From a virus: a DNA stretch of 64,000 nt. Of this stretch, positions 1-64,000 are shown piece by piece. The DNA is taken from positions 1 through 64,000 of the IMG/VR virus record IMGVR_UViG_3300047554_000447, one strand, 5' to 3'. Position 1 is the first letter of the stretch; each line of letters starts with the position of its first letter. A program made the translations under genes and the position numbers. The notes under the pieces were generated by a model that did no database searches, had not been told where the DNA came from, and saw only the letters and a list, made by a program, of their open reading frames with translations.

Positions 1-1
1 G

Positions 2-145
2 GAATTTCCAGAGGTAGAAACTTTCAAACTAGAAAGTGATAATTCCAGCGGTATTGGATCTGTTCTAAAATTAATTGTAACTACAAAGGTTATAGGCAGA
101 GATGCTGATATTACTTTTGAGATTTCAGGCGTAGAAAATTGGTAA
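2..145 (+). CDS. 3' end of an unidentified gene (partial)
   Basis: The window opens inside a reading frame that runs without a stop from base 2 and ends TGG TAA at 143-145, giving the last 47 residues of a protein ending in SGVENW. The residues alternate between hydrophobic and polar, which suggests beta structure, but I do not recognise the family. It lies 15 bp upstream of the next gene on the same strand, so it is probably part of the same transcript. The start is outside the window. Confidence 0.6.
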   Translation, partial: EFPEVETFKLESDNSSGIGSVLKLIVTTKVIGRDADITFEISGVENW

Positions 146-160
146 AGAAAGGAGGGCAAG

Positions 161-766
161 ATGCCTAGTGTATTTTTAGTCAGCGACACGCACTTCGGTC
201 ACACAGGTGTTTGCCGCTTCACACGTAACGATGGTGTTACAAAGTTGCGTCCCTGGGACGATCCTGCAGAAATGGACGAAGCCATGATCAAGGCTTGGAA
301 CGAAAGGGTCAAGCCCACAGACAAGGTCTATCATTTAGGTGATGTGGTTATCAACCGTAAGGCATTAAGTACCTTAGCCCGTTTGAACGGGGACAAGGTC
401 TTAATCCGCGGTAACCACGACATCTTTAGAGATGACGAGTACCGTCAATACTTTAGAGAGTTACGGGCATATCATGTTATGAACGGAATGATCTTAAGCC
501 ACATTCCTGTACATAGCGATAGCTTAGGTCGTTTTGGTGTTAACATTCACGGGCACTTACACGCTAACCGTGTCAAGAAAGCTCGTGGTGTTGATGCAAG
601 GACTGGTGAAGTTTTATACAGCGATGAAAACGATGTTCGTTATCATTGTGTATGTGTAGAACAAACACCCGATTTTGCACCTATCTTATTCGAAGATGTT
701 ATTGCACGTATCGAAGCGGAGGGCGGCAGTGTAGGCTTTCGCAACGGCAACGGACCTACAATGTAA
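161..766 (+). CDS. Calcineurin-like metallophosphoesterase
   Basis: A 201-residue cytoplasmic protein with the metal-binding motifs of the calcineurin-like phosphoesterase fold in order: SDTHFGH at residues 8-14, LGDVV near 60, RGNHD near 83, a histidine in LSHIP, and HGHLH near 150. These ligands hold two metals that hydrolyse phosphoester bonds. The substrate cannot be read from the sequence; phage members may act on nucleotides, nucleic-acid ends or cyclic nucleotides. The start follows a strong GGAGGG ribosome site. The neighbouring PNK-like kinase hints at nucleic-acid end metabolism (inference). A second, longer paralogue lies at 17486. Confidence 0.85.
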   Translation: MPSVFLVSDTHFGHTGVCRFTRNDGVTKLRPWDDPAEMDEAMIKAWNERVKPTDKVYHLGDVVINRKALSTLARLNGDKVLIRGNHDIFRDDEYRQYFRELRAYHVMNGMILSHIPVHSDSLGRFGVNIHGHLHANRVKKARGVDARTGEVLYSDENDVRYHCVCVEQTPDFAPILFEDVIARIEAEGGSVGFRNGNGPTM

Positions 767-775
767 GGAAAAAGA

Positions 776-871
776 ATGTCTTATCGTAAATATTATTTCA
801 AACAAATGATTAGGACCGGTAAGGCATTCTTTGCCTACTCAAAGGGTTTTATTTTGAATAGGAAAGTATAA
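776..871 (+). CDS. Small basic protein, 31 residues
   Basis: A short open frame starts at ATG 776 behind an A/G-rich site (aaggaaaaag) and stops at TAA 869-871, sharing one base with the ATG of the next gene. It encodes a basic, aromatic-rich 31-residue peptide (MSYRKYYFKQM...). The exact TAATG junction and good ribosome site argue that it is translated. I do not recognise it. It might serve mainly to couple translation of the kinase gene that follows. Confidence 0.5.
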   Translation: MSYRKYYFKQMIRTGKAFFAYSKGFILNRKV

Positions 872-1335
872 TGCCAAAATGTTATCAACTAATTGGAGTT
901 CCAGGTAGTGGAAAATCTACCTGGGTATCTAACCAAGCATGGTCATTGACCTGTGCTTATGTTAGCACAGATAAATGGGTAGAATTGTATGCTAAAGAAG
1001 TAGGAAAGACCTATAGCGAAGTGTTTACTGACTATATGCCCACTGCTGTAGATCTAATGGCCAAGGAAGTAATTTTAAACCGTGATCTAGGCAGAGATAT
1101 AATTTGGGACCAAACATCAACTACTGTAAAAAGCCGTTTAAAGAAATTTAATATGTTGCCCAATTATGAACACATTGCCATAGTGTTTAAGACTCCTGAA
1201 CACAAGGAACTAATGCGTAGGTTAATGAGTCGACCTGGCAAGGAGATTCCGGATCATGTTATTGCCAGTATGATAGCCAGCTTTGAAATGCCCACCGAAG
1301 AAGAAGGCTTTAAAGAAATTTGGCATGCAAGTTAA
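871..1335 (+). CDS. P-loop kinase resembling the T4 polynucleotide kinase domain
   Basis: A 154-residue P-loop protein with Walker A GVPGSGKS at residues 9-16 followed by TW, as in T4 polynucleotide kinase (GCPGSGKSTW). Later come an aspartate in STDKW, the WDQTSTTVKSR segment near 90, and a C-terminal IPDHVIASM helix matching the PNK kinase domain. The 3'-phosphatase domain of T4 Pnk is absent. It probably transfers the ATP gamma-phosphate to a 5'-hydroxyl polynucleotide end, but a nucleoside or small-molecule kinase role is possible. A strong terminator follows, so this is the last gene of its transcript. Confidence 0.75.
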   Translation: MPKCYQLIGVPGSGKSTWVSNQAWSLTCAYVSTDKWVELYAKEVGKTYSEVFTDYMPTAVDLMAKEVILNRDLGRDIIWDQTSTTVKSRLKKFNMLPNYEHIAIVFKTPEHKELMRRLMSRPGKEIPDHVIASMIASFEMPTEEEGFKEIWHAS

Positions 1336-1360
1336 TAGGTGCTTCGGCACCTATTTTTTT
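1335..1360 (+). terminator. Intrinsic terminator with UUCG loop
   Basis: An 8-bp stem (ATAGGTGC / GCACCTAT) closed by a TTCG tetraloop is followed by a run of seven T. It begins at the last base of the PNK-like stop codon and ends transcription before the promoter at 1359. Confidence 0.9.
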
Positions 1361-1387
1361 GACCTAAAAATTTAAATGCTATATAAT
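1359..1387 (+). promoter_or_regulatory. Sigma-70-type promoter, leaderless arrangement
   Basis: TTGACC (1359-1364), a 17-bp spacer, TATAAT (1382-1387). The ATG of the next gene is at 1393, only 5 bp after the -10 box, so transcription should start at or next to the A of the start codon. The -35 box overlaps the T-run of the preceding terminator. Confidence 0.85.
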
Positions 1388-1392
1388 AAGCC

Positions 1393-1926
1393 ATGACTAA
1401 ATTTTCTCAAAGCCCAGAAAGAATGACCTTCCAAAAAGAAGGCTATGTTAAGCGACAGGAAGAAAGAGGCGAGCCAGTAAACGAAGAGTATCTTGATTAT
1501 TTTGAAAAGGTGATCAATCAGCATGATCACAGGTTTGATGACCCAGCGTCGCGAGTGCGGAATCTTGAGTGGGATCTCCTAACCACAGAATGGATTTTAG
1601 AAAAGGTTCGAGCTAGCGAAACCTATGCTCAGAATTTATATGCGGCTATGTGTAACAACGACTTTACCAAGCGTGAAATGTGGCCTATTCTCAAAGAAGA
1701 AAAATGGTCATGCTCATGGCGCTATGCTGGTGGTATTGTTGCAGACATGCGGCAAGAGGGTGACTACATTGATTATTATTGCTCAGGTATCCGCGGTGGT
1801 GATTTTCCTGATTCAATTGATGTACCGTACGAACAGAAAAAATTTGTTCCTGAGTCGGTAGTTACTGAAGAGATTGAAGCTGATCTATACAAATTAGGTT
1901 GGATAGTTATTAAGGATGAAGAATGA
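1393..1926 (+). CDS. Unidentified 177-residue acidic phage protein
   Basis: No family recognised. The protein is acidic and soluble, with a charged N-terminal half (many E, R and K) and a distinctive W-S-C-S-W-R-Y-A-G-G segment near residue 110 followed by Y-I-D-Y-Y-C-S-G-I. No signal peptide or membrane segment is visible. It is the first gene after a near-consensus promoter and appears to lack a 5' leader. Its end overlaps the next gene by 4 bp, so it is the head of the operon running through the cupin and sulfotransferase-like genes. Confidence 0.75.
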   Translation: MTKFSQSPERMTFQKEGYVKRQEERGEPVNEEYLDYFEKVINQHDHRFDDPASRVRNLEWDLLTTEWILEKVRASETYAQNLYAAMCNNDFTKREMWPILKEEKWSCSWRYAGGIVADMRQEGDYIDYYCSGIRGGDFPDSIDVPYEQKKFVPESVVTEEIEADLYKLGWIVIKDEE

Positions 1927-2303
1927 CACAGTTAAAAGGATATGTTGAAAAGGGTTGGGGATACGAATTAATTTTCGCATCTACTGACAAATACTGCGGT
2001 AAGCTCATGTGCTTTACTAAACCAGGTGCAAAATTCAGTATGCATTTTCACAGAGAAAAAGATGAAACATGGTTTGTGAACGCTGGTCAGTTTATGTTAA
2101 GATATATTGATACACAGACTGCCGAGCTAAAAGAGCTACTATTAAAAGAAGGTGATGTGTGGCATAACCCTCCCCTACAGCCGCATCAAGTTGAAGCACT
2201 TCAACCAAACTCTATAATCTTTGAAGTAAGCACAGCAGATTCAGTAGAAGATAACTACAGGATCGCACCAGGCGACAGCCAAAAGAAAAAGGAAGAGAAA
2301 TGA
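1923..2303 (+). CDS. Small cupin, phosphomannose isomerase type II-like
   Basis: A 126-residue single-domain cupin. It starts with a KGWGYE segment typical of the C-terminal cupin of type II mannose-6-phosphate isomerase / GDP-mannose pyrophosphorylase, has cupin motif 1 as M-H-F-H-R-E-K-D-E-T-W near residues 39-50, and motif 2 as P-P-L-Q-P-H-Q-V near 84. It ends with a short lysine/glutamate tail. It could isomerise or bind a sugar phosphate, or be a metal-dependent enzyme of another kind. It overlaps both neighbours by 4 bp and leads into the sulfotransferase-like gene, suggesting a joint role in making a modified sugar (inference). Confidence 0.75.
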   Translation: MTQLKGYVEKGWGYELIFASTDKYCGKLMCFTKPGAKFSMHFHREKDETWFVNAGQFMLRYIDTQTAELKELLLKEGDVWHNPPLQPHQVEALQPNSIIFEVSTADSVEDNYRIAPGDSQKKKEEK

Positions 2304-2902
2304 AGAGAATTTTCTTTACCGGAGTACCCGGAAGTCGTTGGAGTGGTATAGCACAGATCATTGAAGATAATGTGCCAGGATTTAATACCACTGATAGAGA
2401 TGCAGAAAAAGAATATTCTCATCATGCATTTACTGGCCACAAAGGTGCATACTTTGGTACAGGTATGGAGTTTGAGGCGTACTTAGATAATCCAGAGTAC
2501 TTAGATCGGCCTTGGAAGGAACCGGGCGGAACTAGGTTGATCAAGAGCCACGACTGGGCCACCATGCTAGACCAGATTCAAGAAAAATATCCCGATGACT
2601 CTATCATGTTAGTATATCGTCCTGATATGACTAGTTACGCATGGTGGCACGAAGCTGGCGGCTTTCAAATCAAATATCCAGACTATCGTGCTTACAAGGA
2701 CAGCACTACAATGTTAGCTCACATCATGGAACAGAACAAGTGCATCTTAAAATTTGCTAGAAAGCATAATGCAGTATGGCATCACTTTGGTCGTGATTTT
2801 GTCTATAAATATTTCAATGTAAAAATTGAGGAAGTTGATAATCGATACGAAGATTGTCTAGTTTCTATTATAGGAAATCATGCAAGTAATACTGTTAACT
2901 GA
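2300..2902 (+). CDS. P-loop sulfotransferase-like protein (copy 1)
   Basis: A 200-residue P-loop protein. The N-terminal TGVPGSRWSG (7-16) fits the 5'-phosphosulfate loop of PAPS-dependent sulfotransferases, L-I-K-S-H-D near 80 gives a likely catalytic lysine/histidine, and V-Y-R-P-D...Y-A-W-W near 105-116 fits the 3'-phosphate-binding strand and helix. Two paralogues at 8672 and 9990 share all three blocks, including a following GG(F/W). The reaction would be transfer of sulfate from PAPS to a hydroxyl or amine; the acceptor is unknown. It is translationally coupled to the cupin upstream (ATGA overlap). Confidence 0.7.
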   Translation: MKRIFFTGVPGSRWSGIAQIIEDNVPGFNTTDRDAEKEYSHHAFTGHKGAYFGTGMEFEAYLDNPEYLDRPWKEPGGTRLIKSHDWATMLDQIQEKYPDDSIMLVYRPDMTSYAWWHEAGGFQIKYPDYRAYKDSTTMLAHIMEQNKCILKFARKHNAVWHHFGRDFVYKYFNVKIEEVDNRYEDCLVSIIGNHASNTVN

Positions 2903-4301
2903 TGTTACATTACCGGGCTATCTAAAATATGCAGGACCTTTTCGAATTGCTTCAGAATTAAGATCCAATGGGTTTACAGTCCAAATAATCGATTATGCTA
3001 CCCAGTGGTCAACTACAGAATTAAAAAATATTCTCAGAGACTATATCTCTGATCAAACCTTGTGGGTAGGATTTACTACCACTTTTAATTCTCCTTCGAT
3101 TAGTAGAATTAACAGGATGACCAAATCGGTGGATGTAAATAAAAACATTTACGTACATTATCTAGGTAGAAATGATATTCCGGAAATTCTAGATTTTATA
3201 AAAACTATTAATCCTAAAACAAAAATTGTTGCAGGCGGGCATCAAGCAGATAAATTTAGCCTAGAAAAAATGATTGATCACGTAGTGATAGGACAAGGAG
3301 AAACAGCCGCAGTTCATCTAACTAAATCATTGCTAGATAATCAGAAAGTAGAAAAATATCTTAACGAAAGTAAATTTCCTTATAATAATTTTATTTCCAG
3401 TACTATCGAATATGTTCCAGAAGATATAATCTTTCCTGGCGAGCACCTATCCATAGAATTTTCTCGAGGCTGTACTTTCAAATGTAGTTTTTGCAATTAT
3501 CCGTTGATCGGTCGAGATCTATGGGATTTTTGTAAACCGCCGACATTAATAGCTAGCGAAATACAAAGGAACTACGATCTTTTTAAAACACAAGGGTATC
3601 TTGTCACAGACGATACCATAAACGACAGCGAAGAAAAAATTGAACAGTTACACAAAGAAATAACTAAACTTCCGTTCTCGCTAACATTGTCCTCTTATGC
3701 CAGGCTAGATCTTCTCATAGCAAAGCCAAGAACTTTAGACCTACTATATGAAATGGGATTTAGAAATTTCTTTTTTGGAATAGAAACATTTAATCACGAC
3801 GCTGGAAAAGCTATCGGTAAAGGAATGCATCCTGATAAACTCAAAGCAGGTCTGGAAGATATTAAACGTAGATATCCTGATTTTTTAATCAGTGCAGGTA
3901 TTATATTTGGCTTACCCTATGAATCTCGAGACAGCATGTTGAATACTATAGAATATCTCAAATCTTCCCCTATTGATAATGTTTCGATAGCACCTTACGG
4001 AGTGACACGAACAAGCACTATCGGATCGAATCCAGAAAAATATCAATTTAAAGTTAACGGAAATTTAGACTGGACCAGCGCATGGACTACATCTGCAGAA
4101 GTAATCGATCTAGCTAAACAAGCAGATCAAATCCTCAGACCAAAGAACAAGGCAAACTGGACTTTTTTAAGTCGCCTCATGAACCTCGGCTACAGCTACC
4201 AGTACCTAGGAAATACTCCACTAACAGATATAATCTTCGATGCTGAAGAGCGAAAAGAAACATTAAGAATTCAGTACTACAAAAAAATTAGAAAATCTTA
4301 A
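2880..4301 (+). CDS. Radical SAM protein with B12-binding-type N-terminal domain
   Basis: A 473-residue protein. Residues about 1-150 look like the Rossmann-type cobalamin-binding domain that precedes many radical SAM domains (GPFRIASELRSNGF, IVAGGHQA, VIGQGE), but the B12 motif DxHxxG is not visible. The radical SAM core follows, with the cluster motif C-T-F-K-C-S-F-C near residue 199, then strands ending in F-F-F-G-I-E-T and G-I-I-F-G-L-P typical of B12-radical SAM enzymes. Likely chemistry is a methylation or ring rearrangement of an unactivated carbon. It overlaps the sulfotransferase-like gene by 23 bp and converges on the next gene with a 4-bp overlap. Confidence 0.85.
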   Translation: MQVILLTDVTLPGYLKYAGPFRIASELRSNGFTVQIIDYATQWSTTELKNILRDYISDQTLWVGFTTTFNSPSISRINRMTKSVDVNKNIYVHYLGRNDIPEILDFIKTINPKTKIVAGGHQADKFSLEKMIDHVVIGQGETAAVHLTKSLLDNQKVEKYLNESKFPYNNFISSTIEYVPEDIIFPGEHLSIEFSRGCTFKCSFCNYPLIGRDLWDFCKPPTLIASEIQRNYDLFKTQGYLVTDDTINDSEEKIEQLHKEITKLPFSLTLSSYARLDLLIAKPRTLDLLYEMGFRNFFFGIETFNHDAGKAIGKGMHPDKLKAGLEDIKRRYPDFLISAGIIFGLPYESRDSMLNTIEYLKSSPIDNVSIAPYGVTRTSTIGSNPEKYQFKVNGNLDWTSAWTTSAEVIDLAKQADQILRPKNKANWTFLSRLMNLGYSYQYLGNTPLTDIIFDAEERKETLRIQYYKKIRKS

Positions 4302-5035
4302 AGTTTTTTGTATTCAAAATACAATCTATCGTTGTTGTCTTTCTTAAAAGTTTCAAGATGCAGATTGTAGGTTTTAGAGAACTCATGAGCAATTTCAAAA
4401 CTCCAGGGAAATATATCAACGTAAGGTCCGTTGGGCCACAGTATTCCGGGGTTGGCTCTAAAGTACATTTTGCCGCCGGGCATTAAAATTTCAACAAGTC
4501 GCTTGAATCTAGTTTCAATGTCTTGTTTACTGTTGAAATTTAAACTGCCAAACACAATAATATGATCAAAACTTTCTGGGTCTACCTTAAATTCTAAAAT
4601 GTCAACCATGTAGTCTGCACAGTTATTGTAAGGATCAATTCCCACAAGATTTTCGATGCGGCCTTTAAACGGATTATATCCACAGCCGAAGTCTAGTACA
4701 GCCTTAGGTTTTTCTTTATTGATAGCATCTACTAAAGCCCATCCGCTGTACTGATAAACTTCAGTGGTGGGTTTCCAAATTTCTCCAAAGAACCTATTTA
4801 GGTATCGTTTATCTAAACGATCAACAACCTCTTCAACGGTTCCTTTTAAATCTATGCTGTCGAATTGTAATTCTTCTTTAATACGATCTTCAAACTTTTG
4901 AAATCTTGCAGGTGTCCAGGGCAGAAAGTCAATCCTGGTATTTTCGCAAAGAGTTTCTCTAATTGAATCATACTTGGGTAAACTAAAAGCAGATTCTAAA
5001 TTTTCATGGATTAACTTAAAAATTCTGGTATTCAT
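4298..5035 (-). CDS. SAM-dependent methyltransferase (copy 1)
   Basis: A 245-residue class I methyltransferase. Motif I is V-L-D-F-G-C-G-Y-N-P-F-K-G, followed by G-I-D-P (motif II acidic end), F-D-H-I-I-V-F-G-S-L (motif IV region) and M-P-G-G-K (motif V/VI). The GCGxNxFKG form is shared with the gene at 9373, so the two are paralogues. The start at 5035 is chosen because AAGAGGAAA lies just upstream; an upstream in-frame ATG at 5113 would add 26 residues without a ribosome site. The substrate is unknown. The gene is encoded against its neighbours between the radical SAM gene and the transporter genes. Confidence 0.8.
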   Translation of the reverse strand: MNTRIFKLIHENLESAFSLPKYDSIRETLCENTRIDFLPWTPARFQKFEDRIKEELQFDSIDLKGTVEEVVDRLDKRYLNRFFGEIWKPTTEVYQYSGWALVDAINKEKPKAVLDFGCGYNPFKGRIENLVGIDPYNNCADYMVDILEFKVDPESFDHIIVFGSLNFNSKQDIETRFKRLVEILMPGGKMYFRANPGILWPNGPYVDIFPWSFEIAHEFSKTYNLHLETFKKDNNDRLYFEYKKL

Positions 5036-5142
5036 ACAAAATTTCCTCTTTATGGTAAATATTTTTGTGATTGAGAAAAAATCTCCGTTTCTGAGAAATT
5101 TTTTATCACACAAGCATATATAGTTATCAAGGAGAAAAATAT

Positions 5143-6201
5143 ATGAAAAAAATCTTGGCTGCGGCCTTACTGTATGTTGGATTCGCTACTGCACATGCAG
5201 ATTACACATTAATTGTTCCGCAGGAGCCTGGAAAAGGTACTAGCGTATGGGCGGAAATCGTTGCAAGAAATTTGAGCAAGTATACAGATGAACCAGTAGT
5301 AGTTCGTCATATTCCGGGTGCTAGAGACATTCCAGGATTTAACGAGTTTCATAATAAACTAAGAAACGATCCAAAGACTATTATGGTTGCTCACGGCGGA
5401 AATGGTGTTAGCTTCTTGCTTGATAAAGTTGATTATGATTACCGCCAATATGACAGCATTGGAATGATGAACTTAGATATCGTAGTAGGGAAAAACAAAG
5501 ACATTGACGATAAAACAGGAACCTTTAAAGTTGCTGGTGGTTCGGGACTTGAACCCGACGGTATGGCCATGGCTATGATGGCCTGTGGACCACAGCCTAG
5601 CACCGATGCGTACCTAGCATGTTTTAAGAAACGTATCGTATGGGTCAACGGTGTTAAAGGCAACGAAAGACGCTTAGGATTCATGAGGGGTGAATTTAAC
5701 ACTACTAGAGAATCTGCCGCGGCATGGATCAAGCACTACACAGGTGAAAAAGCAGATCCAAAGAACATTATTTGGTTCACACATGGTATCTACGATTTAT
5801 CAAAGAAAAAACAAATCGCCGACCCTAACTTCCCTAACACACAATTTGAAGAACAGTACAAGTCAGTGTGGGGTGAGTATCCGAAAGGAGAATTGTATGA
5901 AGCGTATCGACTCACACGTAACTGGCGTGACGTTATTCAAAAATCTCTTTGGGTAAACAAAGGTAATCCTAACACAGAAAAACTTCGCTCTGCTCTTAGA
6001 AAGATGATCACAGACCCTGAGGCAGTAGCCGCTCTAGAAAAAGACACAGGAAAATATCCTTGGATCATCGGTAACGACGGTAACAAGGTCATCGGAGAGT
6101 TAGAAAAGCTCATCACTAAAAAGTCACTAGAAACAGCAGTAAAGTGGAATCAAGAAGCCTACGGATTCCCTTCTGTGTTTAAACCAGAATTGTTAAAATA
6201 A
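5143..6201 (+). CDS. tctC: Tripartite tricarboxylate transporter periplasmic receptor (TctC/Bug family)
   Basis: A 352-residue exported solute-binding protein. It begins with a Sec signal peptide (KK, a hydrophobic core, cleavage after A-H-A at residue 19) and then Y-T-L-I-V-P-Q-E-P-G-K-G-T-S, the start of the Bug/TctC fold with the P-loop-like turn that grips carboxylates. Later blocks include V-V-R-H-I-P-G-A and V-A-G-G-S-G. It would capture a carboxylate or related solute in the periplasm and pass it to the membrane subunits encoded directly downstream. An AAGGAG site precedes the ATG. A full transporter in a phage context is unusual. Confidence 0.88.
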   Translation: MKKILAAALLYVGFATAHADYTLIVPQEPGKGTSVWAEIVARNLSKYTDEPVVVRHIPGARDIPGFNEFHNKLRNDPKTIMVAHGGNGVSFLLDKVDYDYRQYDSIGMMNLDIVVGKNKDIDDKTGTFKVAGGSGLEPDGMAMAMMACGPQPSTDAYLACFKKRIVWVNGVKGNERRLGFMRGEFNTTRESAAAWIKHYTGEKADPKNIIWFTHGIYDLSKKKQIADPNFPNTQFEEQYKSVWGEYPKGELYEAYRLTRNWRDVIQKSLWVNKGNPNTEKLRSALRKMITDPEAVAALEKDTGKYPWIIGNDGNKVIGELEKLITKKSLETAVKWNQEAYGFPSVFKPELLK

Positions 6202-6204
6202 TAA

Positions 6205-7644
6205 ATGGAATATTTTGTCTGGATCCTACTAGGAAGCCTTTATGGACTCCTAGTAGGAGTTATTCCGATAGCTGGTGTTACCACAGCCCTAATCACTGTC
6301 TTTAGTTTTGGATCTTATTTTTTAGCAGATCCTTATCTAGGTATCGTGTTTTTGACCAGCATCATAGCGGCCTGTGCTAGTGCTGATAGTTACACTTCTA
6401 TCCTTACCGGAATACCTGGCGCATCAACTACTGCGGCCTGTGTGATAGATGGTTACCCAATGACTAAAAACGGCGAGGCTGGGAGAGCTATGGGTATTGC
6501 CATTTTTGACAGTACCTTTAGCGGAGTATTCTACGGTATCCTAGCCTTTACACTTTTACCGTTTTACGGAAAAATAATATTGTTATTTGGCATACCGGAA
6601 TTTGCAGGATTCATGTTTTTATCGTTGGCCTGTGTGGGATTCGTTACCAGCAAGAATCCTTATAAAAGTGTATTAGCTATTGCTATTGGATTATTCATAG
6701 GATTAATCGGACAAGAGCCCAGCACCGGAGCACCTAGGTTTATCTTTGGTTGGGATTATCTAGAAGCAGGTGTACAAATAATTCCTTTGATATCAGGCCT
6801 GTTCGGTCTTCCAGAATTAATCTTTGGATTCAAAGGCATGCGGTCTCAGACCGTGACCTTGGACAACTACTGGCAACAACTACGTGTTGGGATGAAAGAC
6901 TGTATAACAAATTGGAAAGACATGTTTCGGGGAGGAGTCATTGGTTTCGCCACTGGTCTGTTACCCGGAGTCGGCGGTGCTGTCGGAGATTTTCTTGCAT
7001 ACGGCGCGACCAAAGCTAAACACCCTAATGAAGAATTTGGCAACGGAAATCCCAAAGGCCTATTAGGTTGTGAAGGGGCAAATAATGCACAGAAAGTTTC
7101 AAGTCTAATACCTACTGTGCTATTTGGGATTCCGGCCGCGCCCTTTGCGGCTATAATGATGGCCATCTGTATGTATTTTGGTATTGAGTTAGGTAGTCCC
7201 GAACTAGTATCTGATTCTAAATTTGCGTGGAGTTTAGTTTTAGGATTTGTTGGCGGAACCATACTAGTGGCTATTTTTAGTATATTCTTGATGAAGTTTA
7301 TAATCAAACTTCTAAGTGTACCGTATTGGATCTATGCTTCAGTTATCATCGCTATCATAATATATGCGAATATGGAGTACACAGGCACTTGGCGAGATTT
7401 AGCTATATTAGGTATTTGCTCTTTGTTAGGTATTATGTTAAAATACTTTGATATCAGCAGGCCTGCCGTACTAGTAACCTTTGTGATCGCTGAGAGATTA
7501 GAAAGCTATACAAAACAGACTATGCAACTCTACGATCTAGGAGATCTACTCACTCGTCCTATTTTTGTAGTATGTATTATAGTAGCCTTCTATATCATTT
7601 ACAGAAGTATTAGACATAAAAATCTAGGGATTAATTATACTTGA
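6205..7644 (+). CDS. tctA: Tripartite tricarboxylate transporter large membrane subunit (TctA family)
   Basis: A 479-residue polytopic inner-membrane protein, close to the usual TctA length of about 500. It has many hydrophobic helices, an N-terminal G-L-L-V-G-V-I-P segment, a G-L-L-P-G-V-G-G-A-V-G-D-F loop near residue 255, and the family signature C-E-G-A-N-N-A followed by I-P-T-V-L-F-G-I-P-A. These match the two inverted repeats of TctA permeases, which move substrate with sodium or protons. It begins 3 bp after the receptor gene and is fused in translation to the small membrane gene behind it. Confidence 0.92.
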   Translation: MEYFVWILLGSLYGLLVGVIPIAGVTTALITVFSFGSYFLADPYLGIVFLTSIIAACASADSYTSILTGIPGASTTAACVIDGYPMTKNGEAGRAMGIAIFDSTFSGVFYGILAFTLLPFYGKIILLFGIPEFAGFMFLSLACVGFVTSKNPYKSVLAIAIGLFIGLIGQEPSTGAPRFIFGWDYLEAGVQIIPLISGLFGLPELIFGFKGMRSQTVTLDNYWQQLRVGMKDCITNWKDMFRGGVIGFATGLLPGVGGAVGDFLAYGATKAKHPNEEFGNGNPKGLLGCEGANNAQKVSSLIPTVLFGIPAAPFAAIMMAICMYFGIELGSPELVSDSKFAWSLVLGFVGGTILVAIFSIFLMKFIIKLLSVPYWIYASVIIAIIIYANMEYTGTWRDLAILGICSLLGIMLKYFDISRPAVLVTFVIAERLESYTKQTMQLYDLGDLLTRPIFVVCIIVAFYIIYRSIRHKNLGINYT

Positions 7645-7997
7645 TAGAATTATTACTTACTAACATTATCTATGTTTCCTATAGGCTCATAGTCAGTGGA
7701 CCCATAGTAAAAATCCTAAACAACTACTTGCCGTACTATGCGGCAGTATTTGTTATGGCTCAACTAAGTTTTGCCTACGACACTTTCGTATTTGGTCACT
7801 ATTTTAATGCGCAAGAGTTGCCTGATATATTCAACTATATAAAGTCGGATATACTTTACACTTTACGAGTACTTGCCGCCTGGTGGTTAATCAAACGCAT
7901 ATGGGATCTAGTTAAGAACTATTGGCTATCTGTTTTCATTGGTGCTGAAATAACCTTCGTCTGTGATTATTTTATCTTCAGAGATTTATTTCATTAA
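7641..7997 (+). CDS. Small membrane protein in the TctB position
   Basis: A 118-residue protein with about four hydrophobic segments (near residues 2-22, 32-50, 71-88 and 95-117). It starts at TTG 7641, overlapping the TctA stop by 3 bp; no in-frame ATG lies near, so the coupled TTG start is preferred. TctB subunits are small four-helix proteins of about 150 residues encoded beside TctA and TctC. Position and topology suggest it is a shortened, divergent TctB, but I see no diagnostic sequence motif, so this is inference from context. Confidence 0.6.
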   Translation: MIELLLTNIIYVSYRLIVSGPIVKILNNYLPYYAAVFVMAQLSFAYDTFVFGHYFNAQELPDIFNYIKSDILYTLRVLAAWWLIKRIWDLVKNYWLSVFIGAEITFVCDYFIFRDLFH

Positions 7998-8000
7998 ATA
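7994..8000 (+). promoter_or_regulatory. Late-promoter-like box TTAAATA
   Basis: TTAAATA overlaps the stop of the TctB-like gene, 21 bp before the ATG at 8022. It resembles the T4 late box TATAAATA and matches the boxes seen before many genes here. Confidence 0.45.
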
Positions 8001-8021
8001 TCTGTCTAACAGAGGTTATAC

Positions 8022-8675
8022 ATGGAAAGTAATTGGGATATACAACGAGCAAAATCTAAGTACCATTTTGACAACACCATAATAGATCCTAACTGGGATA
8101 AAGTCCAACATTTAGGTTCTTTTAGTGGAGATTGGTCTAAGGAAGTAGCTGAAGCGATTGAAACTGCTAGACCCGCTACTTGGAGGAATAGGTCAAAGAC
8201 TGGTGCGCCAAACAAGCTCGTTGATGCCGAGGAGTATGATTTAATCAATGCTGGTGCCGATCCTAATATGGTATTTTCAAATCTCGAATACAACCTAGCA
8301 CCAGTATTTCAAAAAATCACTGATTTCTTTGGTCTCTTCAACGAAGAAAGTAGGGTTCATGTACAATGGCCTGGACAGGTTTTTATTAAACATATAGATA
8401 AATTAGAAAAGTTTTATCCTAGCGATCCCAACAGAGTGATCAGAATAATGATCATGCTCACAGACTGGGATCAGGGTCATTACAACCAATATGGTAATTT
8501 TGTTTACCAACAATGGAGAGCCGGAGAAGCTCATACCTTTGACTGGCAAAATGTTCCGCATAGTTCGGCAAACTCGGGATTGACTCCTAGAGTCAGCTTA
8601 CTAGTCACTGGTGTCAAAACAGAGAGAACTGAACAGGCTTTAATCGAACTTAAAAATAACAAAATTATTGTATGA
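8022..8675 (+). CDS. AspH-like 2OG-Fe(II) oxygenase (copy 1)
   Basis: A 217-residue protein with the double-stranded beta-helix core of aspartyl/asparaginyl beta-hydroxylase-like oxygenases. V-H-V-Q-W-P-G-Q is followed by the iron ligands H124 and D126 (K-H-I-D), then W-R-A-G-E-A, the distal iron ligand H180 (V-P-H-S-S-A-N) and R190, the likely 2-oxoglutarate salt bridge. The reaction would be hydroxylation using O2 and 2-oxoglutarate. The gene at 10685 shares this core. Its 3' end overlaps the next sulfotransferase-like gene by 4 bp. The substrate may be a small molecule or a protein side chain. Confidence 0.8.
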   Translation: MESNWDIQRAKSKYHFDNTIIDPNWDKVQHLGSFSGDWSKEVAEAIETARPATWRNRSKTGAPNKLVDAEEYDLINAGADPNMVFSNLEYNLAPVFQKITDFFGLFNEESRVHVQWPGQVFIKHIDKLEKFYPSDPNRVIRIMIMLTDWDQGHYNQYGNFVYQQWRAGEAHTFDWQNVPHSSANSGLTPRVSLLVTGVKTERTEQALIELKNNKIIV

Positions 8676-9373
8676 TCGACGAAAGTAAAATTATTTTTTA
8701 TACAGGTGTTCCTGGTTCTAAATGGAGTGCGTTTGCTCATGTGCTAACTCACACACCGTATCTGAATATCAATACCTCTGATTACGACGAGTCTAAGACC
8801 TATACTCACTACGACACTGGATTCTCAGGCATCAGCCATCAAGGAGCGTACTGGGGACAAGGCAACGGCATAGGCGAAAGATTTCACGAAATAGATAAAC
8901 TTTCGAAACAAGAAATTATCGACGAGATTGAAAAGCCCTATAAAGATAAAAATTGGGATCAATATAGAATCATTAAGTGTCATCAATTTGCTCTAAATCT
9001 CAACTACATTAAAAACACTTTTCCAAAAAGTAAAATACTTGTTGTGATGAGAGATGACAGTATTAGTTATTGGTCATGGATGAAAGCTGGGGGATTTGAA
9101 AAGATTACCTATCCGAATTACAGTGAATACTATAAAGATCCGGATACGATAAAAGCAAAGATTCTAGAGGAAAACTATTATACTAGAAAGTTTGTACAAG
9201 AAAACAATCTCAAGATAGATGTTGTTAGAGAACAGTATTTTAGAGATAGATGGGGAGTTACTAAAGCTAACGATGAGCTGACTAACTATATCAGTTCTTT
9301 AGAAGGTCGCCCAGACAAAGAGATAAATTTTAGATATACACTAGACATCACTGTAAGCGAGTATAATTTTTAA
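8672..9373 (+). CDS. P-loop sulfotransferase-like protein (copy 2)
   Basis: A 233-residue paralogue of the gene at 2300. It keeps the N-terminal TGVPGSKWS loop (11-19), the I-I-K-C-H-Q block where copy 1 has L-I-K-S-H-D, and the 3'-phosphate block V-M-R-D-D...Y-W-S-W-M near 125-137 followed by A-G-G-F. A G-A-Y-W-G-Q segment near 73 matches G-A-Y-F-G-T of copy 1. It overlaps the oxygenase before it by 4 bp and the methyltransferase after it by 1 bp, so oxygenase, sulfotransferase-like protein and methyltransferase are made together. Confidence 0.7.
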   Translation: MIDESKIIFYTGVPGSKWSAFAHVLTHTPYLNINTSDYDESKTYTHYDTGFSGISHQGAYWGQGNGIGERFHEIDKLSKQEIIDEIEKPYKDKNWDQYRIIKCHQFALNLNYIKNTFPKSKILVVMRDDSISYWSWMKAGGFEKITYPNYSEYYKDPDTIKAKILEENYYTRKFVQENNLKIDVVREQYFRDRWGVTKANDELTNYISSLEGRPDKEINFRYTLDITVSEYNF

Positions 9374-9993
9374 TGTCAATTTTAAATACTAACCTAGCAG
9401 ATAAATTCAATCCGAGTTCGTGGGCAGGATGGAAAGCCTGGAAACACTACAAGCACACCGGATTTAATCTCATCGATGAAGTAAATGCTTTGGACCCTGA
9501 CCTAGTCATTGATGTTGGATGTGGTCATAATCGTTTCAAGGGACATATTAAAAACATCATCGGTTTTGATCAAGAACCTTTTCCCTTTGTTGATATCGTA
9601 GCTAACATAGAAGATATTAATTTTAGACTCGAATCGGCAGATGCAGTTCTAGCCCTAGGTAGTATTCAATTCGGTACTAGAGAGTTAGTCCAAAAACACT
9701 TTACTAAAGTTGTAAGTTGGGTCAAACCTGGCGGATATATTGTAATGAGGACCATGAGAGATTCTGTTTCTTCATATCATCATCAAGAATCTCACTACAT
9801 CTGGACCGACGACGATATTATTAATATCGGCAATGATCACAGCCTAGAGATTATCAAAGGTCCATTTGTTGAAGAAGTGTTGGATGCGTTTAATGAAGTT
9901 AGAAGTACACGCATGGCATGGTGGTATAAAAAACCGGGCGAGCTAAAAAAATATAAAATTGATCCGTATAACTGTAAAGTAGAACAGCGATGA
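9373..9993 (+). CDS. SAM-dependent methyltransferase (copy 2)
   Basis: A 206-residue class I methyltransferase with motif I V-I-D-V-G-C-G-H-N-R-F-K-G near residue 37, an acidic G-F-D-Q-E-P after strand 2, A-V-L-A-L-G-S-I-Q-F (motif IV region) and V-K-P-G-G-Y (motif VI region). The GCGxNxFKG form marks it as a paralogue of the minus-strand enzyme at 4298. It lies between two sulfotransferase-like genes, overlapping both by 1-4 bp. The acceptor is unknown. Confidence 0.8.
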   Translation: MSILNTNLADKFNPSSWAGWKAWKHYKHTGFNLIDEVNALDPDLVIDVGCGHNRFKGHIKNIIGFDQEPFPFVDIVANIEDINFRLESADAVLALGSIQFGTRELVQKHFTKVVSWVKPGGYIVMRTMRDSVSSYHHQESHYIWTDDDIINIGNDHSLEIIKGPFVEEVLDAFNEVRSTRMAWWYKKPGELKKYKIDPYNCKVEQR

Positions 9994-10685
9994 TTATTAA
10001 TGATTTAAAATTTCATTTCGTAGCAGGATGCCCTGGTTCAGCATGGAGCATGATCAGCCAGCGATTCAAGAGAGCATTTAAAGATAAGTTTGACAACTCA
10101 GATGAAGTTGGACAAAGAAGTTATAACTTACCTGAAGAACATAAATCACAATATACTGTGATCGCAGAAAACTGGCAGGCAACTACACATAAAGGCATGT
10201 ACTTTGGTCCTTATCACGAGTACGGTGAGGATTTTGATGATCTTAGAAAATATTCTTCCGTTGATGATTTTTACAAAGAGTGCCTAAAGCCCTATAAAGA
10301 TGTTCTTGCCCCTTATAAGTTAATCAAAAGTCACTGGTTTTCATATAACTTAGATTGGCTATGGGATAACTGTAAAGGACATTCTATCATGCTAGTATGG
10401 AGAGATTCCGTACAAGCAGAAGACTGGTGGTATAAGATGGGAGGCTGGAGCATTGACTATCCTATCTACACTTGGTATGAAAACACAGAAAGAATGCGAC
10501 AACAAATCGAAGAAGAAAATAAACTAATTATGGAATTTGGAACAAGAAAAAATGTTCAATGGTATGACTATGATCACGACGGTGTATGGTTAGAAAAGAG
10601 GTTTAACATACCTCCATTGTCAAAACCTCAGGCATATCCTAATTTCGTTGATGCACCTAAAGTAGCTATAATGGATATCGTATAA
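9990..10685 (+). CDS. P-loop sulfotransferase-like protein (copy 3)
   Basis: A 231-residue third paralogue. Its loop is A-G-C-P-G-S-A-W-S (12-20), its lysine/histidine block L-I-K-S-H-W, and its 3'-phosphate block M-L-V-W-R-D...D-W-W-Y near 134-148 followed by M-G-G-W. H-K-G-M-Y-F-G-P corresponds to the G-A-Y-(F/W)-G block of the other copies. It is the most divergent copy and may use a different acceptor. It overlaps the methyltransferase by 4 bp and the following oxygenase by 1 bp. Confidence 0.68.
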   Translation: MIINDLKFHFVAGCPGSAWSMISQRFKRAFKDKFDNSDEVGQRSYNLPEEHKSQYTVIAENWQATTHKGMYFGPYHEYGEDFDDLRKYSSVDDFYKECLKPYKDVLAPYKLIKSHWFSYNLDWLWDNCKGHSIMLVWRDSVQAEDWWYKMGGWSIDYPIYTWYENTERMRQQIEEENKLIMEFGTRKNVQWYDYDHDGVWLEKRFNIPPLSKPQAYPNFVDAPKVAIMDIV

Positions 10686-11665
10686 TGAGTAAAAATCTAA
10701 TAAGAATTATACCCCACGATGAATGGGTTGAGAAGCAAAGAGATTTAACCATTCGACAAGCAGAGTGGGAAAAGGCTCGTGACAAGTGGATGGAGTTTCA
10801 GGGGCCACCTCCAGGACCACCACCGAGAAATTGGAATGATCCCGAGACAGGTAAACCTAGTCGTTGGTTACAAGCTAAGAGCTTTAGTAATTACGACGAA
10901 ACTAGATTTGGTCCTGATCCTATCGACAGCGTCATTGATAGACTAGGTATCTTTGAAGGTCTAGACTTTGCACCGGATATCAAATATGGTGAAGAAGGAA
11001 ACTTTGGAGCCACTACACTAATTGATCGTACTGGGACCCCAGAGTACAGAGATGAGATGAGCAGTCACTATCCTATTACTATGGTTAATGATGCTGAAAA
11101 GATCGGCATCGACTTAGATAACTTTCCTATGTTTGACGGTGCTCTAGTAGAGGACCGATCATCTTGTAGAAGGATTTCAGACTTCATTGGCCTAGATTAT
11201 GAAACTGCAAACGCCGGTGCTCGTCGAGACTACGGATATGAGAGCTTTCATATGCAACGTCCTGGTCAAATGCTGATGTATCATCATGATCTTTACTATG
11301 CCGTAATACGTGACGTAGATATGGAACTTGCATGGAAACCAGAGAAACTTAGAAGATTCGTAATCTTCATGGAAGACTGGATTCCGGGGCATATCTGGAT
11401 CGCAGGAAATTCTACTTATAGTCATTGGCGCAAGGGAGAATGCATTAGTTGGAACTGGCAGGACATGCCGCACGGTACTGCTAATCTAAGTCCAAAGACT
11501 AGATACAGCGTACACCTAACTGGTTACATGACAGAGTCTAGTTGGGAATTTTATAATCGTGGAAATAAAGATATGCGGTATCGCCCTAATGCGATTGGAG
11601 GCTTTGATGCGTATCAAGTTAAAGAAGATGGCTCTGAAGAGTTAATTTACGCAAAAGGAAAGTAA
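10685..11665 (+). CDS. AspH-like 2OG-Fe(II) oxygenase (copy 2, long form)
   Basis: A 326-residue protein whose second half matches the oxygenase at 8022: H-M-Q-R-P-G-Q-M, iron ligands H200 and D202 (Y-H-H-D), W-R-K-G-E, distal ligand H263 (M-P-H-G-T-A-N) and R273. Where copy 1 starts almost directly with the core, this protein carries an extra N-terminal region of about 100 residues with a proline-rich stretch (PPPGPPPR, 41-48). It is expected to hydroxylate an unknown substrate. It follows copy 3 of the sulfotransferase-like family by a 1-bp overlap. Confidence 0.78.
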   Translation: MSKNLIRIIPHDEWVEKQRDLTIRQAEWEKARDKWMEFQGPPPGPPPRNWNDPETGKPSRWLQAKSFSNYDETRFGPDPIDSVIDRLGIFEGLDFAPDIKYGEEGNFGATTLIDRTGTPEYRDEMSSHYPITMVNDAEKIGIDLDNFPMFDGALVEDRSSCRRISDFIGLDYETANAGARRDYGYESFHMQRPGQMLMYHHDLYYAVIRDVDMELAWKPEKLRRFVIFMEDWIPGHIWIAGNSTYSHWRKGECISWNWQDMPHGTANLSPKTRYSVHLTGYMTESSWEFYNRGNKDMRYRPNAIGGFDAYQVKEDGSEELIYAKGK

Positions 11666-11666
11666 T

Positions 11667-12227
11667 ATGAGATTACATTTATTCTTAGGATCAGTTGGTG
11701 CAAACTTTTTAAAAGTTTCAGAAAAGATCCAGCCTTTGCTAATAGAAAAAAATAATTCATCAGAAAAACACATTGAAATTAAATTCGGTGGTTATGGAAA
11801 CTGGGATGAAACAAAGGCCTATAACTATGATGGCTGGAATAAAAGATTAAAGAAATTTATTCACAATAATCCCTCAGTCGAGGATGTTATTATTCTAGGC
11901 CCTGGCGCATTGTTAAATGCTAAACGATTTATTGAAGACTATCAAGATGTTAGTCTTTATTTCTTAGAAAAGAATACAGATCTAATTTCACCTGAAGAGT
12001 TATTAGAAAACTTTTATCAAAAATTTCAAGACAGTATAAATGCAGATAAAACTGCTTGGTTGAATTTTATTGATAAAACTAACACTATCTACAATGAATT
12101 AAAGACTCAGTATCAGCCTTCGATGACACTCTTTGGGGGATTCTTGTTAGAGGAAAACAGTATAAATTTAAATCTCGAGCTTAAACAAGAATATATGAAA
12201 ATAGGTCTTGTTAAATTAAATGCTTGA
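11667..12227 (+). CDS. Unidentified 186-residue protein, end of island operon
   Basis: No family recognised. The protein begins with a hydrophobic strand and glycine turn (R-L-H-L-F-L-G-S-V-G-A), has V-I-I-L-G-P-G-A-L near residue 75, and is then mostly helical and charged, so an alpha/beta nucleotide-binding-like fold is possible. It starts 1 bp after the oxygenase stop and is the last plus-strand gene of the island; a strong terminator lies about 55 bp downstream, inside the opposing gene, whose end it overlaps by 17 bp. Confidence 0.65.
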   Translation: MRLHLFLGSVGANFLKVSEKIQPLLIEKNNSSEKHIEIKFGGYGNWDETKAYNYDGWNKRLKKFIHNNPSVEDVIILGPGALLNAKRFIEDYQDVSLYFLEKNTDLISPEELLENFYQKFQDSINADKTAWLNFIDKTNTIYNELKTQYQPSMTLFGGFLLEENSINLNLELKQEYMKIGLVKLNA

Positions 12228-13005
12228 AATTTTCGTTTAGTTTAGAATTAAGATATGATTCAATCGATCTAATATCTAACCTAGCCCAAGTAAGTGACAA
12301 TGAATTACTTACTGGGCTATTTTTTTTGGCGTCCAAATCTGCTAGTTCTAGTTTAATATCTGTAAGATATTCTTGATCATAGATAGGATTATAAAAAAAT
12401 TCATTATGCTTTTGGAAGCACCATAAATCTCTTATAGAAGGTTTTAGATTTTTTGTTTCTACGTCTTTAATTAATTTTGAAAAATTGGATAGATAACTAC
12501 TCGGTTTAATATCCGTGTTTTCTATCTTTGCAGGAAACAGCGAGGTTGTTTGAAAATATCTTAAAGCAACGCTATCAACATCGTCGTCTATTAAATTTAT
12601 AATCTTACTGTTAGGAAATCGAGATCGAATGTTTTTAGGAGCGTCATGCACCACCCATGTTAGAAAATGATGTTCTAAAATCTGGTCAGCGTTAACCGAC
12701 TGCATGAGCTTAGGCCATACAACAGAGTAATAATAATCTACGTCATCCTCTGACCAATATTTTTCAACCCTTTCTCCAACTAATGGGACAACGCCAAGGG
12801 GTAATAATCTATCATAATGATATTGACTAATGTCTTTACCTTTAATAATGTTGTTACGTTCAGCATCCCAAGGATGTATTCCGTTATTAGCATGCGAATA
12901 CCAGTAGACGTTTTCTGCACATGATACTATCCTGCCAAGCCGATGTCCGCCGTTGCCAGCACTGGCACAGATAAACAGTAAACGATCACTGTTTTTATAA
13001 TCCAT
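12211..13005 (-). CDS. Possible P-loop / sulfotransferase-like protein
   Basis: A 264-residue protein. The N-terminus reads F-I-C-A-S-A-G-N-G-G-H-R-L-G-R-I, a strand followed by a glycine-rich loop and helix in the place where the sulfotransferase-like proteins nearby have their phosphate loop; S-K-I-I-N-L-I-D-D-D near 135 could be the second phosphate-binding strand. The match is weaker than for the three plus-strand paralogues and could reflect another nucleotide-binding fold. It overlaps the upstream gene by 11 bp and is last in a three-gene minus-strand operon. Its C-terminal codons contain the plus-strand terminator. Confidence 0.55.
   Translation of the reverse strand: MDYKNSDRLLFICASAGNGGHRLGRIVSCAENVYWYSHANNGIHPWDAERNNIIKGKDISQYHYDRLLPLGVVPLVGERVEKYWSEDDVDYYYSVVWPKLMQSVNADQILEHHFLTWVVHDAPKNIRSRFPNSKIINLIDDDVDSVALRYFQTTSLFPAKIENTDIKPSSYLSNFSKLIKDVETKNLKPSIRDLWCFQKHNEFFYNPIYDQEYLTDIKLELADLDAKKNSPVSNSLSLTWARLDIRSIESYLNSKLNENFKHLI
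12282..12327 (+). terminator. Strong intrinsic terminator inside a convergent gene
   Basis: TAGCCCA and GTAAGT (12282-12295, one bulged A) pair with ACTTAC and TGGGCTA (12307-12319), followed by eight T (12320-12327). It terminates the plus-strand island operon while lying within the coding sequence of the minus-strand gene 12211-13005. Confidence 0.88.
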
Positions 13006-13576
13006 GCCTATCCTTAAATTCTGTTCTTAGTTTAAAATACATATCAAGATCGAGTTCCCAGACTGACTGCTCAGTATAGAACAACATCATTTTATCGACT
13101 AGCTTAGTAACAAGACCTTGCCTTTCTAAAAGATTAAACACCCTATGGCTTTTCTCCATAGAGGATATACTGTTAGTCCAATTGGTAGTGATTACAAACC
13201 TCTTGTATCCTACTTCTTGCCCGTATTTGATTTGTAAAGGAACGTGATAAAAGAATGGGATAGATCCCATGTGTGTTTTGCTCATTATTCCATGATAGTT
13301 TTTATACTGCGGAAGTTCTGCACCTCTAAACAGTATCCTATAGACATCTGAACCTACTTCTTTTAAGGGATGGCAACCACTAACTGAAATTATTTCATTT
13401 TCTAATCTGCTGGTATAAAATGCGCCGCCGAGATCTAAACACCAATCTAATTTCATGCTTTGTAGACTACGATTGTTAGCATAACCTGCAAGATCACAAG
13501 AACTACAAAATTTTAATAAATCTTCTTTTTGAGATCTATCGTAGATTGTTGTTATTAACCTTTTTTCGGCGCCCAT
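12995..13576 (-). CDS. Possible GNAT-like acyltransferase
   Basis: A 193-residue soluble protein. E-I-I-S-V-S-G-C-H-P-L near residue 63 followed by Y-R-I-L-F-R-G-A-E and the later pattern V-F-N-L-L-E-R-Q-G-L-V resemble the core strands and late helix of GNAT-type acyltransferases, but a clear acetyl-CoA Q/RxxGxG/A motif is not visible. It is encoded between an adenylate-forming enzyme and a possible P-loop protein with 22- and 11-bp overlaps, which would suit transfer of an activated acyl group (inference). It may instead be an unrelated phage protein. Confidence 0.45.
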   Translation of the reverse strand: MGAEKRLITTIYDRSQKEDLLKFCSSCDLAGYANNRSLQSMKLDWCLDLGGAFYTSRLENEIISVSGCHPLKEVGSDVYRILFRGAELPQYKNYHGIMSKTHMGSIPFFYHVPLQIKYGQEVGYKRFVITTNWTNSISSMEKSHRVFNLLERQGLVTKLVDKMMLFYTEQSVWELDLDMYFKLRTEFKDRHGL

Positions 13577-14286
13577 AGATCAATATCCTTGTTAGTCCTT
13601 CCTTGATAAAACATAAAATCATCTTTCATAACTACCAGGTCTTTAGTTGGATACCAGCCATTAAAAATTGATAAGTCACCTCTAACTATTAGCTCGTTAT
13701 TAACTATCTTCCAGTCACACCAGAATGTATTACCTAATAAGGTAGAATCAGGTGGTGAAATATTTTTGATCGCTTTTACCTGTGCTAGACTAGTAAACAC
13801 AGTATTAATGGCTATAGGCCCAACTTCGCTCATACCCCAGTTAGTCATAAAAGTTGCTCCTCGGTCAACAAAGGCTTCTATGATATCCCAGGTCACAGGG
13901 TCAGCACCGCAGGTGACCCACACACCAGACAAATCTAAAGTTTTAAAACCTTTGGTCAACATTATTGCTTTGGCGTGTAGCGGAGTGATGTGGGTATGGG
14001 TGTATTTTTTAATCTTTTTTACAAACTCGTAGGCATTAAATGGTTCTATGTCAACATGAGCACCAATGCTTAACGCTGGTAAAGTTTGAGCTAACAATCC
14101 GCCGGCATGAGTTATTTTACAGCAGGTATATATTCTACTCTGTTTGGTAATGTGCTGGGCTTGTAAAGCTATCTGATTGGCGAATATCAACTTATCAGTT
14201 GTTTGATAAAAATCATTAGGCTTACCGCTAGTTCCAGAACTAGAAATGATTACACCTTCTTTGAGTATTTTTTGATAATTTATCAT
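13555..14286 (-). CDS. Miniature adenylate-forming (ANL/AMP-binding) enzyme
   Basis: A 243-residue protein with the core motifs of acyl-CoA synthetase-like adenylating enzymes: phosphate loop S-S-S-G-T-S-G-K-P (A3) at about 15-23, T-N-W-G-M-S-E-V-G-P (A5), Y-P-T-K-D-L (A7) and Q-G-R-T-N-K-D-I (A8) near the end. Normal family members are 450-550 residues; here A3 is almost at the N-terminus and the C-terminal domain with the A10 lysine is missing. It could adenylate a carboxylate without thioesterification. First gene of a minus-strand operon; the ATG lies 4 bp after a late-type box. Confidence 0.8.
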   Translation of the reverse strand: MINYQKILKEGVIISSSGTSGKPNDFYQTTDKLIFANQIALQAQHITKQSRIYTCCKITHAGGLLAQTLPALSIGAHVDIEPFNAYEFVKKIKKYTHTHITPLHAKAIMLTKGFKTLDLSGVWVTCGADPVTWDIIEAFVDRGATFMTNWGMSEVGPIAINTVFTSLAQVKAIKNISPPDSTLLGNTFWCDWKIVNNELIVRGDLSIFNGWYPTKDLVVMKDDFMFYQGRTNKDIDLWAPKKG

Positions 14287-14290
14287 TGAA

Positions 14291-14297
14291 TATTTAA
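14291..14297 (-). promoter_or_regulatory. Late-promoter-like box TTAAATA, leaderless arrangement
   Basis: On the minus strand TTAAATA is followed by TTCA and then the ATG of the adenylate-forming enzyme at 14286. With T4-like late initiation 5-7 bp after the box, the transcript would begin at the start codon. Confidence 0.6.
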
Positions 14298-14325
14298 TTT
14301 AAGAAACCATGTTCATCAAAGGTTC

Positions 14326-14354
14326 TTGACTAACAAGGATACATACTGTAGAAT
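14326..14354 (+). promoter_or_regulatory. Sigma-70-type promoter
   Basis: TTGACT, 17-bp spacer, TAGAAT (14349-14354). It would start transcription near 14361, ahead of the AbrB-like and IF-1 genes. Confidence 0.75.
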
Positions 14355-14369
14355 TATAGCATCTTTAAA

Positions 14370-14376
14370 GTAAATA
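14370..14376 (+). promoter_or_regulatory. Late-promoter-like box GTAAATA
   Basis: GTAAATA lies 7 bp before the ATG at 14384 and downstream of the sigma-70-type promoter, so the AbrB-like gene may be read from two start sites. Evidence is the box alone. Confidence 0.4.
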
Positions 14377-14383
14377 TACTACT

Positions 14384-14554
14384 ATGAAAACTACATATTT
14401 GGCTGAAGAAATTTTTGAAGAAATTCCAGGCGACCCAGACAATGTCATTATGAAATTGCCCCCGGAGCTCTGTGAACAAATGGGTTGGAAGGAAGGAGAT
14501 ACTCTAGATATCACTGTTGAAGATGGTGCTATATCTATCAAGAAACATGGCTAA
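14384..14554 (+). CDS. AbrB/MazE-like small DNA-binding protein
   Basis: A 56-residue protein not detected as a long frame. The second half, L-P-P-E-L-C-E-Q-M-G-W-K-E-G-D-T-L-D-I followed by D-G-A-I-S-I-K, matches the SpoVT-AbrB swapped-hairpin fold (P-x-x-h-x-x-x-h-G-h-x-x-G-D-x-h-x-h) found in AbrB regulators and MazE antitoxins. It probably dimerises and binds DNA. No toxin gene is adjacent; instead its last 8 bases overlap the IF-1 gene start, so the two are co-translated. It may be an early regulator of phage or host transcription (inference). Confidence 0.7.
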   Translation: MKTTYLAEEIFEEIPGDPDNVIMKLPPELCEQMGWKEGDTLDITVEDGAISIKKHG

Positions 14555-14768
14555 AAATTCAGAACTCTTAGAACTCATAGGCATCGTCACAGATGTATTG
14601 CCCAACTCTACTTTTAGAGTAAAGGTAGAACAAACAGAACATCAACTGCTTTGTTATATGGGCGGCAAATTAAAACAGCATAAGATTAAAATCATCCTGG
14701 GTGATAAAGTAAAAATGGAAGTTAGTCCTTACGATCTGACTAAAGGGCGAATCGTTTTTAGGTTGTAA
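14547..14768 (+). CDS. infA: Translation initiation factor IF-1 homologue
   Basis: A 73-residue protein that aligns end to end with bacterial IF-1 (72 residues in E. coli): it begins MAK, has I-G-I-V-T-D-V-L-P-N-S-T-F-R-V near 13-27, the G-G-K-L-K-Q-H-K-I-K-I turn, L-G-D-K-V, and the diagnostic S-P-Y-D-L-T-K-G-R-I-V-F-R ending. IF-1 is an OB-fold protein that binds the ribosomal A site during initiation. The ATG at 14547 gives the canonical N-terminus; an in-frame ATG at 14517 lies inside the AbrB-like gene. Phage IF-1 genes are rare and may shift initiation toward phage mRNAs (inference). Confidence 0.93.
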   Translation: MAKNSELLELIGIVTDVLPNSTFRVKVEQTEHQLLCYMGGKLKQHKIKIILGDKVKMEVSPYDLTKGRIVFRL

Positions 14769-14769
14769 C

Positions 14770-15444
14770 GTGAACTCAATTCTCTACGCTACTCGTGAAA
14801 TATGCGTACAGGTAATGTCTAAGGTACGCCACGGCTCGAGCTTGCGTAGCATCTTATCAAAAATAAGAAAAGAATTTAAACGTAAAAATTTAGATATCAA
14901 GTTAACTTCTCGAAGAGAAACGAATCTAGAACCAAATGAATTTTACGTTAATGCATATTATGATGTAGAAGAAGATCGAAATCACGAATGTGCCATTGAA
15001 GTGTTTGTACACCATAATATCGAAGATGCTGAATTTAAATTTGAACAGGCTAGCCAGCTGTTGGTTCAAATTTATGATGCGGTTGTACACGAGTTCAAAC
15101 ATCAAGAACAAGGTCGAAAGCGTCGATACCGTCCTAACACATATCTGCTAGATGAATCTTCTAACAAAAGCTACCTAGGAGATCCGGATGAAATCGATGC
15201 GTATGCTCTAAGTATCGCTATCGAACTTATAAGAAACCTAGGAAGGACTCGTAGCATACAATATCTGCATCGTGCTAGCCAATTAGCACAAATTCGTCCA
15301 AAAGGCCTTTATGCTAGCCCAAACTTGCTTTCTTACTTTGGAGAATTCCAAAGCATCGATCATCCCGTTATTCGAAAACTAATCAAAAAAGTATATTTGA
15401 ATCTAATTGACATTGACAAGTCTGCCGTTTTCTACTATAATTAA
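14770..15444 (+). CDS. HExxH zincin-like protein (copy 1)
   Basis: A 224-residue protein starting at GTG 14770, 1 bp after the IF-1 stop. It carries V-V-H-E-F-K-H with zinc-site residues H107, E108 and H111, and about 30 residues later G-D-P-D-E-I-D-A with E141 as the probable third ligand, the spacing expected of a gluzincin-type metallopeptidase. A paralogue at 21445 shares both blocks. The N-terminal part is basic (RKEFKRK). No signal peptide. It may process a phage or host protein in the cytoplasm or be a virion component; the target is unknown. Confidence 0.65.
   Translation: MNSILYATREICVQVMSKVRHGSSLRSILSKIRKEFKRKNLDIKLTSRRETNLEPNEFYVNAYYDVEEDRNHECAIEVFVHHNIEDAEFKFEQASQLLVQIYDAVVHEFKHQEQGRKRRYRPNTYLLDESSNKSYLGDPDEIDAYALSIAIELIRNLGRTRSIQYLHRASQLAQIRPKGLYASPNLLSYFGEFQSIDHPVIRKLIKKVYLNLIDIDKSAVFYYN
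15413..15441 (+). promoter_or_regulatory. Consensus sigma-70-type promoter
   Basis: TTGACA, 17-bp spacer, TATAAT: a perfect consensus, lying within the last codons of the HExxH gene. Transcription should begin near 15448, giving a short leader before the ATG at 15474. Confidence 0.9.
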
Positions 15445-15473
15445 GCATCGTTCAACAGTTTTGAAAGCGACAA

Positions 15474-16163
15474 ATGAGCCAAAATTTTCCTACTCAACGA
15501 GTACTAGAGTTGGCCTGTGCGGCACAGCGCGAAAACAAATCCTATATAAAAGAAGCAGAAAGCGTCTTCGATAATGAAGGCAAATTCTTGTTCGTCAAGC
15601 ACGACAACAAAACTTTAATTAAATTTGCTCTTGGAATTTTCAAAGGTGGTGCTTCGCCTGAATTCTCTCCACAGGCTATTTTCATCCAAGACTGCGATAA
15701 GGCTCAAGCAGAAGAAATTAAAAAGTATTTTCGGCGCCTTATGTTTAGTGCAATCAAAGGCGACAACGAATTCCAAACAGAAGTTAATACTCTGTTGTTC
15801 AACGAGGAAGTTCCTGCTAGCAAAATTGGATATATTGCTTGTCTACCTAGCGTTTGGCTAAGAGACCTTTCTAGAAACACAATTGAAAAGAAAACCAAAG
15901 AAGTCATTAATGAATATATCGAAGAAGTGGACAAATGGGTCCTTGACAAAGACTGCGAAATATTGCAGTGTGTTCGCTCAAAAAACTTTGATGCTTGGAA
16001 TGTTGATGCTATCATTGACAATAAGTTAGTCAGTTGGTTTTCAAAAAAACCGTTGACTGTTGGTGATTGTGTAGTTGTAAAAGCCAAAGTAAAAGAACAC
16101 AGCGTTCATTGGTTAACAAAAAAGTTTCAAACTAGGCTCAACTATGTAAAGGCTGTCCAATAG
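15474..16163 (+). CDS. Unidentified 229-residue phage protein (paralogue of 20051)
   Basis: No known family recognised. The N-terminal V-L-E-L-A-C-A-A-Q-R-E-N-K-S-Y resembles [15 protein letters not shown] in the gene at 20051, and a later K-K-Y-F...F-S-A-I-K-G-D-N-E-F segment aligns with [13 protein letters not shown] in the same order, so the two are probably distant paralogues. Soluble, mixed alpha/beta, no signal peptide. First gene of an operon driven by a consensus early promoter. Confidence 0.7.
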   Translation: MSQNFPTQRVLELACAAQRENKSYIKEAESVFDNEGKFLFVKHDNKTLIKFALGIFKGGASPEFSPQAIFIQDCDKAQAEEIKKYFRRLMFSAIKGDNEFQTEVNTLLFNEEVPASKIGYIACLPSVWLRDLSRNTIEKKTKEVINEYIEEVDKWVLDKDCEILQCVRSKNFDAWNVDAIIDNKLVSWFSKKPLTVGDCVVVKAKVKEHSVHWLTKKFQTRLNYVKAVQ

Positions 16164-16171
16164 GAGGAATT

Positions 16172-17230
16172 ATGGCTACAAAACAACAAAAAGAAGAATT
16201 GATTGAAATATTAAAATTTACACCAATAAAGGTGCAGATGCTTATCCAAGGATACGGTGGAGAATCGTATGCTGGTCGTGTTGAAAGAAAAATCTACGAA
16301 TACTTTAAAGAACGTAAACTAGACATTGGAGAATATGCCAGCGACTGGGATAACGGTATGAAAGTTCCGGACGATATGCAACCATTTCCTGCTGGTAGTG
16401 CATATGAATGCAACGGCATGTTTCACGCATCTGGGCCTGAACTTTCCGACCTAAATACCATTACCATTACCGATGATAAAGGTAATACTATTTGGGAACA
16501 CGATCTAGGATGGAGTTCCTTAGAAGATTCAGGAGTAGTTGTTGAACAATTCAGCGATGTTGACTTTGATGACCTAGAGCCAGGTGAAGTCGCGTTCTGG
16601 GGAGGCTCGGGCGAAAAAGGTTGTTTCTTTGATTGCGAGTTTACACTTACGCAACCGTTTGATCCTAAGAAACTTGTCATAAAATTTGAATCCTGCGACG
16701 GTTGGCATATTGTTAATTTTGTAGAATATGACGGTGAAGAACTAGACGGCTCTGGTGGCTACTCCACAACCGGTAAATGGGCTGAAAGCAAATGGATCCT
16801 CGGTGGCGATGAAGAAGTCTACGAAGCCGAAGAATTCGACGCTGATGAAGATGATAACGATGAAAGTTCAGCTGATTACGAATGCGTTCAATGCGATTGG
16901 AAAGGCTCTGTGGACGAAGTATCTTACAATGACAATGACGAAATGGTCTGTCCAGAATGTGGAGAACCACTCGAAGCAAAAGATAGCGGGTTTGATTGGA
17001 GCCCAGGCGAAGAACTTGAAAAGATCTGGGAAGATCAAAAGACTAACTGGTTCGATAAAGATGTTAAACCAGCATACAACGGCCAGTATGAAGTTCTAGT
17101 TGAGGGTGCTGTATGGCCGAACAGTGGTCCTAGAATGGCCGATTGGGATGGTAAAAATTGGAAGACTGGTATCTTAACAGTTAAGATTACGCAGTGGCGG
17201 GGACTAAACTTTAATCCAAATGAGGTATAA
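16172..17230 (+). CDS. Acidic protein with a zinc ribbon
   Basis: A 352-residue acidic protein with an excellent ribosome site (TAGGAGGAATT). After a helical N-terminus it is beta-rich and glycine/aspartate-rich; an acidic linker (EEFDADEDDND, near 225-235) leads to a zinc ribbon, C-V-Q-C-D-W-K-G...C-P-E-C-G-E near 240-268. Such ribbons bind nucleic acid or protein partners. The remaining C-terminal part is tryptophan-rich. The role is unknown. It lies between the early gene at 15474 and the small gene at 17231, starting directly after its stop. Confidence 0.75.
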   Translation: MATKQQKEELIEILKFTPIKVQMLIQGYGGESYAGRVERKIYEYFKERKLDIGEYASDWDNGMKVPDDMQPFPAGSAYECNGMFHASGPELSDLNTITITDDKGNTIWEHDLGWSSLEDSGVVVEQFSDVDFDDLEPGEVAFWGGSGEKGCFFDCEFTLTQPFDPKKLVIKFESCDGWHIVNFVEYDGEELDGSGGYSTTGKWAESKWILGGDEEVYEAEEFDADEDDNDESSADYECVQCDWKGSVDEVSYNDNDEMVCPECGEPLEAKDSGFDWSPGEELEKIWEDQKTNWFDKDVKPAYNGQYEVLVEGAVWPNSGPRMADWDGKNWKTGILTVKITQWRGLNFNPNEV

Positions 17231-17296
17231 ATGGAAAAGCTCTATCGCATCACTCCTCTAGAAAAAAAATCAGTAGAATATCTTGACAACTTTTGA
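17231..17296 (+). CDS. Short frame (21 residues), possible 5' part of a +1 frameshifted gene
   Basis: ATG 17231 directly follows the stop of the zinc-ribbon gene and encodes M-E-K-L-Y-R-I-T-P-L-E-K-K-S-V-E-Y-L-D-N-F before TGA at 17294-17296. The ribosome site is the GAGGT of the preceding stop region. The stop lies in the context AAC TTT TGA, where a Phe tRNA on TTT can slip one base on the TTTT run and continue in the frame of the next ORF. It could instead be a genuine micropeptide or the remnant of a broken gene. Confidence 0.45.
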   Translation: MEKLYRITPLEKKSVEYLDNF

Positions 17297-17311
17297 TTAT
17301 CCTGTTATAAT
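17283..17311 (+). promoter_or_regulatory. Consensus sigma-70-type promoter inside coding sequence
   Basis: TTGACA, 17-bp spacer, TATAAT (17306-17311), a perfect consensus overlapping the junction of two small frames. The predicted start near 17318 would feed the metallophosphoesterase gene at 17486. Confidence 0.85.
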
Positions 17312-17489
17312 TAAATGGAACAATCAGAATAATCTTTGGTGGAATGAAACCTGTGCCCAAGTTTTAGAAGTTTTTGGGCTACCTGGACATAGGTTTGTGT
17401 ATCATCCCTACGAAGATCATATGGTGTTTGAATTTAAATCAGAAAAGGATCAAAGGTTGTGTAAAATCTTGCTTTCGGAAAAGTTATGA
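17283..17489 (+). CDS. Unidentified small protein, no good independent start
   Basis: The frame gives about 64 residues after the junction, tryptophan- and histidine-rich (K-W-N-N...L-W-W-N-E-T-C, V-F-G-L-P-G-H-R-F, K-I-L-L-S-E-K), dense enough in structure to be a real protein. The only start near its beginning is TTG 17283, which lies in the -35 box of a promoter and has no ribosome site; no ATG occurs before residue 47. It opens after a stop at 17274, so it overlaps the 21-residue frame at 17231. Either it is reached by +1 frameshifting or initiates at a rare codon. It overlaps the next gene by 4 bp. Confidence 0.6.
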   Translation: MTTFDYPVIIKWNNQNNLWWNETCAQVLEVFGLPGHRFVYHPYEDHMVFEFKSEKDQRLCKILLSEKL

Positions 17490-18337
17490 AAATCAAATTA
17501 GTCAGCGATCTACATTTAGAGTTTTCGGACATCAACATCAAAAACGATGAAAATTGTGATGTTCTGATCCTCTCTGGCGATATCATGGTTGCCGAAGATC
17601 TGCATGACCACCCCTACGTTCCTAGTGTCTATGAATACGGTGCGTTTGCTGACTTAGGTCGTAAACAACAACGGGTACAGAGATTCCGAGACTTTTTGAA
17701 GCGTTGCTCCTTTCAATTCCCACATGTGGTTTACGTGGCAGGCAATCACGAATTTTATCACGGCAAATGGGTCAAGGGTATACAGTATCTTAGAGATGAA
17801 TGCGCCCAGTTTCCTAATGTCTACTTCTTAGAGCGTGACTGCAAAAAGATTGACGACGTTATGTTTGTCGGTGGTACATTATGGACTAACATGAACAAAG
17901 GCGATCCGCTTACACTTCATGCTGTTCGCGACATGATGAACGACTTCCGTATCATCAAGAACGATGAAAAAGGTTACACTAACCTGAAGCCTGCAGATAC
18001 TGTAGTTCGCCATCGTCAAACACTTGACTACATTAAGAGTGTGATTTCAGAAAAGCACGATGAAAAATTTGTTGTTGTAGGGCATCACAGCCCAAGCCTT
18101 CAAAGCATTCATCCGCAGTATGCACATGACAGCTTAATGAACGGTGCTTATCACAGTGACTTGAGCGAGTTTATTTTGGATCATCCGCAGATCAAACTGT
18201 GGACACACGGGCATACTCATCATCCTTTTGATTACATGATCGGTGAGACTCGTATTGTATGTAACCCACGTGGTTACGAAAACGACGGTTACAGCGAGCA
18301 AACTGGCTGGAACCCTAACATTATTTTGGAGATTTAA
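17486..18337 (+). CDS. Calcineurin-like metallophosphoesterase (second)
   Basis: A 283-residue metallophosphoesterase with all blocks in order: L-V-S-D-L-H-L-E (6-13), L-S-G-D-I, A-G-N-H-E-F-Y, V-G-H-H-S-P and T-H-G-H-T-H near the C-terminus. These bind a two-metal centre. Many phage relatives are of unknown substrate; cyclic-nucleotide, nucleotide or RNA phosphoester hydrolysis are all possible. It is longer than the enzyme at 161 and clearly a different branch. Translation is coupled to the small frame before it (ATGA overlap). Confidence 0.87.
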   Translation: MKIKLVSDLHLEFSDINIKNDENCDVLILSGDIMVAEDLHDHPYVPSVYEYGAFADLGRKQQRVQRFRDFLKRCSFQFPHVVYVAGNHEFYHGKWVKGIQYLRDECAQFPNVYFLERDCKKIDDVMFVGGTLWTNMNKGDPLTLHAVRDMMNDFRIIKNDEKGYTNLKPADTVVRHRQTLDYIKSVISEKHDEKFVVVGHHSPSLQSIHPQYAHDSLMNGAYHSDLSEFILDHPQIKLWTHGHTHHPFDYMIGETRIVCNPRGYENDGYSEQTGWNPNIILEI

Positions 18338-18478
18338 ATGGAACCTGATATCGCAGAAATACTTCGCTCATCTGCTAAAAACATTAGCGAATTGTTTCAT
18401 ATGTTGGCAAATAAAGTAGAAGCGTTGGAAAAAGAAAATGCAGAACTTAGAAGTCGAATTGAAAACAAAAATGCCTAA
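18338..18478 (+). CDS. Small coiled-coil protein, 46 residues
   Basis: ATG 18338 follows the phosphoesterase stop directly, behind TTTTGGAGATTTAA. The product is helical with leucine-type heptads in its second half (L-A-N-K-V-E-A-L-E-K-E-N-A-E-L-R-S-R-I-E), so it probably forms a short dimeric coiled coil. No family is recognised. Its end overlaps the next gene start by 8 bp. It could be an adaptor or inhibitor that binds a host protein (inference). Confidence 0.6.
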   Translation: MEPDIAEILRSSAKNISELFHMLANKVEALEKENAELRSRIENKNA

Positions 18479-18761
18479 TCAATTAACTGAAAAAGAACTA
18501 AAACTTTTTAAAAAATGGCTCAAAGGCCATTTAGCTTTTGGTCCTGTAACAGTGACGTTTACTAAAAAAGACGGCACTGAACGAGTCATGGAGTGTACTA
18601 CCAATACCTCTTTGATTCCACAAGAACCAATCGTTGAAAGTCTAGAGCCTAAAAGAGAAAAGAAACCTAATGATGAGATCTGTCCAGTCTACGATCTAGA
18701 ATCAAAACACTGGAAAAGTTTCCGTTGGGATTCAATCAAACAAGTTCGGTTTACTCTATGA
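18471..18761 (+). CDS. SH3-like beta-barrel protein (DUF2693-type)
   Basis: A 96-residue protein. After a short helical N-terminus it has V-T-V-T-F-T-K-K-D-G-T-E-R-V-M-E-C-T and later V-Y-D-L-E-S-K-H-W-K-S-F-R-W-D-S-I, the pattern of the small SH3-barrel phage proteins grouped as DUF2693. The start ATG 18471 is preferred over 18438 because it sits at the end of the preceding gene and gives the usual N-terminus. Function is unknown; the fold often binds nucleic acid or protein. It overlaps the next gene in a TATGA junction. Confidence 0.7.
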   Translation: MPNQLTEKELKLFKKWLKGHLAFGPVTVTFTKKDGTERVMECTTNTSLIPQEPIVESLEPKREKKPNDEICPVYDLESKHWKSFRWDSIKQVRFTL

Positions 18762-19060
18762 ACGGCTTGATAGATGAAAATGGTGTATCGATCTGGGACG
18801 CAGAATGTCCTTATGATCCAGACGAACCTTTAGAAAGCCAAAGCATGATCATGACCTATAAAGGATCTAAGCAATTCTACTGGTCATATGTTACTATAGT
18901 CGACGCATTGTCTATGGGCGTTGATGTATTTTTAAAGAAGTCTATGCCTGATGAAACTGTTAGTCAAGAAGCGCAATTAGAGCTGAAAACTTTCTTTGAG
19001 CATTGGGTCAAGTTGGTGAAGAATGAAGGTAACATATATAGCCTAGGGGACGAGGAATGA
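18758..19060 (+). CDS. Unidentified 100-residue acidic protein
   Basis: Start ATG 18758 overlaps the previous stop; an upstream TTG at 18725 is less likely. The protein is acidic (D-E-N...D-P-D-E-P-L) with aromatic residues K-Q-F-Y-W-S-Y in the middle and a helical second half. No motif recognised. It sits in a run of small overlapping genes between the phosphoesterase and ClpP, a layout typical of early or middle phage genes, and overlaps the next gene by 4 bp. Confidence 0.65.
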   Translation: MNGLIDENGVSIWDAECPYDPDEPLESQSMIMTYKGSKQFYWSYVTIVDALSMGVDVFLKKSMPDETVSQEAQLELKTFFEHWVKLVKNEGNIYSLGDEE

Positions 19061-19290
19061 AAACATACGTTAGCGATACCTGTGAAGTTATCTGCGAAGA
19101 CAATGGAAATAAAGTCACAGCAGAGATATTAGCCTTCAATGAAAAAAGAAATCTCACTGTTTCTCTCAATCGAAGCATAAAACTTCTTCTAACATGGAAC
19201 GGTAGAGTCTACGAGGGCAAAGCCGGCCCGTTGAGTTTTGTCAGCGATGGTCCTACAGTAACCGTAACTAAAACTTCTTCAAGAGGTTAA
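19057..19290 (+). CDS. Unidentified 77-residue beta-rich protein
   Basis: A small protein with regular alternating hydrophobic and polar residues (C-E-V-I-C-E-D, K-L-L-L-T-W-N-G-R-V-Y) that suggests a compact beta-barrel of about six strands. No family recognised. The ATG overlaps the preceding stop (ATGA) and has a GGGGACGAGG ribosome site inside that gene. Confidence 0.62.
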   Translation: MKTYVSDTCEVICEDNGNKVTAEILAFNEKRNLTVSLNRSIKLLLTWNGRVYEGKAGPLSFVSDGPTVTVTKTSSRG

Positions 19291-19291
19291 C

Positions 19292-19606
19292 ATGCCTCAT
19301 TCTTTTGTAGCATATTTTGATACTCTAGGGTTTGAGTGGATATTTGATGCTAGCCAACATGAAAAGAAATCGATGTGGGCTACTTTGAAAGGAACTGCTC
19401 TTGACTTCCCTATACCGAGATATGCTATACTTAGGGCACAGGCTAATCCACAGCGTTTTCCAGAAATTTGGGCGTTCGATTCTGAATTATCTTTAAACGA
19501 ATTGGATGAGATAGCCAAAGAAGATCCACAAGGTCTAGCTGATGTTATTAGACAAGAAGGTCGCCCTATATTTGTAACACCGAAACAGAAAGAAGTAATC
19601 AAATGA
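19292..19606 (+). CDS. Unidentified 104-residue protein
   Basis: Soluble protein with AAGAGG ribosome site ending 4 bp before the ATG. The N-terminal half contains S-F-V-A-Y-F-D-T-L-G-F-E-W-I-F-D, the second half a helix N-E-L-D-E-I-A-K-E-D-P-Q-G-L-A-D-V-I-R. No motif I can assign. It overlaps the next gene by 4 bp within the same operon. Confidence 0.62.
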   Translation: MPHSFVAYFDTLGFEWIFDASQHEKKSMWATLKGTALDFPIPRYAILRAQANPQRFPEIWAFDSELSLNELDEIAKEDPQGLADVIRQEGRPIFVTPKQKEVIK

Positions 19607-20058
19607 AAATTGGACTTAGTTATAGCCGATGCATCCGAGATATTGTCGATGGCAAAGTAAACATCGAAGATGTTCTTGTCATTGTTGCTCGTACAGATTT
19701 TGATCCCCACAATGACAAACAGTGGGAAAGCATTTGGCAGGGCTATGGCGGCGGCAGTGATGGCAACATGATGCGAGGCTTCTTTGCTGGTAGTCATCCA
19801 GAGTGGGCAGGATACACAGACGAGGATGAGGACCGTTTCCGTTCAGCAAGTATTGAACTTTGGGAACAAGGTAAGTTTCACCAACCTCGAAAGTTTGGTG
19901 CTCATCCTCGCCGCTTGCCCTACTACTGGCTAGAAACTTTCTTGCCCGACAACGAGCTAGATCGTAATCCTGCGGCTAAAAAGGCTTTTGAAAAGTTTCA
20001 AATGGTTGCTGGTTTAATCAACGGTTCCAAACTAAACACGGATTCGATTAATGACTAA
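19603..20058 (+). CDS. Unidentified 151-residue protein
   Basis: Begins K-I-G-L-S-Y-S-R-C-I-R-D-I-V-D-G and contains a glycine-rich W-Q-G-Y-G-G-G-S-D-G-N stretch near residue 46 and a tryptophan/arginine-rich middle (F-H-Q-P-R-K-F-G-A-H-P-R-R-L-P-Y-Y-W). Soluble, no signal peptide. I do not recognise the family. It overlaps the paralogue of the 15474 gene by 8 bp. Confidence 0.62.
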   Translation: MKIGLSYSRCIRDIVDGKVNIEDVLVIVARTDFDPHNDKQWESIWQGYGGGSDGNMMRGFFAGSHPEWAGYTDEDEDRFRSASIELWEQGKFHQPRKFGAHPRRLPYYWLETFLPDNELDRNPAAKKAFEKFQMVAGLINGSKLNTDSIND

Positions 20059-20764
20059 TATACTTGCTCAGATTCAAGCTAGAAAAGACGAATTCGACTT
20101 TGAAGCTCTGTCAGTGTTTAAAGAACGCAGTACTGATTTCAAAGAAGATCCGTTAGTACTAGCCTGTGCCGCAAAAAAATTATCAGACGAGGGCAAACCA
20201 TTTGCTGGCCTTCAAGATCCCGAAACTCTAGACTCTATCACAGATGACCTTAGGGTCTATGCCGAAACGGTTCGAGATTACTACACAAAAAAATATTTTT
20301 GGAAGGCCATGTCTGGTGGGAATCTCAGCGACTATCGTAGACGTCTTATCAACTTATTGGAAAACAGAATTAAATCTTGCTCTGACAAAGATTGTGGTAT
20401 ATATTTTAAATTACCATATTTCTTTGAAGAAGACATGATTTACGATACATTTACCAAAAAATATAATACTACAGATGTGCCATCTGTTCGGTATGGCATT
20501 AATGCTTCTAAAGAAGATCTATCTCTAACATTCTTAAAAAGCACAGTGTCTAGACAACAGAAAAGAAAAATTGAAAGATTCTGGTTTACTGATCAAACCT
20601 ACTTATTTTGTGTAGCGATTGATCAGTCTAACCCGTTGATGGAAATGTTTAGGAAATTCCTAGAAGAATCCGAAACAGTTCATCTACAGGCTTTTCGAAC
20701 AGCGGATAGAATCGATAATATGCATTTCTATAACCTTTATAAATTTAACTTCAAGAGGATTTAA
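20051..20764 (+). CDS. Unidentified 237-residue phage protein (paralogue of 15474)
   Basis: Charged, mostly helical protein. L-V-L-A-C-A-A-K-K and the [10 protein letters not shown] block near residue 75 correspond to segments in the gene at 15474, so these are likely diverged copies of one family. Two cysteines (S-C-S-D-K-D-C) occur near 118. Role unknown. It ends with AAGAGGATTTAATATG, whose AAGAGG serves as ribosome site of the ClpP gene. Confidence 0.68.
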
Positions 20765-20765
20765 T

Positions 20766-21386
20766 ATGCCACATTTAGTACCTATGGTTGTTGAGCAAGA
20801 AGCTCGTGGCGAGCGTAGTTATGACATTTACAGTCGACTACTTAAAGATCGCATTGTTATGCTAGATACTGATGTAAATGAACACAGTTCTAGTATCATT
20901 GTTGCTCAATTGTTGTTCTTAGAAAGCCAGGGCACTGAGGACATCCAATTCTTTATTAACAGTCCAGGCGGTAGCGTAACTGCTGGCTTGGCTATCTATG
21001 ATACTATGCAGTTTATTAGGCCCGCTGTATCTACGATCGTTCTAGGACAGGCATGTAGTATGGGCAGTTTTCTAGCACAAGCGGGTGCTAAGGGCAAACG
21101 TTTCGTCCTTCCCGAAAGTCGTACGATGATCCATCGTGTTAGTTCCGGTACTCCGGGTACCCGTGGTTCAGTTCACGTGCAAGAGCTACAGTTCGAAGAT
21201 GCTAAACGCACCTACGAAGAAAGCCAACGCATTAACAAACGTCTAACAGAACTGTATGTTAAACACAATACAGCAGGTAAAACCTACGAAGAACTGTTCA
21301 ATGACATGAAATTTGATACGTTTTTAAGTGCGGATGAAGCTGTAAAATATGGGTTGGCTGACAAAGTCATTGAAAAACGCCCATAA
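20766..21386 (+). CDS. clpP: ClpP-type serine protease
   Basis: A 206-residue ClpP peptidase of normal length. The catalytic triad is S98 (Q-A-C-S-M-G-S), H123 (M-I-H-R-V) and D180 ([15 protein letters not shown]); the substrate-strand motif I-N-S-P-G-G-S is present at 65-71. The N-terminal P-M-V-V-E-Q fits the axial loop region. It should assemble as two heptameric rings and work with a host or phage ClpX/ClpA-type unfoldase; no ATPase gene is in the window. It could remodel host proteolysis or mature capsid proteins. Confidence 0.93.
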
Positions 21387-21417
21387 TATGCGCAGTTAAT
21401 TCATGAGCCTAGTACAC

Positions 21418-21425
21418 TATAAATA
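21418..21425 (+). promoter_or_regulatory. T4-type late promoter TATAAATA
   Basis: An exact TATAAATA followed by C lies 20 bp before the ATG at 21445; the leader contains the ribosome site ACTAGGAGTG. This matches the T4 late consensus. Confidence 0.75.
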
Positions 21426-21444
21426 CAATTACTAGGAGTGTGCT

Positions 21445-22173
21445 ATGGCTCGCAAGGGTTTTAACTGGAGTCTACTAGATCGAAATACATTGTATTCGCT
21501 GTTCTATAAGCTGAAACCTGAGCTTGTAGATCGACGCCTAACCTTTACTGAAATAACCAAGATCATTAGCAAACACGTTAAGTCTCATATACCTATTAAA
21601 GTCACTAGCAGTAGATTTTCTCCCGTGAGAAAAGGTGAAATGTGGATTGGCGGTGTTTATCACTCTGACTATGATCGACAAGGTAAAAGCAAATTCATAG
21701 AGCTACAACTAGCATATCCTCAAGATGCTTCAACTATGAAGATGAGCAATTACAGATTTGAAAGAATCTGTACCGTTTTCGCAGATATCGTACTGCACGA
21801 AGTTATTCATACTAGACAGTTTAGAGCTAGAAAGTTTAAAGCTATTCCGGGTTACCAAAGTACTGCCTACTATGCAAGAACACGCAAAGAACAAGAGTAC
21901 TATGGTGATAGAGATGAAATGGGTGCCCATTCTTTCAATCTAGCACAGGATATGATTGATAAGTTTGGCATGAATCCTAGTGCTATCCGACAATACCTAG
22001 ACAGTAATGTTCAAAAAAGAGTAAGACCAAATGGTTGGGGAAGATTTATGAAAGCATTTGAATATAATCACGACCACCCAAAAGTCCGTCAAATGAAGAA
22101 AAAAATCATGAGTCAGTTGGAATATGCCGAACGAGGTAAGCCATTTAAGACCACTGACTACTTGACATACTAA
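21445..22173 (+). CDS. HExxH zincin-like protein (copy 2)
   Basis: A 242-residue basic protein related to the gene at 14770. L-H-E-V-I-H gives H118, E119 and H122, and Y-G-D-R-D-E-M-G-A-H gives E158 as third ligand; both copies share the G-D-x-D-E-(I/M)-x-A block. It has a longer basic C-terminus (K-R-V-R-P-N-G-W-G-R). It is preceded by an exact late promoter, unlike its paralogue, which is in an early-type cluster, so the two may act at different stages. Likely a metallopeptidase; target unknown. Confidence 0.65.
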   Translation: MARKGFNWSLLDRNTLYSLFYKLKPELVDRRLTFTEITKIISKHVKSHIPIKVTSSRFSPVRKGEMWIGGVYHSDYDRQGKSKFIELQLAYPQDASTMKMSNYRFERICTVFADIVLHEVIHTRQFRARKFKAIPGYQSTAYYARTRKEQEYYGDRDEMGAHSFNLAQDMIDKFGMNPSAIRQYLDSNVQKRVRPNGWGRFMKAFEYNHDHPKVRQMKKKIMSQLEYAERGKPFKTTDYLTY

Positions 22174-22190
22174 TCTGTTTCCTGTATAAT
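22162..22190 (+). promoter_or_regulatory. Consensus sigma-70-type promoter for DNA ligase
   Basis: TTGACA, 17-bp spacer, TATAAT (22185-22190), perfect consensus, overlapping the 3' end of the HExxH gene. Expected start near 22197, giving a leader of about 24 bases. Confidence 0.92.
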
Positions 22191-22220
22191 ACTAGTATTG
22201 CAAAAATACTAGGATTACAA

Positions 22221-23537
22221 ATGAGCGACCCTTGTCAATACGTTATTTCAGCACTTGAAACTCATAATAGTCGTTTGGACAAAGAAGCGATTATCGAAGT
22301 CCAAATGACTCAGAAGAACGATGAGTTCTTCGAAGGTTGCAGACTTGCACTAGATCCAATGATCACATTTGGACTCAAACAAATTCCGGAGAAAACAAAT
22401 GAAGATGGTACTGGGCTACCTTGGGATGGTTTTATTAGTGTTGTTAAGCGTTTGGCTAATCGTGAACTCACCGGTAACGTTGCTCGGAGTGCCGTTGAGG
22501 CATTGATGAACACTGCCACTAAGGCAGAGTGGAATGGCTGGTATCGTCGCATCCTTATTAAAGATCTTCGTTGCGGTGTTTCAGAAAAGACCGTTAACAA
22601 AGTCGTAGAAAAGAAAAATCCAAATTATGCAGTTCCTGTTTTTAGTTGCCAGCTTGCTCATGATAGTGCTAATCATGAAGGCAAGGTCGGAGGGGAAAAA
22701 CTTATTGAAGTCAAGCTCGATGGTGTTCGGGTTATTACTATTGTCTATCCAAATGGGCGTGTTGATCAATTTAGTCGCAATGGTAAAGAGTTGGTAAACT
22801 TTGAGACTATCAAAGAACAAATGTCCAAGACCGCAGGCCACTATAATGTACCTATGGTCTTTGATGGCGAAGTAATGTCTAGCAGTTTCCAAGACTTAAT
22901 GAAGCAGGTGCATCGCAAGAGTGATGTTAAGGCCGATGATGCTATTTTGCATCTTTTTGATATCCTAACACTTGAAGACTTCGAAGCTGGCGTTGCTCAT
23001 GTTCCCCAACTGTTAAGAAGTGAAACCCTAATCGGTTGGCACAATACCAATAAGGCACTATTGCCTAACGTTGAAGTAGTAGCTCACGAAGTTGTTAATA
23101 TCAGCGAACCTGAAGGTGCTGAAAGGTTTAAAGCTATCAATCAAATGGCCATCGAAGGTGGCTATGAAGGCATTATGATTAAAGAAATTAATGCTCCGTA
23201 CGAATGTAAAAGAACTGTTAATTGGCTTAAACTCAAACCGTTTATTGAGGTAAGTCTTAATGTTGTTGCTGTAGAAGAAGGTACAGGCAAGAACGTTGGT
23301 CGGTTAGGTGCATTAGTTTGTGAGGGTGAAGATGACGGAAAAAGAATTCGTGTTAATGTGGGGTCTGGGTTTTCTGATGATTCCCGTAATGATTATTGGA
23401 TTTCCCGTGATAAAGTGGTTGGGAAGATCGTTGAAGTCCGTGCCGATGCGATTACGCAAAATCAAGATGGAAGTTACTCTTTACGCTTTCCGCGCTTCTT
23501 ACATTTTAGAGGGTTTGCCAATGGCGAGAAAATTTGA
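22221..23537 (+). CDS. ATP-dependent DNA ligase, T4 gp30-like
   Basis: A 438-residue ligase, slightly shorter than T4 ligase (487). The adenylated lysine is K165 in E-V-K-L-D-G-V-R (motif I KxDG). Further motifs are F-S-R-N-G-K-E-L (motif Ia/R), V-F-D-G-E-V (motif III), G-Y-E-G-I-M-I-K (motif IV) and W-L-K-L-K-P (motif V), followed by an OB-fold domain. The long N-terminal helical domain is like that of T4. It seals nicks during phage replication. It follows a perfect promoter and overlaps the next gene by 17 bp. Confidence 0.95.
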   Translation: MSDPCQYVISALETHNSRLDKEAIIEVQMTQKNDEFFEGCRLALDPMITFGLKQIPEKTNEDGTGLPWDGFISVVKRLANRELTGNVARSAVEALMNTATKAEWNGWYRRILIKDLRCGVSEKTVNKVVEKKNPNYAVPVFSCQLAHDSANHEGKVGGEKLIEVKLDGVRVITIVYPNGRVDQFSRNGKELVNFETIKEQMSKTAGHYNVPMVFDGEVMSSSFQDLMKQVHRKSDVKADDAILHLFDILTLEDFEAGVAHVPQLLRSETLIGWHNTNKALLPNVEVVAHEVVNISEPEGAERFKAINQMAIEGGYEGIMIKEINAPYECKRTVNWLKLKPFIEVSLNVVAVEEGTGKNVGRLGALVCEGEDDGKRIRVNVGSGFSDDSRNDYWISRDKVVGKIVEVRADAITQNQDGSYSLRFPRFLHFRGFANGEKI

Positions 23538-23769
23538 TATACGTCGGTCAATGCACAAAGACATGCTCTATGGTGCTTTGCTAGAGCTGAGTCAAAATGC
23601 TAGAGTTTGGCATGAAAGCTCTGTAAGTCCAGAGTACAGTCACTTGACAGAGGATGGCAAGTCCGCTATCATACACGTCGTTGAAGAAATGTTTCGTGGA
23701 TTGCAGACTATCCACAAACAAGAAGTCAAAGAAGAGGCTAAGAACCAAATGATGGATGCATTAAAATGA
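23521..23769 (+). CDS. Unidentified 82-residue helical protein
   Basis: Start ATG 23521 lies inside the ligase 3' end; upstream in-frame starts would overlap the ligase by 200 bp and are rejected. The product is helical and charged (M-A-R-K-F-D-I-R-R-S...V-V-E-E-M-F-R-G-L-Q). No family recognised. It is followed by a 4-bp overlap with the next gene. Confidence 0.65.
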   Translation: MARKFDIRRSMHKDMLYGALLELSQNARVWHESSVSPEYSHLTEDGKSAIIHVVEEMFRGLQTIHKQEVKEEAKNQMMDALK

Positions 23770-23954
23770 AAGTTAAAAAAGAAGAACTATGGCAAAGTCC
23801 AAATCAGACTGAGTTTTATGTAGACGATGTTAGAGATGTTGACGGCGAACGCTGGATCTATTACACTAACACTTTTACAAAACAGACTTATAGCTGTTTG
23901 GAATTAGCATTTATTGAAAGATTTCAACCGATTTTAAACAGGAGTTATCGATGA
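23766..23954 (+). CDS. Unidentified 62-residue protein
   Basis: Small beta-rich protein with aromatic residues (F-Y-V-D-D-V-R-D...E-R-W-I-Y-Y-T-N-T-F), suggestive of an SH3-like fold, but without a recognised motif. It overlaps both neighbours by 4 bp, so it is translated as part of the ligase operon. Confidence 0.6.
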   Translation: MKVKKEELWQSPNQTEFYVDDVRDVDGERWIYYTNTFTKQTYSCLELAFIERFQPILNRSYR

Positions 23955-24097
23955 ACTGTACCGGACAACCGTTGTCAAATACTACTGCTCAATATATTGA
24001 GTTTTGGAATCTATACTGTCAATATAACACAGCGTGGATTGAAGTGTATTTAAATATGTATAAGTGGTGGATGCCACTAATGAATAAAGGAGAATAA
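23951..24097 (+). CDS. Small aromatic-rich protein, 48 residues
   Basis: ATG 23951 overlaps the preceding stop (ATGA), with GGAG 5 bp upstream; TAA at 24095-24097 lies 1 bp before the next ATG. The peptide is unusually rich in tryptophan and tyrosine (F-W-N-L-Y-C-Q-Y-N-T-A-W, Y-K-W-W) and may associate with the membrane interface. It directly precedes the membrane protein at 24099, and its end provides that gene's AAAGGAG ribosome site. Not recognised. Confidence 0.6.
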   Translation: MNCTGQPLSNTTAQYIEFWNLYCQYNTAWIEVYLNMYKWWMPLMNKGE

Positions 24098-24098
24098 A

Positions 24099-24770
24099 AT
24101 GTACGCAGTAACCTATAGGTCAGCTACAGAAATTAATTCAGCTATGGGCCGAGTCTACGGCCACATGGGTCTAGCTGTTCTAACTAGCATGATTATCAGC
24201 TATCTCGTTGGTACTAATGCTTCACTTTTAGAATTTTTCTTTACTGGTGCTATGAAATGGATTGTAATTTTTGCGCCGTTGATTGCGATTCTAGGTGTTA
24301 GTGTTGCTATGGAAAAGATGAGTAAGCCTGCCTTACAAATTTTTTTACACGGGTTTGCCGCGCTGATGGGTTTGAGCTTCGCTACAATCTTTGCTGTTTA
24401 CAACATGGGTAGTATCGTAAGCGCATTTATGAGTGCCGCAGTATTGTTTGGTGTCATGAGCTTCTACGGATATTTTACTAAAAAGAATCTAGATAGCATC
24501 GGGCAATTCATGTTCATTGGATTGATTGCTATTATCATTGCTAGTATTATTAACATCTTTATCGGTAGTACTGTATTCCAAATGGTTATTAGTGCTATTG
24601 CTGTTATTGTGTTCCTTGGCTTAACTGCCTATGACACACAAAAAATTCGAGAAATTGTCAGTTACGACAATGACGGTAAAGCTGAGGTAATGGGTGCGTT
24701 AACACTTTATCTCGATTTTATCAACTTGTTCTTAAGTCTATTACAACTGTTTGGCGGAAAGAAAGACTGA
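24099..24770 (+). CDS. Bax inhibitor-1 / YbhL-type membrane protein
   Basis: A 223-residue protein with seven hydrophobic segments separated by short loops, the topology of the BI-1 (UPF0005, YbhL/YccA) family. Family features are the N-terminal R-V-Y-G-H-M-G-L-A segment, F-Y-G-Y-F-T-K-K, and the helix-6/7 region L-T-A-Y-D-T-Q-K-I with the conserved aspartate, followed by A-L-x-L-Y-L-D-F-I-N-L-F. Bacterial members influence membrane protease FtsH or act as pH-sensitive ion leaks. In a phage it may protect membrane proteins or delay lysis (inference). Confidence 0.9.
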   Translation: MYAVTYRSATEINSAMGRVYGHMGLAVLTSMIISYLVGTNASLLEFFFTGAMKWIVIFAPLIAILGVSVAMEKMSKPALQIFLHGFAALMGLSFATIFAVYNMGSIVSAFMSAAVLFGVMSFYGYFTKKNLDSIGQFMFIGLIAIIIASIINIFIGSTVFQMVISAIAVIVFLGLTAYDTQKIREIVSYDNDGKAEVMGALTLYLDFINLFLSLLQLFGGKKD

Positions 24771-24771
24771 A

Positions 24772-25605
24772 ATGCGTAATCACTATTGGACCTGCTCTAA
24801 GTTTGCTGACTGGCTTCGTGGCACCACTAAGGGCGGAGCCAAGACTAGTGAAGGCTGGGACGAATGGGAAGCTCGTGCCAAGGCCGCATATCCCATTCGT
24901 TGGTGGCTAGCCGAAGAAGGCTTAGACTACCTACAGCGAATCGTTTACTTTATTCCGGACACATTATACAGTGCAAAATACTATATTAATAACCGCTGGG
25001 TTACTCGTACTCATGCTCTTACTGCTCATCCTCGGGATATCAAGCCTGGTACTTGGTCAGATGTTGGGCACCGTTTTCTCCCATGTCTTTTCAATGAGCT
25101 TCAAGATTTTGTAGAAGTTGAACTAGCATGGTGGCACATTGCCTGGGCAGATCCTGCCGAAAAGGCAAAGTATAACGCACCATTCTGGGCCACTGGTTGG
25201 TTCCGTTGGCGTACTTGGCGTTGCCCACAAGCAGGTCTTGATAATCTCAAGTGGCAAAGCGAGCTTCGTCATACTGTTGACGACGGCTGGGAAGAAGGCG
25301 ATCCAAATGTTGGCACACCTACTCCGCAGGCCGAAAGAGCCCTAGAAATACTAGCACTTTACAAGTGGTGGACTGAAGTTTATCGTAATCGTCCAGATCC
25401 TCACGATGCTAGCGGGTGGAGTGAATACTGCGAACGCAAACGCGAGGAAGGCGGTAGTTTTATCGGAGAAGCCAAAGATCCAGAACTTCGTGCGTTCGGT
25501 GAGGCGGCTCTGAAGAAAACGCACGAAATTGAACAAGCATATGAAGCAGAAGACGAAGCTATGTTAATTCGTCTTATCAAAGTGAGACATGCACTTTGGA
25601 CATAA
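24772..25605 (+). CDS. Unidentified tryptophan-rich 277-residue phage protein
   Basis: Start ATG 24772 lies 1 bp after the previous stop; an upstream TTG at 24751 is inside the membrane gene and less likely. The protein has an exceptional tryptophan content, with blocks such as H-Y-W-T-C-S-K-F-A-D-W-L-R-G, Y-P-I-R-W-W-L-A-E-E, W-F-R-W-R-T-W-R and Y-K-W-W-T-E-V-Y. It is soluble with no signal peptide. I believe such proteins are conserved in T4-like phages but I know of no function. Confidence 0.72.
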   Translation: MRNHYWTCSKFADWLRGTTKGGAKTSEGWDEWEARAKAAYPIRWWLAEEGLDYLQRIVYFIPDTLYSAKYYINNRWVTRTHALTAHPRDIKPGTWSDVGHRFLPCLFNELQDFVEVELAWWHIAWADPAEKAKYNAPFWATGWFRWRTWRCPQAGLDNLKWQSELRHTVDDGWEEGDPNVGTPTPQAERALEILALYKWWTEVYRNRPDPHDASGWSEYCERKREEGGSFIGEAKDPELRAFGEAALKKTHEIEQAYEAEDEAMLIRLIKVRHALWT

Positions 25606-25608
25606 ATA
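25602..25608 (+). promoter_or_regulatory. Late-promoter-like box ATAAATA
   Basis: CATAAATA overlaps the stop of the preceding gene, 22 bp before ATG 25631, with an AAAGGAGGTT ribosome site in between. Confidence 0.6.
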
Positions 25609-25630
25609 TTTTTGAAAGGAGGTTGTTACT

Positions 25631-25876
25631 ATGAAACAACTATTAATCGCAGTAGGTCTAGCAGTAGCATTTGCAGGTACCGCAGTAGCCAAGGAAGAAA
25701 CTAAAGATGTTAAAGCCAATGGCAAGACAGTAGAAGTTAGGGTTCCAAAAAGCTCTAAGATTGATTGCAAAGTCGAGGCTAACAAAGCTAAGACAGAGTG
25801 CAAGAAACCTACTAAGGAAATGCCTAAGGTTGAAAAACCAAAAGCTGAAGCACCAAAAGACGCACCTAAGAAGTAA
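25631..25876 (+). CDS. Small exported lysine-rich protein
   Basis: An 81-residue protein with a clear Sec signal peptide (M-K-Q-L-L-I-A-V-G-L-A-V-A-F-A-G-T-A-V-A, cleavage near residue 20). The mature part is about 60 residues, highly charged, with two cysteines (I-D-C-K...T-E-C-K) that could form a disulfide and a C-terminal lysine/proline/alanine tail. It would act in the periplasm. It has its own late-type promoter box, a very strong ribosome site and a terminator, so it is probably a highly expressed single-gene unit. Function unknown; a role in lysis or envelope change is possible. Confidence 0.72.
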   Translation: MKQLLIAVGLAVAFAGTAVAKEETKDVKANGKTVEVRVPKSSKIDCKVEANKAKTECKKPTKEMPKVEKPKAEAPKDAPKK

Positions 25877-25882
25877 ATAAGG

Positions 25883-25924
25883 CCCGCTCCTCTATGACTT
25901 AGTCACACGAGCGGGTTTTCTTTT
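25883..25924 (+). terminator. Intrinsic terminator
   Basis: CCCGCTC (25883-25889) pairs with GAGCGGG (25909-25915), with an inner TGAC/GTCA stem, followed by TTTTCTTTT. It ends the transcript of the exported lysine-rich protein. Confidence 0.85.
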
Positions 25925-25945
25925 GGCCACAAGATAATTAACTAT

Positions 25946-26701
25946 ATGTATTTTGATAACTGTAAGAGGCTTGTTGTATTCGGCGATTCGTTAACCTACG
26001 GTCACGGTCTTCCAGATGCCGATAATTTAAAATTTGAAAAGCCAAGCAGTTTGTCTTGGGCTAACACAGTGGCTATGAATTACGGCCTTGAATTATATAA
26101 TAAGGCGATACCCGGAAGTGGTAATGATTCAATGTTTCGAGCCTTTAACGAATATTTAATTGGTATATTTGCCAACGATCACCATAATGCTACTCGTAGA
26201 TTTTCAGCAGTCTACAAGCCTGGCGATGCTGTAATCATTGGTTTAAGCAATCTATGGCGCACTGAAGTTTATGATTTTAGACATCAACGATACGAAAGAA
26301 TACTAGTCAACAGCGAATATTTTTATGATCCTGATCTAGAAAAATCTGTTAGGTACATTATGGCCGCTGAAAGCGAGGATAGTCTAATTTCAAAGATGCT
26401 ACAACAGATACACAATATAGTTTCAATGTGTAGACATTATAATATACCGGTGTTGTTATTCCATGCTCTGCCACCAATCGATCATAAAACTAACAGCGAC
26501 ATTATCAATCAAACATATATCCCACCATCGTGCCAATCAATGTTAAAACGTACAAATTGTCGAGAGTGGCTCACTGAAGTTATGCACAACGAAATATCTT
26601 TAAAGTTAGGTAGAGATCATTTTTTACCCTGCGGACACCCTAGTGCATCCGGTCAAGACTTCTGGGGTAAAAGATTAATCAATTATATTGAGGATTTATG
26701 A
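25946..26701 (+). CDS. SGNH/GDSL hydrolase
   Basis: A 251-residue hydrolase. Block I is V-V-F-G-D-S-L-T-Y-G-H-G with nucleophile S15; a glycine (I-P-G-S-G-N-D, block II) and an asparagine (I-I-G-L-S-N-L-W, block III region) follow; H231 in C-G-H-P-S-A-S-G is the block V histidine. The usual aspartate three residues before it is replaced by proline, so the relay residue may differ (D223 is near). It probably removes acyl groups from a sugar or lipid. It is coupled by ATGA overlap to a glycosyltransferase-like gene. Confidence 0.82.
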   Translation: MYFDNCKRLVVFGDSLTYGHGLPDADNLKFEKPSSLSWANTVAMNYGLELYNKAIPGSGNDSMFRAFNEYLIGIFANDHHNATRRFSAVYKPGDAVIIGLSNLWRTEVYDFRHQRYERILVNSEYFYDPDLEKSVRYIMAAESEDSLISKMLQQIHNIVSMCRHYNIPVLLFHALPPIDHKTNSDIINQTYIPPSCQSMLKRTNCREWLTEVMHNEISLKLGRDHFLPCGHPSASGQDFWGKRLINYIEDL

Positions 26702-27897
26702 AAGTAAAAATATTTGTAGAAGAAGGCGATCGAGTTCCGTATGTGAACGGATTTAAAAAAGAAATCGCTGAAAAAATTATCATACCTCAGTATTATCCCG
26801 AAGGATTTTTTGGTCTATACGGCCCTCCATTCTTTAGAACATACGAACCTGTAAATGCTATTCCCGAAGATAAATTCTATTATCCAATAATTGTTAGTTT
26901 ATGGTTGATCATTGATAATATTGAGCACCTCGAAATACCAACTGAAATTATTTCTTGTATTAAATCTCAACAGGCAAAGATATTATTAGTAAATCCATTT
27001 GAGGGTTGGGAGTGGAGTTACTGGGAATCTCTAGTAGAGAAAATCGCAGATAAATTTAATTTATCATCAGACGATTTTGTCTGCCTAACAGGCAATCACT
27101 CTCCTCTAACTAATTTAAAATCTATCGTGTTTAATTTTTGGGAGTTTGGTTATCAATATAATCTCTTAGAAGAACATAGATTAAAATTTATCGAATCAGT
27201 TAAGAATCTAGACGCTAAACCTTATAAGTTTATCTGTCTAAATCGCAGGCCTCATTTTCACAGACTGGCTCTAGTACAGATGTTGTTTGATATCAAAGAT
27301 CAAGGAATCCTAACCTGTGCAAAACAAGGAGCAATCGCACCCGAATATTTTACTATGCATCTTAATAGATTGCAAAAATACGACGAAGGAATACATGATC
27401 GATTCGTTAAAAATATACTTCCAGTATTGCCGTTGACCGTCGACGACGGCATTGATGTTGAGATAGAAAATCCTGCACTGGATACTAAGTATGATAAATT
27501 TTTCGATAGTTATATTCATATAGTAACAGAAACATTTTTTGAACAACTCAATAATAGAATGTTTTTCAGTGAAAAGGCTTTTAAGCCGATGGCTATGTTA
27601 CAGCCATTTGTGTTTGTTGGTCAACGTCACTCATTAAAAACTCTCAGAGACTTAGGATACAAAACATTTCAACCATATATAGATGAAAGCTACGATGAAA
27701 TCGTCGATGACCACGACCGTATGCAGGCTGTGGTAAAAGAGATAAAAAGATTAACGGCTCTTGAACATGATCAGCTATGGGTACTAATACAGCGTATTCG
27801 CCCTATTATTGAACATAATTTTCTGCACATTTATACTAGAGCTGATATTATCAAAGAACAATTAAAATCTGAATTAATTAAAGGATTAGAAAAATGA
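26698..27897 (+). CDS. Probable glycosyltransferase (GT-B type)
   Basis: A 399-residue soluble protein. K-F-I-C-L-N-R-R-P-H-F-H-R near 178 and the C-terminal block F-S-E-K-A-F-K-P-M-A-M-L-Q-P-F-V-F-V-G resemble the donor-binding region of fucosyltransferase-like and other GT-B enzymes (S-E-K then P-h-h-h-G). A V-T-E-T-F-F strand precedes it. The assignment rests mainly on this pattern and on its place between a deacylase-like enzyme and a UDP-sugar dehydrogenase, to both of which it is coupled by 4-bp overlaps. Confidence 0.6.
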   Translation: MKVKIFVEEGDRVPYVNGFKKEIAEKIIIPQYYPEGFFGLYGPPFFRTYEPVNAIPEDKFYYPIIVSLWLIIDNIEHLEIPTEIISCIKSQQAKILLVNPFEGWEWSYWESLVEKIADKFNLSSDDFVCLTGNHSPLTNLKSIVFNFWEFGYQYNLLEEHRLKFIESVKNLDAKPYKFICLNRRPHFHRLALVQMLFDIKDQGILTCAKQGAIAPEYFTMHLNRLQKYDEGIHDRFVKNILPVLPLTVDDGIDVEIENPALDTKYDKFFDSYIHIVTETFFEQLNNRMFFSEKAFKPMAMLQPFVFVGQRHSLKTLRDLGYKTFQPYIDESYDEIVDDHDRMQAVVKEIKRLTALEHDQLWVLIQRIRPIIEHNFLHIYTRADIIKEQLKSELIKGLEK

Positions 27898-29123
27898 AAA
27901 TTGCGATGATTGGTTGCGGCAAATTAGGTTTACCCTGCGCCGAAGTGATGAGTCAACACTACGACGTAGTTGGCTACGATGTTGTTAAGGACCCGACTGC
28001 ACAAATACCTTTACTGGATTCCATTAAGGAAGCAGTCACTGGAAAAGATTTAATTTTCGTTGCAGTTCCCACGCCTCATGACCCAGAATACGGCGGTAGT
28101 AAACCTATCGCTGAAATGCCTTCTAAAGATTTTGACTACACTATAGTTAAGCAGGTATTATCCGATATCAATCAATATGTAAACAAGAATCAGTTAGTGG
28201 TACTAATTTCTACAGTGCTTCCGGGAACAGTAAGAGAACATCTCGCACCGAGGATCACTAATGCTAGATTTATCTATAATCCTTATTTGATTGCTATGGG
28301 ATCGGTTAAATGGGACATGGTCAACCCAGAATGTCTAATCGTTGGTACAGAAGACGGCTCACGCACTGGTGACGCAGGACTATTGATTGATTTTTACAAG
28401 CCGATCATGGAAAATGATCCTCAGATTAATGTAGGCACATGGGACGAAGCAGAAGCTATTAAGATCTTTTATAACACATTTATTTCAGCTAAGATTGGTT
28501 TGGTTAACATGATCCAAGATGTTGCTGAAAAGAATGGTAACATTAATGTAGACGTAGTAACTGATGCACTCAAGGCCGCAACACAAAGGATTACCGGGCC
28601 TCGTTATCTAACTGCTGGTATGGGAGATGGTGGTGCTTGTCATCCTCGAGACAACATCGCTTTAAGGTATCTAGCAGAAAGATTAGATCTAGGCTACGAC
28701 TTATTCCATGCAATTATGCACAGCCGAGACATGCAGGCTAAGAACATGGCTTTAAAATTAGTCAACTTGGCTAAAGAACATAAGCTACCTGTGGTCATAC
28801 ACGGTCGTGCTTATAAGCCCTATGTTCCATATACCATCGGATCTTACTCAGAATTAGTTGCTCATTTCGTTATGGATGAGGGTGTAGAACTACAGTATGC
28901 AGATCCAGAAACTGGAGACTTTGTCCAGAATGGTTTGGCGGCTGTTATTCTTTTAGCCCATAACCCAACCGTAACCTATTTTGGTACTGGTGTTGCTGTA
29001 AAACCACATGATTTCTATTTTGAGCCCGGAATTGGTTCTGTATTTTTGGACCCGTGGCGCATGACGCCGGATATTACTGGAATGACTGTTATCCATTACG
29101 GAAATACCCGAGTCCAAAAGTGA
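27894..29123 (+). CDS. UDP-glucose/UDP-ManNAc dehydrogenase-like enzyme
   Basis: A 409-residue nucleotide-sugar dehydrogenase. NAD-binding G-C-G-K-L-G (8-13), V-A-V-P-T-P-H-D, I-S-T-V-L-P-G-T, the catalytic cysteine C249 in G-D-G-G-A-C-H-P-R-D-N, and H-G-R-A-Y-K-P in the C-terminal domain follow the order of UDP-glucose 6-dehydrogenases. The family usually has G-G-S-C-F-P-K-D; A-C-H-P-R-D is a mild divergence. It would oxidise C6 of a UDP-sugar to the uronic acid using two NAD+. It forms an operon with the glycosyltransferase and SGNH genes, suggesting synthesis of an acidic glycan. Confidence 0.85.
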   Translation: MKIAMIGCGKLGLPCAEVMSQHYDVVGYDVVKDPTAQIPLLDSIKEAVTGKDLIFVAVPTPHDPEYGGSKPIAEMPSKDFDYTIVKQVLSDINQYVNKNQLVVLISTVLPGTVREHLAPRITNARFIYNPYLIAMGSVKWDMVNPECLIVGTEDGSRTGDAGLLIDFYKPIMENDPQINVGTWDEAEAIKIFYNTFISAKIGLVNMIQDVAEKNGNINVDVVTDALKAATQRITGPRYLTAGMGDGGACHPRDNIALRYLAERLDLGYDLFHAIMHSRDMQAKNMALKLVNLAKEHKLPVVIHGRAYKPYVPYTIGSYSELVAHFVMDEGVELQYADPETGDFVQNGLAAVILLAHNPTVTYFGTGVAVKPHDFYFEPGIGSVFLDPWRMTPDITGMTVIHYGNTRVQK

Positions 29124-29152
29124 TTGACACAAATATCAAATGGTCGTATAAT
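29124..29152 (+). promoter_or_regulatory. Consensus sigma-70-type promoter
   Basis: TTGACA, 17-bp spacer, TATAAT (29147-29152), perfect consensus, starting directly after the UDP-sugar dehydrogenase stop codon. Expected start near 29159 gives a leader with CGGAG before ATG 29187. Confidence 0.92.
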
Positions 29153-29186
29153 ATAGATATTGTTAATAACAACGGAGCAATCAAAA

Positions 29187-30389
29187 ATGGCTAAAGCCGC
29201 AACCAAAACTCGTGTTACTAAAAAGCAAGTTCAAGCCCACCGTACTCGTGCCGTAAAAGACACTAGTCCGAATTGGGAGGGTTGCGAATCATGGGATGGC
29301 GATAAGTTTCACAAGTATTTTCGTCATGCTATGGACTACCATCGTCTTGAGAGCGAAATTAAAACCTACAAACCTATCGTAGTTAAATGGATGGAAAGCC
29401 AAGGTTGCGCTAAAGCAGACATCGCCGCTATCAAGAAAGTTAAAGATAATCGCATCAGCACTACTATGGGAGCTGTTGCTCACTGTCTTACTCGCGGTAT
29501 GACCCCTCAACGTGCAGATTTTAATAACGGACGTGATACTGCTGAATGGTTACGTGCAGAAATTGTCAAGGTTATCGCCGACGGTAAAGACGACATTGAC
29601 CCGGAAGTTGCGGCCGCTGAAAAAGAAGCGTCAAAGGCCAATGTCTATGTTCCAACTATTCAAGAACGTGTTCGCGAAGCCGCTTCACGAATGACTGAGG
29701 AGATTGAAGACGCTCTCGAGAGCTTTAACGCAGATGCAGAAAACTTTGATCCTAAAGCGTTCAAACTGCTAAACCTTCTCAAAGGTAAAGGTGTAAAGGC
29801 CGCACATGCTCGTATTATTAAAGACTTCTACTCTAGAGATTTAGACGAGCTTCTTGAGTTAGCTAGTGGCAAAGCAGATGAGCAACTTCGTGAAGGTTAC
29901 AGTCACCGTAGTCGCAAACAGATTAAGAACTTGATAGTGTTCTATCAAGAAATCCATGCGGCCTGTGACATGCTCATGCAAGAAGCAAAGGTTAACAAAA
30001 AGCCGCGAGCTCGCAAGACAGTTCCAGCTGAAAAGATCGTAGGTAAGCTCAAGTACATGAAAACCAACGAGCCTCTCAAGTTAGTCTCTATCAATCCTAC
30101 AGATATTTTGGGTGCTAAAGAATTGTGGATTTACAATACTAAGACTCGTAAACTGGGCAAATATGTAGCTTCAGAATTTAACGATCTTGGCGTTAAAGGT
30201 ACTTCAATTACCGGGTTTGATGAGAATGCCAGCATACAAAAGACTCTGCGTAAGCCTGAAGAAAAGCTCAAAGAGTTTAAAGCGGCTGGCAAGGTCGCAT
30301 TACGCAAGTTCTTAGAGGATATCAACGCTGTTGATACCAAAATGAACGGCCGCATTAACGAAGAAACTATCCTTTTAAAAGTAGCGTAA
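29187..30389 (+). CDS. Unidentified 400-residue basic phage protein
   Basis: Start ATG 29187 has an AACGGAG ribosome site; a TTG at 29160 lies at the predicted transcript start and is rejected. The N-terminus is very basic (M-A-K-A-A-T-K-T-R-V-T-K-K-Q), as in many nucleic-acid-binding proteins. The middle is helical, and the C-terminal part, I-N-P-T-D-I-L-G-A-K-E-L-W-I-Y-N-T-K-T-R-K-L-G, is a beta-rich domain. Related proteins are, to my knowledge, common in T4-like marine phages but unassigned. It has its own strong early promoter. Confidence 0.75.
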   Translation: MAKAATKTRVTKKQVQAHRTRAVKDTSPNWEGCESWDGDKFHKYFRHAMDYHRLESEIKTYKPIVVKWMESQGCAKADIAAIKKVKDNRISTTMGAVAHCLTRGMTPQRADFNNGRDTAEWLRAEIVKVIADGKDDIDPEVAAAEKEASKANVYVPTIQERVREAASRMTEEIEDALESFNADAENFDPKAFKLLNLLKGKGVKAAHARIIKDFYSRDLDELLELASGKADEQLREGYSHRSRKQIKNLIVFYQEIHAACDMLMQEAKVNKKPRARKTVPAEKIVGKLKYMKTNEPLKLVSINPTDILGAKELWIYNTKTRKLGKYVASEFNDLGVKGTSITGFDENASIQKTLRKPEEKLKEFKAAGKVALRKFLEDINAVDTKMNGRINEETILLKVA

Positions 30390-30407
30390 GGTTCGGTAGG
30401 GCCATAA

Positions 30408-30415
30408 GATAAATA
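30408..30415 (+). promoter_or_regulatory. Late promoter GATAAATA with hairpin leader
   Basis: GATAAATA followed by C, 19 bp before ATG 30435. The leader contains ATACTC and GAGTAT (30413-30418, 30425-30430), able to form a 6-bp hairpin next to the start codon. Confidence 0.65.
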
Positions 30416-30434
30416 CTCGAAAGAGAGTATTCTT

Positions 30435-31811
30435 ATGGCCCTAAACATCTATGAACCTATGAAATTTCGTAGTCAAGGTATTGAAGACCTTGCTACGCAC
30501 GAAACGCTAGTTATCACTAACGGAAAAATCACTGTCGACACAGTCGAGCCTAAAAAAGCGGTGTCTTTTGCGGGTGCGAATTTTGCTGAAATCGAAGGTA
30601 ATGGCATCCGCTGGACTGACGGTCGCAAGGCAAAAACACTAGCATTTAAGGAATCAAAGCTCTGGACAGATTTAACTCTTAATCTAGACGAAGAACAAGA
30701 ATACCAAATCAATAACACTACAGTTTTGAGCTTCACAGAGCTAGGCTCAACTGTTACTAAAAGTAACCTAAAACAAGTAGGTGTTCTTAAAAATCTAAGA
30801 GTAGCCGGAAATGCGTCCTTTGGAGACTTTGCCTATGCTATGGGCAGTCTAAATCGCTTTGGTATTAACACAGATGCGCCGGGTGCGGCTCTAGGCATTG
30901 TTGAAAATTCTGTAGAGATTTTGCTAGGAAGTTTAAAACAAGACACAGCGATCTTTGGAACACACAGCAACGATCATTTAGAAATCATCACTGATAATAC
31001 TACTAGAATAACTGTTACAAATTCTGGTGAAGTTGTTATCGGGTCTGCTAATCATAAGAACGGAATACTTCGTGTAAATGGTACCCTGTATGCTGATGCG
31101 ATCGTTACAGAAAGATCTAGTCCATTAGTTTTTAAAGAATCAGACACTAGCTCAAACTACGGTAAAGGAATTATTTGGGCAGGTAAAACTGGTCCAAACA
31201 AACAGCTAGTATATCAGGCTAACCCAGATCGCATTTGGTCAACTGATATTATTGACCTAGCACAAGAGAAATACTTTGCTATTGAAAACCAGATGGTCTT
31301 AAGCAAGACTAGCCTAGGCACTAGCGTAGTTGAAAGCTCATTAACAAAATTAGGTATACTTAAAGATCTACAAGTTGCTGGCGATGCGGCGATCACTAGA
31401 AAACTTTCAACTAGCAGAATCGAAATAGGCAAGTTCGCTGTCGATGAAAACCGTTTAGAGTTTGATAGAAACTTTAGCATCCAGCAAGGTACACTAAGTG
31501 AATTTAGAATCGGATCAGATATCACTATCGGTAACAGCGACAACACAACTAGAGCCGTATCAGTTTACGGTAGACTCGCAGTCGGAACTGCTAGACCCGG
31601 TGATGATGTTTCATTAACTGTGTCAGGACCTGTTAGTTTTGAAAACAAGAAGTTTAAGGTAGGATCTGGAATCCCAACATTTGGTGATTACAACAAAGGA
31701 GATGTTGTTTGGAATGACGATCCAAAGGCCGGCAGTCACATAGGCTGGGTCTGTATCACTGCTGGTTCTCCAGGATTCTGGTTGCCGTTCGGCTATATCG
31801 GCTCACGATGA
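30435..31811 (+). CDS. Tail fibre-like protein with internal duplication
   Basis: A 458-residue protein rich in serine, threonine, asparagine and short beta repeats, as in phage fibre shafts. Residues about 75-128 (L-W-T-D-L-T-L-N-L...L-K-N-L-R-V-A-G-N) recur at about 255-308 (I-W-S-T-D-I-I-D-L...L-K-D-L-Q-V-A-G-D). The C-terminus, G-D-V-V-W-N-D...G-W-V-C-I-T-A-G...F-W-L-P-F-G, is like the tip domains of receptor-binding fibres. A late-type promoter precedes it. The gene is separate from the main structural cluster and is followed by a glycosyltransferase-like gene. Confidence 0.75.
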   Translation: MALNIYEPMKFRSQGIEDLATHETLVITNGKITVDTVEPKKAVSFAGANFAEIEGNGIRWTDGRKAKTLAFKESKLWTDLTLNLDEEQEYQINNTTVLSFTELGSTVTKSNLKQVGVLKNLRVAGNASFGDFAYAMGSLNRFGINTDAPGAALGIVENSVEILLGSLKQDTAIFGTHSNDHLEIITDNTTRITVTNSGEVVIGSANHKNGILRVNGTLYADAIVTERSSPLVFKESDTSSNYGKGIIWAGKTGPNKQLVYQANPDRIWSTDIIDLAQEKYFAIENQMVLSKTSLGTSVVESSLTKLGILKDLQVAGDAAITRKLSTSRIEIGKFAVDENRLEFDRNFSIQQGTLSEFRIGSDITIGNSDNTTRAVSVYGRLAVGTARPGDDVSLTVSGPVSFENKKFKVGSGIPTFGDYNKGDVVWNDDPKAGSHIGWVCITAGSPGFWLPFGYIGSR

Positions 31812-31812
31812 T

Positions 31813-32403
31813 GTGAAAAATATATGGGTAGTAGGCAACGGTCAGAGTAGATCTAGCGTTGCCCTAAATCAATTAAACGGTCTCGTTATTGGTTGTAACG
31901 CAATTCATAGAGATCATATCTGTGATGAATATGTTGCTGTAGATCGTAGAATGGTCGACGAAATACTCAACAACGAATTAAATCACAACATTCCAGTTTA
32001 CACTAGACCAGACTGGATAAACTATTATCAAGAAACTCCTAGCGTAAAGGAGTTGCCAAGACTTCCTTTTGATGGAACAAACAAAGCAGATCAAGCATTT
32101 CATTGGAACTCGGGACCATACGCTGTATTAGTTGCCGCAAATAAAGCACCTGAAAACATTCATCTCGTAGGCTTCGACCTATGGAGTAAGACTAGTTTTG
32201 TCAATAACATTTATAAAAACACACAAAACTATGCGGCGCACGATTCGAGAAAAGTAAGTCCAGATTTTTGGATCTACCAATTAAAAAAATTATTTGAACA
32301 CTTTGATGAAATAGAATTTATACAACATCAACAAACAGATTGGCAAATTCCCAAGCCTTGGATGGCGATCAAGAACTTGACAATTAGATACGATATTGTA
32401 TAA
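31813..32403 (+). CDS. Possible sialyltransferase-like glycosyltransferase
   Basis: A 196-residue protein starting at GTG 31813, 1 bp after the fibre stop. I-W-V-V-G-N-G-Q-S-R-S-S...L-V-I-G-C-N-A-I-H-R-D resembles the nucleotide-sugar-binding start of CstII-type (GT42) and related enzymes (GNGPS...RCN), followed by Y-V-A-V-D-R-R-M and, later, L-V-G-F-D-L-W. No signal or membrane segment. It may glycosylate the fibre encoded just upstream or a host surface glycan. The fold match is by pattern only. Confidence 0.55.
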   Translation: MKNIWVVGNGQSRSSVALNQLNGLVIGCNAIHRDHICDEYVAVDRRMVDEILNNELNHNIPVYTRPDWINYYQETPSVKELPRLPFDGTNKADQAFHWNSGPYAVLVAANKAPENIHLVGFDLWSKTSFVNNIYKNTQNYAAHDSRKVSPDFWIYQLKKLFEHFDEIEFIQHQQTDWQIPKPWMAIKNLTIRYDIV

Positions 32404-32404
32404 T
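32377..32404 (+). promoter_or_regulatory. Sigma-70-type promoter for queD
   Basis: TTGACA, 16-bp spacer, TATAAT (32399-32404), inside the last codons of the preceding gene. Expected start near 32411 produces a leader of about 77 bases before ATG 32488. Confidence 0.85.
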
Positions 32405-32410
32405 TACTAT

Positions 32411-32454
32411 TAGAGGACTTCGACGTTCACCCCTCTTTAAATACTCTGCATGTC
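32411..32454 (+). promoter_or_regulatory. Structured 5' leader of queD, possible preQ1-type pseudoknot
   Basis: Right after the predicted transcript start, AGAGG (32412-32416) can pair with CCTCT (32432-32436). Loop bases GACGT (32422-32426) can pair with ATGTC (32450-32454), making an H-type pseudoknot. AGAGG...CACCC(C)UCU resembles class I preQ1 riboswitches, which control queuosine genes, but the linker of 13 bases is longer and less A-rich than usual. A late-type TTAAATA box (32437-32443) lies in the same stretch. Confidence 0.3.
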
Positions 32455-32487
32455 ATCAAACTTGCTACTTTTATAAGGAGACTAGAG

Positions 32488-33012
32488 ATGGCAAAATATC
32501 TTTCTACAAAAACATACGGCAATGACCGAGGTCTTAGTTGTTGCTTTAGACAATGGCGTTCGACACATAGTCATTGCTCATTACTACATGGATACTCAAT
32601 CGGTATCAAACTAATTTTTGAATCAGAAACACTAGACGACCGTAACTGGGTCATGGACTTCGGTGGGCTTAAGGCATTCAAAGAGTGGAGCGAGTATATG
32701 TTCGATCATACTCTTGTAATCGCAGAAGACGATCCTCATCGAGCTATGTTCGAAAAAATGGCTGAACTTGGTCTCCAAGATCAAGGAGGTGTCTGTGATA
32801 TTCGTATCGTTCCTGCTGTGGGCTGTGAGAAGTTTTCCGAACTTGCTTATAAAGAAATGGAAACGATCTTACACATTTTCAAAACCGGCAACGACTATTA
32901 TTGCCCTAATGGACAAATATTCAAAGCAAGATATCCTGTTGGTCAAGGTGTTAAACTTCGTTCAGTTGAAGTTTTTGAACACGCAGGTAATTCCGCAGTA
33001 TACGAGATCTAA
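32488..33012 (+). CDS. queD: QueD-like 6-carboxytetrahydropterin synthase
   Basis: A 174-residue member of the 6-pyruvoyltetrahydropterin synthase family. S-T-H-S-H-C-S-L-L-H-G-Y (25-36) holds the first zinc histidine H27, catalytic C30 and H34; the usual HGH is HGY here, so one zinc ligand is altered. W-V-M-D-F-G-G-L-K and F-D-H-T-L follow as in QueD. The enzyme makes 6-carboxytetrahydropterin on the path to preQ0. With the QueC-like gene at 54664 it points to 7-deazaguanine synthesis. AAGGAGACTAGAG is the ribosome site. Confidence 0.88.
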   Translation: MAKYLSTKTYGNDRGLSCCFRQWRSTHSHCSLLHGYSIGIKLIFESETLDDRNWVMDFGGLKAFKEWSEYMFDHTLVIAEDDPHRAMFEKMAELGLQDQGGVCDIRIVPAVGCEKFSELAYKEMETILHIFKTGNDYYCPNGQIFKARYPVGQGVKLRSVEVFEHAGNSAVYEI

Positions 33013-33013
33013 T

Positions 33014-33151
33014 ATGATATACATATCAATTTTAGTTCTTGTAATATATGCTTTAATCTCTATAGACTACACAGCTCTAAAAATATATCTTGAAAAATTT
33101 GAAGAGGAATATATTTTAGAAATGCTAGCAGACTACGCAAGGACTAGATGA
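33014..33151 (+). CDS. Small membrane protein, 45 residues
   Basis: ATG 33014 lies 1 bp after the queD stop; TGA ends at 33151 and overlaps the next ATG. Residues 2-19 (I-Y-I-S-I-L-V-L-V-I-Y-A-L-I-S-I) form one membrane helix; the rest is an acidic amphipathic helix (L-E-K-F-E-E-E-Y-I-L-E-M-L). No family recognised. Small single-span phage proteins of this form are often inhibitors or spanin-like parts, but nothing here decides it. Confidence 0.55.
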   Translation: MIYISILVLVIYALISIDYTALKIYLEKFEEEYILEMLADYARTR

Positions 33152-33843
33152 ATAAGTGGATTGTTTGCCTTAAACATGGGCAGAAATATTCTGTTGATTA
33201 TGTAAACAGACTCTACAACATGACTAAACGGCATTCCACTGTGCCGTTTGGTTTTGCTTGTATCACGGAGGATCCAAGCGGAATGGATCCAAACATCGTA
33301 CATATACCACTACCAAATCATAAGTTATCTGGTTGGTGGTATAAACCCTGGGTTTTCAGCAAAGAGATTCCTCTGGACGGAACACTATTGTTCATGGATC
33401 TAGATTTGGTTATCATTAAGAACATTGACAACCTTTGGTCTTACAGGCCTGGAAATTTCTGTATCATACGCGACTTTAATCGCAGTAGTATCAAAGATTG
33501 GCGTAAATTCAATAGTTCAGTCTTTAGGATAGAAAAAGGACAGCACCCCCAAGTTTGGGAAAATCTGATCAAAGATCTTGATCAGACAAAACGTATGCAT
33601 GGAGATCAAGATTGGATTTTCAGTCAACTGAGAAATTCTCATGTGTTTTGGCCCGAAGAATGGATTCAAAGTTATAAATGGGAAGTCCGAAACAAATCCG
33701 ACGTAGTCAGAGTTGGTAACAAAAGAATCTTTAAAGATGTAGCCAATCCACCTATACACGGTGACACCAACATCCTAGTATTCCACGGCGATCCAAAACC
33801 CGAAGAAGTCCAAGATCCTGTAGTCGTTCAAAACTGGCGATAA
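33148..33843 (+). CDS. GT-A glycosyltransferase with DxD motif
   Basis: A 231-residue enzyme. W-I-V-C-L-K-H-G-Q-K-Y starts the nucleotide-binding half, and L-L-F-M-D-L-D-L-V-I near residue 91 carries the DxD motif that binds metal and the nucleotide sugar, as in GT8-like and related enzymes. G-W-W-Y-K-P-W-V-F near 64, H-G-D-Q-D-W near 150 and V-F-H-G near the end are further family-like blocks. The acceptor is unknown. It overlaps the small membrane gene by 4 bp. Confidence 0.8.
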   Translation: MNKWIVCLKHGQKYSVDYVNRLYNMTKRHSTVPFGFACITEDPSGMDPNIVHIPLPNHKLSGWWYKPWVFSKEIPLDGTLLFMDLDLVIIKNIDNLWSYRPGNFCIIRDFNRSSIKDWRKFNSSVFRIEKGQHPQVWENLIKDLDQTKRMHGDQDWIFSQLRNSHVFWPEEWIQSYKWEVRNKSDVVRVGNKRIFKDVANPPIHGDTNILVFHGDPKPEEVQDPVVVQNWR

Positions 33844-33846
33844 CTC

Positions 33847-33875
33847 TTGACCTGCTGTCTTTGTTATGCTATAAT
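33847..33875 (+). promoter_or_regulatory. Sigma-70-type promoter, leaderless arrangement
   Basis: TTGACC, 17-bp spacer, TATAAT (33870-33875); the ATG is at 33881, 5 bp after the -10 box, the same geometry as at 1359-1393. Confidence 0.85.
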
Positions 33876-33880
33876 AAGGT

Positions 33881-34498
33881 ATGAACTACGGTCACTATCC
33901 AATTTTCCCAACGCTAGTTAGTTGTTTCGATCTCAGCGATCATCCGGCGTTGCCTAGCGTAGTGGACATTATCGAAAATGGAGATCACAGTCTTCGACCT
34001 CACGGATTACTTAATAATGGTCTCAGCAGTATTGGAAATACCGATTTCCTTGCATCGGCTGAATTAAAGGATATTAAAAGTGCTATTCAAGACGCTGTTA
34101 ATATCTATACACAAGAAGCTGGTCTAGAATCCTGCACCGTGGCTCACAGCTGGTTTAATATTTTACATTCAGGGCATGAGGTAAAGCCCCATCGACACGA
34201 AGGTAGCGTAGTCAGCGGAGCATTTTATCCTTTTGTAGAAGAAGGTAGCGTGGGATTAAATTTTGAAAGTCCGTTGAAACCTGTAAAGATGAATGATATC
34301 GCAGAAAAGCAAACACAGTATACGTCTTATACTAGTACTATTCAAGTTAAGTCGGGTCTGTTGATTATTTTTCCTAGCTGGTTAATCCATTATACAGAAC
34401 AAAATCAAACTTCAAAAAGATTCACCATTAGCTTTAACACTATTAGAAATTCACTAAGAGACAATATCATTAAACTTTCTAAGGAAATCGATGACTAA
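33881..34498 (+). CDS. 2OG-Fe(II) oxygenase (2OG-FeII_Oxy_5 type)
   Basis: A 205-residue oxygenase of the phage family with a double-stranded beta-helix. S-W-F-N-I-L-H-S-G-H...P-H-R-H-E-G-S supplies the first iron ligands, S-G-A-F-Y-P-F the strand after it, P-S-W-L-I-H the distal histidine and K-R-F-T-I-S-F-N the arginine that binds 2-oxoglutarate. Such proteins are frequent in T4-like marine phages; substrates are not known. It is distinct from the two AspH-like enzymes at 8022 and 10685. First gene of an early-type operon with uvsE. Confidence 0.85.
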   Translation: MNYGHYPIFPTLVSCFDLSDHPALPSVVDIIENGDHSLRPHGLLNNGLSSIGNTDFLASAELKDIKSAIQDAVNIYTQEAGLESCTVAHSWFNILHSGHEVKPHRHEGSVVSGAFYPFVEEGSVGLNFESPLKPVKMNDIAEKQTQYTSYTSTIQVKSGLLIIFPSWLIHYTEQNQTSKRFTISFNTIRNSLRDNIIKLSKEIDD

Positions 34499-35507
34499 AA
34501 AAATTGGCTTTGCCTGCAAGTGGATTGACGAACCGAGACAGGTAGACGGCATTCGGCCCAAGGATCCTGCTAAGGTTTACAATACGGGTGCTACAACTGT
34601 GGCTTGGCTTAATCGTCAGACTCAAGATGTAGCAGAAGATAAACTGTGGAGCCTAATGGAACAAAACATTGAGGCTACTAGAAAATTAGTTGAAAAGGTA
34701 GGGGGATTAAATGAACATCTTAGAATGGTACGTATCAGTTCTGATATCCTACCAGTTTACACTGAGCCTTCTTGGTGTTATTTTTGGCGTAAGCCTGACG
34801 TTAGGAATTATCTCGAAAAACACTTTAGTGAGGTTGGCAGGGTGGCTAGGAGTAGTGATGTCCGTTTATCTTTTCATCCCGGCCAGTTTACAGTTTTGGC
34901 AAGTGATAATGCAGACATTGTTACTCGGAGTATCGACGAATTTGAATATCACGTAGATATGGCTCGATGGATGGGCTACGGACAGAAGTTTCAAGATATG
35001 AAGATTAATGTTCATATTGCCGGTCGACAAGGTCCAGACGGCATCAGACGTGCATATCAACGACTAAGTCCAGAAGCACGTAACACACTAACTATCGAAA
35101 ATGAAGAAATTACACATAATCTTGACACCTGCTTGGAACTTGCTGATCTCGTTCCGATTGTACTTGACATACACCATCACTGGATTAATTCCGGAGAGTA
35201 TATTGATCCCGCTGATAGCCGTGTTAAGAAGGTTATTGATTCTTGGCGTGGTGTTCGTCCTACTTGCCACTTTAGTGTTTCACGGGAAGAATATTTTGAT
35301 GGCCATTCCGGACACCAGCGCCCCGATCTTCGGACGCTACTAGAATCAGGACACAAAAAAGCAAAACTCAGAGCACATTCTGATTTCTACTGGAATACAG
35401 CAGTTAACGAATGGGCGCTGAGTTTTTGGGATAACTTTGATATCATGTGCGAAAGCAAGGCTAAGAATCTAGCCAGCTTCACACTCTTCGAACAATCTAA
35501 AAAATAA
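34491..35507 (+). CDS. uvsE: UV damage endonuclease UvdE
   Basis: A 338-residue TIM-barrel endonuclease of normal length. V-R-I-S-S-D-I-L-P, L-S-F-H-P-G-Q-F, I-N-V-H-I-A-G, T-I-E-N-E-E and V-L-D-I-H-H-H are the metal-ligand strands of UvdE. The enzyme nicks DNA 5' of UV photoproducts and starts alternative excision repair, useful in sunlit water. It overlaps the oxygenase by 8 bp. T4 uses the unrelated DenV for this job. Confidence 0.93.
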   Translation: MTKKIGFACKWIDEPRQVDGIRPKDPAKVYNTGATTVAWLNRQTQDVAEDKLWSLMEQNIEATRKLVEKVGGLNEHLRMVRISSDILPVYTEPSWCYFWRKPDVRNYLEKHFSEVGRVARSSDVRLSFHPGQFTVLASDNADIVTRSIDEFEYHVDMARWMGYGQKFQDMKINVHIAGRQGPDGIRRAYQRLSPEARNTLTIENEEITHNLDTCLELADLVPIVLDIHHHWINSGEYIDPADSRVKKVIDSWRGVRPTCHFSVSREEYFDGHSGHQRPDLRTLLESGHKKAKLRAHSDFYWNTAVNEWALSFWDNFDIMCESKAKNLASFTLFEQSKK

Positions 35508-35511
35508 TAAA

Positions 35512-35769
35512 TTATTCAGCTGTTGAAGTTTTAGCTTTAGGTTTACGACCGCCCTTTTTTGCTCCGCCAGCCGCTGGCTTTTTACCTTGTGGCTTTTTTG
35601 CAGGCTTAGGTTTTGGTTCTTCGATTGGAAGAGCCACTGCCGGTGCAGTTTCAACAACGGGTGGTTGTTCTACTTTAGCTTCGGGTGTAGTTTCAACCTT
35701 ATATGGGCATTCCTCTTTAACAGGTTCTGCTGGTTTGCCCACAAAGAATTCTTTAATTGCTTTGAACAT
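35512..35769 (-). CDS. Small lysine/proline-rich protein
   Basis: An 85-residue protein. Residues 1-12 (M-F-K-A-I-K-E-F-F-V-G-K) form an amphipathic helix, then an acidic proline-rich stretch leads to a basic C-terminus (P-K-P-A-K-K-P...K-K-G-G-R-K-P-K-A-K), reminiscent of histone H1-like tails. It may bind DNA or RNA, or be a disordered virion component. It has an exact TATAAATA late promoter and a strong AAGGAGGAAC ribosome site, so expression is likely high and late. It converges on uvsE with a 4-bp gap. Confidence 0.7.
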   Translation of the reverse strand: MFKAIKEFFVGKPAEPVKEECPYKVETTPEAKVEQPPVVETAPAVALPIEEPKPKPAKKPQGKKPAAGGAKKGGRKPKAKTSTAE

Positions 35770-35789
35770 AATGTTCCTCCTTGTGAAAT

Positions 35790-35797
35790 TATTTATA
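35790..35797 (-). promoter_or_regulatory. T4-type late promoter TATAAATA (minus)
   Basis: Exact TATAAATA on the minus strand, 20 bp before ATG 35769. One base separates it from the plus-strand box at 35799, forming a back-to-back pair. Confidence 0.75.
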
Positions 35798-35798
35798 A

Positions 35799-35805
35799 CT
35801 AAATA
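35799..35805 (+). promoter_or_regulatory. Late-promoter-like box CTAAATA, leaderless arrangement
   Basis: CTAAATA, then TTACT, then ATG 35811 of the SOD-like gene; no ribosome site is present between them. Confidence 0.6.
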
Positions 35806-35810
35806 TTACT

Positions 35811-36377
35811 ATGGCTTATAATTTCATCAAAAACGTTATCCTAAACGAAAATACACCTAGTAAAAAATTAGAATTACTGCCTTTACCTTACAGTAAAGGC
35901 GACTTAGAGCCTGCGATTTCTGAAGAAACTATCAATTATCATTATAGCAAACTAGCCAAAGCATATGTTGATCGTTATAATGATCGAGAAGGCGACCTAG
36001 ACTTCAATGAAGCGGGTGCGTTTTTACACAATTTGTTGTTCCCTCAATATAAAAAAGCAGAGGGAAAAAACGATCCTGATGGATCTGCCGGGGAATTCAT
36101 TATCAAGAAATATAAAACTTTTGAAAAATTTAAAGAAGAATTTTCAAAGGTAGCCATGGGTATACAAGGCAGTGGATGGGTGTACTTGGCTAAGAACGGC
36201 GAGATTAAAACCATTAAAAATCACCAGATTAAAAATGATATAATTCTACTTATTGATTGGTGGGAACATGCATGGGCCTTAGACTATCAATCAGATAAGA
36301 AAAAGTATCTAGAAAATCAGTGGAAGATTATTAACTGGAACGTGATTAGTTCTAGGGTCGGGCTTACAAGCGACTGA
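35811..36377 (+). CDS. Fe/Mn superoxide dismutase-like protein
   Basis: A 188-residue protein aligning over its length with Fe/Mn SOD (E. coli SodB 193). Start L-L-P-L-P-Y-S-K-G-D-L-E-P-A-I-S; metal ligands H44 (N-Y-H-Y), H73 (F-L-H-N), D149 and H153 (D-W-W-E-H-A-W); W123 and the Y52 gateway tyrosine are kept. The active-site His30 of E. coli is replaced by leucine (L48). It would convert superoxide to peroxide and oxygen, though the change may lower activity. It begins 5 bp after a late-type box and overlaps the opposing gene by 14 bp. Confidence 0.88.
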   Translation: MAYNFIKNVILNENTPSKKLELLPLPYSKGDLEPAISEETINYHYSKLAKAYVDRYNDREGDLDFNEAGAFLHNLLFPQYKKAEGKNDPDGSAGEFIIKKYKTFEKFKEEFSKVAMGIQGSGWVYLAKNGEIKTIKNHQIKNDIILLIDWWEHAWALDYQSDKKKYLENQWKIINWNVISSRVGLTSD

Positions 36378-36651
36378 TATCCGCAGTACTAGATACTGGC
36401 ATATCCCAAATAGTGCGCCGCTCGGCGCCTTTTTTTTGAGCAAATCTTTTCGCATCACAGTTATCGCAACAGTGAAAATAATTATTACTGAGTCGCTTTG
36501 GATCCATAGATCCTTTTAACCTTTTAAAAAATTCCCCGCAGTTGTCGCAACGAAATATCGCATAAGTGCGATATCTAGAATAAGCATGCTCGTGACCTAG
36601 CTTACTTGTTCTAGTGTATTTGTGTAGATCTTGCTCTGTTTTGATGAACAT
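36364..36651 (-). CDS. Small zinc-ribbon protein
   Basis: A 95-residue basic protein with two cysteine pairs, F-R-C-D-N-C-G-E-F-F near 35 and C-C-D-N-C-D-A-K near 62, forming a probable zinc ribbon, preceded by H-E-H. It may bind DNA or RNA. The C-terminal part after the zinc site overlaps the SOD terminator. The ATG is 4 bp after a minus-strand GTAAATA box, so its mRNA may be leaderless. No specific family recognised. Confidence 0.68.
   Translation of the reverse strand: MFIKTEQDLHKYTRTSKLGHEHAYSRYRTYAIFRCDNCGEFFKRLKGSMDPKRLSNNYFHCCDNCDAKRFAQKKGAERRTIWDMPVSSTADISRL
36415..36437 (+). terminator. Intrinsic terminator inside a convergent gene
   Basis: GCGCC (36415-36419), loop GCTC, GGCGC (36424-36428), then C and eight T (36430-36437). 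It ends the SOD transcript and lies within the coding sequence of the minus-strand zinc-ribbon gene, where the T-run encodes two lysines. Confidence 0.8.
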
Positions 36652-36655
36652 ATTG

Positions 36656-36662
36656 TATTTAC
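36656..36662 (-). promoter_or_regulatory. Late-promoter-like box GTAAATA (minus), leaderless arrangement
   Basis: Minus-strand GTAAATA, then CAAT, then ATG 36651. It pairs back to back with a plus-strand box at 36685. Confidence 0.55.
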
Positions 36663-36684
36663 ATTAAGGTTATAAAATTAAAAG

Positions 36685-44101
<7,417 letters not shown>

Positions 44102-44113
44102 TCGGAGCGTGTA

Positions 44114-46846
44114 ATGTCACAACAATTAATTAATATAGGTACAGCAGATCAAGGTAACGGCGACCCTATTCGCACAGCATTTAACAAAGTAAATGAAAAC
44201 TTTACTGAGCTGTTTGAACAAGTGTCGGCTAGCGTAGTAGTAGATACTACACCTCCGGCAGCACCTAGTGAAGGAAACCTATGGTGGGATCCCGAAGGCG
44301 GTAGACTTTATATTTCATATGATTCTAATTGGATCGATGCTAGTCCAGTTGATGGTGTTGGCATTAGTTCAACTAATGAATTAGTTAATGGTGCTTACAC
44401 AGTTAGCCTAGGTAGTAATGGAACTGTAACTTTTCCAGATTTGCTCACTATTGCTAACAGCGTTATTGGAAAATCAAGTTCAGTTACAGTTACTGAAGAA
44501 ACCACAGACGGAACTATTAGTCAGACTACAACTACAGAATCACAGATTGAAATAGAAGCCGAAAGTATTGTTATTGCAAAAAGAGTTAGGCAGGTCACAG
44601 ATGACACAGTTGTTGTTACCACTGACGAAGCAGGTTCTTCTGTAACAGTAAACAACTCGGGCGTCTTTATTAAGAAGTATGCGGAACCTGACGGTCCTAA
44701 TAATACTTCCTACTTTCAAGTCAGAACAAACAACGGTGCTATATTAGAAGCCGTTGAAGAAAATGTTGCTGACGAAACCTACGGTAGGGTCATCGCCGCA
44801 CAGGGCGTAGTTGAAATCGCTACCAGAGCAGATGGCGTTGAAAAGAATTGGGGATTTAGCTATGACGGTACTATGGTCGTTCCAACTAACAGTACCGTCC
44901 TAGGAACAAATGATCTTACTATTAGAACTGAAAGTGATGGGAATTCGGGTCTGTTCCTTAACAGTAGTCCGTTAGTTGGCACAGCAGTCCTATATGCTAC
45001 CAATAATGCTATAATCACTGCTGACTACGATGGCAATCGCAAAGATTGGAACTTTGACAAGTCGGGAACAATAACAGTTCCATTACTACTGCCAAAGATA
45101 TTTACAGCAGTACTGGATGAAGAACATATGGTTGTGCCTATTACGCTTGAGGGAGATCCTTGGCAGTATGGTGTAGAGTTTGCTGTAAACCCAGACGGGT
45201 CTGTACAAACACAAATGGATGATCCTAATCCTACTGTAGATCCTGGATATGTACAAGGTTCTGTTTTTAGATTCACTGAAGCGGATCACGGCATTCCCGG
45301 TTACACATTTGACATAACACTTAATTTTACTTTTGACGAAGAAGCTGAAGTATTTGTTACTAATCCATCAGTTACTGCACCTCCGGAGTATCCCGCAACT
45401 GTAGAATCACCGGGTGCTATTAAACTTAGTGCAACTGGGTCAACTGTTGTTCCTGGACAGCAAATTATAGCTAGTGACGCACAAGGTGGTATTACCAATG
45501 ATTATATAACTGTGTGGGTAGAAGGCGGTGGCACAAACTATCCCGAGATAGTTGCAGTACAGCCTGGCTGGACTGTAGTAGGCGAAGGACTTAACTATGT
45601 AAGCGTCACCAATGCAGAACTGATTACTCAATTTCCAGGTTCTGTTATATATAGAATAACCACTGCCATTTCTAGTGCAAAAATGGGATATGAATATACC
45701 TTTATTGAGCCCGACAGTTCAGAACCAGATCTACAAAATTGGGTATTTGGCACAGATGGTCAACTAACCGTTCCTGGTGCAATCTTTAGAGATGGCGGAT
45801 TGTATATGAACAGTAGCGGGTCTACAACTGCCGCATCTGTTTTTGTAAGCGGTAATTCTGGTGGTGTAATTCTAAGAACAGCAGATAACGCCCAACAAGT
45901 CAGTTACGACTTAACATTAGATGTCAACGGCGAAACATCATTTCCAGGTAGATTGAATTTTTCAGATGGGTCTACACTTGGTGACAACATACTAACAGGT
46001 GCTGTTGACAGTGATCTAGGACTAGAAATCAAGCGTATGGTTACAGTTTCTGGTGCACATATGGGACCAAATAGTCCAGACGTATTACTAGTGGATATAA
46101 CAGAAGATGATGACATCACGATAGTACAGGCGGGTTGGGAATTAAATACTGGTTCAGAAATTGCACCAATTTGGTTACCTGTAGAAACTGTTAGCCGTAA
46201 TGAAAACATTTACTATTTGATAGCAGTCTCTGGTGTTACGTTTGAAACTGGTGTTACCTATACCTTTAGAAATCCTGTACCAGAGTCACAAACATGGTTC
46301 ATCAGAAATCAAACTGGTGGACTAGTGGCGCCAGGCGGTGCTATCATTACTAACGAAACAGCACCATTAGGCGGTGGTGGTACTTACAGAGAGTTAGCTA
46401 TTGAACTGCCTACACCAGACGAATTAAATGAACACCGCTGGGTGTTTGACAATGACGGTGACTTTACTACTCCAGGTAACATTACAGTAACAGGAGGACT
46501 ATTCACAACCTACGGTGTTGTAGTTGATGTTGCTGTTAATGCTGACAACTATCTTGGCCTACACGCTAATCCTAATGCCGGAGTACTGGTAAGATCGTCT
46601 GATACAGAGTTAAACTACTCAGATTGGAAATTTGAGGTAGGCGGCAGTGTAACATTCCCAGACACAAGTGTACAAACAACAGCATATCCTGGCACACTGG
46701 CCGCGGCAAGACTTCCGTATTATGATAATACCGAGGCAAGAGATACAGCGATCACTAGTCCAGAGAACGGCATGATAGTCATAGTCGGTGGTGATGTGTA
46801 TTTCTACGGTGCGGCACAGTGGCGTCAACTCACAGTAGCGGCTTAA
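44114..46846 (+). CDS. Tail fibre-like structural protein, 910 residues
   Basis: It begins L-I-N-I-G-T-A-D-Q-G-N-G-D-P-I-R-T-A-F-N-K-V-N-E-N-F, the same attachment motif as the gene before it, then L-W-W-D-P-E-G-G-R-L-Y-I-S-Y (also in 56447). The body is a chain of beta modules each carrying W-x-F-x-x-D-G-x-x-T-x-P. The C-terminal part has T-F-P-D-T-S-V-Q-T-T-A-Y, a module repeated in the 1830-residue protein, and ends in G-G-D-V-Y-F-Y-G-A-A-Q-W-R-Q-L. A CGGAGCGTG ribosome site precedes the ATG. Likely a trimeric fibre or adhesin of the tail. Confidence 0.82.
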   Translation: MSQQLINIGTADQGNGDPIRTAFNKVNENFTELFEQVSASVVVDTTPPAAPSEGNLWWDPEGGRLYISYDSNWIDASPVDGVGISSTNELVNGAYTVSLGSNGTVTFPDLLTIANSVIGKSSSVTVTEETTDGTISQTTTTESQIEIEAESIVIAKRVRQVTDDTVVVTTDEAGSSVTVNNSGVFIKKYAEPDGPNNTSYFQVRTNNGAILEAVEENVADETYGRVIAAQGVVEIATRADGVEKNWGFSYDGTMVVPTNSTVLGTNDLTIRTESDGNSGLFLNSSPLVGTAVLYATNNAIITADYDGNRKDWNFDKSGTITVPLLLPKIFTAVLDEEHMVVPITLEGDPWQYGVEFAVNPDGSVQTQMDDPNPTVDPGYVQGSVFRFTEADHGIPGYTFDITLNFTFDEEAEVFVTNPSVTAPPEYPATVESPGAIKLSATGSTVVPGQQIIASDAQGGITNDYITVWVEGGGTNYPEIVAVQPGWTVVGEGLNYVSVTNAELITQFPGSVIYRITTAISSAKMGYEYTFIEPDSSEPDLQNWVFGTDGQLTVPGAIFRDGGLYMNSSGSTTAASVFVSGNSGGVILRTADNAQQVSYDLTLDVNGETSFPGRLNFSDGSTLGDNILTGAVDSDLGLEIKRMVTVSGAHMGPNSPDVLLVDITEDDDITIVQAGWELNTGSEIAPIWLPVETVSRNENIYYLIAVSGVTFETGVTYTFRNPVPESQTWFIRNQTGGLVAPGGAIITNETAPLGGGGTYRELAIELPTPDELNEHRWVFDNDGDFTTPGNITVTGGLFTTYGVVVDVAVNADNYLGLHANPNAGVLVRSSDTELNYSDWKFEVGGSVTFPDTSVQTTAYPGTLAAARLPYYDNTEARDTAITSPENGMIVIVGGDVYFYGAAQWRQLTVAA

Positions 46847-46848
46847 CC

Positions 46849-46856
46849 AATAAATA
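46849..46856 (+). promoter_or_regulatory. Late promoter AATAAATA
   Basis: AATAAATA followed by T, 20 bp before ATG 46877, with TACGGAGC as ribosome site in the leader. Confidence 0.55.
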
Positions 46857-46876
46857 TAAGATACGGAGCAAATTAA

Positions 46877-48478
46877 ATGACAGTACTAACATTTCCAAGT
46901 AATCCAACAGAGGGTCAGATATATGATGCTCCAAATGGAATACAATACGTCTACGATGGCGTTAAGTGGGCAGGAGAAACCACAACTTCTTCGTCTGTAG
47001 CAGTTACAGGTGCCACGCAAGATCGCGTTGCTCCTATGTTTGTTAACGGTAACAACAATGGAATTACTTTTACATACGATGACGTTACAAACACAATGAC
47101 TGCAACTGTTACTTCAACAGTTGGAGATACATTATCAAATAACAGTCACGAGTTTACTTTAGAAAGTGACGGTACTCTAACATTAGACGGCGAACCGTTT
47201 GCTATTCCGGACGTTAGTAACTTTATCACAAGTTCGGCATTAACTGGCTATGCAACAGAAAATTATGTAACTACTAGAGGATACATTACTAGCAACGGAT
47301 TGCCAAGTCAAACAAATAATAGTGGAAAATATCTAACCACCGACGGAACGACTTTAAGTTGGGGTACTGTTGCTAGTGGAACTACTGATAGTTTAACTAA
47401 CGGTTCTAATCAAGTTGTACTTGAAGCAGACGGTAGTATCACATTCCCAACACTGACAACTACTAACTGGAACGACAACGAAAACGATGTAAGTGGCCCT
47501 ACACTAAAATTAGGTAACGATCCTACAAGTCAAGTTGTTATTACAGGACCTACACCTAACAGCGATAATGCTAGTGCCCAACGATTAGTCATACAAGGCC
47601 AACAGGGCTATGGCGGTGAAAACAATACCAAAGGCGAAGGTGGCGACGTTTATATCTGGGCAGGGTCAGGCGGCGATGGCGGAGCTATTGATCCGCGAGG
47701 CAATGGCGGTGACGTTAAACTTCGTGGCGGACTAGGTGGTAACGAGGGTGGATACATTCGCATAGAATCAGGTGATGCTCAAGCAGACAGTGGCTACGGT
47801 GGATTCCTAGATCTCAACGCAGGCAATGCTGGTGCTACAGGCGGCACTGGTGGCAATGTTAATATTAATGCTGGCGGCGGCAACGCACTCGGCGGTAATG
47901 TTAATATTAATGCCGGTCAAGGAGATACTAACACTGGCGGTACCATCAACATCAGTGGTGGCTACGGTAGTGTTACTGGTGGCAATGTTGAAATCGTTGC
48001 AGGCGGTGGCACAACTTCAGGTAATGTTTCTGTATCCACAGGTAACGGTGGCTGGGTATTTAAGCAGGATGGCTCATTTAGCCTTAACTACGATGAAGTA
48101 CACATTGCCACTAACAACTGGGGCATAGGAGTAGGCGGCGGAACTGGAGCAACTGGCGTAGTTTATACGGCTAAGAATTCAGATCTTTCCAGCATTAGAG
48201 TTCATGCTACTATTGAAGGTGATGAAGACGGTGATGCTACTGGATTTCACATACAGGCCTGTGACATGATGATTGTTAGAAGAATATCAAATACTAATGT
48301 TAATACTGTTGACTCTGTGGTATACGGTGTTATCTACACTGGCGCAGGTCCGTTGGCCTCATTAGACGCACAATGGAACAGTGTATCAAATAAGATTGAA
48401 ATTACAGCAACCCCAACTAGCACAACCAACAATGTGTATGTAAAAATATATGCTACAGAAGTAGCCCGTGGCGATTAA
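46877..48478 (+). CDS. Fibre protein with glycine-rich repeat domain, 533 residues
   Basis: The N-terminus (F-P-S-N-P-T-E-G-Q-I-Y-D-A-P-N-G-I-Q-Y-V-Y-D-G) is a small module seen in phage fibre proteins. Residues about 240-390 are a dense run of G-G-N-V-x-I-x-A-G-x-G type repeats, with N-V-N-I-N-A-G occurring twice in succession, suggesting a stacked glycine-rich or polyglycine-II-like adhesin as in some T4-like receptor-binding tips, or a beta-roll. W-V-F-K-Q-D-G-S-F-S-L and a beta-rich tip follow. It may bind the host receptor. Confidence 0.78.
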   Translation: MTVLTFPSNPTEGQIYDAPNGIQYVYDGVKWAGETTTSSSVAVTGATQDRVAPMFVNGNNNGITFTYDDVTNTMTATVTSTVGDTLSNNSHEFTLESDGTLTLDGEPFAIPDVSNFITSSALTGYATENYVTTRGYITSNGLPSQTNNSGKYLTTDGTTLSWGTVASGTTDSLTNGSNQVVLEADGSITFPTLTTTNWNDNENDVSGPTLKLGNDPTSQVVITGPTPNSDNASAQRLVIQGQQGYGGENNTKGEGGDVYIWAGSGGDGGAIDPRGNGGDVKLRGGLGGNEGGYIRIESGDAQADSGYGGFLDLNAGNAGATGGTGGNVNINAGGGNALGGNVNINAGQGDTNTGGTINISGGYGSVTGGNVEIVAGGGTTSGNVSVSTGNGGWVFKQDGSFSLNYDEVHIATNNWGIGVGGGTGATGVVYTAKNSDLSSIRVHATIEGDEDGDATGFHIQACDMMIVRRISNTNVNTVDSVVYGVIYTGAGPLASLDAQWNSVSNKIEITATPTSTTNNVYVKIYATEVARGD

Positions 48479-48493
48479 AAGGAATAATATAAC

Positions 48494-51400
48494 ATGGCAA
48501 AGAAAGCATTTGAAATTCAAAGTAGCGACCTAAAGTTAGGTGGTGTTAATCTACAAGCAGGTACAACTGGTGTTGTTATTCCTGGAGTTACACAAGCAAC
48601 AAACTATCGTGTAGAAGAAGTTAATGACAACGGTGACCAAACTACAACATTTACTAGTGCTCCTATTGTTATTGACTATGTAACATACTTAGATTATGAT
48701 AACAACGGAACATCAACAGGTAGAGCAGAATATATTGTAGAAGAACTAGATGACGATGGGTATATTGACGAAATTGAGGTAACTGATCAAGGATCATATA
48801 CAAGCCAAGAACTCTACAATGAAGGTAATGATTTATATGCCTACACTGGTTTAGAAAGTAATCCGTTTACATCATTTGTTGGTTCAGATTGGACACAGAT
48901 TCCTTTCCGTCCTAAGATGCGAGCCGGTGAAGTTGAAAACATTGGCGGAGGAGGCATTGGTGACCTAAGTATTGGTGACAACGATGAATCTATTCTGTCA
49001 GACAATGGCGATACCTTTGTTAACTTTAACGGCTTTGATGGCAAACTTGTTATTGGAACGAACGCAGATAAAAACCTGATAGTTAGTTTGAATGAAAACA
49101 ATACATCCAAAGAATGGGAATTTGGCACAGACGGTAGTCTAACATTCCCAGATGGAACGGTTCAAACAACCGCCTACACTGGACAAACTAGTAGTACAGG
49201 TCTGCAATATCGTGGATTCTACGCTAGCCTAAACCAAGTATCTGAACAGGACGAAGATCCATCTATCAATCAGATTGTGTTAAGTCGCAGTAGCAGTATG
49301 GTAGGTAGCAACACCGATACAGATACCGGCAACGAAGGGTTTACTGTTTCAGGGTTGAGCGGTAGCAACATAGTAGCAACTATTAATCTCTACGGTGCTG
49401 ACCCAGACAACTATATAGACAGCAGTGACATTGTATCTTTTATCACAGAATATGTTGACAGAGTTCTGTACAATGGTAATACCGTTCGCACATCAGTGTC
49501 CAGCATACAATCAGCGTTTAACAGCAATCAAACAGCACTGATTAACAGCTTGCCCGACAACACTCTAAAAGAGGAAGTAAACTTTCGCGGTATACAAAGC
49601 GTATTTGACACTACCGAATTTACCAACACTGGTTCTGGTACTGGGGCTGTGTTTTTCTTTGCTGGTGATCCCGAGTATGGTAACACCTTAACTTATGATA
49701 ATCAACTCCAGAGTAAAATAGTTGTTATTCCAGGATCAGGTTATCAAGTAAATGATGTAATCACTGTACCGGGCACAACCTTGGGAGGTGCTACACCAAG
49801 CGATGATATGAGCATCACGGTATCGGTCATTAACGGATCGGGAGGTATTGTAGAATTTACAATATCAGGGCAGATGACTGCTGAAAACTATTCCAACTGC
49901 TATGTCAAGCACTATATCGAAGCTGGTGCCGATGACGCCTATGACCAGGGTAACTTTATTGGCACCAACCTCAATCGTTGTGTGTTTACAGCTAGTTCTA
50001 CTAATCAAAATGAGCTAGTGGTCAGTAGTGTGGATTCAGGTAGTTTAGCACCATTCATGGTAATCAACCAGTCCGATGCCCCCGGTGACTGGCCTATGAT
50101 TCTATGGCAAAAGAGCGGTACCCCTGGCGGAGTGGGAACTTATATCACAGGTGGATATGATAGTTTAGAAGCCGGTCAATCATCAAAGACCTATACAGCC
50201 TATGGTCTATACTACGGTATCAACGAAGTAGTTTCCGGATCAGACACTGATTGGGGCACAGATAGTAGCTATGGCAGTATGGTCAACAACTCAGTGGGCA
50301 TATTCTCTACCGTGGCTGTAAACTGCAATATATCCAGCTTTGTGTATCGTGGTGAATTTGGTGCGGATGATGATGGTGTTAAAACACTAACATCTCAGCT
50401 GGCCCTAGGTGGCGTATCAGATATTGGAGATGGTAGTGTATATCAAGTAGCTAATGGTAATCTAATAGCCGCCTATAATAATACCCTAACTGACGGTAGA
50501 CCAACTTGGTTGTCTATCACTCCAAGAAGCCCAGATCGTGAAACACTGGACACACACTATGGCTTTGACAGTAACGGTATGTGGTTTACAGGTGACAATG
50601 AAGATACAGCAGAACAACAGCCAGCATATCCAATACACACCACTGCCAGTTTCCCAGCAGATGCCAAGACAGTGGTAGAATTTGATATCAGTTTAGTCAG
50701 TGGCAACGAAGACTGGGGCGTTTGCGTTTACCCAGCAGATGGCATTCCAGTTTGGTCTTGGCAACCGCATCCATCAAGAATTGCCGCTACGGTTGACACT
50801 GACACTGAGGATGATATTGTAGCACAAGCAGAATTAAACGGCTTAAGTGATAATGCTTCAGGTGCTTTTGTACTACCTGCGGCGATTGACCGAGCAAGAT
50901 TTACCTACGATCCTTTAGCAGAATTAACTACATTTGAATTGTTAAACGCAGATGGGTTGACAACATCTAGATGTCAAGTACCAGGACGCCTTGCTCCAGG
51001 TAAGGAATATAAGATCGGTTTTGACGCAGACTGGGACAACGCAGGTGTTGGAGAGAAGAGTTACTTTACTAACTTGAACATTACTGTAGGTGACACTAGT
51101 GTTACTAAGACCACAGAGTTTACTATCTCTGGTGAAGTTAAGTTACCTAACACCATCAAAGGCTTTGTCAACATGCAGGGTCCTTGGAGTAACAGTGAAA
51201 ACGACACTGAGTTTCAATGTGTAACCACACACGATGGCTTTGCCTATATGGGCGGTGAAACAGATTGGATCGATAATAACAACGGAAGAATAGACAAGTA
51301 CTCATTGACCACAGGTGAACTAGTATGGTCAAAAATAATAGGTGCTGGTCGCAATGCTCAATTCAACATCAGTTGGACAGGTGGTGCTTATACTTTAGAC

Positions 51401-53986
51401 AGCGTTTCGTTCAGCGGCGAAGGATATCGTACAGGCGAACTACTATACATAGCCGGCGACAATTTTACCGGTGGTGACGCTGTAGTAAACCGTGCCACAA
51501 TCACAGTAACAGAAGCAACAACTGACTCTGGCAACATTGTTTCAGCCACTATCGCAGGTACAGCACCTAGTGGTACTGGTACTGTTACAAATATTGGTGA
51601 AAATTTTCCAGACGCAATGGGGTTTCCTATTTCGCTAGAGTATGACGCAGTCAACGACAATCTTGTAGTGTTAAGTTATCAAACAAGTTTGTCAGGTGAT
51701 GCTACTGATATGTACTTAGATCAAGCCACAGTACTTAGACTAGACCCAGCAAGTGGAGATGTTGTTGACAATGTAACGCTAACTGACCAGGGAGATATGT
51801 ACCCTTATGATGTGGCTACACACCCAACAACAGGTGCTGCCGCAGTAGTTGGAGAAAAATTTAACGAGTACATTCAGTTTGGCACACTAACTATGTTGGC
51901 CACAGGCAACGGTTACTTTGACATATTGAAATCTAATCTAGACGAAGAACACTGGCCAGGTAATCTAATACCAAGTGAACCTGTGGGCAATTTCTTGATT
52001 ACTGGAACAGGTATTACTGGAACAGCAAGCATTAGTACAGTTAACTACTATCCAGGTATAGCCTGTACACCACGACAAGGATCAGGTGCTGTATTTGATG
52101 TCATAGCTAATGATGGTGATCCTGGCATTTATTCTGTTACTGTAACTAATGGCGGTTCTAACTATCTTGTTGGACATAAGATTAAGATTTTAGGAAGTCA
52201 ACTAGGCGGCACAGATGTTACTAACGATTTAATTCTTACAGTGACTGCGATTAATCCAGCAGTTACAGTAAGTGTAAGTGGAACCGCAGATGGCGGAGCA
52301 CAAACAACCTATACTGGAGTTAGTGGATCTAACTACCAGGTAGGCAGCGGATTGGTTTTAGATATTAATGTTGACACAATATCTGGCTCAATAACAACTA
52401 ATATCATGACTGCGGGTTCCAACTATGTAAGCGGCGATGTGGCTATCATTGATGGTGCAACCTATGCCAACGGTGTTACAACAACAGACGATACTGAAGT
52501 AACAGTTGTTGGCGTAGGCGGTAGCGGTGATGTAACCAGTGTTGCTACAAGTAACACTCCTCCAACTGATGCTGTTAGAATCCGTGTTGACGGCATTGAC
52601 TTTACCACAGTTGGCGGTTCTTGGTCAATGAAACTGAACCTACAAGGTGAAGCCTTTGTATGGACCCCAGACTGGAACAAAGCCATTGGCGGCGGCGTCA
52701 ACGATCTATTCCAAGCAGTTGTTTACAGCAAGAACGGTGATAGTATATACGCTGTAGGTAATGGATATTATGAAGTTGGTTATAGTCAAAGTCTAGTGGT
52801 CAAGTTTGCCACTAGCGATGGTACTATTGACTTTAGCAAGTATCTTAACAGTGATGAAGTAGATGCCTATGCTACTGGTGTAGCCACAATAGGCACTAGC
52901 GACATTGTAGTTTCTGGTTATGAATATGTTGTTAGTCTTTCTAGACCTCAACAATTTGTTGCTAGAATGACTTCAAGCGGCACAGTTGTTTGGAAGAAAT
53001 TCTACGGTGACGGTAACTGGGGAAATTGGCTGGACGACAACTGTGATGTACAAGTAGACAGTGACGACAATATCTATGTCACACTTGATTTAGGCGATGA
53101 CAATCCTAATTGGTCTAATACTGGATTTACTGTGACTAAACTAGATTCAAATGGTAATCTAATATGGAGTAGATGTCTAAGCGGTAACGACAGTTCCTAC
53201 CTAGGCAACACCAACGGCAATCGCTGGAGCAGTATCCACGGTGATCAGTTAATAGTAGCGGGTTACACCAATGAAACAGACGATAACTACCACAACGGCT
53301 TATGGGCCAGTTTCCCCACAGACGGATTTGCCTACTTAGGTGGAGAAGGTGAGTTTGTTCAAATGGGAGCATTCCGTTTCAGCCAGGGTAGAATAAAAGA
53401 CGGAGAATTAACTACATTCACAGGCGGCAGTTTTACCGCGTCGGAACAGCCGCAAAACATCACAGCCGTTGCTGACCTTAGAGGATATGCTACTAGAGAT
53501 CCTCAGGATTCGTTACCACAACATCTACACAAGATGGTAGATCTTAACCACGGTGGACTAGTGTTTGGTGATGGTACTAAACAGATCACTGCCGCAGATC
53601 AAGTTCCGCAGATTAGAGCAGACAATGACTATTATATTACTGTCAACGACAGTGGCAAGCACATCTACTTTAGAAACAACGGCGGCACTGTTTATATCCC
53701 AGGATGGTGGTCTAAGAGTTTACCTGTAGGATTTACATTTACTATTGTTAACCGTGCAGGCGAGGATTGTTATGTAAGTTTAGAAGATGGCGGACCTATT
53801 ACAACAGGTACAATCCTTGGTGCTGGTAGAAATCTAGAATATCCATCGTGGGGTATTCCAGACAGCGGTACGGGCAGTATGGTAACACTGATCAAAATAG
53901 AAGATGGACACAACTATGATAATGGTAGCCAAGACGGACAAGTTTGGATGATCAGTGGTCCTAGCGACACTTACATCAACGACTAA
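48494..53986 (+). CDS. Very large fibre/adhesin protein, 1830 residues
   Basis: The N-terminal region contains E-W-E-F-G-T-D-G-S-L-T-F-P-D-G-T-V-Q-T-T-A-Y (about 210-230), the fibre module shared with 44114. The middle has T/S/G-rich beta domains and repeats with G-S-G-Y-Q-V-N-D-V-I-T-V and S-G-S-N-Y-Q-V-G-S-G. Residues about 900-1650 read like beta-propeller blades (F-A-Y-M-G-G-E...L-T-T-G-E-L-V-W-S-K; D-S-N-G-N-L-I-W-S-R; D-S-D-D-N-I-Y-V-T) typical of PQQ/SBBP-type repeats. It ends in a compact tip. Probably binds a surface glycan or protein. Confidence 0.8.
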   Translation: MAKKAFEIQSSDLKLGGVNLQAGTTGVVIPGVTQATNYRVEEVNDNGDQTTTFTSAPIVIDYVTYLDYDNNGTSTGRAEYIVEELDDDGYIDEIEVTDQGSYTSQELYNEGNDLYAYTGLESNPFTSFVGSDWTQIPFRPKMRAGEVENIGGGGIGDLSIGDNDESILSDNGDTFVNFNGFDGKLVIGTNADKNLIVSLNENNTSKEWEFGTDGSLTFPDGTVQTTAYTGQTSSTGLQYRGFYASLNQVSEQDEDPSINQIVLSRSSSMVGSNTDTDTGNEGFTVSGLSGSNIVATINLYGADPDNYIDSSDIVSFITEYVDRVLYNGNTVRTSVSSIQSAFNSNQTALINSLPDNTLKEEVNFRGIQSVFDTTEFTNTGSGTGAVFFFAGDPEYGNTLTYDNQLQSKIVVIPGSGYQVNDVITVPGTTLGGATPSDDMSITVSVINGSGGIVEFTISGQMTAENYSNCYVKHYIEAGADDAYDQGNFIGTNLNRCVFTASSTNQNELVVSSVDSGSLAPFMVINQSDAPGDWPMILWQKSGTPGGVGTYITGGYDSLEAGQSSKTYTAYGLYYGINEVVSGSDTDWGTDSSYGSMVNNSVGIFSTVAVNCNISSFVYRGEFGADDDGVKTLTSQLALGGVSDIGDGSVYQVANGNLIAAYNNTLTDGRPTWLSITPRSPDRETLDTHYGFDSNGMWFTGDNEDTAEQQPAYPIHTTASFPADAKTVVEFDISLVSGNEDWGVCVYPADGIPVWSWQPHPSRIAATVDTDTEDDIVAQAELNGLSDNASGAFVLPAAIDRARFTYDPLAELTTFELLNADGLTTSRCQVPGRLAPGKEYKIGFDADWDNAGVGEKSYFTNLNITVGDTSVTKTTEFTISGEVKLPNTIKGFVNMQGPWSNSENDTEFQCVTTHDGFAYMGGETDWIDNNNGRIDKYSLTTGELVWSKIIGAGRNAQFNISWTGGAYTLDSVSFSGEGYRTGELLYIAGDNFTGGDAVVNRATITVTEATTDSGNIVSATIAGTAPSGTGTVTNIGENFPDAMGFPISLEYDAVNDNLVVLSYQTSLSGDATDMYLDQATVLRLDPASGDVVDNVTLTDQGDMYPYDVATHPTTGAAAVVGEKFNEYIQFGTLTMLATGNGYFDILKSNLDEEHWPGNLIPSEPVGNFLITGTGITGTASISTVNYYPGIACTPRQGSGAVFDVIANDGDPGIYSVTVTNGGSNYLVGHKIKILGSQLGGTDVTNDLILTVTAINPAVTVSVSGTADGGAQTTYTGVSGSNYQVGSGLVLDINVDTISGSITTNIMTAGSNYVSGDVAIIDGATYANGVTTTDDTEVTVVGVGGSGDVTSVATSNTPPTDAVRIRVDGIDFTTVGGSWSMKLNLQGEAFVWTPDWNKAIGGGVNDLFQAVVYSKNGDSIYAVGNGYYEVGYSQSLVVKFATSDGTIDFSKYLNSDEVDAYATGVATIGTSDIVVSGYEYVVSLSRPQQFVARMTSSGTVVWKKFYGDGNWGNWLDDNCDVQVDSDDNIYVTLDLGDDNPNWSNTGFTVTKLDSNGNLIWSRCLSGNDSSYLGNTNGNRWSSIHGDQLIVAGYTNETDDNYHNGLWASFPTDGFAYLGGEGEFVQMGAFRFSQGRIKDGELTTFTGGSFTASEQPQNITAVADLRGYATRDPQDSLPQHLHKMVDLNHGGLVFGDGTKQITAADQVPQIRADNDYYITVNDSGKHIYFRNNGGTVYIPGWWSKSLPVGFTFTIVNRAGEDCYVSLEDGGPITTGTILGAGRNLEYPSWGIPDSGTGSMVTLIKIEDGHNYDNGSQDGQVWMISGPSDTYIND

Positions 53987-53995
53987 GGAACTAGG

Positions 53996-54667
53996 ATGAG
54001 TATTATACAAACATTGATGACGTCTACATTGGGAGGGCCTGTAGCAGACGGAGCAGTTGGAGATTACGTCTGGGACATTACAAACGAATCTTATACCAGA
54101 CCAAGCGGTGGTACTGATCCAGTATTGACATCACTGCTGATGCCAAATAATTCAACTAAAAATGTACACGTCTTTAGTGGAACTAACTATATTTCAACAC
54201 AAGGGCACGGTATTGCTTCGTTTTATTTTAACATATGGTTTTATCCTACCGGCAACCATGTGGGACTAATGACTGAACAAGGCGGTCCTGTTGAAAATAC
54301 TGTTTACTTTTACAATGCTCTTGAAATAGGTCTATCAGGAAATATCAACGCAGGAGTATGGAATGGAGGAAATATCACCTACGTTACTACTACAGAGTCT
54401 GTTACACTAAACGCATGGAATCATTTGTATTTTTATTACAACAACGGTGCTACTGAGATAGGTGTTGCATTAAATGGTAATCCCCCTCACTTAACCAATG
54501 TAACTCGACAAGCCCCGACTACTTCCTACTTCTTATTTGGTGCTCAATGCTCAACCTATATGACAAGTAATGTTAGGTTTGCTGGAAAACTAGGAGATGT
54601 TACGGGCAGTTCCTATATTCCAGGATCTACTTACAACGACACTAAGACTGTTTACGGACTAACTTAA
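53996..54667 (+). CDS. LamG/concanavalin-like tail protein
   Basis: A 223-residue beta-sandwich protein. F-Y-F-N-I-W-F-Y-P-T-G-N...L-E-I-G-L-S-G-N-I-N-A-G and L-N-A-W-N-H-L-Y-F-Y-Y-N-N-G...G-V-A-L-N-G fit a laminin G-like/concanavalin lectin fold (the W-x-H-h-x-h strand and the later A-L-N-G turn). It has ACTAGG as ribosome site, 9 bp after the giant adhesin. It probably binds carbohydrate as an accessory receptor-binding protein. It converges on the QueC-like gene with a 4-bp overlap. Confidence 0.72.
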   Translation: MSIIQTLMTSTLGGPVADGAVGDYVWDITNESYTRPSGGTDPVLTSLLMPNNSTKNVHVFSGTNYISTQGHGIASFYFNIWFYPTGNHVGLMTEQGGPVENTVYFYNALEIGLSGNINAGVWNGGNITYVTTTESVTLNAWNHLYFYYNNGATEIGVALNGNPPHLTNVTRQAPTTSYFLFGAQCSTYMTSNVRFAGKLGDVTGSSYIPGSTYNDTKTVYGLT

Positions 54668-55254
54668 CGAATACCCTGTTCTTTGAGTTTACGACAAGTA
54701 TCGCATCTTCCGCAAGGTGCGATATTTTTTTCTGTGTAGATTGGACGACGGCAGGACCAAAACATATTCTTCAATGTGTCTGGTAGGCTGTCATAAATCT
54801 CACGCTTGGTCATATCCAGTACAGGATAGATTTTACTTACAGGTGTGAACGCGGCCAGTATTTTGTCAGCACGTTTACGGCGTTCTTCAAGTGCGTGATT
54901 ACCATCGTTGGCCTGCATACCCATGGCAACTTTTACTATGTTAGGATTTGCTGAACAGATGTAACCAGCAAAGAAGTTCATAGTATCACTGTCGTATAAA
55001 AAGTTAAGTCCATAAGGTTGTGTACCTATTTCGCTTTCACTGTAGTCAAACTTAAACCCTAGGCGTTTAAGTTCTTTTAGAACCATAGGAACTACAATGC
55101 CTTCAGCACGATCTCTAAGTTCTATATTCTTGTTATGTACGTGATGTATATGGACAGCATAGTCTTTATATTCATCTTCGGTGAGTAACTTGTATATCAT
55201 ACCCAGGCTGTCTAAGCCGCCTGAGTACATGGCTAGGATTGTAGGTTGTTCCAT
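54664..55254 (-). CDS. queC: QueC-like 7-cyano-7-deazaguanine synthase
   Basis: A 196-residue PP-loop ATPase with S-G-G-L-D-S at 11-16 and four C-terminal cysteines, C168, C181, C184 and C187, in the C-x(12)-C-G-x-C-x-x-C arrangement of the QueC zinc site. QueC converts 7-carboxy-7-deazaguanine to preQ0. It is a little shorter than bacterial QueC (about 220-230). Its start lies inside the upstream methyltransferase-like gene (22-bp overlap). With queD at 32488 it supports a phage 7-deazaguanine route, feeding tRNA queuosine or DNA modification. Confidence 0.85.
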   Translation of the reverse strand: MEQPTILAMYSGGLDSLGMIYKLLTEDEYKDYAVHIHHVHNKNIELRDRAEGIVVPMVLKELKRLGFKFDYSESEIGTQPYGLNFLYDSDTMNFFAGYICSANPNIVKVAMGMQANDGNHALEERRKRADKILAAFTPVSKIYPVLDMTKREIYDSLPDTLKNMFWSCRRPIYTEKNIAPCGRCDTCRKLKEQGIR

Positions 55255-55688
55255 ATGTAAAATGTGTAAACTTCGTTAATAGGGTGTTCTTTTGGCTCGG
55301 GTGTTAGATCATTAGCACGGGGGAAGTAACAGGCATACTTTGTGGGCCAGTTAGGATTTAAGAACGCACGGGCTACAAACCTATCACAGTTAGGTAGCAC
55401 AACTTCTAGCAATCTTTTACAGTAATCTTCACCAAATGCTAGAGCACCATCTACTATAATTGTGTCCCAGTGTTCATCTAATGTAAACCAATCACGGTTC
55501 TTAATTTTGGGATTATTGTACTTGGGTTCTAAATCCCAAGCTTCATCTGCTAATGGCAGAAGTAACTGTGTGCTACCTAATAGTAGAACACTTCCAGTAC
55601 AGTAGTGTTCAAATACTGAATAATCGTTGTTATTAGGGGCCGCAGGCCACTTTAGTGTGGTCCAATAAGGATCTGTATGCACATTCAT
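55233..55688 (-). CDS. Methyltransferase-like protein
   Basis: A 151-residue protein with a Rossmann-like outline: S-V-L-L-L-G-S-T-Q-L-L (glycine loop region), A-W-D-L-E-P (end of strand 2), W-D-T-I-I-V-D-G-A-L (strand 4 with acidic residue) and R-F-V-A-R-A-F-L-N-P-N-W. This matches a short class I methyltransferase lacking some elements, and distantly the enzymes at 4298 and 9373. It could methylate a small molecule or be an inactive relative. The ATG lies 5 bp after an exact TATAAATA box. Confidence 0.6.
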   Translation of the reverse strand: MNVHTDPYWTTLKWPAAPNNNDYSVFEHYCTGSVLLLGSTQLLLPLADEAWDLEPKYNNPKIKNRDWFTLDEHWDTIIVDGALAFGEDYCKRLLEVVLPNCDRFVARAFLNPNWPTKYACYFPRANDLTPEPKEHPINEVYTFYIWNNLQS

Positions 55689-55693
55689 ACGGA

Positions 55694-55701
55694 TATTTAT
55701 A
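55694..55701 (-). promoter_or_regulatory. T4-type late promoter TATAAATA (minus), leaderless arrangement
   Basis: Exact TATAAATA on the minus strand, then TCCGT, then ATG 55688. Three bases separate it from the plus-strand box at 55705. Confidence 0.75.
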
Positions 55702-55704
55702 GGG

Positions 55705-55711
55705 TTAAATA
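55705..55711 (+). promoter_or_regulatory. Late-promoter-like box TTAAATA, leaderless arrangement
   Basis: TTAAATA, then CTAG, then ATG 55716 of the desaturase; no ribosome site is present. Confidence 0.6.
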
Positions 55712-55715
55712 CTAG

Positions 55716-56423
55716 ATGATAATATTTTTAATGACACTAGTGCTCACGCACATTACCATTGCCTGTGTTACACTTTATCTGCATCGCAGTCAAGCACACA
55801 GAGCAGTAGAATTTAATCCAGTAGTTGCACACTTTATGCGTTTTTGGCTGTGGCTAACTACAGGAATGGTTACAAAACAATGGGTTGCCATACACCGCAA
55901 ACACCATAGATTTACAGATCAAGAGGGAGATCCGCACAGTCCCTTAGTCTATGGCATCAAGCGTGTGTTCTTCAAAGGTGCCGGACTTTATCATTCCGCT
56001 AGTAAAGATCGCGAAATGGTGGAACAGTACGGTATAGGCACACCTAGTGACTGGATTGAACGGAATTTGTACAGCTCACATAGCCGCCTCGGTATTCTTC
56101 TAATGCTGATCATAGATCTACTGTTCTTTGGACCGTGGGGCTTAATAGTGTGGGCTGTACAAATGCTATGGATTCCGTTTTGGGCGGCTGGAGTAGTAAA
56201 CGGTATCGGACATTGGTGGGGATATCGCAACGGTGAAACTAAAGATGCTAGCCGTAACATCAGTCCTTGGGGCATTATTATTGGTGGTGAAGAATTGCAC
56301 AACAATCATCATCTTGCACCAGCTAGTGCTAAACTAAGTGCAAAACCCTGGGAATTTGATCTAGGATGGTTTTATATACGCACTTTAAGCCTGCTAGGTT
56401 TAGCAAAAGTGCGAACCAGCTAA
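55716..56423 (+). CDS. Membrane fatty-acid desaturase
   Basis: A 235-residue membrane enzyme with all three histidine boxes of acyl desaturases: H23-R-S-Q-A-H28, H60-R-K-H-H64 and H195-N-N-H-H199, between four hydrophobic segments. The spacing fits the delta-9 (stearoyl-CoA/acyl-lipid) desaturase family, though it is shorter than bacterial members of about 300 residues. It would insert a double bond into membrane acyl chains using O2 and an electron donor supplied by the host. It has its own late-type box, apparently leaderless, and lies opposite the methyltransferase/QueC pair. Confidence 0.92.
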   Translation: MIIFLMTLVLTHITIACVTLYLHRSQAHRAVEFNPVVAHFMRFWLWLTTGMVTKQWVAIHRKHHRFTDQEGDPHSPLVYGIKRVFFKGAGLYHSASKDREMVEQYGIGTPSDWIERNLYSSHSRLGILLMLIIDLLFFGPWGLIVWAVQMLWIPFWAAGVVNGIGHWWGYRNGETKDASRNISPWGIIIGGEELHNNHHLAPASAKLSAKPWEFDLGWFYIRTLSLLGLAKVRTS

Positions 56424-56426
56424 ATA
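56420..56426 (+). promoter_or_regulatory. Late-promoter-like box CTAAATA
   Basis: CTAAATA overlaps the desaturase stop, 20 bp before ATG 56447; the leader contains GAGAGCGAG as ribosome site. Confidence 0.5.
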
Positions 56427-56446
56427 TACTATAATGAGAGCGAGAT

Positions 56447-57025
56447 ATGGCATTACAGACTGTTAATCTAGGAACATACGCTAACGACGGCACAGGTGAC
56501 GATCTTCGCACGGCGTTTGAGAAAGTTAATTCTAATTTATCTGAACTTTTTGGTTCTTTGTATGGAGCTAACGTTGGTTCTACTCCACCAACTTCGGGCG
56601 TAGAAGAAGGCGAACTATGGTGGAACACAGTCGACGGGCGATTATACATACGTTACGGATCTGTATGGGTTGAAGCAAGCCCACGAGAAATACCCCCAGC
56701 ATCTATTAACAATCTAGTCGAGGATACTAGTCCTGAACTAGGAGGAAATTTAAACCTTAACGGGTTTAATATACAAGGAACTGGTTCTATCATTGGCGAG
56801 TTAACAGGTAATGCATCTACTGCATCTGCATGGGTAACTCCAAGAACATTAACTCTAGCTGGGGACGTCACTGGTTCAGCTACAGTCGACGGAAGTCAAA
56901 ATATCACATTAAATGCTACTGTAGTAGGTGGCACGGGCGGCGGAACTATTGAACTAGGTGGAGACCTAGACTTTGGTACATTTACCGAGCCTTTAGAATT
57001 TGCGCTAGATGCAGGAACATTTTAA
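56447..57025 (+). CDS. Tail fibre/baseplate protein with attachment motif, 192 residues
   Basis: It begins V-N-L-G-T-Y-A-N-D-G-T-G-D-D-L-R-T-A-F-E-K-V-N-S-N-L, the motif shared with 36743 and 44114, followed by G-E-L-W-W-N-T-V-D-G-R-L-Y-I-R-Y, also present in 44114. The C-terminal part, L-A-G-D-V-T-G-S-A-T-V-D-G, is a fibre-shaft beta repeat. It ends abruptly after E-F-A-L-D-A-G-T-F, so it looks like only the N-terminal section of a longer fibre, perhaps an adaptor onto which the next fibre docks. Confidence 0.78.
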   Translation: MALQTVNLGTYANDGTGDDLRTAFEKVNSNLSELFGSLYGANVGSTPPTSGVEEGELWWNTVDGRLYIRYGSVWVEASPREIPPASINNLVEDTSPELGGNLNLNGFNIQGTGSIIGELTGNASTASAWVTPRTLTLAGDVTGSATVDGSQNITLNATVVGGTGGGTIELGGDLDFGTFTEPLEFALDAGTF

Positions 57026-57042
57026 GGATTTAGGAGAACACA

Positions 57043-59082
57043 ATGGCTTTAAAAATTAGAAGAGGCCTTGAATCAGACAGATTAGGTTTTACACCTGCAG
57101 AAGGTGAGCTTCTCTATACTACTGATCAGAAAAGACTGTACGTCGGCGACGGTACCACTGCTGGCGGAACACTAGTCACAGGTAGTGGCGGAAGTGGTTA
57201 CATCAACACCGGAACTGCGGAACAATTAGCATTTTATCCTGTCAACGGTGCAGAAATTGATAGCGTAAGTGCAGTGACCTGGGATGGTGACGTACTTGAT
57301 GTCGATTCTCCGTTAACTGTTTCAGCTCTTGGTGCTGAAAAGTTAAGAATGTATGCTTATACCACAGATGCATTCATCGAAACTGCTACAGATATTGATT
57401 TAAGAATTAAATCAAGAGTCATCGATTTCGGTGACGAATCAGATAATACCAGTAACAGGATCAGAATCCTAAACGGTGCCTCCGGCGTTAGTCTAGCTTT
57501 TTTAAAGTCATCAGTTACTAGTGCAGAAACTCCAAGTTTACTCACTCTTAATAGATCAAGAGGAACGCTGAGCGCACCACTAACTGTTGCCAACGGCGAC
57601 AAACTATTTGATCTAAGATACACAGCTTTTGACGGTACAGATGATGTAGCTGTTAGTGCTGTACGAACTGAAGTGTCCGGAACAGTATCAACTGGTAAAG
57701 TACCAGGCAGATTGAGATTCTTAACTGCTAATGCAACCACTGGTGCGTTAACTACAGCATTTGTTGTTGAATCAGATCAGACTGTTAAGTTTACGCAGGG
57801 TGTTATATTCGACGCCGCACCTTCTGGTCTAGTGTTTACCAACACTGACGAGACACATAATCATTATTCTAGTAACTCATCTAGCCGCAACTTTACCTTT
57901 GCTAAACACAGAGGAAGTTCTAGCGCACCAACTACTGTTCAAAATAACGATACACTCTATACTGTTAGATTCCAGGGCTATGACGGAACAGCCTTGCAGA
58001 CTGCCGCGTTTATTAGAGGCGAAGTCAACGGTGCGCCAGGTACTGGTCGAGTCCCGGGAAGAATAAGATTCTCTACTACAGACATAAACGGTGTTACTGC
58101 GACTGCTATGGTTATTAATAATCAGCAGGATGTTTACATTACAAATAATGCTGTAGTTGGTGGTAACATTGATAACGGTCAAATTAGACTTAGCGGTAAT
58201 TACATATCAACTTATGTGTCAAATGCTAACTTAGAATTAAGAGCTAACGGTTCTGGAAAGGTTATCATTGAAGGACTACAATATCCAAACACAGACGGAA
58301 CCAATGGTCAAGTTCTTACCACTAACGGTGCTGGACTTTTATCGTGGACTAGTGTAAGTGGATCTGGAACTGGGTCGGTTACATTTACCGGATCAAATAT
58401 TGATACTACAGATTCTTCAGGTATTAGCTTTACACCGGCAGTAGTTTTTAATTCCGATGTTCTAGTCGATAATGATCTTAGAGTTTCTAATACAGTATAT
58501 GCAGAAGAATTCGTTAGCACATCTGTTGGTACTCCAGAAATTACATCAGCTACTACTATCGATCTAAATGCAGGTGTTGCTGTAAGAATTACTGGTGGAA
58601 CCTTAAGACTTAAGAGCTACAGTAGCACAGAAAGAAATGCGCTGGTTGCCGCAAACGGTGATGCAATCTATAACAGCACAACAAATGCAGTTGAATTTTA
58701 TCAAAACGGTGTATGGGGCGGACCGACTGCTTCATTAAGTGGAACCATTGTTATCACCGACGGTGGTGGTATTACTCTTGACGGTACTGGACCACATTTA
58801 ATCGGTGCTCTAGATGATTTAGAAATTTCATCAGGAACAAGTATTAGTTTAGTTTCTCTAGGTGTTATGAGTTTATCATCAGTCGGACCAATCGATATTG
58901 ATTCCGGCACTGGCAGCAATCCTATCACTATTAAGAGTGGACCACTAATTTTAGAAACATCTCTTCCTCCTGCAACAGCAAGTTCAACCGGAGTTCGAGG
59001 AACTATTGCATGGGATGCGGACTATGTCTATGTCTGTACTGCAACCAATACATGGAAACGTTCAGCACTAACAACTTGGTAA
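57043..59082 (+). CDS. Tail fibre with Mtd_N-type N-terminal domain, 679 residues
   Basis: The start, L-K-I-R-R-G-L-E-S-D-R...P-A-E-G-E-L-L-Y-T-T-D-Q-K-R-L-Y-V-G-D-G-T-T-A-G-G, is the N-terminal module found in the major tropism determinant and many phage fibres. The body is beta-repeat rich, with a duplicated segment: R-Y-T-A-F-D-G-T...G-K-V-P-G-R-L-R-F and R-F-Q-G-Y-D-G-T...G-R-V-P-G-R-I-R-F. It ends G-T-I-A-W-D-A-D-Y-V-Y-V-C-T-A-T-N-T-W-K-R, a common fibre tip ending. TTAGGAGAA is the ribosome site. Confidence 0.83.
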   Translation: MALKIRRGLESDRLGFTPAEGELLYTTDQKRLYVGDGTTAGGTLVTGSGGSGYINTGTAEQLAFYPVNGAEIDSVSAVTWDGDVLDVDSPLTVSALGAEKLRMYAYTTDAFIETATDIDLRIKSRVIDFGDESDNTSNRIRILNGASGVSLAFLKSSVTSAETPSLLTLNRSRGTLSAPLTVANGDKLFDLRYTAFDGTDDVAVSAVRTEVSGTVSTGKVPGRLRFLTANATTGALTTAFVVESDQTVKFTQGVIFDAAPSGLVFTNTDETHNHYSSNSSSRNFTFAKHRGSSSAPTTVQNNDTLYTVRFQGYDGTALQTAAFIRGEVNGAPGTGRVPGRIRFSTTDINGVTATAMVINNQQDVYITNNAVVGGNIDNGQIRLSGNYISTYVSNANLELRANGSGKVIIEGLQYPNTDGTNGQVLTTNGAGLLSWTSVSGSGTGSVTFTGSNIDTTDSSGISFTPAVVFNSDVLVDNDLRVSNTVYAEEFVSTSVGTPEITSATTIDLNAGVAVRITGGTLRLKSYSSTERNALVAANGDAIYNSTTNAVEFYQNGVWGGPTASLSGTIVITDGGGITLDGTGPHLIGALDDLEISSGTSISLVSLGVMSLSSVGPIDIDSGTGSNPITIKSGPLILETSLPPATASSTGVRGTIAWDADYVYVCTATNTWKRSALTTW

Positions 59083-59086
59083 TATT

Positions 59087-60646
59087 ATGGAAAAAGAATA
59101 CATTGTCAGTCTTAAAAAAGGTGTTGACTATGATGCATTTTGGAACGAGATTGAAAATGCATCAGACGAGGACGGGTTTGTTCCTAGTCGCAGAGTCGAT
59201 ATTGTAAACAATAGAGATGCTAGTCTGCGTAGTTGTCACTACGCTCTAACTGACAGTGAAGCAGAATTACTACGACAAGATCCAAGAGTATTTGGTGTTG
59301 AGATTCCGCCACAACAGCGTGACGATCTAGTTATTGGACACAATGCTAGACAGTCTTCAAATTTTACTAAAACAACCAGTGACAGTGGAAACTATGTCAA
59401 TTGGGGGTTAAGACGTTGTATTTCGCAGAGTAATCCCTACGGAACTTCTACAACAGTTTCCGGTGACTACACTTACACTCTCGACGGTACAGGCGTTGAT
59501 GTTGTCATCCACGATTCTGGACTGCAAGTCGATCATCCAGAATTCACAGATGCCAATGGTACAAGCAGAGTGCAATTAATAGATTGGTATTCTGCTAGCG
59601 GTGTATCTGGAACACAATCAGTTAATCACTATAGAGACTACGACGGACACGGAACACACGTTGGCGGAATCGTAGCTGGAAAAACCTACGGATGGGCCAA
59701 GAACGCTAGGATATATTCTTTAAAGGTCAATGGTTTAGAAGGCTCCGGTGATACAGGTACTGGTATTAGCATCACCGACTGTTTTGATGTTGTCAAATTA
59801 TGGCACAGAAATAAACCTGTCGATCCAGTCACTGGTTACAAAAGACCTACTATAGTAAACATGAGCTGGGGATATGGCTCGTATTTTTCTAACATCACGG
59901 GTGGTTCTTATAGAGGAGTCACATGGACTGGAACATCTAGAGACACTAGCAAAGGTATGATCGGTTCTTCCTCGTTATTTGGATACAGACACTCTGTAAG
60001 AGTTTCATCAGTTGATTCCGATCTACAGGAATTAATCGACGAAGGAGTCCATGTTTGTATTGCGGCAGGTAACAGTTATCAAAAGATAGATGTATCCGGA
60101 GGTCTTGACTACGACAACTATTATACTAGCTCTTTGTATGGCAATGTTTATTACCATAGAGGATCTAGTCCTTACAGTACAGAAGCATTTATGGTAGGCA
60201 GCATTGACTCTACTTCTTATTCCTCAGCATTAGATCAAAAGAGTGTGTTTAGCGAATCGGGTCCGGGCGTTGACATCTATGCGCCAGGTTCAGACATCAT
60301 GAGTTCTTGTAGCACCACTAATGCGTTTGGTGCATTATCGTATTACCTAAACAGTAGTTACAAACAAACAAACATCAGCGGAACTAGCATGGCTAGTCCT
60401 CAGGTCTGTGGTGTTGGCGCATTATACCTACAATTATATCCTCAGGCCAGCAATGAACAATTAAAGACACTAGTACACAATAGTACTGTTACTAGTACCA
60501 TGTATGATACTGGCCTAGACAATGATTATACTAATCAAAGATCTATACGAGGCGGTCCAACAAGATATCTTTACATGCCTTACAACAGCGAAGTCGGCGT
60601 AAGGACCTCTGGAAGTGTTTCCTTATTGAATATAAATTTTAGGTAA
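59087..60646 (+). CDS. Subtilisin-like serine protease (S8)
   Basis: A 519-residue subtilase without a signal peptide. The triad is D143 (V-I-H-D-S-G-L), H188 (D-G-H-G-T-H-V-G-G) and S434 (S-G-T-S-M-A-S-P-Q); the oxyanion asparagine is in I-A-A-G-N-S. About 100 N-terminal residues precede the domain and could serve as prodomain or virion anchor. It starts 4 bp after the fibre gene and is followed by an Ig-repeat tail protein, so it is probably part of the virion, acting on host surface protein or on fibre maturation. Confidence 0.93.
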   Translation: MEKEYIVSLKKGVDYDAFWNEIENASDEDGFVPSRRVDIVNNRDASLRSCHYALTDSEAELLRQDPRVFGVEIPPQQRDDLVIGHNARQSSNFTKTTSDSGNYVNWGLRRCISQSNPYGTSTTVSGDYTYTLDGTGVDVVIHDSGLQVDHPEFTDANGTSRVQLIDWYSASGVSGTQSVNHYRDYDGHGTHVGGIVAGKTYGWAKNARIYSLKVNGLEGSGDTGTGISITDCFDVVKLWHRNKPVDPVTGYKRPTIVNMSWGYGSYFSNITGGSYRGVTWTGTSRDTSKGMIGSSSLFGYRHSVRVSSVDSDLQELIDEGVHVCIAAGNSYQKIDVSGGLDYDNYYTSSLYGNVYYHRGSSPYSTEAFMVGSIDSTSYSSALDQKSVFSESGPGVDIYAPGSDIMSSCSTTNAFGALSYYLNSSYKQTNISGTSMASPQVCGVGALYLQLYPQASNEQLKTLVHNSTVTSTMYDTGLDNDYTNQRSIRGGPTRYLYMPYNSEVGVRTSGSVSLLNINFR

Positions 60647-60650
60647 AACA

Positions 60651-63005
60651 ATGGCACTGGCAATATGGACAGAAAAATCAGGATACAGCCTTGGAACTAT
60701 CAACGAACGAAGTGTTGTGGATCTAGCTTTACCGATAACCTATGAAAATACGTTTGACGACAGTAGCCTAGTTACCTTCCAAGTTATCACTGGATCTTTG
60801 CCGCCAGGACTTCGAATAGACGAAGATAGGATCGTTGGAACACCGTTTGAAGTTGCAAGGACAACTGATTTCAAATTTGTTATACGTGCTTCTTACAATG
60901 GTCAAATTTCAGACAGAACATTTATAATAACCATTGAAGGTCCAGACGAACCAGCATGGTTAACCGCTGACGGGTCGTTGCCCATTGGTCCAAATGATGC
61001 TTATTATATTTTAGATAGTTCATACATAGATTTCCAATTGTCAGTGATCGATCGAGACACTGCGGCCGGGCAAGAATTAAAATTTTTCATAGCCAGTGAT
61101 GACGGAGAATTACCTCCGGGTCTGGTATTAACAGATTCAGGAAGAATAGTTGGGTGGGTGCAGCCAGCACTAGCTATCGGCCTAAATGACGGTAACGGAT
61201 TCTTTGACACAGGTCTCTACGATACAGTTGCCTACGATTTCGGTTATAGATCATCAAACGGTTATGACAGTTATGTATATGATTTAAGCATCTATGATTT
61301 TAGCGCACCTAGTCAGAGTCCAAAAAAATTAAACAGAAACTACGAATTTATCGTCACAGTAACAGACGGTGATTCTGTAACAAAAAGAAAATTTAGAATA
61401 TATGTCGTCGGTGATGATTTCTTTAGAGCTGACAACGTTATCACTACTTCGGGAACAGGAGTATTTACTGCTGACATAACTTATGTACGTGCTCCTATAT
61501 GGGTGACTCCGGCGGATCTAGGAATTAGACGAGCTAACAATTACCAAACATTTAAATTAGAAACCTACGAAGACTTAGATCTAGGACCAGTTGTCTACTC
61601 TTTAGATACTACAAATCCAGATCTGACTGCTAGTCGATTGCCACCGGGTATGCAATTTGATCCTGGCTCAGCAGAAGTGTTCGGGGTGATTCCTTATCAA
61701 CCAGCGATCACTAAAACTTATAGATTTACCGTGACTGCAACACGCCTTAGCGAAACCGAAGAAGTTGCTATTAGTAAAAGAACGTTCACTGTTCAAGTCA
61801 TCGGTGAAGTCGATAGTGTGATGTCTTGGACTACTAGTGAAGATCTCGGATCCATTGGGGCTAACTACATCAGCAACTTATCTGTAACAGCTACCAGCAC
61901 TCTTGTAGATTCTGTGATTATCTATACTATACAAAGTGGATCTCTACCTCCAGGATTAACACTAAATCTCGACGGCGAAATCGTAGGTAAAGTGAATCAG
62001 TTTGGTTCTGTTGAAGATCCTGGAATAATTACTTTCGATGGCGGAGATCTAACCTTTGATGTAAACGAAACTACCTTTGACAAAGTTTATGTGTTTACGA
62101 TTTTAGCTAGAGACATCGCAGGCTATAGTGCTATATCACAGACATTTACTCTAACTATAGAAACACCCAACGATAGACTTTACAGCAATATCTTTACGAG
62201 ACCTTTCTTAAAACAAGATCAGAGAACCTTGTTTAAGTCGTTCATCACTGATGCTGATGTGTTTGACATCACCGCAATTTATAGACCAAGTGATCCGAAC
62301 TTTGGTGTGCAACCAGATTTAAAAATGTTAGTATATGGCGGTATCGAAACTAAAACTGCCGCACAGTATGTTTCAGTAATTGGCCAAAATCACAAGAAAA
62401 AACGATTTATATTCGGTGATATTAAAAAAGCCAAGGCTAATCTTCCAGGTACAACAGATACAGTCTACGAAGTGGTCTACATTGAAATGATCGACCCGCT
62501 AGAAAAAGACGGAGTATATCTAGATCCAGCGACTGCTACCGAATTTAGTCCTTTTGCTATCACTGTTGATCAGACTAATATATTCTACGGCGGCCCCTAT
62601 GATTATTCAATTAGGAACTGGGGCGAGCCAAAACCGTTTTCTGTAAGTGCAGATAGAAGCGACATGTTTGCAGGTGACCCAAAAACTATATTAAAACAGC
62701 CATCGAGTATTTCGTTATGGAGATATAGGATCGAGCAGTTAGGGCTAACTGAACGTAATTATCTACCTCTTTGGATGAGAACCATACAAGACGGTTCGGT
62801 CCAAGAACTTGGCTACACCCCAGCTATACCCCTATGCTACTGCAAACCAGGAAGAGCTGACGATATTATATTAAATATCAAGAATAAGGCTTTTGATTTT
62901 AGCCAAATTGACTACACCATTGACAGATACATAATAGATTCTGTCACCGGTGATAACACAGATAAATATCTCGTGTTTAGAAACGACAGGACAACAATAT
63001 CATGA
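60651..63005 (+). CDS. Tail protein with putative Ig (He_PIG-type) repeats, 784 residues
   Basis: The first half contains at least four immunoglobulin-like repeats, each with a (S/E/R)-L-P-P-G-L/M turn followed by G-x-(P/V): S-L-P-P-G-L near 42, E-L-P-P-G-L near 156, R-L-P-P-G-M near 331 and S-L-P-P-G-L near 431. The C-terminal 250 residues are different, without repeats (I-F-T-R-P-F-L-K-Q...D-L-K-M-L-V-Y-G-G), and may be the structural assembly part. Likely a tail or baseplate component. It overlaps the next gene by 4 bp. Confidence 0.8.
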   Translation: MALAIWTEKSGYSLGTINERSVVDLALPITYENTFDDSSLVTFQVITGSLPPGLRIDEDRIVGTPFEVARTTDFKFVIRASYNGQISDRTFIITIEGPDEPAWLTADGSLPIGPNDAYYILDSSYIDFQLSVIDRDTAAGQELKFFIASDDGELPPGLVLTDSGRIVGWVQPALAIGLNDGNGFFDTGLYDTVAYDFGYRSSNGYDSYVYDLSIYDFSAPSQSPKKLNRNYEFIVTVTDGDSVTKRKFRIYVVGDDFFRADNVITTSGTGVFTADITYVRAPIWVTPADLGIRRANNYQTFKLETYEDLDLGPVVYSLDTTNPDLTASRLPPGMQFDPGSAEVFGVIPYQPAITKTYRFTVTATRLSETEEVAISKRTFTVQVIGEVDSVMSWTTSEDLGSIGANYISNLSVTATSTLVDSVIIYTIQSGSLPPGLTLNLDGEIVGKVNQFGSVEDPGIITFDGGDLTFDVNETTFDKVYVFTILARDIAGYSAISQTFTLTIETPNDRLYSNIFTRPFLKQDQRTLFKSFITDADVFDITAIYRPSDPNFGVQPDLKMLVYGGIETKTAAQYVSVIGQNHKKKRFIFGDIKKAKANLPGTTDTVYEVVYIEMIDPLEKDGVYLDPATATEFSPFAITVDQTNIFYGGPYDYSIRNWGEPKPFSVSADRSDMFAGDPKTILKQPSSISLWRYRIEQLGLTERNYLPLWMRTIQDGSVQELGYTPAIPLCYCKPGRADDIILNIKNKAFDFSQIDYTIDRYIIDSVTGDNTDKYLVFRNDRTTIS

Positions 63006-63577
63006 CAAGTGCTATTTCATACGAATCTATAGATGAAAATTACCCGGTAGCGGGACAAGACAATAACAGCCAAGGATTTAGGGATAATTTCTCTTATATC
63101 AAAGATGGCCTAGCTACTGCGGCTAGTGAGTTAACTGATCTTCAAACTAAATCGGTGCTGACAGCTGAATTAGGTGTCGACGGAGGCCCTGCTGCCAACG
63201 ACCTAAACGGGAGTATCATTTTTAATGTAGAAACTCGACAAGTGTACGGAACAGTAAGATCAGCCACTGATGACAATACTATTTCTCTAGCCGATGCAGA
63301 ATATCATCTATTGAGTTTTAATTCGTCGACAACGATAACACTTAGCGGTTGGCCAGTTGACGGATCTTTATGGACTAAGATTCGTTTAGAACTTAAAAAC
63401 ATTTCCTCGTCACCTGTAACCATTGACTTTACTGCTCCCGGCGGTGCGGCTATAAAAACCAATGCGGAATCTCTACCAATTGAACTAGCAGTGGGCGACA
63501 GCTCGTACTTTGTTGAAGCATGGTCTGCTGATAACGGTTCAACTGTGTTTATTAACTATATCGGCGAGTTTGTATAA
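63002..63577 (+). CDS. Virion structural protein, 191 residues
   Basis: The N-terminus, I-D-E-N-Y-P-V-A-G-Q-D-N-N-S-Q-G-F-R-D-N-F-S-Y-I-K, is a variant of the G-x-x-R-x-x-F-x-K-(V/I) attachment motif in the fibre genes upstream. The rest is a small beta-domain (Y-H-L-L-S-F-N-S-S-T-T-I-T-L-S-G-W-P). Such proteins sit in baseplate/tail clusters of T4-like marine phages. It overlaps the preceding gene by 4 bp and shares a base with the next. Confidence 0.72.
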   Translation: MTSAISYESIDENYPVAGQDNNSQGFRDNFSYIKDGLATAASELTDLQTKSVLTAELGVDGGPAANDLNGSIIFNVETRQVYGTVRSATDDNTISLADAEYHLLSFNSSTTITLSGWPVDGSLWTKIRLELKNISSSPVTIDFTAPGGAAIKTNAESLPIELAVGDSSYFVEAWSADNGSTVFINYIGEFV

Positions 63578-63807
63578 TGCATCCATTAGCTGAAGATTTT
63601 TCCAAATTAAAAGATGCTGAGATCGAATCAAGAATTCAAGATCTCAGCAAAAAATATTGGCAATCACACAATCCAGCTATTCAACAGCAGATCACTCTTT
63701 TCTTAGACATATACCAAGAAGAGTTACGATCTCGTAGAGCTAAACTTTGGCAACAAGAATTCCAAAAACGCGACAAAGGACTTGACGAACTGATCAAAGT
63801 CAACTAA
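63577..63807 (+). CDS. Small helical protein of the tail cluster, 76 residues
   Basis: Entirely helical: M-H-P-L-A-E-D-F-S-K-L-K-D-A-E-I-E-S-R-I-Q-D-L, then a second helix rich in Q, E and R (Q-E-E-L-R-S-R-R-A-K-L-W-Q-Q). I recall similar small proteins beginning M-H-P-L in T4-like marine phage tail clusters, with no assigned function; it could be an assembly chaperone. The start overlaps the previous stop by one base (TAATG). Confidence 0.68.
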   Translation: MHPLAEDFSKLKDAEIESRIQDLSKKYWQSHNPAIQQQITLFLDIYQEELRSRRAKLWQQEFQKRDKGLDELIKVN

Positions 63808-63810
63808 AAT
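63782..63810 (+). promoter_or_regulatory. Sigma-70-type promoter, leaderless arrangement
   Basis: TTGACG, 17-bp spacer, TAAAAT (63805-63810); ATG 63817 follows after 6 bp, the third case of this geometry. Confidence 0.65.
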
Positions 63811-63816
63811 AGTTAG

Positions 63817-64000
63817 ATGAAATCTGACTATTACAGTAATCCAATATTTCAAGACGCTGACATCTTTGAGTTATTATACAAGGGTGATCTCAATTCTCTT
63901 GGCAATATTATTGCAGATGCTAGTACCGATGTTGAGAAACTCAAAGAATTATCAGATATTAAACTAATACTGTCTACTCAAATACCCGACTCTGTTGATA
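63817..64000 (+). CDS. 5' part of an unidentified gene
   Basis: The frame opens at ATG 63817 and runs to the end of the window, giving 61 residues: a tyrosine-rich start (M-K-S-D-Y-Y-S-N-P-I-F) and helical segments (D-I-F-E-L-L-Y-K-G-D-L). No family recognised. It is directly preceded by a promoter with no room for a ribosome site. Confidence 0.55.
   Translation, partial: MKSDYYSNPIFQDADIFELLYKGDLNSLGNIIADASTDVEKLKELSDIKLILSTQIPDSVD

Follow-up and report, generated by a model that had tools for sequence, protein, structure and literature searches.

The stretch of DNA analysed here (the window, 64,000 bases) corresponds to bases 1–64000 of an 86,348-base virus record from IMG/VR. Three open reading frames on the plus strand, at 5143–6201, 6205–7644 and 7641–7997, were all present as claimed in an earlier annotation made without database searches (the sequence-only reading), and they form a tightly packed operon. 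A ribosome-binding site (AAGGAG, 5129–5134, plus strand) was read in the sequence ahead of the ATG of the first gene, which encodes an exported, divergent TctC/Bug solute-binding protein. The stop codon of this gene ends at 6201 and the ATG of the second, a TctA permease, follows at 6205 after a gap of 3 bases, while the TGA stop codon of TctA and the TTG start codon of the third gene (ORF3, at 7641) overlap as TTGA. L013, a contig of a different IMG sample, has the identical gene order at 98–100% identity, which makes a local misassembly of bacterial DNA, the possibility that the sequence-only reading had raised against itself, unlikely.

Receptor, permease and third protein

Searches with Pfam, NCBIfam and PHROGs alone called only TctA, and the receptor (5143–6201, plus strand) was identified by profile-profile and fold comparison. 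Against the PF03401 profile the window protein gave no match, and only one of 29 viral members did, at E 0.14. A profile built from 29 viral relatives was aligned with hhalign to a profile of 38 TctCs (36 of them bacterial) at 99.15% (E 3.5e-19), and the same viral profile searched against PDB sequences returned Bug/TctC chains at the top (best E 0.016). Foldseek of the AF2 model (pLDDT 90.8) against the PDB placed Bug/TctC structures in positions 1–17, with a best E of 8e-10. BLASTP aligned the receptor to a proteobacterial TctC (L143), encoded beside one of the closest cellular TctAs, with 28% identity over 338 residues (E 9e-34); that protein itself matches PF03401 at 5.7e-7, and the long cellular TctC relatives also match this profile, some of them slightly under its cut-off. 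The proposed TctC/Bug receptor was thus upheld by these comparisons, although not by the direct PF03401 match expected of it. A GDSL-lipase assignment from Pfam (best 0.0016 among relatives) was rejected, being far under the cut-off, and the fold is that of Bug.

The signal peptide proposed earlier is conserved: in the pattern read from the alignment, A17 and A19 (A-x-A) are invariant in 29 receptors, and the peptide is probably of Sec type, with predicted cleavage between AHA and DYT. Cysteines C148 and C160 are invariant across the family. At the acidic position of the beta1-alpha1 loop, all 38 canonical TctCs have D or E and 11 of 17 long cellular ones have D, but 32 of 33 viral receptors have S, A or T. 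The sole viral receptor with an aspartate there is that of L046, whose TctA branches among the deepest of the viral proteins in the tree. In characterised TctCs this Asp takes part in coordinating the carboxylate of the ligand; in BugD, the beta1-alpha1 loop coordinates the proximal carboxylate of the ligand through water (PMC5812351).

The second gene (6205–7644, plus strand) encodes a TctA permease of 479 aa with approximately 12 hydrophobic segments. The profile search with PF01970 matched residues 5–423 to profile positions 2–422 of 423 (E 1.1e-93), which bears out the description of a full-length permease. Viral TctAs are 478–502 aa long and end ahead of the position of a TctB domain. Among the 60 positions conserved in at least 85% of 76 cellular TctAs, 41 are retained in the viral clade. 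The family loop motifs ascribed to this protein were only partly found. The second PG loop (residues 253–258, LPGVGG, 6961–6978, plus strand) is canonical, with P254, G255 and G257 of the PGxGG motif invariant in 30 viral TctAs, and the DG(Y/F) and NN motifs are intact. The first PG loop (residues 18–27, 6256–6285, plus strand) is altered and reads GVIPIAGVTT, whereas the family has GxLPGxGG. Gly22, which follows the proline and is present in 100% of the 76 cellular TctAs and 95% of 22 fused TctAs, is lost in the viral clade, where the pattern is P-x-A-G-(V/A)-T-T with the proline retained.

ORF3 (7641–7997, plus strand, TTG start) encodes a small membrane protein whose relatives are conserved at 53–76% identity. 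Its AF2 model consists of four helices (pLDDT 93.3), which arose by duplication of a two-helix unit within the protein: residues ~1–56 and ~60–118 were aligned to each other by hhalign at 97% (E 1e-10), with a score of 50.6 against a maximum of 17.7 for shuffled sequences. The profile search of ORF3 with PF07331 (TctB) gave no match. With hhalign, ORF3 reached 0.9% against stand-alone TctB and 0.07% against the TctB domain of fused TctAs, whereas the controls gave 97.95% (stand-alone against fused TctB) and 100% (split TctB). Foldseek of ORF3 against the PDB and BFVD returned nothing below 0.001. The small four-helix protein in the TctB position is therefore confirmed in its helices, as modelled, and in its place beside TctA, but not in any homology to TctB. 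Further small proteins encoded in the vicinity of the pair (c14, c16, c17, c19, c23, c46 and c73) were tested as TctB candidates and none qualified; c46 is a TctA remnant. Since none of the tests applied showed homology between ORF3 and TctB, and the TctB domain of the nearest cellular relatives is absent from the viral TctA, the claim of a complete tripartite tricarboxylate-type transporter is unsupported as it stands.

ORF3 was found near TctA in 15 of ~49 loci (duplicates included) and was absent nearby in most. A query with ORF3 only returned six distinct loci, five of which have a TctC gene within ~4 kb. Without TctA, ORF3 occurs in a few contigs, which are incomplete. Two of these records (L051 and L054, 24–64 kb) encode a canonical PF03401 TctC and ORF3, with no TctA found; the TctC gene is followed directly by the ORF3-type gene, at 6985–8328 in L051 and 9039–10357 in L054. 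In L057, ORF3 is present and neither TctA nor TctC was found in the record. From this distribution across loci, a link of ORF3 to the receptor is likely, and a TctB-like role is possible.

Viral carriers and neighbouring genes

The TctC-TctA pair was found in more than 40 IMG/VR contigs. A query with TctC only returned 41 viral contigs, all 41 with an adjacent TctA, in the order C-A or A-C. The gp23 capsid protein is encoded on pair-bearing records of 60–323 kb (G020, G014, G024, G018, G013 and G028) and terminase on five (G011, G028, G013, G024 and G018). Neither gp23 nor terminase was found in the window's own record, which is incomplete at 86,348 bases; it also encodes a DNA-polymerase clamp loader, a Lon-like protease, tail-fibre proteins and an endolysin. 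The carriers of the pair are large, uncultured T4-like phages from many samples. Among INPHARED phages, the receptor and ORF3 had no match and TctA had weak matches of 25–32%. TctC and TctA alike have dN/dS values of 0.03–0.13, indicating purifying selection. The occurrence of a TTT-type receptor and permease in phage, the central claim of the sequence-only reading, is thus borne out by the contigs, by gp23 or terminase on several of them and by dN/dS.

Two variants of the locus were observed. In L035 (5168–11053), two TctC genes ~2.3 kb apart accompany one TctA. In L022–L025, a 61-aa open reading frame directly upstream of TctC (~9869–9931) is a TctA remnant, in which the N-terminal loop with a canonical PGAG is fused to a piece near residues 381–401. 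It represents a deleted second copy of TctA and hints at an earlier A-C gene order in these phages.

The pair lies in an island rich in repeated gene families. These include proteins with an HxD...H...R pattern, the signature of 2OG-Fe(II) oxygenases, whose conservation across 35 members is 94% or higher, together with SAM methyltransferases, P-loop sulfotransferase-like proteins, a B12 radical SAM protein and an AMP-binding enzyme. Window positions 2300–11665 hold three P-loop sulfotransferase-like, two methyltransferase and two HxD..H..R oxygenase-like genes, and the repeated families of this stretch are common to most relatives. The B12-binding radical SAM protein is encoded at 2880–4301, its best NCBIfam match being the PhpK P-methyltransferase family (2e-25, under the cut-off). 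A half-size AMP-binding (acyl-CoA ligase-like) enzyme is encoded on the minus strand at 13555–14286, beside two related genes. The island families lie near the pair in most loci and occur also in loci missing TctA, so the substrate cannot be read from them. That the transporter might feed 2-oxoglutarate to the adjacent oxygenases is speculation only, because the island carries several copies of these oxygenases, which are also found without TctA.

Origin and comparison with known systems

A single clade (SH-aLRT 100) unites 30 viral TctAs on a stem of 1.69 changes per site; the tree was built quickly and its branches are long. The phylogeny, which had been expected to identify a donor clade, therefore points to no recent donor. 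The closest cellular TctAs found are 28–35% identical. A scan of a genome collection returned none above ~34%, at low sensitivity, as most viral relatives at 57–62% were missed as well. Whole-genome searches covered two classes, one around a Sulfitobacter genome (385 genomes) and one around a Rhodocyclaceae genome (369 genomes), and gave best TctAs of 35% and 34%. Because the pair is very unlike any bacterial version examined, it looks like a long-standing viral possession and not a recent theft.

The best cellular matches were proteobacterial operons of a long TctC (360–400 aa) and a TctA with a C-terminally fused TctB (640–700 aa), e.g. L142–L145. The viral proteins resemble these at 31–35% in TctA and 23–28% in TctC (E down to 9e-34, over 300+ residues), but the viral TctA is 478–502 aa long without the fused TctB domain. 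The viral clade shares a half of the tree with the fused TctA-TctB group (support 91), and the tree singled out no group as its exact sister. The most economical account of the viral TctA is that it lost the TctB domain, although it may instead descend from an unfused form. The 99 kb records L011/L012 carry a separate second viral TctA (9926–11413) that nests among bacterial sequences in the tree. Upstream of it lies a TctB-like fragment of 63 aa (PF07331 E 8e-6, under the cut-off), and this TctA looks like an independent acquisition from bacteria.

Compared with the TTT family as a whole (TC 2.A.80; TctABC/Bug), the viral system shares a TctC-type periplasmic receptor with a signal peptide adjoining a TctA permease that keeps the second PG loop and the DG(Y/F) and NN motifs. 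It differs in being without a TctB homologue, in the replaced receptor Asp, in the altered first PG loop and in forming its own clade. In the literature, mainly outside subscription journals, only two precedents and no description of this clade were found. In SUP05-associated viral contigs, tctA was reported as a single annotation, 'protein domain hit only' (PMC4164917, 2014), and the genomic island of a myovirus contig held a single tricarboxylate-transport gene (PMC8115048, 2020). Both are likewise virus-associated TTT-type genes, from oxygen-poor sea water, but neither report describes a receptor-permease pair, a viral clade or a missing TctB. Viral AMGs such as AmtB and FocA (PMC8115048) are similar in that nutrient import is encoded by the phage; they are single-component channels or transporters, whereas here an exported receptor and a permease travel together.

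Proposed function and alternatives

We consider it likely that TctC and TctA constitute a phage-specific, TctB-less, binding-protein-dependent secondary transporter of TTT type, with a duplicated four-helix helper. We infer that the genes would be expressed in infection and that the receptor would be exported into the host periplasm, where it would bind a small, probably anionic solute and pass it to TctA in the inner membrane. The permease would import the solute, driven by an ion gradient, and ORF3 would probably aid assembly or handover in TctB's stead. A carboxylate, an amino acid or a similar compound is plausible as the solute. Since the ligand loop of the receptor and the first PG loop of TctA are altered clade-wide, the sequences suggest a ligand or binding mode unlike those of characterised TTTs. 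Loss of the loop Asp and of Gly22 means that activity of the pair is not guaranteed, but the strong purifying selection argues against decay. Tentatively, and with less than even confidence, the system may represent an ancient viral TTT branch that dropped TctB, took on an unrelated four-helix partner and altered its loops for a metabolite new to characterised TTTs.

In the only TTT whose two membrane subunits have both been deleted, the terephthalate TpiBA system, both proved essential (reviewed in PMC5812351), so a TctB-less pair might need TctB from the host. In a rival reading, the viral TctC and TctA, along with ORF3, would join a host TTT, for instance by using its TctB, and bring a new substrate to an existing system rather than form one of their own. 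The lack of TctB in the virus would fit this, as would the related phages in which only a canonical TctC and ORF3, and no TctA, were found on records of 24–64 kb. We regard this reading as unlikely, given that the pair is kept in 41 of 41 contigs from the TctC query and that a viral TctA just 28–35% identical to cellular ones makes mixed complexes less likely. A periplasmic and a small membrane protein could also change the envelope for signalling or to block a second phage, transport being secondary. TctC does have a part in TctDE signalling (PMC8102459), and ORF3, a small membrane protein, has no homology to transporters and in L057 occurs with neither TctA nor TctC found in the record. A full-length permease retaining 41 of 60 conserved positions under strong purifying selection is hard to explain without transport, however, and such sensing or superinfection control appears quite improbable.

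TctA and TctC are common in bacteria, and the second TctA of L011/L012 resembles a separate bacterial acquisition, so ordinary host genes acquired recently, or bacterial DNA joined to a viral contig by misassembly, were also weighed. Against this stand the single deep viral clade, the lack of any cellular relative exceeding 35% among the genomes searched, the repetition of the arrangement in an independent contig and the capsid and terminase genes on sibling records. Either origin is very hard to credit.

Nutrient import by phages has mostly been argued from single binding proteins or channels. Here, a receptor and a permease are inherited together under purifying selection in T4-like phages, which opens phage-directed solute uptake to direct tests using two or three small genes. 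If the proposed TctB-less transporter is real, it would be a naturally occurring test case for the operation of a TTT without TctB.
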